From the NCBI GenBank assembly GCA_015178975.1, contig WHVD01000197.1, positions 1 to 64,000 of the forward strand: a DNA stretch of 64,000 bases, written 5' to 3'. The translations under genes were made by a program, and so were the position numbers. Source of the DNA: Hysterangium stoloniferum. Its lineage: Eukaryota; Basidiomycota; Agaricomycetes; Hysterangiales; Hysterangiaceae. Numbering within the stretch: the stretch's first letter is position 1; each line of letters opens with the position of its first letter. Positions 1 through 64,000 of this stretch are shown piece by piece. The notes beneath the pieces are model-generated. The model was not told the origin of the DNA, searched no databases, and saw nothing but the letters and a program-made list of their open reading frames with translations.

Positions 1-2773
1 CAAACAGTTCTAGCACCCTACTTGTGGATTTTTTGTTTAGTCTACATCGATGACATAGTCATATTCTCTAAGAACTGGGATGATCATTTGCTTCACCTGA
101 ATCAGGTGCTTGGCGCTATCGCTTCGGCTGGTATCACTCTCTCTCCCAAGAAATGTTTTATCGGATATAATTCAATATTGTTATTGGGTCATAAAGTATC
201 TAGGCTGGGTTTCTCAACCCACCAAGAAAAAGTTCGCGCTATATTGGAATTGGCCCCACCCACTAAGGTTTCTGATCTACAACGGTTCCTTGGAATGGTC
301 CTTTACTTTTCAGCATATATACCATTTTATTCATGGATGGTGTCCCCTTTATTCTCGCTCCTAAAAAAGGGAACACCTTGGACGTGGACTGCTGAACATG
401 TCCGAGCTTATGAGGATGTTAAAACCGCATTAGGATCAGCTCCAGTGTTGGGACATCCAGTAGTGGGATGCCCTACTGATTGTATACGGACGCTTCGGAT
501 TTTGCCTTGGGTTGTTGCCTCCAACAAGTCCAGAAGATGGCTTTAGGAGATTTAGTGGACACAAAAATCTATGCCCAAGCCAAATTGGCTTTTGACCGTG
601 CGCAGGATGTGCCATCCTTTGTTCATCGGTACAAAACCAAACAGCCCGAGATTGAGTGGTCGGATTCGTGGGGATCCACTTTTGAGGCGACCGAAGTTAC
701 TGTTGAACGAGTCATTGCATATTGGAGTCGCACGCTGAAAAGCGCGGAGCGTAACTATTCTGCTACTGAACGGGAAGCATTAGCAGCAAAGGAGGGACTG
801 GTCCACTTTCAACCTTTTATTGAAGGTGAACATGTCCTGCTCATTACGGACCATGCAGCTCTGCAATGGGCTAGATCTTACGAGAACACTAATCGTCGAC
901 TAGCCGCATGGGGGCGATATACGCTGCATTTCCAGGTCTCGAGATTTTGCATCGAGCAGGGAGAGTTCACAGCAACGTGGATCCACTGTCCAGACTCCCT
1001 CAGATACCAGCCTTCGTGAGCCCTATTAGAGATGATTTGCAGGCTATCACCTCGACTTCTCTGGACAAGAATACTGAGGAAAAACTATGGAAAGACGAAC
1101 CTGCTAAGAAGGCGGTCTTCTCTACCATATGCGATTCTATGGAGCCTTTCGGAGTAACTCAAAAGGTCCGACGGTCAGAATGGGATACTCATAACGCAAT
1201 AAGGAACGACCAGGAAGACGAGTCCGACTTCGCATTGCGTCATCCTCAGCTACTAATCAGCATCGAGGAGGGATATATAAAGAAATTTCTAGAGGGTTAT
1301 TCAAAGGACCCAGTTTTCAGGAATCTCTATGCTTTAGATACCCCTTCACCCAACGCAGTTGTTACTCCTTCTCACTACTTCGTGGGAGCAAACCGACTCC
1401 TGTACTTTCGTGACTCGGACTGGAAAAGTCAAGTCTGTGTACCCAGAACCATGATTAACTCGATTCTAAGGTTGGTGCATGATAACCCTTTTGAGGGAGC
1501 ACACGCCGGAGGCCAGAGGTTGTTCAACCTGATGAAAGACCGGTTCTTTTGGCCGAGAATGCTACAAGATTGCGTGTTGGACGTGCGTACCTGCGATATC
1601 TGCCAAAAAACCAAAGTCGATCGCACTGCTCGTCAAGGAGCCCTCAGACCGGCTGACGTACCTTTTAGGCCATTCGAGGTAGTTTCTATGGACTTGATCA
1701 CTGGACTACCCAATTCAGGAAAGGATTCGTATTCCGCAGTCTTCGTTGCCGTTGATAAATTGACACGCTACGCTATTACAATACCTACCTTTTCGAACCT
1801 TACAGCTGAAGGATTTGCACGAATATTTGTCAAACAGGTAGGAAGCCCCTTCGGACTGCCCTCTCGAATAATCTGTGACCGGGATAAGAGATGGACTTGC
1901 AGGTTTTGGCGGGAAGTCTGTAAGATCTATGGAACCACCCTTGCGGTATCTTCGGCTCATCATCCTCAAATGGATGGGCAAATGGAGAATATGAACGCGA
2001 CCATAGAACAGATGCTTCAAGCCTATTGTGCCTCTGCTAAAGAAAGCTGGTCCCAGTGGATTGAGGTAGTTGTTCACGCATACAACTTGACTGTTCACAG
2101 TTCCACAAACTACGCCCTGGCCTTCTTATTAATGGGATACCTCCCAAGAGGAATGTCTCGAGTTCTAGGAGGTGACGAGCCCCTAGTTCCTAGAGAACTA
2201 TCAGACAGCCCTATGGCCGACCAATGGATCCTCGAGCTAGAAAATCATCAGCAGATGGTGCGGGATTCCATCGCTCGAGCCCAAGAGATTCAAGCGCGAG
2301 CGTATAACAAGAAGCAAAAAGCTGTAGAAGATATCTCTGAGGGAGACTTTGTATTGGTGAACCCTCACTCCCTCGAACTGGTGGAAGTCAAGGGAACGGG
2401 GAAGAAACTGATACAAAGACGGATTGGACCATTCGAGGTCCTTGAGAAATTGAACTCTCAAGTATTTAGGCTTAAGATTCCCCCGGAGTATCCTATGCAT
2501 CCAGTCATTAATCGGGATCATCTGCGGAAATATCAACCCTCTCCTTCCAAGCTAGGTCTGAGACCCCAACTTGAGAACCTAAGAGAGTTGAAATCAGATC
2601 ACGAGGAATATGAAGTCGAAGCTATTGTTGGACATAGGAAACAGCGAAATCGTCTGCTATTTAGGGTGCGCTGGAAAGGTTATGGACCCGAGGAGGATTC
2701 GTGGTTAAGCAGCACTGACCTTAGAAACGCTCCGGCACTTTTGAGGGCATACAAGGCGCTGTTCAACATTTAA
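1..2773 (+). pseudogene. Gypsy A pol (RT-RNase H-integrase-chromodomain), 5' truncated by window
   Basis: This is the 3' part of a Ty3/Gypsy polyprotein. The reverse transcriptase palm motif YIDD is at 43-54. RNase H follows, with YTDAS, the TERE glutamate and ITDH. Next come an HHCC integrase zinc finger (CDIC near 1590), an integrase core with D, D and E in MDLI, CDRD and the QMEN region, and a C-terminal chromodomain (VRWKGYGPEEDSW, about 2609-2750), which marks a chromovirus. The reading frame changes twice through single-base deletions, near 464 and near 905. Copy B at 40.3-40.8 kb keeps both bases. From 908 to the TAA ending at 2773 the frame is open. The element is otherwise well preserved and is followed by ORF3 and a 3' LTR. 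Confidence 0.93.
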
Positions 2774-3097
2774 CGGGATATATGCGCTCAAGGAATCATC
2801 TGTTCCCTCTCTTTTGTAACTTCCTTTCAGAAATATCTCAGTTATTCGATGAGCCATCTCGTTGGCTTTTATTCTTTTTCATTTTTTCTATCACTTCGGT
2901 TGATTGGGACAACCATTAATTGGCAGCGGACACATTTCCCCAAAACCCGGCCACAATTAATGAATTCTATTTAATGACCAATCGAGCGGAGTTTCATATA
3001 TATAAAAAAAGTACACGTAAATTCGCATAAATTTTCTTTATCTTTCACACCACGTCCTTCCCTCTATCTTCAACTTCACCACTTTTATCGTGTTATA
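2774..3097 (+). promoter_or_regulatory. Pol-ORF3 spacer of gypsy A with TATA motif
   Basis: This spacer separates pol from ORF3. TATATATAAA lies at 2997-3006, about 100 nt before the ORF3 ATG, followed by a TAAATTCGC motif. GAGCGGAG, a TATA-like stretch and TAAATTCGC recur in the same order before ORF3 in copies B, C and D', although the two subfamilies differ elsewhere. I infer an internal promoter for ORF3; a spliced or read-through transcript is the alternative. Confidence 0.5.
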
Positions 3098-4795
3098 ATG
3101 CTCCCTTTCCAACAAAACAAGCAAGTCCTCCCTAAGTTCAAAAAGGTCCCGCGAGCCCCGACAGCCAGTACATCCACGACCGGTGGGGGATTCATCACCC
3201 GTGTGCCTCGTACAGACAATGTCGAGAGCAATTGGGGTACCCAAGAATCAACCCCCCTTTCGACTTTCTCCTTTGGTGATGAGCCGGGGAAAAATACCGG
3301 TACAGATTGGAGCAAGCCGTTAGGCCCCTCCGTCAGACTGTCATCTGAGGAAGTCGCTGCTAGCATGTGGAAGCAGGAAATGTTCATGGAAGAACACAAC
3401 GCAAGGAGACTCACCCGCAAAAGAGAAAGGCGTGCTGAGTATAGAAGTCAACAGGAGGCGAGGGGAGCAAGAGAAGGAGTCCCCTCCAAGCGACAGCGGC
3501 GTGAGTACAGAGCGCAGTGCGGAAACAGAGCTTCCGTGCTGATCCTTCCCCCCACGGGAGAGAAATGGGCCGACTTCGCGGAGACCGATGATAGCGAGGA
3601 TGGGACGCCTTGTATTTGGACGACGGGAACCAAGAGCTGGAAGGAGAAGGAGGGTACCATCTTTTACGACTGGGAGCTACTTCGACGCATTAAGTTGCAA
3701 CGCATAGTTCTCACCCGAGGAGATGGTCAAACGCTGCCCCAACAAGAAAAGGGATACCGTAGGGGACCAATTGAGTTTTCTTCGGACGAGGATGAGGAGG
3801 AGGACGAGAACAGGAATGGCGTGTATAGTATCCGATCTCTGGGAGAGGATTGCCATGAAGGGTTCCTTCTCCCATCTGAAGTTCGTTTCGTAACCAGCGA
3901 CTCCAACCAAAGACAAACGCGGAGACCGTCATCCAGAGTATGGAGGGGTCACCGCCCTAGCCAACAGTCACTGGAATGCGAACCTTCCACGATTCCGGTC
4001 CCACATCTCTCGCCAACGTCGAGGCTCCTTCCCATCATTCACCCTACACACACTCCCTCAGCCCCGATTCTAACGCCTCATTTACCTCCCTCTTCAAAAG
4101 CTGTACCAGTCCCAACCTCACTTGGGATGTCGAGGCCCCCTCCCATCCTTCACCCGACACACACTCCCTCTGCCCAACGCAAACCTTCCCCGATTCTGGT
4201 ACCTCGTCTCTCTCCCTCCCCGAAAGCTATACCGGTACCGACCCAACTTCCGCCGTCACCGGGTATCCCTCCCGACTCTCCGTATTCATATTGCGTGTCC
4301 TTGGGTAGCCCTATCCAGGACCTTCCACCAGAGCGAATGGATGTCGATTTGGACCCCCCTATACTGGACGTCATTGATCCCCTGGCAAGCAGAAAGGTGA
4401 AGGAGATGCAGAAAGCCACCACTCCTCTCCGAGAACAATCCACTATTCCCGTCCTTGACAGCCCGGTTCCCCTCACTGAGCCCGTATCCACAACTTTCTG
4501 GATGCGAGTAGCTGTCAACTACCCTTCCGAACAGTTTCCTGTCAGAAGGGTGCTATCAGAGCTCATGCCAGTACTTCAACGACCGGTCCTTCAAGGGAGC
4601 CTCAAGGGTTGTCGCGGTCTGGCTCCGTTGTCGGAGATAATGGAGGATTTCTATCTCTCCTTCGAGGATCTCGCAGAGGGGAAGAACTTTGCACGAGCAG
4701 CACAGGAGATTAAACTCTCTATGTTCTGGCACATCATAGTGGAACTTCACCGTCTGCCCCAGACTCAGCGAATGTCCTCTCTATTGCTGGCTTAG
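3098..4795 (+). CDS. ORF3 of gypsy A: third ORF downstream of pol, unknown function
   Basis: This 565-codon ORF starts at ATG 3098 behind a TATA-containing spacer and lies between pol and the 3' LTR on the same strand. The N-terminus is basic and Ser/Thr-rich. A highly charged Arg/Lys/Glu segment follows (about residues 90-140). Then comes a block conserved in all four ORF3 copies: KWADFAETD, GTPC, YDWELLRRIKLQ and RGDGQ (about 165-210). After it are an acidic run (SSDEDEEEDE), a conserved CHEGFLLP, a long Pro/Ser-rich linker, and a helical C-terminal part. I see no signal peptide, membrane segment, zinc knuckle or catalytic motif, so it is neither a typical Env nor a second Gag. The homologous tail continues in another frame after 4795. 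I do not recognise the family. Confidence 0.75.
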   Translation: MLPFQQNKQVLPKFKKVPRAPTASTSTTGGGFITRVPRTDNVESNWGTQESTPLSTFSFGDEPGKNTGTDWSKPLGPSVRLSSEEVAASMWKQEMFMEEHNARRLTRKRERRAEYRSQQEARGAREGVPSKRQRREYRAQCGNRASVLILPPTGEKWADFAETDDSEDGTPCIWTTGTKSWKEKEGTIFYDWELLRRIKLQRIVLTRGDGQTLPQQEKGYRRGPIEFSSDEDEEEDENRNGVYSIRSLGEDCHEGFLLPSEVRFVTSDSNQRQTRRPSSRVWRGHRPSQQSLECEPSTIPVPHLSPTSRLLPIIHPTHTPSAPILTPHLPPSSKAVPVPTSLGMSRPPPILHPTHTPSAQRKPSPILVPRLSPSPKAIPVPTQLPPSPGIPPDSPYSYCVSLGSPIQDLPPERMDVDLDPPILDVIDPLASRKVKEMQKATTPLREQSTIPVLDSPVPLTEPVSTTFWMRVAVNYPSEQFPVRRVLSELMPVLQRPVLQGSLKGCRGLAPLSEIMEDFYLSFEDLAEGKNFARAAQEIKLSMFWHIIVELHRLPQTQRMSSLLLA

Positions 4796-5142
4796 TAGAT
4801 TTACTCGAGGCCCTCGTCCTGACGCCTCCCACAGAGACCACCATGCAACCACATGTTCCTGCCCTACTGCCTGCGTCTTCGTTTCCCCTCCCCAATGCTC
4901 CTCTTCTCGCGCGGATTTCCGCTCCGCCGGTTAGTGTCCACGCAGTCGTTCATTGCAGAGAGAAAGCCTACAGACGATGGGCCGACTCCTTGTACAGGAA
5001 TTCTAGTGATTCGACTCGGGCGAGAATAGCTGAATCCTTCAGAGTAAAAAGGGAATGATGGGGAAACCTCATTTTGGACCTTGGGGGATCCTCACAGGAA
5101 GCTTGGGGTGGCGTCCCAGATGCTCTTCGACACCTAGTATAG
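4776..5142 (+). pseudogene. ORF3-A distal part in a shifted frame
   Basis: In another frame the ORF3 homology continues past the stop at 4795: LVDLLEAL, then LARISAPP, then REKAYRRWADSL, then LDLGGSSQEAWGG, ending at TAG 5140-5142. The same order of motifs is uninterrupted on the minus strand at 61807-62445 (copy C distal part), so the full protein had roughly 115 more residues. There is also a TGA at 5056-5058. The frame change could be an indel or an unrecognised intron; I favour an indel. Confidence 0.7.
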
Positions 5143-5152
5143 CACATCTCTT

Positions 5153-5167
5153 CGAACTGGGGGGCAC
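5153..5167 (+). other. Polypurine tract of gypsy A
   Basis: A purine run (CTGGGGGGCAC) sits directly before the 3' LTR start TGTGAAGG. The same tract precedes the LTR at 61782-61792 on the minus strand. Confidence 0.7.
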
Positions 5168-5791
5168 TGTGAAGGGTATGCATATATCATGATTGGACTG
5201 TGGAATAATACATATATTATAGTATTATATTATTTAGTTCTTACTCTTTTTCCCTAACTCTCTAGATCTTCGAGCATACCCGTATTTCTTAGTTCGAAGT
5301 CTTGTGTATATCTATGGGCGCTCTCAGCGCTAAAGACAGACAACTTTTTACCCAGCAGACACCACTTCGTAACGACTCAGACGTCGAATAGCGAGAGGTG
5401 TCAAGGGTAGTATCTCAGCTACCATAAGGGTAGCATTCTCTAGTCTACTAATAGCCTTTTGGACTCGAACCGCTAAGGTCGAGTTCCGCTTTCAAGACTT
5501 TGCGCTCGTCGACACCGTAGTCGACTCACACTACTAATACTCTATCCTAGACACTCAGTCTTTAGCTGAGTATCTTTCTTATTTCTAGCTACTAGTTGTA
5601 CCATAAAAGGTCAACTCATTATCTTACTGTTCTAAGCCGCCACGAGCAACTATACAGTTGCTCTTGAGGCGTGCAGTGCGTTCTTATACTAGTACTAACA
5701 GTCTAGTAGTCTATAGTATTGTACTGACGGTCAATACTCTCTAATAGTAGTTGAATAAGCACTATTCTTCGTATATAGAGCACTCTTCACA
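5168..5791 (+). repeat. 3' LTR of gypsy A (LTR-A)
   Basis: This 624-bp repeat starts TGTGAAGG and ends CTTCACA. It matches the 5' LTR of gypsy B (34583-35229) and the partial copies at 12874 and 33505. The following five bases, ACAAC, would be the target duplication; the 5' end lies outside the window. Confidence 0.9.
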
Positions 5792-6881
5792 ACAACTTTC
5801 AGACTCAGTGTGTGATGCTTTCTAATGAGGCATTCTGTTAGGATACACACACAGGCCGGGTTTCCGGAGAAACCCGCGGGATATCCGGTAGGACTTGGCT
5901 TCAGCTTATAGGCTGCGCCCTCGCTAGATCGTGTTGTCCAATTTCAGACAGGCGGACAGGAATCCCAGGGAGTCTAGGCAGGAGTTGTGGGTCGTAGGTC
6001 GTAAGTTGGGGGTCGTGGGTTGTAAGTCGGAGGTCGTGGATTGTGAGTCGAGATAGTTGAGAGATAGACGTGCCGGAGCCCATGGGCTCTGACTAGTGCG
6101 AGTGATGTGAATCAAGTAAGGTTTTAGAGTGGAAAATGTTATTAGATTACTAGGGGGAATCTAAGCTAATTTTCTGACTGGATTGTATATACAACATCTG
6201 CCAGTTTATATAGACCATGGAGTGAATGACATACCAAATCCAGTAATAATGAAATGAAACTAACAAAACATAAAACGGGAATAGTAAACACCAAATTGGT
6301 ATTAGGAATGGAATGGAACGGAGCGGAGTCTGAATTGTGACAAAGCATAACCCATAACAGGAAATGGAGCGGGAGCGGAGTCCTAAATCGTGACAGGTCA
6401 TTTGATTAAAATGGAAATGGGGCTCGATTAGAGTGGTGACGGGATTCTGAGCGGGATCCGGTGACTGATGCGTGGGACGAAGACAGACATAGACAGAGAT
6501 GGAGTCTGGGGGAAGTCCGGTGACTGATATGTGTCGTAATGAGGTCGAACGTAACTAGTCTTGATGTAACGGAGTCCAGGTGGGAAATCCTATAAACAGA
6601 CAATTGGTGCTTGTAGCGTGTGGGGGCGTACGGGTTAGTACCCAGAGTCCGGCAGGATTGTCTGGTCATAACACATTCACAGATTTGGTTCGGTGTGTGA
6701 TGCCTTGCAACACTGTGCCCTGACAACTTCTCGCCAACACACATGGACTCTTTCCCCTCCACCCCTCCACTTTACTTTTATTGGTGGTCGATTAGCTGCA
6801 AAAGGTTCAATAATTTGCAGGGTAACACCTAGATCAGATACATCTAGACAGAACTGTGTGACCCAACCTCAGTGCCATATT
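5792..6881. other. Flanking sequence, no gene seen, split by a solo LTR
   Basis: Outside the solo LTR at 5836-6673 this stretch (5792-5835 and 6674-6881) matches nothing else in the window and has no convincing ORF. It may be the least repetitive DNA here. Confidence 0.4.
5836..6673 (+). repeat. Solo LTR, 838 bp, TSD CATTC
   Basis: The element starts TGTTAGGATAC and ends GTCATAACA. It is flanked by CATTC at 5831-5835 and 6674-6678, so it is a simple insertion. It contains an irregular tandem array of GGTCGT-type units (about 5990-6053), and a segment near 5890 resembling part of the solo LTR at 51294-51857, so the two may be distant relatives. Orientation is assigned arbitrarily. Confidence 0.85.
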
Positions 6882-7082
6882 TGTTAGAGTATGATATTAC
6901 AGCTCTTACATAGTCTATGATGTTCCCTATATTTTTCTGATATTTGTAGTATTTTTCCCAGCACGATAGGTGCAGTATTGAGTGAGTTACTTAGTAAGGT
7001 AACTGATGTGTAGGTGCTTAGGTAAGCACTCTGTAGCATACTCCACTGTGGGTGTGGGAAAGTCTCCTTAGTGTTTACTTTC
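6882..7082 (+). repeat. LTR2 fragment (first 201 bp)
   Basis: It matches the start of the LTR2 copies at 52913-53160 and 62469-62716, beginning TGTTAGAGTATGATATTAC. It is cut at 7082, where a tRNA-bearing LTR begins. Confidence 0.88.
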
Positions 7083-7419
7083 TGTTAGAAATGGGAAAAT
7101 ACAATATCTATATGTGACAGACTGTTATAAGACCCAGGTTTGCCATCAGTTATATAAACTGTTATAAGAGCACAAGTTGGCATCATAAGTCCTTATATAT
7201 ATATGTATATATAATCTATTATATAATACTAGACCATAGGTCCAGTAGCTCAGTGGTTAAGAACACCTGTATATAAAGCCAGGAGGAGGTCCTTTAATCC
7301 ATCATATAATACTAGACTATAGGTCCAGTAGCTCAGTGGTTAAGAGCACCTGCATATAAAGCCAGGAGGTCCTTGGTTCAATCCCAGGCTGGGTCAATTC
7401 TTTTCTATGCCCTTTAACA
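7083..7419 (+). repeat. tRNA-bearing TRIM LTR with duplicated tRNA-like part
   Basis: It starts TGTTAGAAATGGG and ends CCTTTAACA, like the other copies, but is 337 bp instead of about 251. A degenerate tRNA-like segment (from 7237) precedes the complete one (7322-7396), so about 85 bp were tandemly duplicated. The flanks CTTTC and GGTGC do not match, so it lies at a recombination junction. Confidence 0.88.
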
Positions 7420-7620
7420 GGTGCTTGGGTAAAAGTGTGTCTGAGTTTCATTTGGTGCCAAGTGCACCCACAAGTATACACAAAGCTTCGAACTAATGAA
7501 ATGATGCAATATTTGAAGAATATAAAAGATAGAAAAATATGAATAGAATGTGTAAAATATAAATAAAATAAAAGGAGTGTTTTACTACAATGAAACTGTG
7601 GTAAAAGCATACTCCTCACA
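7420..7620 (-). repeat. LTR-C fragment, minus strand
   Basis: On the minus strand it begins TGTGAGGAGTATGC at 7620 and matches the first 200 bp of the solo LTR at 11179-11796. It is truncated by the TRIM LTR. Confidence 0.85.
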
Positions 7621-10360
7621 GTCAGCAAGGGGCTATCCGACAATTCTCTGGGAATCATGGGGTTGTCCCCTCCTAGGCAGCGAGACATTCCTCTCGGTAA
7701 ATATCCCATCAGCAAAAAGGCCAGTGCATAGCTCGTTGAACTCTGAACCATCAAATTGTAGGTATGGGCCACCACTTGAGTCCATTTAGACCATTCCTCT
7801 TTTGAAGAAGCACAGTATGCTCTGAGCATTTGCTCAACGATAGCATTGGCATTTTCCATTTGACTGTCAGTTTGAGGATGATGGGATGAGGATACCGTGA
7901 GGGCGCTTCCGTATACCTTGCAGACCTCTCTCCAGAACCTACAGGTCCATCTCTTGTCTCGATCACAGATTAACCTTGAGGGTAAGCCAAAGGGAGTGGC
8001 TACTTTATTCACAAAAATTCATGTGAATCCTTCTGTGGATAAATCCGAGGTCGTGGGCTCACAAATTAAGAAATACATGAGTTTATCCACAGTAACAAAG
8101 ATGGTGGAGTAAGCACCCTCTGCAGAAGGTGGCAATCCGGTAATCAGGTCCATTGAGACAACCTCAAATGGCCTTAAGGGTACTTCTGCAGGTTAAAGAG
8201 CTCTTTGTTGAGCAGAATGATCAACCTTAGTTTTCTGGCATATGTCACAGCTGAAGGCGTATGCCATGCAGTCCCGCAACATCCTCAGCCAGAAAAATTG
8301 ATCCTTCATTAGCTGAAAAAGTCTGTGACCATCCACATGAGCTCCTTAAAAGGGATTATCGTATATCAATTTGAGTATGGTAGACGTTATACTGTTAGGT
8401 ACACAGATTCGACTTTTCCAGTCTGAATCTCGAAAAAACAGTAACTTATTCTTGCCGATGAAATAGTGAGAAGGGGTAGCTACCACATTTGGGGAAATGG
8501 GATTGGCGGTGTAATGATTTCTGAAGGCAGGATCTTTCTGATATCTGTCATGAAGTTCCTTAGCATAATTCTCATCAATTTTTATAAGCAATTGGGGATT
8601 CAAGAGAGTAAAGTTTGCCTCATCAATGACATCATTTCTGGGGAGGTTGTGCAGATCCCATTTCATTTGGGGGACCTCTTCCATCATTCCAATCGGTTCA
8701 ACTAACTCATGATAAGTGAGAAAGACTGCCTTTTCCACCGGTTTGTTCTCCCATACTGTCTCATTGTCATTCTGATTGTAAGAATCCACTGCAATTGGTA
8801 AGAGGTCATCTCTTGTGGGACTAGCGTAGTCAGGTACTTGAGAGAGTCTAGACAGTAGGTCAACATTGCTGTATATTCATCTCGCTCGATGTAGGATTTC
8901 CAGACTGGGATATGCAGTGTACACCATCCCCTATGCAGCCAGTTGACGATTGGTGTTCTCGTAAGATCTGGTTCATTGTAACACCGCATGGTCAGTGATC
9001 AGAAGTATATATTCTCCTTCAATAAAGGGCTGGAAATGGACTAGTCCCTCCTTAGTGGCTAACACCTCTCACTCCGTGGCTGAGTTACATTCAGCTTTCT
9101 TGAGTGTGTGGCTCCAATAGGTGATGATGCGCTCAACAGTGACACTGGTGTCATCAAAATATGAGGCCCAGGAATCTGTCCAAGTGAATTCTGGCTCCTT
9201 GGTTTTATAATGAGTGACGAAAATGGGCACATCTCGAGATTGATCGAAGGCTGATCTTGCTTGGGTGTAGATTTTGGTGTCTTTTAGATCCTTGAGCATC
9301 ATTGTTTGTATTTGTTGGAGACAACATCCCAATGTGAAGTCTGAAATGTCCGTGTATAGCCAATAAGGCATGCCACTCGTGGGGTGTCCGAGTACTGGAG
9401 CAGAACTCGGCGCAATTTTGATGTCTTCAAAAGCTCTGGCATGTTCAGAATTCCAAGTCCAATGAACTCCTTTCTTTAAGAGGTTGAAGAGCGGAGCAAC
9501 CATCCAGGAATAAAATGGTATGTAAGTGGAGAAGTACAGAACCATCCTGAGAAAACATTGAAGATCTGCTATCTTGGTAGGTGTAGCTAGTTCTAGTATG
9601 GCAGTGACCTTTTCTTGATGGGTCGAAAAACTGAGTCTAGACACCTTATGTCCTAGTAATAGAATTGAGCTATATCCAATGTAGCACTTTTTGGGCAAGA
9701 GGGTGATTCCCACTGCAATTATGGCTTGTAGGACCTGGTCTAAATGCTCTAAATGATCATCCCATGTCTTAGAAAAGATCACGATGTTGCCAATATAAAC
9801 TAGGCAGAATATCCACAAGTAAGGTGCGAGTATGGTTTGCATAACTCTCTGGAATATAGAAGGTCCATTATGGAGTCCAAAGGGCATTCTCCTGAATTGC
9901 CACAGTCCTCAGTGGGATCTGAAGGTGGTCTTCAGTTTGTCTTCTTCTAACATTTCAAGTTGGGTAAAGCCGGCTAATGCATCAAAGGAAGATAGGATGT
10001 TGGATCCTGAAAGCGCTTGCATGATTTCAGACTGACGTGGCAATGGGAATTAATTGGGAACTGTTAGGCTGTTCAACTTCCTATAGTCAATCACCACTCA
10101 TGGTTTCCCATTGCAATAGACTAGGAAGGCTGGCACCCCCCAAGGACTCTTTGATGGTTTGATTACTCCCTGTTGAAACCAGGTATCCATTTGTTCATCA
10201 ATGACCTTCCTATTGGCCAGGGAAATTGGAAACATTGGCATCAAAATAGGTTGTGCGCCTTCTTTCAATGAGACACTGACTTTAACATCTACTTGTCCCA
10301 AATGCCTGTCTACTCCAAAGGCTTGGATGTTCTTAGTCAAGACTGACTCCAAGCGAGAGG

Positions 10361-10976
10361 TGTGAGAGGTATTGCAAAATATATTTCTATTATTATTTCT
10401 ATCTCTCTCTCTATTTTATTATACACATATATTTAGTTTGACGACCTATGCATTCAGTACATAGACTCTTGTGGGCACATACATGCCAGACCTATGTATT
10501 CTAGCGCCTATAGTTAGAACTCAGACACTTTTTACCCAGTAACCACGACTTGCCCAGACACCCACTTAGTGTTCTGTAAATTGTGATTGGGGTATTGTCT
10601 TGACCATCACAGATAGGCTTTAACTACCAGTGAAATCATAGTTTTGAACTACACTAGTCAAAACTTGATCTGTTATCTCGATCTGCATGGACTATATCCG
10701 TGCTACTCTGTTTATTCGATTCTCTTGTTATTTCCTTAAACCTTCAAGTAGCCACTCATAATTGAACTCCAAAGTTGATTCTCTTTTATTCATCTTAGCT
10801 ATCTATTCTACTTAGGATAGCTAATCCTCTTAACTATATTGAACTACATAGTCAATACGTGTTTGGCCTGTATTAGACTTAGACTTAGACACTCAATACA
10901 TCATTGTGTCGTACCTAAATGGTTAATATTCTTCATATATACAGTAGAATGGTTAGAACTTCCACCACTCTTCACA
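10361..10976 (+). repeat. Solo LTR-B in gypsy E1, TSD AGAGG
   Basis: 616 bp, starting TGTGAGAGG and ending CTTCACA, flanked by AGAGG at 10356-10360 and 10977-10981. It interrupts the region between protease and RT. Confidence 0.92.
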
Positions 10977-11178
10977 AGAGGAGATGTCCGTAGAAATGTC
11001 AGGTCCTAAGTTAACCAACTTATGTAAGTCTTCTGAACGAAATGTTTCTGTTATGGCAACCTCTGATGTTTTAGGGTCTGCTGGGTCAAAATCATCCACG
11101 AGTTCCCATTCTGGGGACTGTCCGGAAGGTTGAAGGTTAAAGACATGCTCCTCTTCTATTCTTGATTGGCTCTCTATG

Positions 11179-11796
11179 TGTGAGGAGTATGCTTTTACCA
11201 CAGTTTCATTATGGTAAAACACTCCTTTTATTTTATTTATATTTTACACATTTTATTCATATTTTTCTATTCTTTATATTCTTCAAATATTGCACCATTT
11301 CATTAGTTCGAAGCTTTGTGTATGCTTGCGGGTGCACTTGGCACCAAATGAAACTTAGACACTTTTTACCCTGCAACCACGACTTATCCTGACACCCAGT
11401 TAGTGTCTTGTAAGTTGTGATTGGGGTATCATCTCAACCGTTACAGATGGGCTTCGACTATTCATGCAATCAGAGTTTCGAACTGTACCAGTCAAAACTC
11501 CATCTATATCTCAACCCACATGGACTACATCCGCACTACTCCAGTATTCAACTCTCTTGTTACTCTTTTCTACACTCGAGCAGTCATTTGGAATTGCACT
11601 TAACAGTCGATTCCCTTTATTCATTCTAGCTCTCTACTTTACTTTAGATAGCTACTTCACTCAGTTGTATTGAACTCGGTAGTCAATACCTGTTCGGCCT
11701 GTATTAGACTTAGACAGTCAATACATTTACCTGTCGTACCTAAATGGTCAATATTCTTCGTATATAGAACAGTTAGAACTTCTACCACTCTTCACA
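11179..11796 (+). repeat. Solo LTR-C in gypsy E1, TSD CTATG
   Basis: 618 bp, starting TGTGAGGAGTATGC and ending CTTCACA, flanked by CTATG at 11174-11178 and 11797-11801. Its 3' half resembles LTR-B, so it is a related variant with a different U3. Confidence 0.92.
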
Positions 11797-12873
11797 CTAT
11801 GAGGTGAGCAATCTTGATTGTCATTGACTGCATTGATTCCTTCTCAGTTGAAGATCTAGGTGTCTGAGCCCTTTTGTTTGTGTTGTGAATTAATCCAACA
11901 GTTTCCCCTCACCTAATGATTCACAGTGTCAGAGAGGGATTAGCAAGAGGTATTGCAGCGTGTTCCCTAGAGATGGCAGTGGTGGGAGTGGCTAGTATAC
12001 TTCCATTGTCATTCTGCAAGATGACTCCCTCGACTATCCATTGGTCACCGATAAGATCTCCAACATAGATTGGTACTAATCAAGCTGATTCTGGTTCTAT
12101 AGTACAATCCTGTAGGGCTTGTGTGACTCTTTCAGTATGCACCCTTTTGTCTAGTTTAGAAGTCAATTCAGGTGAGTCGTTGGTTCATTCCTCAAGGGGA
12201 ATCTTGCTAATCGAGAAGGCTAAAGGCTGTGGCTCTTTGGAGGAACTGGCTAGGGTAGACCCCACCCTCCCTGGTAGAATCAATCTAGAGCCCAATGGCT
12301 GGTCTCGTAGTGTCCCAATCTCATAGTTCACGTAAAAGTCCTCCCCCAGAAGAATCAGCACAGTCATACCTCGGACAACATACATTTTGGCAGTAAATTT
12401 AAGGAGCATACTGGTTTCATCTTCAAGGTAAATTGGGATATTGACATATCCTAAGACTTTAGCATTACCAATAAGCTGAATGAGACACAACTTGAGTCCT
12501 TGTTTGAGCTTGGGGCAGTCTTCTAGTTCCTTATAGAAATCCTCTGAAATTAAGGAAAGGTTGGCCCCAGCATCCAACCTGATTTTGATAGGATTAGAGG
12601 CTTCTGAATTCCCTATGTGTCTGTAGACGTGTAATGCCGAGATCCCTATACTGGAGTATCCACCAGGGGATCCCTTCTGCAGTAAATGATGGTCAAATCC
12701 TCCTTCATAGGCCAACTGGATCGAGGGTATTGGACCTTGGGTCTTTTGCTTTCCTTTTTTGCAGCAAGTTTGACGTCCCTCCTGACATGTCTACCGTAAA
12801 GTACCCTGGGCATAGCATTTGGAATGGAGTCATCTGCTTCAGAGTCTGAATCCTCATAAGCAATTAGGGTGGG

Positions 12874-13184
12874 TGTGAAGGGTATGCATATATCATGATT
12901 GGACTGTGGAATAATATACATATTATAGTACTTTATTATCTAGTTTTCTTTTCTTTTCTTTAACTCTCTATATCTTTCGAGCATACCCATATTTCTTAGT
13001 TTGAAGTCTTGTGTATATCTATGGGCGCTCTCGGTGCCAAATGACAGACACCTTTTTACCTAGCAGACACCACCTTGTAACGACCCCGACGTCGAATAGC
13101 GAGAGGTGTCAAGGGTAACATCTCAGCTACCTATAAAGGTAGTGACTTCTTGCATACTAATAAACCGCGAAGGTCAAGTCCCAC
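12874..13184 (+). repeat. LTR-A fragment
   Basis: Begins TGTGAAGGGTATGC as at 5168 and 34583, and is cut after 311 bp by an LTR-B fragment. Confidence 0.88.
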
Positions 13185-13448
13185 TGTGAAGAGTGGTGGA
13201 AGTTCTAACCGTTCTATATACGAAGAATATCGACCGTTTAGGTACGACACCAGGATGTATTGACTGTCTAAGTCTAATACAGACTGAACGCGTATTGACT
13301 GCTTAGTTCAATACGGTAGAGAGAAGTAACTATCTAAAGTAAGGTAGAGGCTAGAACGAATAAGTAGAATTGACTGTTAAGTGCAATTCTGAATGACTGC
13401 TCGAGTGCAAGTAGAGTAACTAGAGAGTCGAATAATAGAGTAGCGTGG
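13185..13448 (-). repeat. LTR-B fragment, minus strand
   Basis: Matches the 3' end of LTR-B in reverse (plus strand TGTGAAGAGTGG), as at 61151. It is cut after 264 bp by an LTR-S fragment. Confidence 0.87.
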
Positions 13449-13658
13449 TGTTAAATGTGACCTGTGACTTACTGTGACACGTGACACACACAAGTCTGAG
13501 GAAAGTTGTTACTATTCAGGTCACTAACTACAAGCTTATATATGTTATACATCAGTAGGCTTGTCAGCTGTCATAAGTGACAGCTGGTTGACAGCTGGTT
13601 GACAGCTGTCATAAGTGACAGCTGATTGACAGCTTGAATGGAAACTGACAGCTGATTG
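13449..13658 (-). repeat. LTR-S fragment, inverted next to copia-1
   Basis: Starts TGTTAAATGTGACC (the reverse of the LTR-S end) and stops inside the CAGCTG repeat block at the copia-1 5' LTR. It forms a large inverted repeat with 13800-14007. Confidence 0.9.
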
Positions 13659-13689
13659 TGTTAAAACTGCCTCCACTGTCTCCAAAACC

Positions 13690-13722
13690 TTCTGGAACCT
13701 TCTAGAACCTTCTAGAAGCTTC
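13690..13722 (+). promoter_or_regulatory. Seven-unit heat-shock element in LTR-S
   Basis: TTC and GAA alternate exactly every five bases: TTC 13690, GAA 13695, TTC 13700, GAA 13705, TTC 13710, GAA 13715, TTC 13720. Heat-shock factor binds such inverted nGAAn units. The same array is at 18247-18279, 22436-22468, 23767-23799, 24997-25029, 26677-26709 and 56392-56424. Confidence 0.75.
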
Positions 13723-13913
13723 CAGCATGTTCCAGGGTATTCCCAGTTCATTTCCCATGACAGCTGTCAATCAGCTGTCACTTTGTATTCCAGCTGTCAA
13801 TCAGCTGTCAGTTTCCATTCAAGCTGTCAATCAGCTGTCACTTATGACAGCTGTCAACCAGCTGTCAACCAGCTGTCACTTATGACAGCTGACAAGCCTA
13901 CTGATGTATAACA

Positions 13914-13920
13914 TATATAA
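13914..13920 (+). promoter_or_regulatory. TATA box of LTR-S
   Basis: TATATAA lies about 190 bp downstream of the heat-shock array and 87 bp before the LTR end, and is conserved in the other LTR-S copies. Confidence 0.55.
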
Positions 13921-14007
13921 GCTTGTAGTTAGTGACCTGAATAGTAACAACTTTCCTCAGACTTGTGTGTGTCACGTGTCACAGTAAGTCACAGGTCACT
14001 TTTAACA

Positions 14008-14020
14008 GGTTATGGGCCCC
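14008..14020 (+). other. Primer binding site, iMet half-tRNA type
   Basis: GGTTATGGGCCCC follows the LTR directly. It is complementary to the anticodon stem-loop of initiator tRNA-Met (GGGCCCAUAACC), not to a tRNA 3' end. Drosophila copia is known to prime from such an internal site. The same site occurs at 22168-22180, 56094-56106, 58020-58032 (all minus) and 62717-62729. Confidence 0.75.
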
Positions 14021-14248
14021 GCGCTCTAAGCGCTCTAGTACTGTATAACGTTTTGCAAACTCGCTTCTTTTGAGTAAGTTTCAGCCTATACTTTATATTC
14101 CCCTGCCAGGCCCAGCCTTATTGCTGTTGCTAGTAGGGAGGAACTTGTACGCCACTAAGGCTGAGTTTCCCTCGAGACTACCGTCTGGACCTCGAGTTAA
14201 ATACCTTTTTTCTCAACTTCTTTGCGAGTTTGCTACATCTATACTACA

Positions 14249-16540
14249 ATGCCATCTTCCATTCTCCAATTCCCTAAAGTCAATCAGACTAAAGGGAAGA
14301 AGGCAAATAGCACTCAAGAGACAATGTCTCAGGGCAATGCACCCACTGCATTTCTCAAATGTGCTTTCTGCTCCATGACCAACCATACTATGGACAAGTG
14401 TCATCGCTTCATCAAGAAGCAGCAGGAAGCACAGGAGAGTGTCCTTACCAATCGTGCTAAAGGGAAGAAAAAGCCAAATAGGCCTCAGAAGACAATGTCT
14501 CAAAACAATGTTGAATATAGTGGAAATGCACTTGCTTTCTCCTCATCCGATTCCTCCACCCTGCAGAATGGTTCTGACTATGATTGGCTTGCTGATACAG
14601 GTGCTAGTAGTCATATGACTCCTCATAGTCATTGGCTGCGTAACTACACACCATTATGTGTCCCAATCAAGTTAGCAGATCATACTGTTATCTACTCTGC
14701 AGGAGTTGGTTCTGTGGTATTCAACCCAGTTATAAATGGAAGGAAATCGCGATCTGTGGAGCTTACAAGAGTTTTGCATGTACCACAACTGCGCAGTAAC
14801 CTATTGTCTTGTCTTTATCTCACAAGACACAAAGGACTACTCATACACATTGATCGAACAACCATGCATTTCAAACTCTCTGGCCAGACTTTGTTTACAG
14901 CCAGAGTTACTGCACAGAATGCAGGCATCCTAAATGGTGCCACTGCACCTATTATTGAGCAAGCTGGTGCTGCCTCCACTCTTCCCTTTGATATCAATCT
15001 CTGGCATCGCCGTCTTGGACATCACAGCTATGCTGATGTCCAGAAGATGATCAGAGAAGGATTGGTGGTTGGCTTAAACCTTGACTCAAAGGAACAACCT
15101 GATCCTATCTGTGAACCTTGCCTTGCTGGCAAAATGACTGCCAATCCATTTCCTACCTCACCAAGTCAATCTCAGACACCACTTGAGCTTATTCATAGTG
15201 ATCTACATGGACCACTTCCTGTGCAAACAACTGAGGGTTATCACTACTGGATAACCTTTATTGATGATTGCACCAAGTTGCGAGCTGTTCTGTTCTTAAA
15301 ACGGAAGAGTGATGCATTTGAAGCATTCAGGAGATACAAAGCTTATGCTGAGAATCTTCTGGGTTGCAAGGTCAAAGCTCTGCAGGATGACAAAGGGGGT
15401 GAATACATGTCAAATGCTTTCATCAAGTTTACAGATGAATGTGGAATAGCACGCCGTCATACTACTCGCAATCGCCCTCAACAGAATGGAGTTGCAGAAC
15501 GAGCCAATCGTACCTTAGCTGATCATGTCACTGCCATGATGCATGAAGCGCGTATGCCTGCCTCATTCTGGAATCATGCTGTGGCATCTTATGTCTATGT
15601 ATGGAATCGTCTGCCTACTGCACCATTGCCTAAAACTACACCCTATGAGCAATGGTACAAGCAGAAACCAGATGTGAGCAACTTGCGAGTGTGGGGGTGT
15701 ACTGCCTATGTTTACATTCAAAAGGACAAAAGGAAGTCACTTCAGTCACACATGGAGAAATGCCTCTTTCTAGGCTATCCTGTGGGATACAAAGGTTGGC
15801 AATTCTACAACCCTGTTACAAAGAAGTTTATCATCTCTGAACGGGCTGTATTTGATGAACGCCACTTTCCTGGTCTATCTACTACTGGACCAATGCCTAA
15901 TATTAGGCTTTTCCCAAATATACCAAACTCTGACATTCCTTTATTTGTGCCAGAAGTAGAGGGGGATAATGATATTTCTGTCCCTCCTACTCATATTCCT
16001 GCACCTCCTGCTTATATTCCTGCACCTCCTGTTCAGATTCCTGCACCTCCTGCTCAGATTCCTGCACTTCCTGAACCCATTCAACTACCTCCTCCACCTG
16101 CACCAGAACCACAGCTTCGTCGCTCTCAGCGTGTTCCAAAGCAACCTGGTGAATGGTGGAAGGTACAACCAGCTCCAGCTCTAGCTGAAGATGATGATGA
16201 GGACATTGATTATGAGGAAGTACAATTTGTTGGAACAGCTTCAACTGCTGATCCACAAAACTACAAGCAGGCTATGAAAGGTGATGATGCAGATAAATGG
16301 CAAGAGGCTATCAATGCAGAGTACAATACACTGGTAGAAAACAAGACATGGGAACTTGTTGACCTCCCAGTTGGTGCAAAGGCAATTGGTTCTGGTTGGG
16401 TGTTTAAAGTCAAACACAATGCAGATGGCACAATTGAGCGTTATAAAGCTCGCCTTGTTGCCAAAGGATACTCACAACGTCCTGGCATTGACTACAATGA
16501 AGTGTTTGCACCTACTTTAGACCTGCAACTCTGCGTTTGA
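14249..16540 (+). CDS. Copia-1 Gag zinc knuckle-protease-integrase-RT N-terminus
   Basis: The start is the ATG at 14249; upstream in-frame codons are non-ATG. A CCHC zinc knuckle (CAFCSMTNHTMDKC) lies near residue 40, but the 200 or more residues of capsid that should precede it are absent. Protease has LADTGASSH. Integrase has the HHCC finger (WHRRLGHHS, CEPC) and a DDE core (HSDLHGP, DDKGGEY, NGVAERANRT). A Pro-rich linker with repeated IPAPP units (15990-16080) precedes the RT start (WVFKVKHNADG, RYKARLVAKGY). The ORF stops early because one base is missing near 16522, after VFAPTLDL; RT continues in the next frame. The same short-gag layout recurs in copy X. Confidence 0.9.
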   Translation: MPSSILQFPKVNQTKGKKANSTQETMSQGNAPTAFLKCAFCSMTNHTMDKCHRFIKKQQEAQESVLTNRAKGKKKPNRPQKTMSQNNVEYSGNALAFSSSDSSTLQNGSDYDWLADTGASSHMTPHSHWLRNYTPLCVPIKLADHTVIYSAGVGSVVFNPVINGRKSRSVELTRVLHVPQLRSNLLSCLYLTRHKGLLIHIDRTTMHFKLSGQTLFTARVTAQNAGILNGATAPIIEQAGAASTLPFDINLWHRRLGHHSYADVQKMIREGLVVGLNLDSKEQPDPICEPCLAGKMTANPFPTSPSQSQTPLELIHSDLHGPLPVQTTEGYHYWITFIDDCTKLRAVLFLKRKSDAFEAFRRYKAYAENLLGCKVKALQDDKGGEYMSNAFIKFTDECGIARRHTTRNRPQQNGVAERANRTLADHVTAMMHEARMPASFWNHAVASYVYVWNRLPTAPLPKTTPYEQWYKQKPDVSNLRVWGCTAYVYIQKDKRKSLQSHMEKCLFLGYPVGYKGWQFYNPVTKKFIISERAVFDERHFPGLSTTGPMPNIRLFPNIPNSDIPLFVPEVEGDNDISVPPTHIPAPPAYIPAPPVQIPAPPAQIPALPEPIQLPPPPAPEPQLRRSQRVPKQPGEWWKVQPAPALAEDDDEDIDYEEVQFVGTASTADPQNYKQAMKGDDADKWQEAINAEYNTLVENKTWELVDLPVGAKAIGSGWVFKVKHNADGTIERYKARLVAKGYSQRPGIDYNEVFAPTLDLQLCV

Positions 16541-18106
16541 TTCTGGCCCTAGCTGCCATTGAAGACATGGACTTGCGCTCTGTTGACATTTCTGCTGCTT
16601 TCACCCATGGTGACCTTGATGAGACAATCTATATGAGACAACCTGAAGGCTTCCATCAAGGAGGTCCTAATAAGGTTCTCAGACTCTTGAAATCACTTTA
16701 TGGTCTCAAGCAGGGATCTCGTCAATGGAACATCAAGTTACATGGTGCACTTACTGAAATGGAGTTCAAACGAATTGAATCTGATACCTCTGTTTACATT
16801 TATTCAAATGGAGAGGTCAAGATCTTTGTACCCATTTACATTGATGATATTACATTTGCATCCAAGTCCACTCTTGCCATTGACAAAGCTGTCAAGCAAT
16901 TGTCCCTGCATTTCAAATGCCGTGATCTTGGACCCACTGTTTATTTACTTGGTGTGGGAGTTGGCAGAGATCGCTCTAAGCGTCTCCTTACTCTTGATCA
17001 GCGACAATTTATTCTCAACATGCTTGAGCGTTATAACATGTCTGACTTGTTAGAGTATGATGATTACGATTAGTATTAAATCATACCTCGTATTGTGAAT
17101 GTATTTTTCCGGTCTGGTTCACATGTGATTAGCTATATTTAGTTTAGTGTTCCCTTAGTTCCAAACCAAGTGCACAGACCATGTAGCTTAGTATATAGTT
17201 ACATCCAGATGAGAGTAGGACCTCATCTGGAAACCTAGCTATATCACCGGTTTACTTCTACCCGCTCAGTCCTTAGTGGCATTCGCTCCAAGTGCCGAGA
17301 GTCATCGCACTGTGATCCCCCAGGCTTGCAGATCATAACATGACTGTCATCCAGTTCTCACACCTATGACACCTGGTACATCTCTTTCCAAAGAAATGGG
17401 TCCTGAGAATGCTGCAGAGGTGGATTTCATGCGTAGTGTTCCTTATCTCAGTGCTGTTGGGTCTTTACAATACCTGGCTACTATGACTCGTCCAGATATT
17501 GCTTATACTGTGTCCTACTTGGCACGTTTTAATTGCAATCCTGGACCAAAGCATTGGACAGCAGTGAAGCACTTGTTCAGATACCTAAAAGGTACACTGG
17601 ATTACAAGTTGCATTACTCTGGTAAATGTGTCTCTGAATTATTCACCACATACACTGATGCTGCTCATGGTGATTGTATTGATTCTGGAAGATCCACTGG
17701 TGGTTATGTCACTATGATGGCTGGAGGTGCTATTGGCTGGAGTAGTAAACTGCAAAGTATTGTCACACTTTCTACAACTGAAGCAGAATTTGTCTCTGCT
17801 GTAGAAGCTGGCAAGGAGATTGCCTGGATGCGAAAAATCCTAGGTGAATTTGGCTACCAAGTTAATCAGCCTTCAACTCTACACATTGACAACCAGTCTG
17901 CTATCAGTGTTGCTAAGAATCCTGAGCATCATGGGAGGATGAAACATCTTGACCTTCGCTACTATTGGCTTAGGGATGCTGTAAATGCCAAGTGTATTAC
18001 TCCTTCCTATATTCCTACTGCAGAACAACTTGCAGATATTCTAACGAAACCTCTATCCACTCCAAAAGTTCAATTTTGTTGTGCTGGAATGGGTATAAGG
18101 ACTTAG
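16523..18106 (+). pseudogene. Copia-1 RT C-terminal part and RNase H
   Basis: RT continues with the palm motif YIDDI near 16840. The sequence is broken at 17047 by a 293-bp solo LTR and resumes at 17346. RNase H follows, with YTDAAHGD, STTEAEF and HIDNQSAI, and the Copia tail ADILTKPL, ending at TAG 18104-18106. Without the frameshift and the insertion the polyprotein would be open, so inactivation looks recent. Confidence 0.88.
17048..17340 (+). repeat. Solo LTR, 293 bp, TSD TGACT
   Basis: Starts TGTTAGAGTATGATGATTAC and ends GATCATAACA, flanked by TGACT at 17043-17047 and 17341-17345. The first bases resemble LTR2, but the rest does not. This is the only copy of the family here. Confidence 0.9.
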
Positions 18107-18142
18107 TTTCTTGTTTTCTTTCTTACTCTCTGTAGTTTAGCA

Positions 18143-18145
<3 letters not shown>

Positions 18146-18180
<35 letters not shown>

Positions 18181-18215
18181 CTTTTTCTTTGGAGACATGT
18201 GAGATCAGGGGGGTC
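18146..18215 (+). repeat. CT microsatellite and G-rich tract before the 3' LTR
   Basis: A (CT)n run spans about 18146-18176. GATCAGGGGGGTC directly before the LTR at 18216 is the likely polypurine tract. Confidence 0.6.
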
Positions 18216-18542
18216 TGTTAAAACTGCCTCCACTGTCTCCAAAACCTTCTGGAACCTTCTAGAACCTTCTAGAAGCTTCCAGCATGTTCCAGGGTATTCC
18301 CAGTTCATTTCCCATGACAGCTGTCAATCAGCTGTCACTTTGTATTCCAGCTGTCAATCAGCTGTCAGTTTCCATTCAAGCTGTCAATCAGCTGTCACTT
18401 ATGACAGCTGTCACTTATGACAGCTGACAAGCCTACTGATGTATAACATATATAAGCTTGTAGTTAGTGACCTGAATAGTAACAACTTTTCTCAGACTTG
18501 TGTGTGTCACGTGTCACAGTAAGTCACAGGTCACTTTTAACA
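18216..18542 (+). repeat. 3' LTR of copia-1 (LTR-S, 327 bp)
   Basis: Same as the 5' LTR except for a shorter CAGCTG block (about one repeat unit fewer), so the length difference lies in the minisatellite. Heat-shock array at 18247-18279. Confidence 0.95.
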
Positions 18543-19607
18543 CCTACTACAGGCAATTTGGACATCCGCTTCTGCAAGAAGGATGTCCATGGCCATGTCC
18601 TGTCCCTCTTCATCAAGGCTAGTAAGTAGGGAGCGGATTCTTTGTAGTTTTCGAGGGCAGTCACGACTGAGATGACCCGGCTGACGACACTCGAAACAGA
18701 GTGTTGAGGGAAGACCCCGGCCTTTTGTCGCATCAACGTCCATCGTGTCGGTCGGCCTAGAGGAGGGTAGTGTCGACGTGGAATGTGGGGGAAGTGGGGG
18801 AACGACGCGAGGGAACGTCGAAGGTTTCAGTGCGACCGGTCGCGTTGTGACGCCTGCTGAACGAAAAATCTCGTTTGCGTTTCGATTTCGGTCAAAGCGG
18901 GAAGCGGCGTCATACCAGCCTTGCTCATCGTTGTCCTTCGGGCGGTTCTCCATCATCGCAACCTGGGTCTGGATATGCGGTAAGAGGCCGTGTCGATATT
19001 TCATCACAATGGCTAACGCGTCTTTGTAACCTGCAAGGTCAACGAGTTCGTGAAACTCATCTGTGTACTCGTCGACCGTTCTTCGGGCTTGATGGTACGT
19101 CGTTCCTTCTAACTTGATACGGGCCGTAGCTGCTTCGTCAGCTGGAAAGAACTCACGCTCGAAGGTCCGCACGAAGGTCTCCCATGACGGTACCACGTCT
19201 CCTTGACTCCACGATTTCATGAGCCGATTTGTGAAAAGGGCGGCTCGACCCATCTTCATGAACGACACCACCCATTGAACCTTCGTCTCGTCCGTCTGGA
19301 ACTTCGACCCATTCATGCTGATGTACAGCAGACACGAGTTGTAGAAGGTACGTCCACCAGATCGATCACTGTCGTACGCGTTCGGAAGTGGAACCTTCGG
19401 GCCTGAGTTGGTCGAAACGGCAGCAGAAGTCGACGTAGGTAACGCGGGCGGTTGTGGAGGATTCGTTGGTGGTTGTGTTTGTACAGTGAGTTGCTGAAGA
19501 ATTTGCTGCAACAGGTCTGTATTTTGCTTCTGGGAGGCTTGGAGATCTCTAATGTCGTTACTGTGCTGTTCCAGCACCTGGTGGGGATCGGTAATAGAAG
19601 TCGACAT
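18543..19607 (-). CDS. Gag of gypsy E (family III), 3' end cut
   Basis: The start is the ATG at 19607-19605 (MSTSITDP). The N-terminus is coiled-coil-like and Gln-rich. A capsid-type retrotransposon Gag domain follows (SFMKMGRAALF, WETFVRTFEREFFP, EYTDEFHELVDLAGY). A CCHC zinc knuckle, CFECRQPGHLSRDC, lies near the C-terminus. The ORF is open to the point where the copia-1 3' LTR cuts it at 18542. It is only distantly similar to Gag of element D, so the two belong to related but separate families. Confidence 0.88.
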
Positions 19608-19633
19608 AATAGTAAAAATGAGGAGAGGGGACC

Positions 19634-19884
19634 TGTTAAAGGCATAGAAAAGAATTGACCCAGCCTGGGATTGAACCAAGGACCTCCTGGCTTTATATGC
19701 AGGTGCTCTTAACCACTGAGCTACTGGACCTATAGTCTAGTATTATATGATGAATTATATATACATATATATAAGGACTTGTGATGCCAACTTGTGCTCT
19801 TATAACAGTTTATATAGCTGATGGCAAGCCTAGGTCTTATAACAGTCTGTCACATATAGATATTGTATTTTCCCATTTCTAACA
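19634..19884 (-). repeat. tRNA-bearing TRIM solo LTR, TSD GGACC
   Basis: 251 bp, flanked by GGACC at 19629-19633 and 19885-19889, inserted in the leader of gypsy E just before the Gag ATG. The tRNA-like part is at 19656-19730. Confidence 0.93.
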
Positions 19885-20056
19885 GGACCGCGTGTAAACT
19901 TGAAGTAGATTAGATCTGTATAAAGGTTTGAATTCGTGATCTTGAATATGGTTCGAAAAATAGCGGCGGTGACTCCGGTCACTCGATGTGAGACTTTTCT
20001 TCTGTAAGGGCGACTCTCTAGACCACACTGACTCGCAATATGACTGAGTTGGGGCA

Positions 20057-20126
20057 CTAGCAGAGGGAATCCGAAGTAAGTTTTATACCTATCTATTATA
20101 TACATACAATGTACATTATTACTTAC
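20057..20126 (-). other. Candidate 70-nt leader intron of gypsy E, bounded by direct repeats
   Basis: On the minus strand a GTAAGT donor starts at 20126 and a CTGCTAG acceptor ends at 20057. The 20 bases ending in CTAG before the donor (20146-20127) recur as the last 20 bases of the intron (20076-20057). The leader of element D has the same layout at 28512-28574. Confidence 0.5.
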
Positions 20127-20313
20127 CTAGCAGAGGGAATCCGAAGAGAAAAGTCTAAGGAACCCTCAACTAGTGAGTGACTAACTAAAGGTGCAGCTGA
20201 GTTTGAAAATGTGATAAAAACAAGGTACTCTTATCCTTGACTTATGAGACTATATTAAGGAAGGTCAGGGATGAATTTAAAAAACTTGAGATTGTCCCCT
20301 GACACCTAGGGAG

Positions 20314-20460
20314 TGTTAGAAGTCATGGAAAAATACGAGAAGATTACAGGAAACAGTACTAATAACCCTCTTGGGGCTAGATTACTCAGAGGAACTTATT
20401 GGGGTTTTAGCAATATATATATCAACCATATTGAAGGCACAAATTGAACGTCCCCTTACA
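20314..20460 (-). repeat. 3' LTR of gypsy D (147 bp), shared with E
   Basis: Minus strand: starts TGTAAGGGGACG and ends CTTCTAACA. It is preceded by the purine tract AGAAGAGGGGGTGA (20474-20461), which identifies it as D's 3' LTR. Its other side continues into E's leader with the same CTCCCTAGG found after D's 5' LTR. Confidence 0.88.
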
Positions 20461-20653
20461 TCACCCCCTCTTCTAAGGCGTGACGCCTCGGAATGCTCAA
20501 GAACAAGAAAAGGAGGCACATTGGAACTACCCTACAAATCACATGTCGACAATCCCTCCTATGTCATATGCCATATCAACCATCCAAACACCATTTCTTC
20601 TACTCCCCAGACCGAGATAGGACATGCACTGTTCCTACCCCTAAGGACTACCA

Positions 20654-21112
20654 TTAAAAGCAAGGGAAGAACACCGTTCTCAACCACACTAGAAATGCAA
20701 AACGATAACGCCCACGCTGGCATTTGACCTCACTTCCTACTGGCACTGGGATGCGGAACAACGAGGGTCCTTCGTGATCTCCAACAGGAGTGAACATGGC
20801 CTCGTAGTACACTTCCTCTGTTGGTGAGGAACGAAATCGTGGGAATGCTCGATCGAATCGATATTGGTACACCTTATGGGAATCTTTGTTAACGCGGATG
20901 TAGACAGGGTCATCAGGAGCATATGGGGGTCGGATGCCTCATCGATGAAGGATGCGACAGTATTCCTTGGAGGAATATGAGTAAGGTGGATGGGATTGGG
21001 GAATACTCTCTGTGGATAAAGAGAATTGAGACTTCACAAGTTCGAGTTCAATGGTAGTGAGAGGAGTTGAGTTAGAGAGGGTTAATTTAGAAGAAGATGC
21101 TGTAGCAAACAT
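20654..21112 (-). pseudogene. Accessory ORF of gypsy D downstream of the chromodomain, unknown
   Basis: ATG at 21112, 152 codons to TAG/TAA-type end at 20654, with one in-frame TGA at 20941-20939 that follows a CGA codon. It lies about 180 bp after the end of pol and before the 3' LTR, on the same strand. The N-terminal third is Ser/Thr-rich. The middle has YIRVNKDSHKVYQYRFDRAF and then EEVYYEAMFTPVGDHEG. I do not recognise a domain. It could be an element-borne accessory gene or a captured host fragment, and it has no visible similarity to ORF3 of the other gypsy subfamilies. Confidence 0.5.
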
Positions 21113-21289
21113 GATGCAGTTGATTAGGATGTTTGGTCAACGAACTAGGGGGCTATGTTGATATTATCTTAGTGCCCAAATATATATGTGAGTTCGGACT
21201 TTTAATTTAGCTATGAGTCAGGCTGGATTTGGGATCTTTTAATTTCCATTTCTATTATGCTCGTGACAACATTGAGTTCAGTGAAGGGC

Positions 21290-21862
21290 TTATTGAAATG
21301 GCAGGGCATAAAACTGTACCGCTCTAATCCATCTAGGGGCTCCTGGATGTTCCTGATAGAATTCTGCAACTAAGTCTGGAGCCTTGACATCATTCTCTGA
21401 GACCCATTCATTATGCTCATATCCATAACCTTCCCACTTGATCAAGAATTGGAGCTGATTCCGAAATCTCCTGCTATTGAGGATCTTCTCAACATGATAC
21501 TCCTCTTCACCTTCCACCAATATTGGCTCTGGTGCAGGTGGAGGATGGCATCCTGGGAAAGGGTCATCCAGTGCTGGAGTCAGTTTGACCACATTAAACA
21601 CTGGGTGAAGATGTTGCAAGGAATTGGGGAGTCTTAAACGATAAGCATTGCGACCCACTTTGGCTTGTATGGTAAAAGGCCCCAAATTGAGTTTGACTGA
21701 TGGCCTAGTGGTTCTAATATCACTAGCATCTAGGTACACCTTGTCTCCTACCTTGTAGTCAGGAGCAGGTATTCGCCACCGATTGTAATACCGTGCCATA
21801 TCCTCCTTGGCTTTAATGAGTGCTGTCTTTGCCTCTTCCAGTGCATGGGCCATTTGATCTTT
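21290..21862 (-). CDS. Gypsy D integrase C-terminus and chromodomain
   Basis: The final part of the D polyprotein, cut from the rest by the insertion at 21863. It holds the integrase C-terminal GPF-type module (VGDKVYLDASDIRT, LNLGPFTIQAKVG) and a chromodomain (YHVEKILNS, FLIKWEGYGYEHNEWV). It is open to its stop at 21290-21292. The chromodomain is expected to bind histone marks and guide integration. Confidence 0.92.
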   Translation of the reverse strand, partial: KDQMAHALEEAKTALIKAKEDMARYYNRWRIPAPDYKVGDKVYLDASDIRTTRPSVKLNLGPFTIQAKVGRNAYRLRLPNSLQHLHPVFNVVKLTPALDDPFPGCHPPPAPEPILVEGEEEYHVEKILNSRRFRNQLQFLIKWEGYGYEHNEWVSENDVKAPDLVAEFYQEHPGAPRWIRAVQFYALPFQ

Positions 21863-22499
21863 TGTTAAAGGCATAGAAAAGAATTGACCCAGCCTGGGAT
21901 TGAACCAAGGACCTCCTGGCTTTATATGCAGGTGCTCTTAACCACTGAGCTACTGGACCTATAGTCTAGTATTATATGATGGATTATATATACATATATA
22001 TAAGGACTTATGATGCCAACTTGTGCTCTTATAACAGCTTATATAACTGATGGCAAACCTGGGTCTTATAACAGTCTGTCACATATAGATATTGTATTTT
22101 CCCATTTCTAACACTTCCCCTGAAATCAATATCTAGTCTATACCCTACGCAGCAGATGAAGCTGAACGGGGCCCATAACCTGTTAAAAGTGACCTGTGAC
22201 TTACTGTGACACGTGACACACACAAGTCTGAGGAAAATTGTTACTATTCAGGTCACTAACTACAAGCTTATATATGTTATACATCAGTAGGCTTGTCAGC
22301 TGTCATAAGTGACAGCTGGTTGACAGCTGGTTGACAGCTGTCATAAGTGACAGCTGATTGACAGCTTGAATGGAAACTGACAGCTGATTGACAGCTGTCA
22401 TGGGAAATGAACTGGGAATACCCTGGAACATGCTGGAAGCTTCTAGAAGCTTCTAGAAGGTTCCAGAAGGTTTTGGAGACAGTGGAGGCAGTTTTAACA
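21863..22499 (-). mobile_element. Chimeric miniature retrotransposon with two different LTRs, TSD TCTTT
   Basis: Flanked by TCTTT at 21858-21862 and 22500-22504. Read on the minus strand it is an LTR-S (22499-22181), then the iMet-type primer site GGTTATGGGCCCC (22180-22168), a short spacer ending in the purine tract CAGGGGAAG (67 bp in all, 22180-22114), then a tRNA-bearing TRIM LTR (22113-21863, tRNA-like part 21959-21885). The spacer closely matches that of the complete TRIM at 57967-58032. It has no coding capacity. Confidence 0.93.
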
Positions 22500-22504
22500 T
22501 CTTT

Positions 22505-23492
22505 GAACTCATTGACTGATTCTAAATGGGATAAAGGCTGGTGTGGTTCAAATCCCATACGAGGGTGGCAGCCTGTATCTAGCATAAATGGTGTCTGTTG
22601 GGTGCTAGAATGGGGTACATTGTTGTGACTAAACTCAGCCAATGGGAGAAGCTCATCCCAATCATCTTGTCGTTCATTGATCCACACCCACAAGTACTGT
22701 TCCAGTTCTTGGTTGACTTGTTCTGTTTGGCCATCAGCCTGGGGATGATAGGCTGTAGTGGGGGATAATTTGATTCCCAGTAAATGAGACAATTCTTTAG
22801 TGAATTCTGCCACAAATTGAGGGCCACGATCAGATACCACCTGTCTAGGTAATCCATGCAGTTTCCACACATGAGTCAGAAATAGTTGTGCTGCACCTAA
22901 GGCTGTGATTGTGGTGTTAGTTGGAATGAAATGAGCTCGTTTGGTTATGGAGTCCACCACTACCATGATAGAGTCAAAACCATGGGCCTCAGGAAGTTCT
23001 ACAATGAAATCCACACTTATAGTGTCCCATCTGTTTTCTGGGATAGGGAGAGGTTCCAACTCACCCATAGGTTTCCTACGTTGAATCTTGGTCCTCAAAC
23101 AAGGGTCACAAGTGGCAACATAATGTCCAATGTACCGTGACATTTGTGGCCACCAGTAATTGCGTGCCACCAATTCTAAGGTTTTCCATCGGCCATGATG
23201 ACCACCAATGCGAGTATCATGATGCTGTGATACTATGACTCTTCGGAGCTCTGGGTCATTTGGCACATAGATCTTGCCACGAAAGTAAAGGATGCCCTGT
23301 AGCTCTGACCACTCTGCAGTCAGGACTTGTCGGGAGTTGCCTTGTTGAAGCTCTCGTGCTGCCTTTGCAACTGTGTCTTCTTGCAATCCCATTTGCCCTG
23401 CTCTACGGATCTTGCGCAGGACATCCTGCTCTTCCCCCACCAGTGTCAGACCCTCCAGGGCTCTGATTCAAAACAGGTCAGGGCGCAATAGT
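22505..23492 (-). CDS. Gypsy D integrase (zinc finger and catalytic core)
   Basis: An open segment of the D polyprotein between two insertions. It has the HHCC finger (HHDTRIGGHHG, then CDPC) and a DDE core: D in ISVDFIVELP, D in SDRGPQF and E in GQTEQVNQ. It carries out strand transfer of element cDNA. The upstream end is cut by LTR-S at 23493 and the downstream end by the chimeric element. No internal stops. Confidence 0.92.
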
Positions 23493-23830
23493 TGTTAAAA
23501 GTGACCTGTGACTTACTGTGACACGTGACACACACAAGTCTGAGGAAAGTTGTTACTATTCAGGTCACTAACTACAAGCTTATATATGTTATACATCAGT
23601 AGGCTTGTCAGCTGTCATAAGTGATAGCTGGTTGACAGCTGTCATAAGTGACAGCTGATTGACAGCTTGAATGGAAACTGACAGCTGATTGACAGCTGGA
23701 ATACAAAGTGACAGCTGATTGACAGCTGTCATGGGAAATGAACTGGGAATACTCTGGAACATGCTGGAAGCTTCTAGAAGGTTCTAGAAGGTTCCAGAAG
23801 GTCTTGGAGACAGTGGAGGCAGTTTTAACA
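23493..23830 (-). repeat. Solo LTR-S in gypsy D, TSD ATAGT
   Basis: 338 bp, flanked by ATAGT at 23488-23492 and 23831-23835. Heat-shock array at 23767-23799. Confidence 0.95.
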
Positions 23831-23835
23831 ATAGT

Positions 23836-24965
23836 ATTACATCAGCATTGTCTTCTGATCCTGTACCATGATCTGGTCTCCGTGACAGAGCATCTGGCTT
23901 CCCCATTGATTTTCCTGGCTTGTGGAATAAATCATATTCAAAGCGAGAGAGGAATAATGACCATCTCGCCTGTCTACGGTTGAGTTTTCGGGCTGACCTG
24001 AAGTACTGAAGATTCTGATGATCAGTCCAGATCTCTACCTTGTGCTGAGCACCTTCCAAGAAATGGCACCATTCTTCTAAGGCCTGGATTATGGAAAGGA
24101 GTTCTTTGTCATAAATCTCATAGTTCCGTTCCACAGCATTCAGACTTTTGGAGTAGAAGGCAACTGGGTGCCACTTCCCATCAGAGTCTGATTGATGGGA
24201 CAAGACTGCTCCTGTGGCAAAGTCTGAACTATCTGCCTCAATTCGAAATGGTTGATTGTCATTTAGGAGTGTGAGGACTGGAGCAGAGATCACCCGAGCC
24301 TTAATCCCATTAAATGCTTCTTGGGCCTCTGTGGACCACTTCCAGGCAACATCATTCCCTGTAAGATCAAACAATGGACGTGCAATCTTGGAAAAGTCTT
24401 GGATGAATCGACGGTAGAAATTTGCAAAACCCAAAAATGCCTGTACTTCCTTTTTATTTTTGGGAATGGGCCACTCTGCTACACCTGCTATCTTCACTGG
24501 GTCCATCTCCGTACAACCATGGGAGATAATGAGCCCCAAATATTCAATCTTGGTCTTCTCAAACTCACACTTCTCTGGACGTAAGTAAAGTTTATGATGT
24601 TGGAGTCGTTCCAAGACTAATCGCAGAACTCGGCGATGTTCTTCTAGAGTCTTGGTATAGATCAGGATGTCATCCAGGTATACACATACCACTCCTTCTC
24701 GGATCAGGTCTACAAAGATATCATTCATCATGGTCTGGAAAGTGGCTGGGCTATTGGTGAGTCCAAAGAACATCACCAGTGGTTCAAACAGTCCCCTATT
24801 GGTGCGAAAGGCTGCCTTCCATTCATCACCCTCTTTGATGCGAATGTTATTGTATCCCCATTGCACATCCAGCTTTGTAAAGTATCGAGCTCCCCTAAGC
24901 TGATTCACAAGTTCTGAAATCAATGGAATGGGATAACGGTTTTTCACTGTGATGGTATTCAACTC
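23836..24965 (-). CDS. Gypsy D reverse transcriptase and RNase H
   Basis: An open segment of the D polyprotein. RT has FTKLDVQWGYNNI, FFGLTNSPATFQ and the intact palm motif YLDD (24680-24669). The thumb region (PEKCEFEKTKIEYLGLIIS) and RNase H (EADSSDFATGAVL, YEIYDKELLSI, WTDHQNLQYF) follow. Bounded by LTR-S insertions at both ends; no internal stops. Confidence 0.93.
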
Positions 24966-25284
24966 TGTTAAAACTGCCTCCACTGTCTCCAAAACCTTCT
25001 GGAACCTTCTAGAAGCTTCTAGAAGCTTCCAGCATGTTCCAGGGTATTCCCAGTTCATTTCCCATGACAGCTGTCAATCAGCTGTCAGTTTCCATTCAAG
25101 CTGTCAATCAGCTGTCACTGATGACAGCTGTCAACCAGCTGTCAACCAGCTGTCACTTATGACAGCTGACAAGCCTACTGATGTATAACATATATAAGCT
25201 TGTAGTTAGTGACCTGAATAGTAATAACTTTCCTCAGACTTGTGTGTGTCACGTGTCACAGTAAGTCACAGGTCACATTTAACA
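24966..25284 (+). repeat. Solo LTR-S in gypsy D, TSD AACTC
   Basis: 319 bp, flanked by AACTC at 24961-24965 and 25285-25289, opposite in orientation to the two other LTR-S solos in this element. Heat-shock array at 24997-25029. Confidence 0.95.
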
Positions 25285-25289
25285 AACTC

Positions 25290-26391
25290 CCGATAGTCTT
25301 GGACTAACCGCAGAGATCCATCTTTCTTCTTGATGAAAAACACTGGAGAGGCCATTGGGGATTTGGAGGGGCGGATACGCCCAGTTTCTAGATTCTCCTT
25401 GAGGAACTCATCCAGCTGCACTTGTTCAGATGGGGACAAGGGGTAGACCTTACAGTTGGTGGCTTTAGCACCAGGCTCCAGCTCTATGGCATGGTCCCAA
25501 ATCTTGCGTTCTGGAAGAGTGTCAAAGGACTTCTTTGAGAAGACATCATGGAATTCCTGTAGATACTCTGGGACCTTGGCCTCTGTGCTGAAATTGCGGT
25601 GGGCAGCTTCTGCCAGACGCTGTGAAGTGGTGGAGCTAGCTGCAATCATTTCTACTGAGGGGGGGATAATGGACAAGATTCGATCTCCCGATTCATACAG
25701 GGGTGTGGTCAGTTGAGAGTCCTGGGTTGCAAGGTGATGCTCCTCGGACCCTTCTGGACTCTCAAGGTTCTCTAGGTCTTCCAACTCATCTACAAGGAGT
25801 GGACAAGGACCTTGTCGACAGAGTCTGGCTCTATGAGCCTCTCTTTTGTGTTCCTGTGTCTCCTTCTTCACTTCCTGTCGGTAGGTGTGGCACTTTGCTG
25901 GGCAGCGGCTAAGCTTGGCCTGTTTGGTTGGCCAGTCAATCTCTGGGTTGTGTTCCTTGAGCCAGGTGTATCCCAGGATCAACTTTTGGCGACCCAGACT
26001 AGTCACTGCCATTGGGGTACGCTCACTGTGATCCTTGTAGCGTAAAATCAAGTCAACCACCTCAGTGATGGATCCTGACTCATTCAGGGTTCCATCTACA
26101 TTGTGTACTGGAATAGGATAGAGAAGCTTCCAAGTGGTGAGTCGGTTCTGCTTCACAAACTCAGAATCAATGAATGATCCTGTTGCTCCAGAGTCTAGGA
26201 GGGCAGATACTCCAAAAACTTCAGTGGTATCTGTGGTTTGGATTTCCACCTTGAGAGACAGGGAATTTGGATTTAAGGTGGCTGCAATGACAAATGGGGT
26301 TGGTAATCTTTGCTCCGAACGGGGCTTTCTGACTCTGAGTTTCTTGGGTTGGGAGTTAGGGGGTTTAGGATTCAGTACGGCTGGAACTATT
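25290..26391 (-). CDS. Gypsy D protease and RT N-terminus
   Basis: An open segment of the D polyprotein. The retropepsin active site LLDSGATGSF is near 26200, followed by ILGYTWLKEHNPEIDW, a basic/acidic linker, and the RT start (EYLQEFHDVFSKK, SKSPMASPVFFIKKKDGSL). The frame continues upstream into the LTR-S insertion at 26392, so the ATG-started ORF at 26249 is not the true start. Confidence 0.92.
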
Positions 26392-26740
26392 TGTTAAAAG
26401 TGACCTGTGACTTACTGTGACACGTGACACACACAAGTCTGAGGAAAGTTGTTACTATTCAGGTCACTAACTACAAGCTTATATATGTTATACATCAGTA
26501 GGCTTGTCAGCTGTCATAAGTGACACCTGGTTGACAGCTGGTTGATAGCTGTCATAAGTGACAGCTGATTGACAGCTTGAATGGAAACTGACAGCTGATT
26601 GACAGCTGAAATACAAAGTGACAGCTGATTGACAGCTGTCATGGGAAATGAACTGGAAATACTCTGGAACATGCTGGAAGCTTCTAGAAGGTTCTAGAAG
26701 GTTCCAGAAGGTCTTGGAGACAGTGGAGGCAGTTTTAACA
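26392..26740 (-). repeat. Solo LTR-S in gypsy D, TSD CTATT
   Basis: 349 bp, flanked by CTATT at 26387-26391 and 26741-26745. Heat-shock array at 26677-26709. Confidence 0.95.
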
Positions 26741-26830
26741 CTATTGAGAAGGGAGGCTGTGATAAGGGAGTATCATTTTCTACAGCCAAACATTCAAAAT
26801 GGTTATGTACAGGCAGTGGAGGCGCACTTC

Positions 26831-28342
26831 TCATCCACTGCAAGAGCCAAAATCCTCTTCTACCTCTTCTTTACCTATTATACCTTGCCCATCCAGATTT
26901 TGTGCCATTCCTGCAGCACGCACATCAGCCGCAGCTAACAACTGCTCTAGCATGGATACCTGTTCCTCAACTGGGATGACCTGAACATCAAAGGCACGTG
27001 GGCAATCTTTGACTAGATGCTCCAGACTGCCACAACGAAAACAAGCACCTGGCACACCACAATTGCATCTAAGAGTGTCTACCTCCATAGGTACAGGGAG
27101 GTTGGCATGGCTCTTCACAGGGAAGGAATGAGGGGGAGGCCCTGGAGGAGGTGCATAGACAGGGACTGGTGCAGGCCTACTCAGGGCAGGGATAGGACGA
27201 TGCAGGGGAGGACCTGATGGCACAGAAGAGCGCCCTGAAGTGTTGAATGCTTGGTTGGCTGCCCGATTAGCATCAAAGCGGCGTGCAGCCTCATACCAGG
27301 CCAAAGGGTCTTCATTGGAGGGGCGGTCTGAGCCTAGCTCAGCAATGCGGTCCTGTAGATGTTTGTCTAAGCCTCGTCTGAATTTCATCACAATGGCTCG
27401 GCCTTCTGTATATCTGGCTTGAGTAATTAGCTCTTCGAACTGGTCAATGTAATCCTCAACAGGATGACGGCCCTGAAAATAGCCAGTTCCTTCTAATTTG
27501 GTGAGGGCAGCCATCTCCTCATCCCGAGGGCAGAAGCGCAGTCGGAACTCCTGTTCAAAATCTGCCCATGAACTAAATGGGAGGGCTCCTGAAGCTTGGG
27601 CACTAACGACACGCTGGGCAAAGGTGGCAGCTCGGCCAGTCTTCATGTAGGACAGGGCCCAATGTATACGGGCCTGCTCGTTTGGGAATTGAGCTGCACA
27701 GAGGGAGAAGTACAAGGTGCAGCTAGTGAGGAAGGCCCTCCCAGAAGAGCGGTCCCCGTCGAAGTCGTTCGGGGCGGCAGCGCGAACGCGAGCGTATGGG
27801 CCAATAGGCGCCGGCGCACCGAGATCGGGTGGGCGGCCGTCATCGCGGCCACGAGCGGCGTGTGGGGTGTGGAAAAGGGTGGGGATGACGGGACACGCTT
27901 ACGGGGGTTCGCACCAAGGGGTTTCTCGCGCAGCGTGGACAGGCGCTGCGTTTTGAGAGTGCGCGTGCGAAAATGGTGGGTAGGGGTAGGGCACGCCGCC
28001 TTCGTTGCGCGGCTGGGCAGTGAGCGCGTGCAGTGACCGAGGGTCGTAGGGATGTGAGGGAGGTGGGGCCATCACGACGTCGCTCAGCGACGCGTTTTGA
28101 GGCGGCGGCGCGACATTCTGGTTGCCAGTCGGCAGATCAGGCGGGGTGACGTGTGGCAGGATGGCGGGATCACGCGGGGACTCGAGGCGTGAGAGAATGG
28201 TAGCTAGGAGAGTGTTCATCTGAGTTCCTGAGTTTCGGAGCTCCGCGATCTCATGTTCAAGAGCAGCAAGCTGCGCAAGCGTATTCTCAGTATCAGAGGG
28301 GGGGATCTCTCCTAAAGGCTCGAGATCTTCGGAATTGGTCAT
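26831..28342 (-). pseudogene. Gypsy D Gag with one in-frame stop
   Basis: The start is the ATG at 28342-28340 (MTNSEDLEP). An N-terminal coiled-coil-like stretch (about residues 18-50) is followed by a Pro-rich linker, a capsid domain (ALSYMKTGRAATFAQ, FEQEFRLRFCP, YIDQFEELITQARY) and a CCHC knuckle (CFRCGSLEHLVKDC). One TAA at 27901-27899 interrupts an otherwise continuous frame; it could come from CAA by a single C-to-T change. If read through, the protein is about 503 residues, normal for Ty3 Gag. Confidence 0.88.
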
Positions 28343-28511
28343 GTAGATGGAAGGGTGGCTGCTTATAGGGGTATGGGTGTCTCTTGAGGACTCAGAATCG
28401 CTCTGGGGTAACCCGTGTCTCCCTATGTTGTGCAAACCGGCCGGTCCAGGGGGTGAATCCTTTTCTGCTGTAAGGGCTACCTCTAACAGGACCTGTGGTA
28501 CTCACACTAGG

Positions 28512-28574
28512 CTAGCAGAGGGATATCCAAAGTATATTAAGTACCTAATATATACAGGAGACTAAACTACTCAC
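28512..28574 (-). other. Candidate 63-nt leader intron of gypsy D, bounded by direct repeats
   Basis: On the minus strand a GTGAGT donor starts at 28574 and a CTGCTAG acceptor ends at 28512. The 21-bp exon-side segment (28595-28575) is repeated exactly at the intron 3' end (28532-28512). Its interior is unrelated to the E intron, yet layout and position match. Confidence 0.5.
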
Positions 28575-28711
28575 CTAGCAGAGGGATATCCAAAGAGAAA
28601 AGGATAGCCTCTGCTAGGCGATCCGAAACTAGGGGGTGGCTAAAAATAGAATGACAGCTCACCCCAACGGTCACTAACTACCTACTCTACCCTGGAGATA
28701 TTCCTAGGGAG

Positions 28712-28856
28712 TGTTAGAAGTCATGGAAAAATACGAGAAGATTACAGGAAACAGTACTAATAACCCTCTTGGGGCTAGATTACTCAGAGGAACTTATTGG
28801 GGTTTTAGCAATATATATCAACCATATTGAAGGCACAAATTGAACGTCCCCTTACA
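28712..28856 (-). repeat. 5' LTR of gypsy D (145 bp)
   Basis: Identical to 20314-20460 apart from one AT dinucleotide. It is unusually short for a Ty3/Gypsy LTR. The flank GGTAA (28857-28861) would be the target duplication. Confidence 0.88.
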
Positions 28857-29064
28857 GGTAACGTGTCAGCTACCACATAGGTAGCATTATCTGAGCTATC
28901 TAACACTTCAGGCCTTGAACTATAGCAGTCAAGGCCTCCTATATGAGCTCATATATGCTATTATTATGCAAAGTTAAAAGGAATAAGGCCTTATATTTCA
29001 CAATAAAAATATAATAAAAATACAATAAATTCGAAAGAATATTAAATAATCCACAGAAAATTAA
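28857..29064 (+). repeat. Degenerate LTR-A-like fragment and AT-rich sequence
   Basis: The first 80 bases resemble an internal stretch of LTR-A (near 34826-34910). The rest is AT-rich and I see nothing in it. Confidence 0.4.
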
Positions 29065-29653
29065 GAGGATATTATGAGATGATGCTGATACATCACAAGT
29101 TGCAACATTTGCCAAAATACTAAGATCGATCACACAGCCCCACAAGGGGCCCTTAGACTGGCTGATGTGCCATTCAAGCCATTTGAAGTCATCTTAATGG
29201 ACCTCATAATAGGAATACCAATTTCTGGAAGTGAGTCTTACTCTGTGATCTTTGTAGTGGTTGATAAACTAACATGATTTGTAATCTGTGAACCTACCTC
29301 TTCAAATCTGTCCACTGAAGGATTTGCACAGGTTTTTGTAAATCAAGTAGCTGCACTCTTTGGATTACCATCTAAGATCATTTGCAATAGAGACAAAAGA
29401 TGGACGTGTAGGTTTTGGAGGGAAGTTTGTAGGATTTACAGAACCACTCTCACCATCTCCTCTTCATGCCACTCTCCAATGGATGGAGGGACTGAAAACA
29501 TGAATGCTACCCTCGAACAAATGTTGAGAGCTTACTGCTCATCATCCAAGAAGGAATGGTCAAAGTGGATTTCAGTAATGGCCCACACTTACAATTCTAC
29601 TGTCCACAGTTCAACTAACTATGCACTAGCCTTCCTCTTGATGGGGTACTTAC
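29065..29653 (+). pseudogene. Gypsy integrase fragment
   Basis: One frame covers the zinc-finger end (CNICQ) and the integrase core up to LLMGYL, with a single TGA at the position of TCF/TRF in the other copies. The second catalytic motif reads CNRD, not CDRD, so the active-site aspartate is lost. An LTR-B starts at 29654. Confidence 0.85.
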
Positions 29654-29759
29654 TGTGAGAGGTACTGCGAAATATACCCCAAAATATAGTCTGGATGAGC
29701 CTACACTATATTTCCATTATTATTTCTATTTTTCTCTCTATTTTATTATATGCATATAT

Positions 29760-30010
29760 TATTAGAAATGGGAAAATACAATATCTATATGTGACAGACT
29801 GTTATAAGACCCAGGCTTGCCATCAGTTATATAAACTGTTATAAGAGCACAAGTTGGCATCACAAGTCCTTATATATATGTATATATAATCCATCATATA
29901 ATACTAGACTATAGGTCCAGTAGCTCAGTGGTTAAGAGCACCTGCATATAAAGCCAGGAGGTCATTGGTTCAATCCCAGGCTGGGTCAATTCTTTTCTAT
30001 GCCTTTAACA
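29760..30010 (+). repeat. tRNA-bearing TRIM solo LTR, TSD TATAT
   Basis: 251 bp, flanked by TATAT at 29755-29759 and 30011-30015. The terminal TG has become TA. The tRNA-like part is at 29914-29988. Confidence 0.92.
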
Positions 30011-30517
30011 TATATTTAGTTCAATGACCTATGCATTCAGTATATAGACTCTTGTAGGTGCATATGCACCAGACCCATGTATTCTAGTGCCTATAGTTAG
30101 AACTCAGAGACTTTTTACCCTGTAACCACAACTTGCCCAGACACCCACTTAGTGTCCTGCAAGTTGTGATTGGGGTATTGTCTCGACTGTCACAGATGGG
30201 CCTTAACTATCAGTGCAATCACAGTTTCAAACTATACTAGTTGAAACTTGAACCGTTATCTTGATCCATGTGGACTATATCTGTACTACTCTGTTTGTTC
30301 GACTCTCTTGTTATTTCCTCAATCACTTGAGCAGTCGCTCAGAATTGTACTTCAAAGTCAATTCTCTTTCAGTCATCTTAGCTATCTATTCTACTTAAGA
30401 TAGCTAATCCTTTCAACCATATTGAACTAGATAGTCAATACATGTTTTGACCTGTATTAAACTTAGATAGTCAATACATCATCGTGTCATACCTAAACAG
30501 TCGATATTCTTCATATA

Positions 30518-32111
30518 CAGTGACCCAAAAAAGCATCCAGATGTTTGGTGAAATTGGAAAGATGGGTTTACAGCTCCAGAAATAAAATAGATAACATTCT
30601 GAATAAATCAGAGGTAAGAGGTATACATCTGACCTACATGATGACATAAGCATGACATCATAGCTTTCCTTATCAGGAAAGTAGGAAATTAATAATGGAC
30701 ATGGTGCATCCGGACACTTTTTTTGCTCTTGTAATTAATTACTAGTTTTTACCAGTTTCAGTATTTAGTGTACCCCCCCTTGGCCTTTAGTACTGCAGCA
30801 ACCCTTCTAGGCATGCTCTTGATCAATTCAAGGATTTCTCCCTTAGAATACCCTCCCATTCCACCTCCACTCTCTCCCAGAGCTCCAATATGCTCCTGGG
30901 TGCCTCAGGGTATGTTCCAAGCCTTCTCTTCAACTCCCACCATAAGTGTTCTATTGGATTCAGGTCTGGAGACTGTGCAGGCCAGTCTAAAACCTCCACC
31001 TGATGGTCCTTGAAGCAATCCTTGGCCAACTTGCAAGTGTGTTTAGGGTCATTGTCCTGCTGGAAGACAAACCTTTCCCTGTCCATCCCATAATACTCCC
31101 CTGTTTTGAAGATATAGTCCTCCAATATGTCCTTGTACATCTCCCCATCCATCCTCCCATCCATCTTGCATATGTACCCCACACCATGTGCTGTCATACA
31201 TCCCCAAATCATTAGACTCCCCCCTCCAAATTTGATAGTTCCATTGATATGCTGCTGAGTGAGTGCAGAACCTGGTCTTTTCCATACCCACAACCTCCCA
31301 TCAGAGCCCAAATGATTTATTTTGGTCTCATCTGAGAAGATAACCCTAAACCAGTCCTCCTCAGTCCAATGCTGGTACTTGATAGCAAACTCATATCGAG
31401 CCTTGATGTGTCGACAGGCAAGAAGAGGTCTTTTGGCCTTCACCACAGCCTTCAAATTCTCTTTCTTCAATGCATTTCTAATTGTCTGTGTGCAGACATT
31501 GAGGGAGAGGTGGGACTTGGCTTGGGAGGCATTATCAACCTGTCCAGAGATGATAGAAAGAGCCAGATGGTGATGATCCCTGGGGGAGAGTTTGGGAGGA
31601 CAACCTCTGGAAGGTGTTGGAAGTGGACCAGGGAGTTGGGAGCAAATTTCTGATACTGTAGAGTGCCCAATATGAAGTTTAGAAGCAATTGTTCTGCAGG
31701 AGTGACCCTCCTGGAGAAGAGAAATGACAGAGAGCCTTGTTTCAGTAGAGTGCTTCTTCATCATGTGGTGGGGGGGTGAATTGAGGCAAAGGTTCATGTA
31801 AATGTGTTATTTAAACATGTGGTCACATGACATTGTTGAACCTAACCAGAAATTCCCACAGTTATATGAACCTTAGTTGAGTTTCATGTATCAGTTGACA
31901 GAGCAAAAAAAATGTCCAGATGCACCATGTCCATTGTTCATTTCCTACTTCCCTGATAAGGAAAGCTATGATGTCATGCTTATGTCATCATGTAGGTCAG
32001 ATGTATACCTCTTACCTCTGATTTATTCAGAATCTTATCTATTTTATTTCTGGAGCTGCAAACCCATCTTTCCAATTTCACCAAACATCCGGACACTTTT
32101 TTGGGTCACTG
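30518..32111 (-). mobile_element. Mariner 1 (Tc1/mariner, DD34E), TA target
   Basis: 1594 bp, bounded by TA at 30516-30517 and 32112-32113. Terminal inverted repeats begin CAGTGACCCAAAAAAG and extend about 210 bp. Within each repeat the outer motif AAAAAAGTGTCCGGATG recurs inverted at the inner edge. It sits in LTR-B. Confidence 0.95.
30758..31797 (-). CDS. Mariner 1 transposase
   Basis: ATG at 31797. The N-terminus has paired helix-turn-helix DNA-binding regions (RLSVISLLQEGHSCRTIASK, CPPKLSPRDHHHLALS). The catalytic core has D in SDETKINHLG, D in FQQDNDPKHT and E in PDLNPIEHLW; 34 residues separate the last two, giving DD34E. The frame first stops at 30823. One missing base near 30835 explains this, because the expected C-terminal tail (IKSMPRRV through KGGYTKY) continues in the next frame to TGA at 30760-30758, as in mariner 2. 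Only the last 20 or so residues are affected, so residual activity is possible. Confidence 0.92.
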
Positions 32112-32145
32112 TATAGAACAGTTAGAACTTCCACCACTCTTCACA

Positions 32146-33504
32146 CTCTAGCTTCCCCTCGGACTCGGACTCAGCCTCTACCACTTTGTACTAAGAGTAG
32201 AATCAGTAGAACTGACTATGTACGTGAATCACTGGGACTTACCTTTCCCACAGCAACCATGGCCCTCTCCGCAGCTGCCTTGGCATATTCTGTGGCAACC
32301 TATGCCACCTCCTCCTCATCTATTTTCCTCTGCTCCTCTGCCTCCCTCTCTGCAACCAGTGCCTACCTGATATTCTCTCTCCAAGTCCTCCTCGGCCACT
32401 TTGGCCATTTTCTCTGCTTCCTTCCTTTGTTGATGCTGCTCCTCCCACTGCACCAGGATTTGGGCAGTGGTGAGTGGAGCCCAATTGTGAAGAGTAGTGG
32501 AAGTTCTAACCATTCTATATACGAAGGATATTGACCGTTTAGGTACGACACTAAGATGTATTGACTGTCGAAGTCTAATATAGAATGAATGCGTATTGAC
32601 TACTTAGTTCAATACGGTAGAGGGAAGTAGCTATCTAGAATAAGGTAGAGAGCTAAAACGAATAAGTAGAATCGACTGCTCGAGAGTAAAGTAGAGTACT
32701 AGAGAGTCGAATAATAGAGTAGCGTGGATGTAGTCCACGCGAGTTGAGATAAGGATTGAGTTTCGACTGGTACAGTTCAAAACTCTGATAGAGTAGATAG
32801 CTAAAGCCTGTCTGTGACGGTTGAGGCGATACACCAATCACAACTTACAGGACACTAATGGGTGTCTGGGTAAGTCGTGGTTGCAGTGTAAGAGTTCTAA
32901 ACTACGGGCTCTAGAATACATAAGTTTGGCATGTGTGCACCCACAAGAGTCGATGTACCGCATACATAGGTTGTCGAACTAATTATAGATATAATAAAAG
33001 AGAGAAAATAGAAATAATAAAGGAGATATAGTAAGAGCTCATCCGACTATATTTCCTGAGTGTATTTCGCCATACCTCTCACACCAATATAGGGAGCCGT
33101 GGAGGGCCCAGCACCGGGGATTGGCCTGCAAGGTGTTGGTTTTGGACCCATGATGATAGGAGTAATAAAGAAGAAGAATTTTTTATTTTTTCAATTTTTT
33201 ATATAGGCTCATCACATCTGAACCTTATGTACCTACCAGATCATATGACTCTTTGACACATATGTGTAACTGACAAACTTTATCAAGTTCTAGAGCCTCT
33301 TTGGAACTTTGGCATAAAGAGAGAGTACTGTTATGACCAGAAAACCCACTGGACTCCGGACACTACCCTATAGGCACCCACACCCTTTACGCACTAGTTA
33401 TCAGTTAACTGGAATACCCACTGGGACCCAGATGACAAACCTGTCCTTGTCTGACCTTAGTTGTCTCACAAATCAGTCACTGGAATACCCACTGGGACCC
33501 ATGC
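32146..33504 (-). pseudogene. Unexplained gene fragment split by a solo LTR
   Basis: Outside the LTR-B at 32486-33083 this stretch matches no other element in the window. On the minus strand, once the insertion is ignored, an ATG at 33151 leads through a Pro-rich stretch into a charged, coiled-coil-like segment (VQWEEQHQQRKEAEKMAKVA) and on to about 32316, with a frame change near the insertion. A 22-bp direct repeat (CTGGAATACCCACTGGGACC core) lies at 33409-33430 and 33480-33501. It may be a host gene remnant or part of another transposon; I cannot tell. Confidence 0.4.
32486..33083 (-). repeat. Solo LTR-B, TSD CCAAT
   Basis: 598 bp, flanked by CCAAT at 32481-32485 and 33084-33088. Confidence 0.93.
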
Positions 33505-34582
33505 TGTGAAGGGTATGCATATATGCATTATTGGACAGTGGAATAATATGCATATTATAGTACTTTATTATCTAGTTTCTATTCCTTTTCTTTAATTCTC
33601 TATATCTTTTGAGCATACCCATATTTCTTAGTTCAAAGTCTTGTGTATACCTATGGGTGCTCTCAGTGTGAGAGGTATGGCGAAATACACTCAGGAAATA
33701 TAGTCAGATGAGCTCTTACTATATTTCCTTTATTATTTCTATTTTCTCTCTTTTATTATATCTATAATTAGTTCGACGACCTATGTATGTGGTACATCGA
33801 CTCTTGTGGGCGCACACACGCCAGACTTATGTATTCTAGCGCCCGTAGTTTAGAACTCAGACACTTTTTACACCGCAACCATGACTTACCCAGACACCCA
33901 TTAGTGTCCTGTAAGTTGTGATTGGTGTATCGTCTCGACCGTCACAGACGGGCTTTAGCTATCAACTCTATCAGAGTTTCAAACTGTACCAGTCGAAACT
34001 CAATCCTTATCGCTACTCGCATGGACCACATCCATGCTATTCTATTATTCGACTCTCTAGTACTCTACTTTACTCTCGAGCAGTCGTTCAGAATCGCACT
34101 AGACAGTCGATTCTACTTATTCATTTTAGCTCTCTACCTTATTCTAGATAGCTACTTCCTTCTACCGTATTGAACTGAGTAGTCAATACACGTTCGTTCT
34201 GTATTAGAATTTGACAGTCAATACATCTTAGTGTCGTACCTAAACGGTCGATATTCTTTGTATATAGAATGGTTAGAACTTCCACCACTCTTCACACTCG
34301 GTGCCAAAAGACAGACACTTTTTTACCCAACAGACACCACCTCATAACGACCCCGACGTCGAATAGCGAGAGGTGTCAAGGGTGAAGTCTCAGCTACTTA
34401 TAAAGGTAGCAACTTCTTGCATAATAGTAATCTTTGGACTCGAACCGTGAAGGTCGAGTCCCATTCTCAAGTCTTTGCACTCATTGACATTCTAGTCGAT
34501 TCGTGCTGCTATATCTCTATCTCTGATATTCAGTCTTTTGCTGACTATCTTTCTTACTTCTAGTTACAGGTTGTACCGTAAA
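33505..34582 (+). repeat. LTR-A, split by LTR-B and truncated by gypsy B
   Basis: It begins TGTGAAGGGTATGC, is interrupted at 33667-34296, resumes at 34297 and is cut at 34582 where the gypsy B 5' LTR starts. The five bases before that, GTAAA, would be the target duplication of gypsy B. Confidence 0.88.
33667..34296 (+). repeat. Solo LTR-B in LTR-A, TSD CTCAG/CTCGG
   Basis: 630 bp, flanked by CTCAG and CTCGG. The intact LTR-A has CTCGG here, so the left copy carries one G-to-A change. Confidence 0.9.
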
Positions 34583-35229
34583 TGTGAAGGGTATGCATAT
34601 ATGCATAATTGGACAGTGGATTAATATGCACATTATAGTACTTTATTATCTAGTTTCTATTCCTTTTCTTTAATTCCCTATATCCTTCAAGCATACCTGT
34701 ATTTCTTAGTTCGAAGTCTTGTGTATACCTATGGGCGCTCTCGGTGCCAAATGACAGACATCTTTTTACCCAGCAGACACCACCTCGTAAATGACCCAGA
34801 TGTCGAATAGCGAGAGGTGTCAAGGGTAACGTCTCAGTTACCTATAAAGGTAGCGTTTTCTCGCATACTAACAGACTTTGAACTCGAACCGTGAAGGTCG
34901 AGTTTCACTCTAAGGTCTTTGCGCTCCTCGACACTATAGTCGACTCACACTACTATCTCTTTACTTTAGATATCCAGCCTCTTATTGATTATCTATTTTA
35001 CATCTAGCTGCGAGTGGTACTGTAAAGGTCAACTCTTTCATTCTCTCATTCTAGCCATCAAGAGCAACTGTATAGTTGCTCTTGTGACGCGTAGCGTGTC
35101 TCCTTGCTAGTACTATCAGTCTAGCAATCTACGGTATTGTACTGAACGGTCAATACCTGCTAATAGTAGTTGAATACACACTATACTTCGTACATATATT
35201 GAACGGTCAGAATCTATTGACTCTTCACA
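34583..35229 (+). repeat. 5' LTR of gypsy B (LTR-A) and adjoining primer site
   Basis: 647 bp, TGTGAAGG to CTTCACA. TGGTGATCCGAGC begins one base later (35231) and could pair with a tRNA 3' end including CCA; I cannot name the tRNA. This differs from the internal iMet-type site of the Copia and TRIM elements. Confidence 0.85.
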
Positions 35230-35306
35230 GTGGTGATCCGAGCTGGACCGTTCTTTTCCTACGAAGAAAGATCTTATTATTGGACTACTAAAACCCGAAC
35301 ACGCGA

Positions 35307-38161
35307 ATGACTACGGGCAAGAACCAAACACCTAGGTCTTCATCAGCTCCGAGTAGCTCCATGCCTCGTCAGAAATCCGCTAATTTGGAACCACCCCTTA
35401 AAGTCACCTTGAGGAAGTCTTCGTCGACTCTACAAGGATCAACTCCTCTGGAGGATCCTTCCAGAGTAGTAGTGGAATTGTCAACGAACATTCCATCCGA
35501 CCCACCTGAAGAACGCTTGTCACCCAGGCAGTTGAACGCCCCTGGAGTCGATGTTGAGCCTGGTCGAGCACCCACGCCCATTCTCAAGTTCCCTCCGAGA
35601 CAAGTTATTCTCAAGCAGTTCCTCGGAGGTCATATAATTTATGCTCAGCCCATCGACTTACAATGGGATATGTATTACACCGATTGAATCTCCGAGGATC
35701 TGGTTACTCCCTTTGTAGAGGAGCAACAATACAGATTATCCCATTTTACCAGTGACTGTAGCAGTTTGGTTAGGTCGTTACCAGGCGATCTTATCGGCAC
35801 GAGATTTATTCACACGACCAGGGAACCTTGAGGACTTGACCCGATCAATTCCCGAATGGTCAAACGAGGTGACTACTGCTGCGGAAGGAGGAAGAAGGAT
35901 TCTCAAGCGGGAGGTGTTTTCTCTATTCCTTGAAGCACTTCGTACGCATGATGATGCATTGCAGATCCTGCACGTCCTGCTCGGCGGAGATCATGTCGTG
36001 CCTAAGGTTGACTACCAGTACATGTACATCCGCATGTTGGAGGAGTCTCTCAATGGAGTCATGCCGAATCTGCCGTTCGCATATTTCACCTTAAGGGGTC
36101 GGCTGAAGTGAAATCAAAGAAGACTCGATAAGATGGTTTTAGAGGTACTCCTCCCTTATAATGACTTGATTCAGGTCCCCAATTCACCTATCTCCATGAC
36201 TAATTCGTTCGTTCACAACCTAAATGGGTCTCCAGATACTCGTTTCCTATGTTCTCTCAACCGTCCTGTGATATTGGAGGACTTTCCACTGGACTTGAGG
36301 ACGCAGGTGATAGAACGCCTCCAAGAAAAGAGGATTGAGGTCTGTGCTCCCTTTCATCAACCTCAGCCGCGTCGACTCCTGAACATGATGGAGATCGAGA
36401 GACGAATCACGATGGAACCCAGTCCCACACCTTTTCAGGGAGATCCTCGCTCTCACGTCACGTTTGAGGGAGTTTCCAACAGCCCTAACGTCGAGAACGA
36501 GGTGACCACTGTCAGAAACTGATCGGTCGCCAGCAAGGGTCAACCGTCCTTCTCTACAGCATTCACTGAGGGTATAGCTGGCCCAGTTGCTGGTCGAGGA
36601 TCGCTGAACCCAGACGGTCCCCACCATTCTCTGCCGATCATTTCGAATCCCTTCTTGCCATCAGGAGGACCCCCTAGTGATTCATCTGGGAGTTCGAATA
36701 CTTCAGACCGAGGAGGGAACTCGGGACGTGGGGAGCGCCACAATGGAGTGCCTAATACCCCTTTTCAAACTCCGATGCGGTCTCAAGCTAGCGTGCTTAT
36801 TGATGGCTTACCTAAGGACAAGAAGATCACTCTGAACACCAACGACCTCAAGATCAAATGGTCTGATCTCTCCGAATACGATGGAGCCCAATCCAAGGCC
36901 TTGGATTATATCATGGACATCATGAGTCTTGTGGAGATATCAGACTCTTTGAGTGTGATGTTAGGAGTCGTTCTGCCAAGACGACTCACGGGAAATGCTA
37001 AGGTTTGGTGGAGCACCCTAGACCGTGAGAATCGTACTGAATTCAGTCAATCTCATGGGTCATTTCTCTGGGGCATTGTGGAAGGATTGCTTGTAACTCG
37101 CTGGCGTGAATCCTTGGCCTTAGAATGGGAAGCCATGAAATTTCGACAAGCTGGTCATGATCATGAGACACCCGTCCACTATATCCAATGGAGAGTTAAA
37201 CTCTATCGCTTTCTGTACGGGTTCCACCAGGACAGAGGAGATGAGACACGCAGACTCATTCTCACGCTGCCTACAGAATGGCTCTACCTTCTTCAAGGAC
37301 AACCCATCAACGATATCATGAGTTTGCAGACTTATGCTAATAACCTGCAAGAAGCTCTGATTAACGCTTGGGTTCAAACACACCGGGAACATTACAGGTT
37401 CCAGAAACCGCGTGTAATGTTAGTGGAGGGTCAGGAAGTGGATTTTAGAGTCACCGACGACTTCTCTTCACCTAACCAGGTTCTCGTTAGTGAGACTAAC
37501 GAGAAGGACCGTCCCTGACGTTGCTAATCCAACGCAGGGAAAGCGTCACGGGAAAATGTTCTTCGAGAAGAGTAACAAGAAGAGCTCGGTCAAACCCACC
37601 AAGGAATGTTGGATATGCGGAAGTCCGGAGCATTTCAAGATAGATTGCCCCCACGCTGGCAAAATGTCTCATTATGTCTCTATCAACAAATGCTCTGCAC
37701 AGGATATGTCGGAGGAAGCTGAGGAGCAAAGGTTATATGAAGTGGTTCATGGACTATCTATACAAGGACAAGTAAATAGCTCTGATGACGAATTGACTTT
37801 TGTTTCCATTTATGTGCCCCGAGTCGGAGACAAATTAGTAAGGGAGGGAAATCGAACGACTAGTGAAGCTCTTCCGTCTGAAGTTTATGTATCCATACTC
37901 ACCGCAGATTTCTTCGAAAAGGGAGACCGGTTGAGTGCTCATCGGCAGGACCTTGAAGGCCTGACCGAGAAGTACGGGCAGACTGGAGATTCTCACGAAC
38001 AAATCAGCTCAAACTTGCTCTGTTCGCCTGGAACTGACGTTGACACATTCTCATTTGATCCTGGAAACCCCCCCGACTTACTACCGTACGAGGACTTGGA
38101 TTTGGAGGACAGCGACAATGACACAGTATTGGATTCCCCTTCGAAGCATATTCCTTGTTGA
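35307..38161 (+). pseudogene. Gypsy B Gag
   Basis: The start is ATG 35307 (MTTGKNQTPR), with a Ser/Pro-rich N-terminus. The frame stops at TGA 35685 and resumes in another frame from about 35752 to 37518, with TGA at 36109 and 36520. The capsid-like part is at about 36800-37450 (LTGNAKVWWSTL, DHETPVHYIQWRV). The zinc knuckle CWICGSPEHFKIDC (37607-37648) lies in a third frame, ending at 38161. At least two frame changes and three TGA codons inactivate it. Confidence 0.85.
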
Positions 38162-39205
38162 AGTGAGCACAGGAATGTAATCTTGTCCCTGTGCAAGGAA
38201 AGTAAGAGGCCTAGAATCCAATACCCTCGTCCCAATCGACTGATGAAGGAGGATACTACAATCCTTTCTCGAAAGCGGGATCCCCCCAGTGGTTACTCTA
38301 GCATAGGAGTTGCAGCGCTCCACATTTTCGGTCATGTAGGACTCCTGATTCACCCAAACACGTTAAAGTCCGAATAGACATGGGAGAGGATCTCTCCCTT
38401 ATATCGGAGGAATTCTACAAGGGGCTGCAGGGCGTATATAAGTTGAAACAAGGACTCAAGTTAAGTCTAATCCAGCTCACGGGTAATGCTAAGGTTATCG
38501 GATATGGTAATATTCCTATTTACCTGGAGGACGACAGTGGAACGTTACTGAAGTTCGCGGCGGAAACTTACGTCGTTAGAGGAATGACGGTGCCAATTCT
38601 TTTAGGAGAAGACTTTCATATTAATTACGAAATTGGTACTCTAAGAGATCAGCCGTTGGGATCTAGACTTATTCTCCCGGGATGACAGGGTTTTATTCCA
38701 GCCAGTTCTTCTAAGGAACCTCAACCTTTGACCTTCACCGTCAATAAGGCCCCATTCGGGAAGCATGAGAAGGAGCAACCCAAGCTCACCTCTCTCCCCG
38801 ATAAAGGCATGCGTACTGAAAGAGTCACGCGAGCCTTGAAGGATTGCACTATCGATCCAGAGTCAGCCAGACTAGTGCCCATTTTTGTGGACGATCTAAA
38901 GGGCGAGGAGTGGATTGTTGAAGGAATTGTATTGCAAAACGAGGACGGTTCCATATTAGCCACACCAATCATGGCAATTTCAAGGAATAGCACGGCAGTG
39001 CCCTTAGCCAATCCATCGCTAACCCCTAAGACTATCCGACGAGGGGAGACAATAGGGATAATTCATGACCGCGCTCGTTGGGCTCACAAGCCCAGATCAC
39101 TTGAGGAGAAAGGTTTAATGGCAGCAGGCACGACCAAGATCGCACACCTTATCGAAAGTCTCTCTCAACTTGAAGAGGACCGTCAATTCGCCTCAGAGTC
39201 CTAAG
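38162..39205 (+). pseudogene. Gypsy B protease region
   Basis: Matches the E1 protease in order: ESKRPRIQYPR, GYSSIGVAALH, DMGEDLSLIS, GMTVPILLGEDF. The usual D-T/S-G triad reads DMG, so it is probably inactive. It is broken by a frame change near 38370 and TGA at 38683-38685. It ends at 39205; RT begins in another frame near 39170. Confidence 0.82.
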
Positions 39206-42200
39206 CCACCTGTTGAACCAGAGATTGCAGACGATTTTGAACTGCCTGGTCCTAAGATGGCTGCAGTGGCTGATAATGAGCAATTTGCCTCAGAGGACCT
39301 TCACAAGCTAGTCAACTTGGGACCAGATATACCAATGGAGGTCCTGCCACGTCTCAGATCAGTTTTGACTGAGAACGTTAAGGCTTTCGGAGTCGATGGA
39401 CGGTTAGGGCAAGTGGAATGTAGAGTCCCTGTCCCCTTGAAAGAGGGCACCCAGCCCATATCCATGCCTATGTTCCCTTCGTCCCCTGCCAATAGGAGAG
39501 TTATAGACGAGCAAATGGATACCTGGTTCGAACAGGGTGTCATTGAGCCATCTAAAAGCCCCTGGGGGGCGCCAGCCTTTGTAGTATATCACAATGGTTA
39601 ACCGCAGGTAGTCATCGACTATCGGAAACTTAATCATCTCACTGTTCCAGACGAATTCCCTTTACCACGTCAATCGGAGATCATGCAGGCGCTGTCGGGA
39701 TCAAATGTTCTTTCTTCTTTCAACGCGCTAGCTGGGTTTACTCAATTAGAAATGTTGGAGGATGATAAGCCCAAAACAGCCTTTAGATCTCATAGAGGGC
39801 TGTGGCAATTTAAAAGGATGCCGTTTGGGCTCAGAAACGGCCCCTCCACATTTCAGCGCGTCATGCAAACAGTTTTAGCACCCTACTTGTGGATTTTTTG
39901 TCTAGTCTACATCGATGACATAGTCATATTCTCTAAGAACTGGGATCATAATTTGCTTCACCTGAATCAGGTGCTTGGCGCTATCACTTTGGCCGGTATC
40001 ACTCTCTCTCCCAAGAAATTTTTTATCGGATATAATTCGATCTTGTTGTTGGGTCATAAAGTATCCAGGTTGGGTTTTTCGACCCATCAAGAGAAAGTAC
40101 GCAATATATTGGAACTGGCCCCACCCACTAAGGTCTCTGAACTACAACGGTTCCTTGGAATGGTCCTTTACTTTTCGGCGTATATACCATTCTATTCATG
40201 GATGGTGTCCCCTTTATTCTCGCTCCTAAAAAAGGGAACACCCTGGACGTGGACCGCTGAACATGTCCGAGCTTATGAGGATGTTAAAACCACACTAGGA
40301 TCAGCACCAGTGCTGGGACATCCAGTTAGTGGGATCCCCTATCGATTGTATACGGATGCTTCGGATTTTGCCTTAGGTTGTTGTCTCCAACAAGTCCAGA
40401 AGATGGCTTTAGGAGACTTGATGGACACTAAAATCTATGCCCAAGCCAAGTTAGCTTTTAACCGTGCACAGGATGTGCCATCCTTTGTTCATCGGTACAA
40501 AACCAAACAGCCCGAAATTGAGTGGTCGGATTCATGGGGACCCACTTTTGAGGCGACTGAAGTTACCGTTGAACGAGTCATTGCATATTGGAGTCACACA
40601 CTGAAAAGCGCTGAACGTAACTATTCTGCCACTGAACGGGAAGCGTTAGCAGCAAAGGAGGGACTAGTCCACTTCCAACCCTTCATTGAAGGTGAACATG
40701 TTCTACTCATTACAGACCATGCAGCTCTGCAATGGGCTAGATCGTACGAGAACACTAATCGTCAACTAGCCGCATGGGGGGCGATATACGCTGCATTCCC
40801 AGGTCTCAAAATTTTACATCAAGCAGGAAGAGTTCACAGTAACGTGGACCCATTGTCCAGACTCCCTCGGGTACCAGCCTTCGTGAGCCCTATTAGAGAT
40901 GATTTACAAGCTATCACCTCAACCTCTATGGACAAAAGCACTGAGGAAAAACTATGGAAGGATGAACCTGCTAAGAAGGCGGTCTTCTTGATCATAAACG
41001 ATTCCATGGAACCTTTTGGAGTAACTCAGAAGGTCTGACAGTCGGAATGGGATTTTCATAACGCAGTGAGGGACGATCGGGAGGATGAGTCTGACTTTGC
41101 ACTGCGTCATCCTCAGCTGCTAATCAGTATCGAGGAGGGATATATAAAGAAATTTCTAGAGGGATACTCGAAGGACCCAGTCTTCAGAAACCTCTATGCT
41201 CTAGATACCCCTTCACCCAATGCGGTTGTTACTCCTTCTCACTACTTTGTGGGAGCAAACAGACTCCTGTACTTTCGTGACTCGGACTGGAAAAGTCGAG
41301 TCTGCGTGCCCAGAACCATGACTAACTCTATTTTAAGGTTGGTACATGATAATCCTTTTGAGAGAGCACACGCTGGAGGTCAGCGGTTGTTCAACCTAAT
41401 GAAAGACTAATTCTTTTGGCCAAAAATGCTGCAAGATTGCGTGTCATACGCGCGTACCTGCGACATCTGCCAAAAGACCAAAATTGATCGCACCGCTTGT
41501 CAAGGAGCCCTCAGACCTGCCAACATACCTTTTAGCCCTTTCGAAGTAGTTTCTATGGACCTGATCACTGGACTACCTGACTCGGGAAAGGATTTCTATT
41601 GAGCAGTTTTCGTCGCTGTTGATAAATTAACGTGTTTCGCTATTACAATACCTACTTTCTCGAACCTTACAGCTGAAGGATTTGCACGAATGTTTGTCAA
41701 ACAGGTGGCCAGCCCCTTCGGACTACCCTCTCGAATAATTTGTGATCGGGACAAGAGATGGACCTGCAGGTTCTGGCAGGAAGTCTGTAAGATTTATGGT
41801 ACCACCCTTGCGGTATCTTCTGCCCATCATCCCCAGATGGATGGACAGATGGAGAATATGAATGTGACCATAGAACAAATGCTTCGAGCCTATTGTGCTT
41901 CTGCTAAGGAGAGCTGGTCCCAATGGATTGAGGTGGTAGTCCACGCGTACAACTCAACTGTTCACAGTTCAACAAACCACGCTCCGGCCTTCTTATTAAT
42001 GGGATACCTCCCGAGAGGGATGTCTTGAGTTCTAGGAGGTGACGAACCCCTAGTTCCTAGAGAACTATCAGACAGCCCTATGGCCGACCAATGGATTCTC
42101 GAACTAGAAAATCATCGACAGATGGCGCAGGATTCAATTGCTCGAGCCCAAGAGATTCAAGCATGAGCGTATAACAAGAAGCAAAGACCCGTAGAAGATA

Positions 42201-42633
42201 TCTCCGAGGGAGACTTTGTATTGGTGAACCCCCACTCCCTCGAACTGGTGGAAGTCAAGGGAACGGGGAAGAAACTAATACAAAGATGGATTGGACCATT
42301 CGAGGTCCTTGAGAAATTGAACTTATTTAGGCTTAAGATTCCCCCGGAGTATCCGATGCATCCAGTCATTAATCGGGATCATCTGCGGAAATATCAACCC
42401 TCTCCTCCCAACCTAGGTCCAAGACCCCAACTTGAGAACCTAAGAGAGTTGAAATCAGATCATGAAGAATATGAAGTCGAAGCTATTGTTGGACATAGAA
42501 AACAGCGAAATCGTCTGCTATTTAGGGTGCGCTGGAAAGGTTATGGACCCAAAGAGGATTCGTGGTGAAGCAGCACTAACCTCAGAAATGCTCCGGCACT
42601 TCTGAGGGCATACAAGGTGCTGTTCAAAATCTA
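39170..42633 (+). pseudogene. Gypsy B pol (RT-RNase H-integrase-chromodomain)
   Basis: A single frame spans the whole region with only nonsense changes. Stops are at 39599 (TAA), 41036 (TGA), 41408 (TAA), 41600 (TGA), 42026 (TGA), 42164 (TGA) and 42566 (TGA). The RT palm YIDD is at 39908-39919, the integrase core has CDRDKRW, and the chromodomain has YEVEAIVGHRK and VRWKGYG. Copy A has CGA at 41036, 42026 and 42164 and CGG at 41408, so most stops arose by C-to-T or G-to-A change. One 6-bp in-frame deletion lies near 42320. Confidence 0.93.
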
Positions 42634-42990
42634 ACGGGATATATACGCTCGAGGAATCATCTATTCTATCATTTATTCCATTTCTTTCGTAACTTCCTTT
42701 CAGAAATATCTCAGTCATTCAGTGAGCCATCTCATTGGCTTTTATTCTCTTTCATTTTTCTATCCCTCCGGTCGATTGGGACAACCACTAATTGGTGGTG
42801 GACACATTTATCCAAAACCCAGCCACAATTAATGAATTTTATTTAACGACCAACCGAGCGGAGTTTCAATTCAATATATATATAAAGTACACGTAAATTC
42901 GCATAAATTTTCTTTATCTTTCATACCACGTCCTTCACCTATCTACAGCCTTTCCCTCTATCTTCAACTTCACCACTTTATCGTGCTATA
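42634..42990 (+). promoter_or_regulatory. Pol-ORF3 spacer of gypsy B with TATA motif
   Basis: TATATATATAAA at 42875-42886, followed by TAAATTCGC, 116 nt before the ORF3 ATG. Closely matches the spacer of copy A. Confidence 0.5.
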
Positions 42991-43791
42991 ATGCTCCCTT
43001 TCCAACAAAACAAGCAAGTCCTCCCTAAGTTCAAAAAGGTCCTGCGGGCCCCGACAGCCAGTACATCCACGACCGGCGGGGGATTCATCACCCACATGCC
43101 TCATACAGACAATTTCAAGAGCAATTGGGGTACCCAAGAATCAACCCCCCTGTCGACTTTCTCCTTTGGTGCTGAGCCGGGGAGAAATACCGGTAAGGAT
43201 TGGAGTAAGCCGTTAGGGCCCTCCTTCAGACCATCATCAGAGGAAGTCGCTGCTACTATGCGGAGGCAGGAAACGTTTATGGAAGAACACAACGCAAGGA
43301 GGCTCACCCGCAAAAGAGAAAGGCACGCTGAGTATAGAAGTCAACAGGAGGCGAGGGGAGCAAGAGAAGGAGTCCCCTCCAAGTGACAGCGGCGTGAGGA
43401 CAGAGCACGATTCGGAAGTAGAGCTTCCGCGCCGATCCTTCCCCCCCCGGGAGAGAAATGGGCCGACTTCGTGGAGACCGATGATAGCGAGGGTGGGACA
43501 CCTTGCATTAGGACGACGGGAACCAAGAGCTGGAAGGAGAAGGAGGGTTCCATCTTTTATGACTGGGAACTACTTCGATGTATTAAGTTGCAACGAATAG
43601 TTCTTACCCGAGGGGACGGTCAAACGTTGCCCCAGCGAGAAAAGGGATACTGTAGGAGACCAATTGATTTTTCCTCGGATGAGGATGAGGAGGAAGATGA
43701 GAACAGGAATGGTCCGTACAGCATCCGATATCTGGGAGAGGATTGCCACGAAGGGTTCCTCCTCCCATCGAAAGTTTGCTTCGTAACCAGC
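42991..43791 (+). pseudogene. ORF3 of gypsy B, truncated
   Basis: ATG 42991. Same N-terminus, charged segment, KWADFVETD block, YDWELL block and acidic DEDEEEDE run as copy A. TGA at 43384-43386 corresponds to CGA in copy A. The rest after CHEGFLLP is lost at the TRIM LTR junction. Confidence 0.85.
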
Positions 43792-44042
43792 TGTTAAAGG
43801 CATAGAAAAGAATTGACCCAGCCTGGGATTGAACCAAGGACCTCCTGGCTTTATATGCAGGTGCTCTTAACCACTGAGCTACTGGACCTATAGTCTAGTA
43901 TTATATGATGGATTATATATACATATATATAAGGACTTATGATGCCAACTTGTGCTCTTATAACAGCTTATATAACTGATGGCAAACCTGGGTCTTATAA
44001 CAGTCTGTCACATATAGATATTGTATTTTCCCATTTCTAACA
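43792..44042 (-). repeat. tRNA-bearing TRIM LTR at the gypsy B/C junction
   Basis: 251 bp. The left flank is gypsy B ORF3 (CCAGC) and the right flank is gypsy C protease (GACTT), with no target duplication. This is a recombination junction, not a simple insertion. tRNA-like part at 43814-43888. Confidence 0.92.
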
Positions 44043-46130
44043 GACTTTCACGTGAACTATGAGATTGGGACACTGCGAAACCAACCGCTGGGTTCCAGAT
44101 TAATTTTTCCTGGGAGAGCAGGATCTATTCCAGCCAGTTCTTCCAAGGAGCCGCAGCCTTTAACCTTTTCGATTAGCAAGATCCCCCTTGAGGAATTAGC
44201 CAATGACTCATCTGAATTGACTTCCAAACCAGACAAAGGAGTGCGTACTGAAAGAGTCGCACGGGCCTCACAGGATTGTACTATAGAACCAGAATCAGCT
44301 CGATTAGTACCAATCTTTGTAGGAGATCTTATTGGTGACCAATGGATAGTCGAGGGAGTTGTCTTACAGAACAACGATGGGAGTATACTAGCTGCTCCCA
44401 CTACCACCATCTCTAGGGAACGTGCCGCGATACCTCTCGCTAATTCCTCTCTGACGCCAAGAATCATCAGACGAGGGGAAACCGTTGGATTAATTCACAA
44501 CACGAACAAATGGGCCCAGACTCCTAGATCTTCGACTGAGAGGGCATCAATGCAGTCGACGGCAACCAAGATCGCCCATCTCGTCGAAAGTCTATTAAGA
44601 ATAGAAGAGGAACGTGTCCTTAATCCTCAATCTTCCGGGCTGCCCCTGGAATGGGAACTCACAGATGATTTCGACCCGGCAGGCCCCAAAAATCAGAAGT
44701 TGCCACCACGGAAACGTTTCGTGCGGAAGATCTGCATAAGCTAGTTAATTTAGGTCCTGACATCCCTACCGACGTCTCCTCCCGCTTGGAGTCAGTATTA
44801 AATAAGAACGTCTTAGCTTTTGGAGTAGACGGGCGTTTAGGACAAGTAGATGTCAAGGTCAATGTCCCCTTAAAAGATGGCGCACAACCTATTTCAATGT
44901 CAATGTTTCCAACCTCCCCGGCTAATAGGAAAGTCATTGACGAACAAATGGACACTTGGTTCCAACAGGGAGTGATTGAACTGTCCAAGAGTCCTTGGGG
45001 GGCGCCAGCCTTTGTCCTCTATCGCAATGGGAAACCACGAGTAGTGATTGACTATAGAAAGTTGAACAGCCTAACGGTTCCCGATGAATTTCCGCTGCCG
45101 CGTCAATCGGAAATCATGCAAGCGCTCTCGGGATCCAACATCTTATCTTCCTTCGATGCACTAGCTGGTTTTACCCAACTTGAAATGTTAGAGGAAGATA
45201 AGCCGAAGACAGCCTTCAGATCCCATCGAGGACTGTGGCAATTCCGGAGAATGCCCTTTGGACTTCATAATGGACCTTCTATATTCCAAAGGGTTATGCA
45301 AACCGTACTTGCACCCTACTTATGGATATTCTGCCTAGTTTATATTGCTGACATCGTGATCTTTTCTAAGACATGGGACGATCATCTAGAGCATTTGGAC
45401 CAGGTCCTACAAGCCATCATTGCAGTGGGAATCACTCTCTCACCCAAAACGTGCTACGTGGGGGATAATTCGATTTTACTACTAGGACATAAAGTGTCTA
45501 GACTCAGCTTTTTGACCCATCAAGAAAAAGTCCCCGCTATATTGGAATTAGCCACGCCTTCTAAGATAGCAGAGCTTCAACGTTTTCTCGGAATGGTTCT
45601 GTACTTCTCTGCTTATATACCATTCTACTCCTGGACGGTTGCCCCGCTTTTCAACCTCTTAAAGAAAGGCATTCGTTGGCATTGGGATTCAGAACACGCC
45701 CGAGCTTTTGAAGACATCAAAGTTGCGTTGAGTTCTGCTCCAGTACTTGGACACCCTGCGAGCGGTATGCCTTATACATAGGTTATACACAGACGCTTCG
45801 GACTTCACGCTGGGATGTTGCCTCCAGCAAATACAAAAAATGACGCTTAAGGACCTAAATGTGAAGAGTGGTAGAAGTTCTAACCATTCTATATACGAAG
45901 AATATTGACCGTTGAAGTACGATACCACTATGTATTGACTGTCTAAGTCTAATACGGACCGAACGCGTATTGACTATGTAGTTCAATACGGTAGAGAGAA
46001 ATAGCTATCTAAAGTAAGGTAGATAGCTAGAACGAATAAGCAGAATCGACTGGTTAAGTACGATTCTGGATAACTGCTCGAGTGCAAGTAGAGTAGTTAG
46101 AGAGTCGAATAATAGAGTAGCGTGGATGTA

Positions 46131-47737
46131 CAGTGACTTATGTACAAAACGTATCCAATGTTTTGTAGTTTCAGCTTATATATGCTATATCCCAGTAGAT
46201 AAAATAGTAGAAATCGCCAAAATATTTGTGAACATGACCTATCATGTATATATTTAGATGGTAGAACTATATTATGTAATATACATATATGGAAACACTA
46301 TAAATATTTTAATGGAGAGGGTTCATTGGATACGTTTTGTAACTGACAGGTTCTGGCATGAAAACCATATGCCTATGTTGATTGTTTGCATTTGTTTATG
46401 TTTTTCAACATGTCATGTGATCATTCTATACTACAGTATAAGTTGAAGGGCTTTCTCAGCTAAGATTCCCTCAATTCTAACCATGCATCCCCTTTCCACT
46501 GCTGCCCAGTATGAGATCCTTTCTCTACTTGATGCTGGCCATTCTGCCAGACAAATTTCAGTTTCTACTGGCTATAGCTATGCTACTATCTCTAGACTTC
46601 ATTCTAAACACCATTCCCACCTTTCTAAGTCCTCTGGTGGTCACCCTTCCAAACTCTCCACAGCCAACATCCATATTGCACAACACCTTATCAGCTCTGG
46701 AAAGGCTGATACAGCTGTAGATGCAACGAAGGCACTTTGCACTATCACCAACCAGTCACTCAATCCTCAAACAGTGCATCATTGACTCAAGGCAGCTGGG
46801 ATGAAGCCTGTGGTAAAGAAGAAAAGGCCTCTTCTTTCTAAGAGGCATAAAAAGGAGAGAATGGATTTTACTTTGGCATATCAGGATTGGACTGTGAAGG
46901 ATTGGAAGAACGTGGTGTGGTCTGATGAGACCAAAATCAATAGGCTGGGGTCAGATGGCAGGAAGTGGGTGTGGAAAAGGGCAGGGGAGGGCTTGAGTGA
47001 CAGGCTGGTTGAGGGAACCCTGAAGTTTGGTGGTGGATCTTTAATGGTTTGGGGGTGCATGCTGTGGGAGGGGGTTGGGTATGCATGCAAGATTGATGGA
47101 AGGATGGATGGGGACTCTACATCCAGATTCTGGAGGATGACCTGCAAGCCAGTCTTAAGGACTATGGTAAATCTGCCAATGGTATCATCTTCCAGCAGGA
47201 CAATGACCCCAAGCATACCTGTAAGAAGGCCCAGTATTGGTTCCAAGAAAATGGTTTCAGGGTTCTCTCATGGCCAGCACAGTCTCCTGACTTGAATCCC
47301 ATTGAACACCTATGGAATGACCTGAAGAGGAGGTTGGCAGGGTATGAGAATGCACCCCAGGGGATGGAAGAGTTGTGGGAGAGGGTGGTGGATGAATGGT
47401 ACAAGATTGATGAAAAGGTGTGTCAGGATTTGATTGAAAGTATGCCTAGGAGGGTTTCAGATATATTAAAGGCAAAGGGTGGCTACACTAAGTACTAAAT
47501 ACTAGTAATTTCCTGCCTAAATGTGTCAGTTACAAAACGTATCCAATGAACCCTCTCCATTGAAATATTCATAGTGTTTCCATATATGGATATTACATAA
47601 TATAGTTCTACCATATAAATATATACATGATAGGTCATGTTCACAAATATTTTGGTGATTTCTACTATTTTATCTACTGGGATATAGCATATATAAGCTG
47701 AAACTACAAAACATTGGATACGTTTTGTAAGTCACTG
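46131..47737 (+). mobile_element. Mariner 2 (Tc1/mariner), TA target
   Basis: 1607 bp, bounded by TA at 46129-46130 and 47738-47739. The LTR sequence reads through exactly without it (compare GTGGATGTAGTCCACG at 61418). Inverted repeats start CAGTGACTTA and extend about 210 bp, with ACAAAACGTATCCAATG at the outer end and inverted at the inner end. Confidence 0.95.
46483..47498 (+). pseudogene. Mariner 2 transposase
   Basis: ATG 46483. An N-terminal helix-turn-helix (YEILSLLDAGHSARQISVST) is followed by the core with D in SDETKINRLG, D in FQQDNDPKHT and E in PDLNPIEHLW (DD34E). It ends KGGYTKY at TAA 47496-47498. There is one TGA at 46783-46785 where an Arg would fit (CGA to TGA) and one frameshift near 47112. 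It is clearly related to, but distinct from, the mariner 1 transposase. Confidence 0.92.
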
Positions 47738-50322
47738 TAGTCCACGCAAGTTGAGATAGGGATTGAGTTTCGACTGATACAGTTCGAAACTCAGTTTGAA
47801 TGAGTAGCTAAAGCCCGTCTGTGACAGTCGAGATGATACACCAATCACAACTTACAGGACACTAACGGGTGTCTGGGTAAGTCGTGGTTGCAGTGTAAAA
47901 AGTGTCTGAGTTCTAAACTACCGGCGCTAGAATACATAAGTCTGGCGTGTGTGTGCCCACAAGAGTCGATGTACCGCATACATAGGTCGTCGAACTAATT
48001 ATAGGTATAATGAAAGAGAGAAAATAGAAATAATAAAGGAAATATAGTAAGAGCACATCCAACTATATTTCCTGAGTGTATTTCGCCATACCTCTCACAC
48101 TAAAGGATATGAAAATTTATGCCCAAGCAAGGACAGCTTTCGATCAATCACGAGACGTCCCCATTTTTGTTACTTGTTATAAAACCAAGAAGCCGGAATT
48201 CACCTGGACGGATTCCTGGGCCGCAGATTTTGATGACACCAGTGTCACAGTCGAACGCGTTATTGCCTATTGGAGCCGTACGCTCAAGAAAGCGGAATGT
48301 AACTACTCAGTCACAGAGCGAGAAGCGTTAGCTGCTAAAGAAGGATTGGTCCATTTCCAGCCCTTTATCGAGGGAGAACATATCCTTTTGATCACTGACC
48401 ATGTGGCGTTACAATGGGCCAGATCTTATGAGAATACTAATTGTAGACTGGCTGCATGGGGGGCGGTATACGCTGCATACCCCGGTCTGGAAATCCTACA
48501 TAGAGCAGGACGGATACACAGCAACGTTGACCCATTATCTAGACTTCCTTGAGTACCTGACTGTGCTAGCCCCACGAGAGATGATCTCTTACCAACCGTA
48601 GCGGACTCTTATAACCGGAACGACACCGAAACATTATGGGAGAACAAACCAGCGGAAAAGGCCGTCTTTCTCACTCATCACGAGTTAGTCGAACCTGTCG
48701 GAACAGTCAAAGAGGTCCCCCAAATGAAATGGGACTTGCACAACCTTCCCAGAAATGATGAGACTGATGAGGCGGATTTTACTCTCTCGAATCCACAATT
48801 GCTTATAGAGATCGATGAGAATTATGCTAAGGAACTTCGCGATGGATACCAGAAAGATCCCGCCTTCAGGAATTATTACGCCGCCGATCCCGTTTCTCCA
48901 AACATGGTAGCCACTCCTTCACATTATTTTATCAGCAAGAATAAGCTATTGTTCTTTCGAGATTTGGACTGGAAAAGTCGAATCTGCGTTCCTAGCAGCA
49001 TGATGACAACCATACTCAAGCTGATACATGATAATCCTTTCAAAGGAGCTCATGCAGGTGGCCACAGGCTTTTTAATCTGATGAAAGACCATTTCTTCTG
49101 GCTGAGGATGTTGCATGACTGCGTGGCATATGCTCGCAGCTGCGACATATGCCAGAAAACTAAAATTGATCATTCCGCTCGACAAGGAGCTCTTTGACCC
49201 GTGGATGTACCCCTAAGGCCATTTGAGGTTGTCTCAATGGACCTGATTACCGGATTGCCTCCTTCTACAGAGGGTGGTTATCCTGCCATCTTCGTCGCCA
49301 TGGATAAACTCACGTGTTTCTTAATCTGTGAACCCACCACTTCAGATCTATCCGCAGAAGGATTTGCGCGAATCTTCATAAATAAAGTAGCCGCTCCTTT
49401 CGGCCTGCCTTCAAGGATAATCTGTGATCGAGACAAGAGATGGACCTGTAGGTTCTGGAGAGAAGTCTGCAAAGTATATGGAAGTGCCCTTGCAGTATCC
49501 TCATCCCACCATCCTCAGACCAACGGTCAAACGGAGAACGCTAATGCAATTGTGGAGCAAATGCTCAGAGCGTACTGCGCCTCTTCAAAGGAGGAATGGT
49601 CTAAATGGACTCAAGTAGTGGCTCATACCTACAATTTGACGGTTCAAAGCTCAACAAGCTATGTGCCGGCCTTTTTGCTGATGGGCTACTTACCAAGAGG
49701 AATGTCTAGCTGTCTAGGAGGGGACGACCCTGTGGTCCCCAGAGAGTTGTCAGATAGCCCTGTAGCCGACCAATGGATCTTAGAATTGGAAAATCACCAA
49801 CAAGTGGCGCGGGATTCGATCGTGTGAGCACAAGAAACCCAAGCTTGCAGTTACAACAAGAGACGGAGATTAGTGGGAGATATCTCAGAGGGGGATTATG
49901 TTCTGATTAATCCCCATTCTCTCGAGCTCGTCGAAGCCAAGGGATCCGGAAGAAAACTTATACAAAGACGGATAGGGCCATTTGAGGTCTTGGAAAAGAT
50001 CAATCCTCAAGTCTTCCGACTCCGCATTCCCTCAGAATATCAATTACATCCAGTGATTAATCGAGATCATCTTAAAAAGTACCACCTCTCCCCTAAGGAA
50101 TTCGGATCCAGGGAGCTACTCGAGAACCCTCGAGAACTCAATCGTAGCGACAAGGAGTACAAAGTAGAAGCTATAGTGGGGCACAAAAAGCATCAAAATC
50201 GACTCCTTTTCCAGGTTCGATGGAAAGGATATGGACCGGAGGAGGACACTTGGTTAAACGGCAATGACCTTCGTAACACTCCCGCTCTCCTTAGAGCTTA
50301 CAAGACTATTTATCAAATTTAA

Positions 50323-50517
50323 TGATCATTTCACATCCTTATGATGACAACGCTGTCTATCTACTTCTAGCTCTACCCCCCCACTTTCTTCCCCCTCGGC
50401 CTTTCACTTCAATAACTGAGCGGAGCTTGAAATTAATATAAAATACATAAATTCGCTAAAGAAAATTTTATTCCCCCTATCTCTTCCCTCCACGTCAACC
50501 TCTCTAATCAGTACACT
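50323..50517 (+). promoter_or_regulatory. Pol-ORF3 spacer of gypsy C with TATA motif
   Basis: AATATAAAAT near 50435-50444, preceded by GAGCGGAG and followed by TAAATTCGC, about 80 nt before the ORF3 ATG. Confidence 0.5.
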
Positions 50518-52912
50518 ATGTCGCAGGAGCAACAACCCAAACCCAAGTTCCCCAATCTCAAAAGAATACCGTGTCCTCAACCTACTAATACCTCTACCAC
50601 GCTGTCTCGCACTGAACAAGTCGAGCACTCCACAAGTAATTCTGGAATGCCTTTGCCAATACCCTCCACTGCACAGGGCGACATCGCGGGAACATCCACC
50701 AACTCGGGGAACGGAACTGCCTTTACTCCATGCGCTCCTCTTCCCAGACCCCGATTTCCCAATTTTAAAAGGATACCTCGACCTCAAACTACAGTTCCTT
50801 CTGCCCCATCACCTTGAACAGAAACTGTCAAGCGCGTGGAGGAGACCTCATCGTCCACGAATCCTATGCGGACGGACTCCATTTCAAAAGCTGCACCATG
50901 GTCCTCTGATACTTGGGGGGCTCCCTCGGGAACATGGAGCAAAAGCCCACCACCTTCTCGTAGTATTTTCCCTTCTACTGAAGAGGAGATCAAAAAGAAA
51001 TGGCAGTCTGAGGCTTTCTCTGCGCAGGTTCAGGAGGAATTGAAAATGCTTAAATGGAAGAGGAGAGAGGAGTACTTGGAAGGCCAGCGGAGGATGGGGG
51101 CTAGGGATAATGTCCCTTCAAGGTGGACATGGCAGGAATGGAGGAAAATGGAAGGGCACGATAATCCTTCAATCATCGCTCCCCCTTCAGGTCATAAATG
51201 GACAGATTTCGCTGAAACAGATTGCAGCGACGGGGGCACACCATGTGTTTGGAGTGTAGGACAAAAAAGTAGGAAAGGGAAAGATGGGGTCACTGTTAAG
51301 TGCCGTGTCAGGAACTTATTCCGGAACTATCGGAAAGTCACCGGGAAGTCGGAAACTCGTGGATAGGGTCAGGATGTCGGCTTCAGCTTATGTGCTGCAC
51401 CTCTACGCAAACGCTCAATGTCCTTAATTTCGGAAGTAAAACTTACAATGGAAGATATGGATATTCAGAGTTCCGAAGAGTTCCGAATATCGAGCGTACA
51501 GAAAGACGGGAGGAGGAATAAGAAACTAAGTCGATATCAGATCTAAGGTAAAGTACAAATTCGTGGAAACTAATATAAGTCTACTCGTTATTGTACTATA
51601 AACTAAGACCGTAATAAGACGGAAACGGAAGTGTTCTTAAAATGGAAATACAATAGGACATATTAGGGAGACAATATTCCAAAACGGGAATACAACAAAC
51701 AAATGAGTGAATACTTGTCAACGGACAAATTACCAAATGTGGAACAAGGAAGAATGCGGATGATATGGTAATTATGATGTTCCGTAGTCGGGGATCGGAA
51801 GTCGGAAGTCGGAGATCGGAAGTCGGATATTGAAACATCCAGGAACGGGTCGTAACAGTCACCTTCTACGATTGGGACAAAGTACGAAGGATCAAATTAC
51901 AAAGCATTGCATTGTGACGTGGAGATGGAGTTGCATTACCTCCCAGACCCCTTTCACAACGTGGACCTCAGGAACGGACCTACCGGATGGGGCCCGGTGA
52001 TCTTTCATCTGACTTGGAGGATGACCAATCTCGCTACCCCACCTATGACAGCAAGTACCTTGGTGCTGACTGCCATGAAGGTTTCCTACTCCCTGACAAC
52101 ATTCACTTCTTCACGAGTGATCCTAACCAACGATGAAAGCTGCCAACTTCCATCAGAGTTTGGAGAGGGTATCGTCCAGCAGACTCTGCAACCCCATCCA
52201 CTTCCTCTCATCTCCCTCCACCTCTGCCGGTGTCTTCCGTACCCACATTACAGCGCTTTACACCCTTTTCGGAGCTACCGGGAAGTCTTGTACCATCCTC
52301 CGAGCTGCCTTCTCTTCCCCCTATACCACTACCCCTCCCCTTCGCAGGACATTCTCTTATATCACCATCCTCATCCATACCCAAGCCTCCTCCAGCACCG
52401 CAGCCAATCTCACCCCTCCACACGTCACCTGACCCTCTCGTCGCCTCCCACTCTACTCCGACGCCTTTGGTCCCTGCGGTGTCTAACATTCCCCTCACTT
52501 CCTTGACAACGTGGAGTCCACCGCCCGCCTCTCCCTACTCCCCTTGTGTTTCTCTGGGAAGCCCCATTCAGCATCCTAACGATACATTAATGGATATTGA
52601 TCACCCTATCCTGGAAGTTCTCACAACGCCTATGGAGGAAGTCCTCGAAGCGCCTCTCTCAGCCATAGACATCTCCAAGGAACCCCCCCCCGGCAATGGA
52701 AGCCTTCGAGGAGCCTCCCCCCTTAAGCGAAAAGGCAAAAGGGAAATGAAGAGCCGATACTCAGGCCAACGAGCCCCTTGTCATGGACCCCCCCCCCGGC
52801 CCACCCCATTTGCAGCCCCCCGCCGCAGCCGTCCTCTCCCCTCCACTCTGAGGATACGGCTGGCCCCTCCCGTCCCTTCCAGTCAAGTTGGATGTGCGTG
52901 TCCATTAATTAC
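50518..52912 (+). pseudogene. ORF3 of gypsy C, proximal part
   Basis: ATG 50518 (MSQEQQPKPKFPN). The basic N-terminal motif FKRIP(R/C)PQ occurs twice. Then come the charged segment (EEELK-type, KRREEYLEGQRRMG), the block KWTDFAETD and GTPC, the Pro/Ser-rich linker, and CVSLGSPIQ with an MDIDHPILEV motif. A TGA at 50816 and several frame changes are present, and a solo LTR interrupts at 51294-51857. It ends at WMCVSINY where LTR2 begins at 52913. The missing C-terminal part is on the minus strand at 62468-61807. Confidence 0.85.
51294..51857 (+). repeat. Solo LTR in ORF3-C, 564 bp, TSD GTCAC
   Basis: Starts TGTTAAGTGCCG and ends GGTCGTAACA, flanked by GTCAC at 51289-51293 and 51858-51862. It has a GGTCG-like tandem tract near 51785-51830. 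Possibly a distant relative of the solo LTR at 5836. Orientation is arbitrary. Confidence 0.9.
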
Positions 52913-53160
52913 TGTTGAAACAGTTGAATAACTCTTGACAAACATCCTGTGAGTGTGAGGAAAGTAAACACTAAGGAGACTTTCCCACACCCACAGCGGA
53001 GTATACTACAGGGTGCTTACCTAAGCACCTACACATCAGTTACCTTACTAGGTAACTCACTCAATACTGCACCTACAGTGCTGGGAAAAATACTACAAAT
53101 ATCAGAAAAATATAGGGAACATCATAGACTATGTAAGAGCTGTAATATCATACTCTAACA
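52913..53160 (-). repeat. LTR2, left inversion boundary
   Basis: 248 bp, nearly identical (one difference seen) to 62469-62716 in the opposite orientation. The left flank is ATTAC (52908-52912) in ORF3; the right flank is Copia RT. Confidence 0.95.
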
Positions 53161-54897
53161 TATCCTTTGGCAACAAGACGAGCTTTATAACGCTCAATGG
53201 TGCCATCTGCATTGTGTTTGACTTTAAACACCCAACCCGAACCAATTGCCTTTGCACCAACTGGGAGGTCAACAAGTTCCCATGTCTTGTTTTCTACCAG
53301 TGTATTGTACTCTGCATTTATAGCCTCTTGCCATTTATCTGCATCATCACCTTTCATAGCCTGCTTGTAGTTTTGTGGATCAGCAGTTGAAGCTGTTCCA
53401 ACAAACTGTACTTCCTCATAATCAATGTCCTCATCATCATCTTCAGCTAGAGCTGGAGCTGGTTGTACCTTCCACCATTCACCAGGTTGCTTTGGAACAC
53501 GCTGAGAGCGACGAAGCTGTGGTTCTGGTGCAGGTGGAGGAGGTAGTTGAATGGGTTCAGGAAGTGCAGGAATCTGAGCAGGAGGTGCAGTAATATAAGC
53601 AGGAGGTGCAGGAATATGAGTAGGAGGGACAGAAATATCATTATCCTCCTCTACTTCTGGCACAAATAAAGGAATGTCAGAGTTTGGTATATTTGGGAAA
53701 AGCCTAATATTAGGCATTGGTCCAGTAGTAGATAGACCAGGAAAGTGGCGTTCATCAAATACAGCCCGTTCAGAGATGATAAACTTCTTTGTAACAGGGT
53801 TGTAGAATTGCCAACCTTTGTATCCCACAGGATAGCCTAGAAAGAGGCATTTCTCCATGTGTGACTGAAGTGACTTCCTTTTGTCCTTTTGAATGTAAAC
53901 ATAGGCAGTACACCCCCACACTCGCAAGTTGCTCACATCTGGTTTCTGTTTGTACCATTGCTCATAGGGTGTAGTTTTAGGCAATGGTGCAGTAGGCAGA
54001 CGATTCCATACATAGACATAAGATGCCACAGCATGATTCCAGAATGAGGCAGGCATACGCGCTTCATGCATCATGGCAGTGACATGATCAGCCAAGGTAC
54101 GATTGGCTCGTTCTGCAACTCCATTCTGTTGAGGGCGATTGCGAGTAGTATGACGGCGTGCTATTCCACATTCATCTGTAAACTTGATGAAAGCATTTGA
54201 CATGTATTCACCCCCTTTGTCATCCTGCAGAGCTTTGACCTTGCAACCCAGAAGATTCTCAGCATAAGCTTTGTATCTCCTGAATGCTTCAAATGCATCA
54301 CTCTTCCGTTTTAAGAACAGAACAGCTCGCAACTTGGTGCAATCATCAATGAAGGTTATCCAGTAGTGATAACCCTCAGTTGTTTGCACAGGAAGTGGTC
54401 CATGTAGATCACTATGAATAAGCTCAAGTGGTGTCTGAGATTGACTTGGTGAGGTAGGAAATGGATTGGCAGTCATTTTGCCAGCAAGGCAAGGTTCACA
54501 GATAGGATCAGGTTGTTCCTTTGAGTCAAGGTTTAAGCCAACCACCAATCCTTCTCTGATCATCTTCTGGACATCAGCATAGCTGTGATGTCCAAGACGG
54601 CGATGCCAGAGATTGATATCAAAGGGAAGAGTGGAGGCAGCACCAGCTTGCTCAATAATAGGTGCAGTGGCACCATTGAGGATGCCTGCATTCTGTGCAG
54701 TAACTCTGGCTGTAAACATAGTCTGGCCAGAGAGTTTGAAATGCATGGTTGTTCGATCAATGTGTATGAGTAGTCCTTTGTGTCTTGTGAGATAAAGACA
54801 AGACAATAGGTTACTGCGCAGTTGTGGTACATGCAAAACTCTTGTAAGCTCCACAGATCGCGATTTCCTTCCATTTATAACTGGGTTGAATACCACA
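53161..54897 (-). pseudogene. Copia Y fragment (protease end-integrase-RT start)
   Basis: Read from 54897 to 53161: VFNPVINGRKSRS, integrase finger and DDE core (HSDLHGP, DDKGGEY, NGVAERANRT), Pro-rich linker with one IPAPP repeat fewer than copia-1, and RT start to VAKGY. It is open throughout. It is cut at 53161 exactly where copia-1 reads AAAGGATACTC. Confidence 0.9.
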
Positions 54898-54910
54898 GGC
54901 AGTTTTAACA
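54898..54910 (-). repeat. 13-bp stub of LTR-S between copia X and Y
   Basis: TGTTAAAACTGCC on the minus strand equals the first 13 bases of LTR-S. It joins copia X (ending AACAGCTTC) to copia Y (starting TGTGGTATTC), so Y appears to be a copia inserted into X with most of its 5' LTR, gag and protease deleted. Confidence 0.8.
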
Positions 54911-55865
54911 GAAGCTGTTCCAACAAACTGTACTTCCTCATAATCAATATCCTCATCATCATCTTCAGCTAGAGCTGGAGCTGGTTGTACCTTCCACCAT
55001 TCACCAGGTTGCTTTGGAACATGCTGAGAGCGACGAAGCTGTGGTTCTGGTGCAGGTGGAGGAGGTAGTTGAATGGGTTCAGGAAGTGCAGGAATCTGAG
55101 CAGGAGGTGCAGGAATACAAGCAGGAGGTGCAGGAATATGAGTAGGAGGGACAGAAATATCATTATCCTCCTCTACTTCTGGCACAAATAAAGGAATGTC
55201 AGAGTTTGGTATATTTGGGAAAAGCCTAATATTAGGCATTGGTCCAGTAGTAGATAGACCAGGAAAGTGGTGTTTATCAAATACAGCCCATTCAGAGATG
55301 ATAAACTTCTTTGTAACAGGGTTGTAGAATTGCCAACCTTTGTATCCCACAGGATAGCCTAGAAAGAGGCATTTCTCCATGTGTGACTGAAGTGACTTCC
55401 TTTTGTCCTTTTGAATGTAAACATAGGCAGTACACCCCCACACTCGCAAGTTGCTCACATCTGGTTTCTGCTTGTACCATTGCTCATAGGGTGTAGTTTT
55501 AGGTAATGGTGCAGTAGGCAGACGATTCCATACATAGACATAAGATGCCACAGCATGATTCCAGAATGAGGCAGGCATACGCGCTTCATGCATCATGGCA
55601 GTGACATGATCAGCCAAGTTGTCTTCTGAGGCCTATTTGGCTTTTTCTTCCCTTTAGCACGATTGGTAAGGACACTCTCCTGTGCTTCCTGCTGCTTCTT
55701 GATGAAGCGATGACACTTGTCCATAGTATGGTTGGTCATGGAGCAGAAAGCACATTTGAGAAATGCAGTGGGTGCATTGCCCTGAGACATTGTCTCCTGA
55801 GTGCTGTTTGCCTTCTTCCCTTTAGTCTGATTGACTTTAGGGAATTGGGGAATGGAAGATGGCAT
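54911..55865 (-). pseudogene. Copia X fragment (short gag fused to integrase C-terminal part)
   Basis: ATG at 55865 (MPSSIPQFPK), with the same short gag and zinc knuckle as copia-1. After RPQKT near 55620 an internal deletion of about 1 kb joins it to ADHVTAMMHEA of the integrase core, in another frame. It continues through the Pro-rich linker to EEVQFVGTAS at 54911. Confidence 0.88.
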
Positions 55866-56093
55866 TGTAGTATAGACGCAGCAAACTCGCAAAGAAGTTG
55901 AGAAAAAAGGTATTTAACTCGAGGTCCAGACGGTAGTCTCGAGGGAAACTCAGCCTTAGTGGCATACAAGTTCCTCCCTACTAGCAACAGCAATAAGGCT
56001 GGGCCTGGCAGGGGAATATAAAGTATAGGCTGAAACTTACTCAAAAGAAGCGAGTTTGCAAAACGTTATACAGTACTAGAGCGCTTAGAGTGC

Positions 56094-56106
56094 GGGGCCC
56101 ATAACC
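56094..56106 (-). other. Primer binding site of copia X
   Basis: GGTTATGGGCCCC on the minus strand directly after the LTR; same iMet half-tRNA type as at 14008. Confidence 0.75.
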
Positions 56107-56455
56107 TGTTAAATGTGATCTGTGACTTACTGTGACACGTGACACACACAAGTCTGAGGAAAGTTGTTACTATTCAGGTCACTAACTACAAGCTTATATA
56201 TGTTATACATCAGTAGGCTTGTCAGCTGTCATAAGTGACAGCTGGTTGACAGCTGGTTGACAGCTGTCATAAGTGACAGCTGATTGACAGCTTGAATGGA
56301 AACTGACAGCTGATTGACAGCTGGAATACAAAGTGACAGCTGATTGACAGCTGTCATGGGAAATGAACTGGGAATACCCTGGAACATGCTGGAAGCTTCT
56401 AGAAGCTTCTAGAAGGTTCCAGAAGGTTTTGGAGACAGTGGAGGCAGTTTTAACA
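56107..56455 (-). repeat. 5' LTR of copia X (LTR-S, 349 bp)
   Basis: Complete LTR-S on the minus strand, inserted in gypsy D' at GCCTT (56456-56460). Heat-shock array at 56392-56424. Confidence 0.95.
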
Positions 56456-57714
56456 GCCTTTGTCGTCTATCGCAACGGGAAACCACGAGTAGTGATCGAC
56501 TATAGAAAGTTGAACAGTCTAACAGTTCCCAATGAATTCCCGCTGCCATGCCAGTCAGAAATCATACAAGCGCTTTCGGGCTCCAACATCTTATCTTCCT
56601 TCGATGCACTAGCCAGTTTTACCCAACTTGAAATGTTAGAGGAAGACAAGTCAAAGACTGCCTTCAGATCCCATCAAGGACTGTGGCAATTCAGGAGAAT
56701 GCCCTTTGGACTTCGTAATGGACCTTCTATATTCCAAAGGGTTATGCAAACTGTACTTGCACCTTACTTATGGATATTCTGCCTGGTTTATATTGACGAC
56801 ATTGTGATCTTTTCTAAGATATGGGACGATCATCTAGAACATTTAGATCAGGTTTTATAAGCCATAATTGCCGTGGGAATCACTCTCTCACCCAAAAAGT
56901 GCTATGTAGGGTATAATTCGATTCTACTACTAGGACATAAGGTGTCTAGACTCGGCTTTTTGACCCATCAAGAAAAGGTCGCCACTATATTAGAATTGGC
57001 TACGCCTTCTAAGATAGCGGATCTTCAACGTTTTCTAGGAATGGTTCTGTATTTCTCTGCATACATACCATTTTACTCCTGGACGGTCGCTCCACTTTTC
57101 AACCTCTTGAAGAAAGGAGTTCGTTGGAATTGGGATTCTGAACACGCCTGAGCTTTTGAGGATATCAAGGTTGCGTTGAGCTCAGCTCCAGTACTCGGAC
57201 ACCCCGTGAATGGTATGCCTTACTGGTTATACACGGACACTTTGGACTTTGCGCTAGGATGTTGTCTCCAACAAATACAGAAAATGGCGCTTAAAGACCT
57301 TAAGGATACGAAAATCTATTCCCAAGCACGAGCAGCCTTCGATCAATCACGAGACGTGCCCATCTTTGTTACTCATTATAGAACCAAGGAGCCGGAATTC
57401 ACCTGGACGGATTCCTGGGCCGCAGATTTTGATGACACCAGTGTCACAGTTGAACGCATTATCACCTACTGGAGCTGTACGCTCAAGAAAGCAGAATGTA
57501 ACTATTCAGCCACAGAGCGAGAAGCGTTAGCCGCTAAAGAAGAATTAGTCCATTTCCAGCCCTTTATCGAAGGCGAACATATCCTTCTGATCACTGACCA
57601 TGCGGCGTTACAATGGGCCAGATCTTACGAGAATACTAATCGTCGACTGGCCGCATGGGGGGCAGTATATGCTGCATACCCCGGTCTGGAAATCCTACAT
57701 AGAGCAGGACGAAT

Positions 57715-58284
57715 TGTTAAAGGCATAGAAAAGATGTTGACCCAGCCTGGGATTGAACCAAGGACCTCCTGGCTTTATATGCAGGTGCTCTTAACCACTG
57801 AGCTACTGGACCTATAGTCTAGTATTATATGATGGATTATATATACATATATATAAGGACTTGTGATGCCAACTTGTGCTCTTATAACAGTTTATATAAC
57901 TGATGGCAAGCCTGGGTCTTATAACAGTCTGTCACATATAGATATTGTATTTTCCCATTTCTAACACTTCCCCTGAAATCAATATCTAGTCTATACCCTA
58001 TGCAGCGCACCAAGCTCAGGGGGCCCATAACCTGTTAAAGGCATAGAAAAGATGTTGACCCAGCCTGGGATTGAACCAAGGACCTCCTGGCTTTATATGC
58101 AGGTGCTCTTAACCACTGAGCTACTGGACCTATAGTCTAGTATTATATGATGGATTATATATACATATATATAAGGACTTGTGATGCCAACTTGTGCTCT
58201 TATAACAGTTTATATAACTGATGGCAAGCCTGGGTCTTATAACAGTCTGTCACATATAGATATTGTATTTTCCCATTTCTAACA
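57715..58284 (-). mobile_element. Complete TRIM retrotransposon with tRNA-like LTRs, TSD CGAAT
   Basis: 570 bp, flanked by CGAAT at 57710-57714 and 58285-58289. Two 252-bp LTRs (57715-57966 and 58033-58284), identical as far as I can read, enclose only 66 bp. On the minus strand that interior is the primer site GGTTATGGGCCCC, a short spacer, and the purine tract CAGGGGAAG. There is no coding capacity, so proteins must come from another element, perhaps a Copia with the same primer site. Identical LTRs suggest recent insertion. Confidence 0.95.
57738..57812 (-). other. tRNA-like sequence in TRIM LTR (also 58056-58130)
   Basis: 75 nt. Acceptor strands GGTCCAG and CTGGGTC pair at all seven positions (two G-U). 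The D arm has A-box TAGCTCAGTGG, the T arm CTTGG/CCAGG encloses B-box GGTTCAATCCC. The anticodon stem has a C-C mismatch with an enlarged loop. A TTTT run follows about 10 nt later, a possible pol III stop. Not called a tRNA gene because it is part of a dispersed LTR. Confidence 0.8.
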
Positions 58285-60095
58285 CGAATACATAGCAACG
58301 TTGACCCACTGTCCAGACTTCCTTGAGTACCGGACTATGCTAGCCCCATGAGGGACGACCTTTTACCGATCGTAGCGGATTCTTATAACTGGAATAACGA
58401 TGAGACGTTATGGGAGAACAAACCAGCGGAAAAGGCCGTCTTTCTTACTCATCACGAGTTAGTCGAACCAGTCGGAACCATGGAAGAGGTCCCCCAAACG
58501 AAATGGGATTTGCACAACCTCCCCAGAAACGATGAAACCGATGAAGCGAATTTTACTCTCTCTAATCCACAATTGCTTATAGAGATCGACGAAAATTACG
58601 CTAAGGAACTTCGCGACAGATATCAGAAGGACCCTGCCTTCAGAAACTATTACACCACCGATCCCATTTCTCCAAACATGGTAACTACTCCTTCGCATTA
58701 TTTCATCGGCAAGAATAAGCTATTGTTCTTTTGAGATTTGGACTGGAAAAGTCGAATCTGCGTTCCTAGCAGCATGATGACGACCATACTCAAGCTGATA
58801 CATGATAACCCCTTCGAAGGAGCTCATGCAGGCGGCCACAGGCTCTTTAATCTGATGAAAGACCGTTTCTTCTGGCCGAGGATGTTGCATGACTGCGTGG
58901 CGTACGCTCGCAGCTGCGACATATGCCAAAAAACTAAAATTGATCATTCCGCTCGACAAGGAGCTCTTTGACCCGCGGATGTACCCCTAAGGCCGTTTGA
59001 GGTTGTCTCGATGGACCTGATTACTGGATTGCCTCCTTCTACAGAGGGTGATTATTCCGCTATCTTCATCACCATGGATAAACTCATGCGTTTCTTAATC
59101 TGTGAACCTACCACTTCAGATCTATCTGCAGAAGGATTTGTGCGAATCTTCGTGAATAAAGTAGCCGCTCCTTTCGGTCTGCCTTCAAGGATAATCTGTG
59201 ATCGAGACAAGAGGTGGACCTGTAGGTTCTGGAGGGAAGTCTGCAAAGTATATGGAAGTGCCCTTGCAGTATCCTTGTCCCACCACCCTCAGACCGACGG
59301 TCAAACAGAGAATGCTAATGCTATTGTGGAGCAAATGCTCAGAGTGTACTGCGCCTCTTCGAAGGAGGAATGGTCTAAATGGACTCAAGTAGTGGCTCAT
59401 ACCTACAATTTGACGGTTCAAAGCTCAACAAGCTATGCGCCGGCCTTTTTGCTGATGGGCTACTTACCAAGAGGAATGTCTAGCTGTCTGGGAGGGGACG
59501 ACCCTGTGGTTCCCAGAGAATTATTGGATAGCCCTGTAGCCGACCAATGGATCTTAGAATTGGAAAATCACCGACAAGTGGCGCGGGATTCGATTGCGTG
59601 AGCACAAGAAACCCAAGCTCGCAGTTACAACAAGAGACGGAGATTAGTGGAAGATATATCAGAGGGAGATTATGTTCTGATTAATCCCCATTCTCTCGAG
59701 CTCATCGAAGCCAAAGGACCCGGAAGGAAACTTATACAAAGATGGATAGGGCTGTTTGAGGTCTTGGAAAAGATCAATCCTCAAGTCTTCCGATCTGCAT
59801 TCTCTCGGAATATCAATTACATCCAGTGATTAATCGAGATCATCTTAAAAAGTACCACCTCTCCCCTAAGGAATTCGGATCCAGGGAGCTACTTGAGAAC
59901 CCTCAAGAACTCAATCGTAACGACGAGGAGTACGAAGTAGAAGCTATAGTAGGGCACAAAAAGCATCAAAATCGACTCCTTTTCCAGGTTCGATGGAAAG
60001 GATATGGACCGGAGGAGGACACTTGGTTAAACGGCAATGACCTTCGTAATGCTCCCGCTCTCCTTAGAGCTTACAAGACTATTTATCGAATTTAA

Positions 60096-60290
60096 TAATC
60101 ATTTCACATCCTTACGACGACAACGCTGTCTATCTACTTCTAGCTCTACCCCCCCACTTTCTTCCCCCTCGGCCTTTCACTTCAATAACTGAGCGGAGCT
60201 TGAAATTAATATAAAATACGTAAATTCGCTAAAGAAAATTTTATTCCCCCTATCTCTTCCCTCCACGTCAACCTCTCTAATCAGTATACT
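60096..60290 (+). promoter_or_regulatory. Pol-ORF3 spacer of gypsy D' with TATA motif
   Basis: TATAAAAT at 60210-60217, preceded by GAGCGGAG and followed by TAAATTCGC, 81 nt before the ATG; matches gypsy C. Confidence 0.5.
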
Positions 60291-61150
60291 ATGTCGCAGG
60301 AGCAGCAACCCAAACCCAAATTCCCCAACTTCAAAAGAATACCGCGACCTCAACCTATTAATACCTCTACCACGCCGTCTCGTACTGAACAAGTCGAGCA
60401 CTCCACGAACAACTCTGGAACGCCTTTGCCAATACCCTCCGCTGCGCAGGGCGACATCATGGGAATGTCCACCGACTCAGGGAACGGGACCACCTTTACT
60501 CCATACGCTCCTCTTCCCAGACCCCGATTTCCTAATTTCAAAAGAATACCTCGACCTCAAACTACAGTTCCTTCTGCCCCATCACCTCAAACAGAAACTG
60601 TCGAGCACGTGGAGGAGACCTTGTCGTCCACGAGTCCTACGTGGATGGACTCTATTTCGAAAGCTACACCATGGTCCTCTAATACTTGGGGGGCTCCCTC
60701 GGGAACGTGGAGCGAAACCCCACCACCTTCTCGTAGTATTTTCCCTTCTACCGAAGAGGAGATCAAAAGGAAATGGCAGTCTGAGGCTTTCTCATTGCAG
60801 GTTCAGGAGGAATTGAAAACACTTAAACGGAAGAGGAGAGAGGAGTACTTGGAAGGACAGCGGAGGATGGGGGCTAGGGATAATGTCCCTTCAAGGCGGA
60901 CACGGCAGGAATGGAGGAGAATGGAAGGGTACGATAATCCTTCAATCATCGCTCCCCCTTCGGGTCATAAATGGACGGATTCCGCTGAAATGGATTGCAG
61001 CGACGGGGGCACACCATGTGTTCGGAGTGTAGGACAAAAAAGTAGGAAAGAAAAAGACAGGGTCACCGTCTACGATTGGGACAAAGTACGGAGGATCAAA
61101 TTACAAAGCATTGCATTGCGACATGGAGATGGAGTTGCACTACCTCCCAG
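60291..61150 (+). CDS. ORF3 of gypsy D', cut by LTR-B
   Basis: ATG 60291, open for about 287 codons up to the LTR junction. The duplicated FKRIPRPQ motif is near residues 11 and 83. The charged helical region (KRREEYLEGQRRMG), KWTDSAEMD, GTPC and YDWDKVRRIKLQ blocks follow. It is the cleanest proximal ORF3 in subfamily II and shows that selection or recent origin kept this frame open while pol gathered stops. The distal half is missing. Confidence 0.8.
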
Positions 61151-61781
61151 TGTGAAGAGTGGTAGAAGTTCTAACCGTTCTATATACAAAGAATATCGAC
61201 TGTTGAAGTATAATACCACGATGTATTGACTGTCTAAGTCTAATACGGACCGAACACGTATTGACTACTTAGTTCAATACAATAGAGAGAAGTAGCTATC
61301 TAAAGTAAGGTAGATAGCTAGAACGAATAAGCAGAATTGACTGGTTAAGTGCGATTCTGGACAACTGCTCGAGTGCAAGTAGAGTAGTTAGAGAGTCAAA
61401 TAATAGAGTAGCGTGGATGTAGTCCACGTGAGTTGAGATAAGGATTGAGTTTCCACTGATACAGTTCGAAACTCAGTTTGAATGAGTAGCTAAAGCCCAT
61501 CTGTGACGGTCGAGACAATACACCAATCACAACTTACAGGACACTAACGGGTGTCTGGGTAAGTCGTGGTTGTGGTGTAAAAAGTGTCTGAGTTCTAAAC
61601 TATGGGCACTAGAATACATAAGTCTGGCATGTGTGCACCCACAAGAGTCGATGTACCACATACATAGGTTGTCGAACTAATTATAGATATAATAAAAGAG
61701 AGAAAATAGAAATAATAAAGGAAATATATTAAGAGCTCATCCAACTATATTTCCTGAGTGTATTTCGCCATACCTCTCACA
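61151..61781 (-). repeat. LTR-B, the 3' LTR of gypsy C (now inverted)
   Basis: 631 bp. On its inner side (61782-61792) is the purine tract CTGGGGGGCAC, as in gypsy A, so it is a true 3' LTR attached to the distal ORF3. Its outer flank is ORF3 of D' (CCCAG). Confidence 0.9.
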
Positions 61782-61806
61782 GTGCCCCCCAGGTTGAAGA
61801 GCTATG

Positions 61807-62468
61807 TCAAAGAAGATGTCGAAGGACGCTTGGAACTCTTCCCCATGTGTCCTGCGATGAACCCCCAAGGTGTAGGATAGTGTTGCCCCAGGCGAGATGC
61901 TTGGCACGAAAGGAAAGAGCGATGTCCTCCCGCCTCGAAGCGTCATTGGTGGATGTCAACCCATCTAGTTTTTGGATCAACAAGACCCAACGACCGTAGG
62001 CCTTCTGGCGCGTTCGAATTATGGCGCGAACGCAATCAGCAGAAGCATCAGTTATACGGGCAATGAGAGGGGGTCGAGGGTGTAGTGATGGCGGGGTAGG
62101 AGTGATGAGCGGTGTGGAGCTCATGTCTCCCCCAGAGGGGATTCCTCTCGAAGTGTCCGAATCTGGCAACAGTTGCTCCAACAAGTCAACAAGGTCCACT
62201 GCAGAGTGGGTTGGTGTGTGGTCAGGAAGAACACAAGAAGAGTTGACAAGTAAGGACCGAAACATAGAAAGTTCCACCCGTTCGATATCCTCCGCTAAAC
62301 GCAGCTGTTCCTTAGGGTCATTGACGCATAAATAAAATGTGCTCATGCGGTCCGACAACGTGAGAGACTTGCTATACCCCTGGATATGCCCTTTAAGAAG
62401 GGGGTGCCACAGGGTTGGTCCCAGTCGCATTAATGTGCGTCCCACGGTGAAGATGTCGGAGGGGTAAT
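61807..62468 (-). CDS. ORF3 of gypsy C, distal part (displaced)
   Basis: Minus strand from 62468: YPSDIFTVGRTLM, helical region, VDLVDLLEQLLP, LIARITDA, RQKAYGRWVLL, LHLGGSSQDTWG, stop at 61809-61807. It is open over 219 codons. It continues exactly where the proximal part stops at 52912 (compare VNYPSEQFPV in copy A), and both edges carry ATTAC. Confidence 0.85.
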
Positions 62469-62716
62469 TGTTAGAGTATGATATTACAGCTCTTACATAG
62501 TCTATGATGTTCCCTATATTTTTCTGATATTTGTAGTATTTTTCCCAGCACTGTAGGTGCAGTATTGAGTGAGTTACCTAGTAAGGTAACTGATGTGTAG
62601 GTGCTTAGGTAAGCACCCTGTAGTATACTCCGCTGTGGGTGTGGGAAAGTCTCCTTAGTGTTTACTTTCCTCACACTCACAGGGTGTTTGTCAAGAGTTA
62701 TTCAACTGTTTCAACA
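62469..62716 (+). repeat. LTR2, 5' LTR of copia F and right inversion boundary
   Basis: 248 bp, TGTTAGAGTATG to GTTTCAACA. A primer site follows directly, so it is a genuine 5' LTR. Confidence 0.95.
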
Positions 62717-63317
62717 GGTTATGGGCCCCGGCTTCTAAACCGGTACATCCAGTTGTCATCTGTGCAATCCATCACTTTGCACATCTTTTCTGACAACTTC
62801 TACTTGTCCAAAACACTCTACATTGGGTTTGGATTTTATTTTGGTTATATCTCCTTGGATTTTGGCCTGATTTGGTCGCTTTTTGGACTCACATCTCACA
62901 CCTGTGATTGTGCGCATTTTTCGCCCATTTAGGCGCCCGTGTCCATAAAAGGAAATATATTCCCACGCTCCAAATCGCTTGTCGTCGCTCAATTTCCCTT
63001 TTTTGGGCAACTTCATTTTTATCACCCTTGTGACTCACCCTGTCACACCCTGTCACCTCTCTCTCCAGTCACACTCTTCCCTCACACCTCAAGCACTTCA
63101 CAGTATCATCTGGGTCTGTGCCACGTCATTTTCCCTTTTTAACACGGTCTTTTAGATACATTGAACTTGAACTGTTGGCATTGTGCTCTTCAGTGGGCCT
63201 TTGTTTTTACCTTCCTTGCAATATCACGGTAACCCTGTTGAGCAAGGCGGTGTTACAACTGCGAGTCCAATTACTTAGTTCTTTTTAAGTTAAATTCTTG
63301 GTGGATATTGACGTGTC
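62717..63317 (+). other. Copia F primer site and leader
   Basis: GGTTATGGGCCCC at 62717-62729 is the iMet half-tRNA type site. A small CCGG-TTCTAAA-CCGG-like hairpin follows. The remaining leader of about 590 bp has no convincing ORF. Confidence 0.8.
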
Positions 63318-64000
63318 ATGGCATCCAGTGATACTTACAAACGTAGTGTCATATTGGGAGAGAATAATTATGAGGATTGGAGACATGACGTAATTGGTCT
63401 TTTGCGTATGGAGAACTGTCTCTCTATTGCCACTGGCAAAGAAAAACAACCTAGTGAGACTAGTTTACAGTCTGCCTGGTTGGAGCGCTCCAATAAAGCA
63501 GCTGGTATCATATGGCGCTCTCTTGGACCTACACAGCGCACCCATGTTGACATTGATGATGGTCCTGATGATATGTGGTCTAAAATTGACAAGGCACATA
63601 ATAAACAACTCCCTGCAATTCGTTTTAGTGCCTACAATGACCTCTTTAATATTCGGAAGGAACCTGATGAATCTCTAACTTCATTAATGAGTCGTGTTGA
63701 CAAGGTTTGTGCACGTGTCCAGAACTTGCGTCCAAAGGGGTACACTCTTGCCATGCTGGATGATGAGCTTGCTGCTCTCACTTTACTTCGTTCTCTGCCT
63801 GAATCTGACTCTGTGTGGACTTCATCTTTAATGATGAATACTGCTATCACATTCTCTGATGTCAAAACTCACTTTGCATCACAAGAGAGTTTGCAGTCTG
63901 CCAGAAGTTTAGAGACGGCGAACAAAATTGTGTCAAAGACTTCCAACACTTCTGGTAAAGTTCCTTGCACATTCTGCAATGGTTCCACCCACACCCAAGA
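63318..64000 (+). CDS. Copia F Gag, open to window end
   Basis: ATG 63318 (MASSDTYKRSVILG). All 227 codons to the window end are open. The N-terminus fits the Copia Gag capsid family (UBN2-like): LGENNYEDWRHDV, AWLERSNKAAGIIWRSL, FNIRKEPDESLTSLMSRVD and LTLLRSLPES. A zinc knuckle begins at CTFCNGSTHT and is cut by the end. It is a full-length capsid region, unlike copia-1 and X. No lesion is visible, so this is the best candidate for a functional element here. Confidence 0.9.
   Translation, partial: MASSDTYKRSVILGENNYEDWRHDVIGLLRMENCLSIATGKEKQPSETSLQSAWLERSNKAAGIIWRSLGPTQRTHVDIDDGPDDMWSKIDKAHNKQLPAIRFSAYNDLFNIRKEPDESLTSLMSRVDKVCARVQNLRPKGYTLAMLDDELAALTLLRSLPESDSVWTSSLMMNTAITFSDVKTHFASQESLQSARSLETANKIVSKTSNTSGKVPCTFCNGSTHTQ

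Follow-up and report, generated by a model that had tools for sequence, protein, structure and literature searches.

A 637-bp element at positions 21863–22499 of a 64,000-nucleotide stretch of Hysterangium stoloniferum DNA (the window) carries two different LTRs, one from a Copia family and one from a Helenus-type TRIM, between perfect copies of a 5-bp target-site duplication (TSD). Elements of this build recur in the assembly, the reciprocal exchange also occurs, and the foreign LTR was found only at the 5' end. We consider it probable, at roughly three chances in four, that the element already had its two unlike LTRs when it integrated, as a heterodimer originating from intermolecular second-strand transfer.

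Direct reading of the sequence gave the exact span of the element, which has TG...CA ends, starts on the forward strand with TGTTAAAG (the opening stretch is also written TGTTAAAGG), ends with TTTTAACA, and lies between TCTTT at 21858–21862 on the left and TCTTT at 22500–22504 on the right. Along the minus strand, its components are ordered as LTR-S, primer site, spacer, purine tract and LTR-T; since the minus strand is the sense strand, LTR-S is the 5' LTR and LTR-T the 3' LTR. In BLAST comparisons with the window, LTR-S (319 bp, 22181–22499, minus strand; bases 319–637 of the element) matched copies of the LTR of a Copia family, including those of the Copia at 13659–18542, with 98.7% identity to the copy at 24966–25284 and at most 93%, with gaps, to window copies of different length; its identity to the LTR at the 5' end of a Copia at C534:340180 is 99.7% when gap columns are disregarded. 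LTR-T (251 bp, 21863–22113, minus strand) is the LTR of the TRIM, and is 100% identical to positions 43792–44042 and 96–99% identical to the remaining window copies. The 67-bp TRIM internal region that separates them (22114–22180, minus strand) is a spacer that includes the primer-binding site (PBS) GGTTATGGGCCCCG at 22167–22180 and, abutting the 3' LTR, the polypurine tract (PPT) TCAGGGGAAG at 22114–22123, both on the minus strand. This region, bases 252–318 of the element, matched the spacer of the complete TRIM at 57715–58284; all its 67 bases are found in homotypic copies (LTR-T, spacer, LTR-T; T-INT-T), such as L018 and L020, and TCAGGGGAAG occurs in all printed TRIM spacers. The best alignment between LTR-S and LTR-T had an E value of 0.12, the longest covering 19 bp, indicating that the LTRs are mutually unrelated. 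Sequence reading and BLAST thus confirm what the first-pass annotation had described, a single element with two different LTRs and a perfect TCTTT duplication.

The insertion target is a chromovirus-type Gypsy (21290–25058, minus strand), recognised by domain matches on both sides of the insertion, with SH3_Tf2-1 and a chromodomain on one side and integrase, reverse transcriptase and RNase H on the other; this span contains further LTR insertions and its limits are not mapped outer ends. Paralogous Gypsy copies on contigs C51, C323 and C263, taken from nine other places at 95% identity or more, run unbroken through the insertion site with one TCTTT. In all three of the copies fetched, the left and right flanks of the empty site overlap by five bases, corresponding to that single TCTTT.

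The Copia at 13659–18542 (plus strand) carries LTR-S and the same PBS, as established from the PBS, the internal ends and the domain order. Its two ORFs (window 14222–17073) contain gag_pre-integrs, rve, SH3 and RVT_2 domains in that order, so that the donor of LTR-S has its integrase upstream of an RVT_2-type reverse transcriptase, as in Ty1/Copia elements, and the best named matches of the Copia ORF were from Agaricomycetes (Agrocybe chaxingu, Taiwanofungus and Agaricus; best 120 of 1432), on which ground a rust fungus was rejected as host. This copy has a 5' LTR of 349 bp, a 3' LTR of 327 bp and no TSD, and in the LTR-S tree (see below) each of its two LTRs clusters with other Copia copies than its partner does; it is perhaps a product of within-family exchange or a recombinant. 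Among Copia copies from the window and the genome, the length of LTR-S ranges from 294 to 417 bp, apparently through a varying number of short CAGCTGTCA-like subrepeats recognised by eye.

The TRIM family is represented in the window by the homotypic copy at 57715–58284 (minus strand; TSD CGAAT). Among the loci read, arrays left out, there were 20 simple T-INT-T elements of about 570 bp, 14 of them with a 5-bp TSD, and the window and fetched loci together contain 84 full or nearly full copies of LTR-T. ARAGORN called a tRNA-Tyr(ata) within the LTR-T of the heterodimer (21885–21959, minus strand), and a tRNA in seven of the seven window copies of LTR-T (the element's own and six more). The tRNA-like sequence of the element contains, by eye, an A-box-like motif, TAGCTCAGTGG, and a B-box-like motif, GGTTCAATCC, relative to what we take to be the consensus of these Pol III boxes. 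The LTR-T copy at 43792–44042 has no recognised adjoining spacer; its complete identity to the LTR-T of the element suggests, from sequence, that the TRIM family may have been active recently. Helenus, known from some Agaricomycetes and described in the accessible text of Kojima (2024; PMC10886601), resembles our homotypic T-INT-T elements in its tRNA-like LTR, PPT, 5-bp TSD and size of less than 1 kb, and its PBS, as here, is shared with Copia elements that have different LTRs and, in most fungal families, corresponds to the anticodon loop of initiator tRNA-Met. Both LTRs of a Helenus belong to its own family, whereas the 5' LTR of the element at 21863–22499 is the Copia LTR-S.

The first-pass annotation had proposed that the Copia and the TRIM share a primer site, and the sharing proved to extend over 21 identical bases at the exchanged junction, TTTAACA from the LTR end followed by the common 14-bp PBS GGTTATGGGCCCCG, which is complementary to the anticodon arm of initiator tRNA-Met. 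On the PPT side, the two families are identical only over TCAGGGG (7 bp) and TGTTA (5 bp). Two tRNA-Met genes identified with ARAGORN, L104 and L105, contain GCGCGGGGCCCATAACC; they come from two of the four places fetched, out of 15 matches, and are presumably initiator genes, judging by the initiator sequences familiar to us. Complementarity to this tRNA extends over 17 bases for the PBS of Copia and 14 for that of the TRIM, lengths that are, in sequence terms, the pattern of a putative 3'-truncated initiator tRNA primer. The same pattern is reported for many fungal Helenus in the accessible part of Kojima (2024; PMC10886601).

A DNA search of the assembly (111,116,353 bases in 554 contigs) with the 637-bp element returned at least 16 places that cover essentially its full length, from 40 scored out of 488 candidates. 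The assembly contains at least 18 junctions of LTR-S with the TRIM (S-TRIM) at the 5' side: 17 were found by pattern search, which gave 18 rows, of which that on C88 was dropped as a Copia variant, and the eighteenth, on C544, has an inserted base in the PBS and is kept outside the count of discordant junctions given below. They correspond to 12 simple full-length S-INT-T elements, four composites (C2, C259, C35:1081k and C534:341k) and two fragments (C441:338.6k and C543:297k). Perfect 5-bp TSDs, all different in sequence, flank nine of the 12 simple elements (TCTTT, GATTT, CTGTC, CGCGT, TGGAT, TTACA, TTTAT, CCAGG and CAATC), eight being flagged by an exact rule and that of C59 (TTTAT) added by eye, the outer CA of its LTR-T being TA; among these 12, no TSD was found at C514:299669, C543:251048 and C68:972604. 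One heterodimer, C441:338742, is inserted within the LTR-S of another, truncated heterodimer. The further heterodimers with TSDs that the first-pass annotation had proposed to look for therefore exist, and their recurrence, together with the empty site, indicates that the structure is not due to chance.

To compare the two sides of the internal region, we searched the whole assembly for junction patterns, allowing up to two mismatches (three for T-Copia). On the PBS side there were 62 S-Copia, 6 T-Copia, 55 T-TRIM and 17 S-TRIM junctions. On the PPT side, all 72 Copia junctions were with LTR-S and all 74 TRIM junctions with LTR-T, and neither Copia-T nor TRIM-S was found among these 146 junctions, although the patterns were equally open to the start of either LTR; reversed-pattern controls gave no matches. 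Discordant junctions thus amounted to 23 of 140 on the PBS side versus 0 of 146 on the PPT side (Fisher p = 2.7e-8), counts that are partly non-independent, as arrays and an apparent tandem duplication on C543 add to the T-TRIM class, and the 23 junctions sit in 20 elements, with three composites contributing two each. In the apparent duplication, the TRIM junctions C543:266609, 272023 and 277437 are spaced by exactly 5,414 bp, as are the neighbouring Copia junctions, and the counts are probably inflated here by a segmental duplication in three copies. A looser PBS-side pattern, with three mismatches, matched 254 places, 100 of them listed, and the approximately 114 that fit no class of the four would belong to other families or to copies that have diverged. 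Among the 100 places listed, other LTR ends precede the same initiator-tRNA-Met primer site, of the form CTATACC...GTCA at C475:338847, C518:445319, C521:183703 and C96:58757, and CTACACT at C135:369701 and C512:308474; more families may therefore take part in the exchange.

The six reciprocal T-Copia junctions of the assembly include three within Copia/TRIM composites. The simple T-Copia-S elements, each read as one continuous Copia from the position and spacing of its junctions, comprise one at C35:906369–911437 with TSD AGAGA in a low-complexity flank, and those on C14 and C256, which lack a TSD (two of three). As for the composites, whose structures are deduced from ends and junctions, T-Copia-S-INT-T occupies C2:477284–482106 (TSD TTTTT, also in a low-complexity flank) and S-INT-T-Copia-S occupies C259:29110–34009 (TSD GTGAT), while a similar composite at C35:1081k lacks a TSD (one of the three with both ends read); that at C534:341093 is outside these end-based counts. 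Additionally, four loci contain head-to-tail TRIM arrays of three or more LTR-T with common spacers, each with a single perfect 5-bp TSD: C534:335392–336914 (CTAGA), C534:47742–49976 (GTATT), C4:59677–60879 (CAACC) and C182:21455–22343 (CCATA). In the array at C534:47742, LTRs of 251 and 289 bp alternate, which suggests later duplication of a unit.

In textbook reverse transcription a single molecule templates both LTRs; at the second-strand transfer, the plus-strand strong-stop DNA (U3-R-U5-PBS) normally pairs through its PBS with the minus strand of its own cDNA. Our results support the claim, already made in the first-pass annotation, that this standard route should not form the element. 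In the process that we propose, Copia plus-strand strong-stop DNA, consisting of LTR-S and the copied primer site, would anneal to the 3' end of TRIM minus-strand cDNA through the common initiator-tRNA-Met primer site, and its extension would generate LTR-S, PBS, TRIM spacer, PPT and LTR-T, in that order, a heterodimer that a Copia-type integrase would insert with a 5-bp duplication. Exchange in the other direction would produce T-Copia-S, and a plus strand longer than strong-stop at the primer site would lead to the Copia/TRIM composites and the TRIM concatemers. A complete foreign 5' LTR followed by the TRIM's own internal region, PPT and 3' LTR fits intermolecular second-strand transfer, whose products should show a PBS junction and a 3' LTR matching the PPT and internal region, as we found. 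The restriction of exchanges to the 5' side likewise fits transfer at a common PBS, and would be unexpected from gene conversion, nested insertion or first-strand switching, since first-strand exchange yields two identical hybrid LTRs.

The transfer step itself, the co-presence of both cDNAs and the Copia integrase as agent are what we infer from these structures; the two cDNAs could have been joined outside the particle, and the joining enzyme may be of the host rather than the element's own. Some observations weigh against second-strand transfer. TSDs are missing from a minority of the simple heterodimers, from most of the simple T-Copia-S and from one end-read composite, and both TTTTT and AGAGA lie in low-complexity flanks; besides, with 21 bp of identity at the PBS against 7 and 5 bp at the PPT, any joining by microhomology would favour the PBS side. 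Moreover, the second transfer of retroviruses is generally intramolecular, according to the available text of PMC5651808.

Joining of the two DNAs before integration could also have taken another form, by recombination of finished double-stranded cDNAs or by host alternative end joining at the 21-bp block, an explanation that we regard as possible but doubtful, even counting in it the overlapping case of host enzymes joining unfinished cDNA. The 21-bp identity falls exactly on the exchanged junction, as this explanation would have it. Yang et al. (2023) is reportedly the study behind a review statement on host alternative end joining in second-strand transfer. Two reviews, as far as their accessible text goes, report that host alternative end-joining factors use PBS microhomology for that transfer (PMC12786077, PMC10671454). 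However, in the composites a 3'-end LTR is followed by a PBS, and finished linear cDNA has no PBS beyond its LTR, which suggests an intermediate with the PBS still at the end of its plus strand; composites could also have arisen if a heterodimer recombined with another element through LTRs of the same kind. Alternatively, a longer concatemer, for instance S-Copia-S-INT-T, might have been inserted with one TSD and then collapsed by recombination between LTR-S copies, with loss of the Copia and one LTR. Mixed composites bearing a TSD do exist, as do window copies of LTR-S and LTR-T with no recognised internal region, but simple heterodimers outnumber composites by 12 to four, the parent form S-Copia-S-INT-T is absent among the three end-read composites, and composites themselves need a joining on the PBS side, so that collapse, which we consider improbable, merely moves the step.

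The first-pass annotation had favoured template switching between co-packaged RNAs, and of this proposal the strand switching stands in spirit, but the complete 5' LTR and the polarity indicate that the step was probably a second-strand transfer at the DNA level. A switch from the RNA of one family to that of the other at the PBS, while the minus strand is being made, has in its favour the common PBS and the fact that copy-choice between packaged RNAs is well known. Yet copy-choice at that point yields a 5' LTR without U3, as the RNA upstream of the PBS contains only R-U5, whereas the 12 simple heterodimers have a complete 5' LTR-S starting with TGTTAAAACTG; read-through RNAs would be needed, and we judge this origin quite unlikely. 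The likelihood of later gene conversion of one LTR in a homotypic insertion, or of nested insertion, is lower still, only slight. Ectopic conversion among repeats is common, but LTR-S and LTR-T are dissimilar, the flanks of the sites differ, conversion could hardly stop exactly at the TG...CA ends by the TSD in nine elements, and it predicts no difference between the PPT and PBS sides; nesting, in turn, should be recognisable by an additional TSD and an additional LTR. The repeated TSD-flanked cases, the empty site and the polarity thus led us to reject both as the main cause, which were the events named in the first-pass annotation as able to overturn its interpretation. The suggestion in that annotation that Copia machinery mobilises the TRIM is very probably right, in view of the shared primer site, the 5-bp TSDs and the mixed ends.

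To examine the independence of these events, we compared 56 LTR-S copies in a tree: 14 from heterodimers or composites (out of 18, the rest not being full-length by our filter), 34 with only Copia neighbours, and 8 in no group. The LTR-S of heterodimers were scattered among those of Copia without forming a clade, with 13 label changes against a shuffled mean of 11.2 (489 of 500 shuffles were as low), although this tree has few well-supported branches and at least two of the changes are forced. The spacer is mostly of a 66-bp or a 67-bp type, and both types occur among heterodimers. Heterodimer RNA should not remake a heterodimer by the standard route, so most copies should be separate events. 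We therefore rejected descent from one inherited heterodimer family, for lack of a clade, within the support of that tree, and of the expected ability to self-reproduce.

Homotypic TRIMs also contain unlike LTRs. Among 14 simple T-INT-T with a TSD, the LTR pair was identical in six and different in eight, and 17 of 20 LTR differences lay at positions for which each of the two states is also present in two or more other copies (a tally by hand from the printed list that counts copies, not loci, and omits C534:40416, which has nine differences, mostly private and clustered). Differences in such shared alleles are, by their sequence pattern, unlike what new private mutations would leave. In C534:218560 (TSD TGTAG), the 5' LTR is that of the copies on C223 and C35 and the 3' LTR is that of the element at 21863–22499 and two others; the LTRs of C543:291243 (TSD GACAG) likewise match different haplotypes. 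Among the LTR-T copies compared, the homotypic TRIMs on C14 and C60 have an identical copy elsewhere for the 5' LTR only, and those at C35:1065828 and C441:306870 for neither LTR. Association of spacer type (66 or 67 bp) with LTR-T alleles, which intermolecular transfer should confine to the 3' LTR, was weak on both the 5' and 3' sides. Post-insertion conversion between LTR-T copies could have caused the mixed haplotypes, and recurrent mutation may account for some of the shared alleles.

LTR swapping is reportedly the subject of Du et al. (2010). Multi-LTR complexes with one TSD, ascribed to abnormal strand transfer before integration, were described in Triticeae by Sabot and Schulman (2007; PMC1950507), who also mention chimeric elements from co-packaged RNAs; there were two in about 7 Mb, and one each in rice and maize. 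Those complexes join two related elements, with three LTRs, near-identical outer LTRs and switching in the R region (first strand), whereas ours involve two families with unrelated LTRs, two-LTR heterodimers and exchange on the PBS side only. A third LTR, like outer LTRs and one TSD are combined here only in the composites on C2 (T...T) and C259 (S...S); the element at 21863–22499 has neither an internal third LTR nor like outer LTRs. A murine VL30 insertion with unlike 5' and 3' LTRs (U3 subtypes I and IV) is, as presented in the available text of PMC2861705, a single element with subtypes of one family and no test of mechanism or polarity. For HIV-1, the accessible text of PMC5651808 locates the second transfer at the PBS and puts forward an intermolecular event as the source of discordant proviruses. 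That case was deduced from recombinant HIV sequences that had gone through further cycles, and none of 27 proviruses had a U5/gag breakpoint, whereas in our assembly discordant copies combining two families are directly visible as integrated elements. Tandem Cassandra arrays, head-to-tail with common LTRs like those on C182, C4 and C534, concern one family and are explained by recombination and/or template switching in the available part of PMC7215508, and tandem LTR elements in plants are also noted in that of PMC11899658. The main text of PMC10886601 has no words starting with 'hybrid', 'chimer' or 'heterolog' and, as far as available, describes no Helenus/Copia two-LTR elements, reciprocal exchanges or Copia-Helenus composites such as ours. 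Among the open-licence papers listed by our searches, none reported that an autonomous and a non-autonomous family exchange LTRs repeatedly, in both directions and at the 5' end only; the recurrent polar two-family series would therefore be new, although a single two-LTR element and three-LTR complexes were already known.

Some twenty integrated, polar and reciprocal exchanges make directly testable when and how cDNA ends meet. They also provide physical evidence for Copia mobilising a Helenus-type TRIM, reveal a route by which a TRIM can gain a foreign promoter-bearing LTR, and indicate that LTR divergence can overestimate the age of an insertion. More tentatively, second-strand transfer in this fungus might be largely an open intermolecular joining of cDNA ends that have the same primer site, perhaps by host end-joining. 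If so, a single pathway would account for heterodimers, composites, concatemers and the 'homotypic' TRIMs with two haplotypes, the identity between LTRs would be an unreliable clock, and a common primer site would let a TRIM borrow the LTR of its partner.
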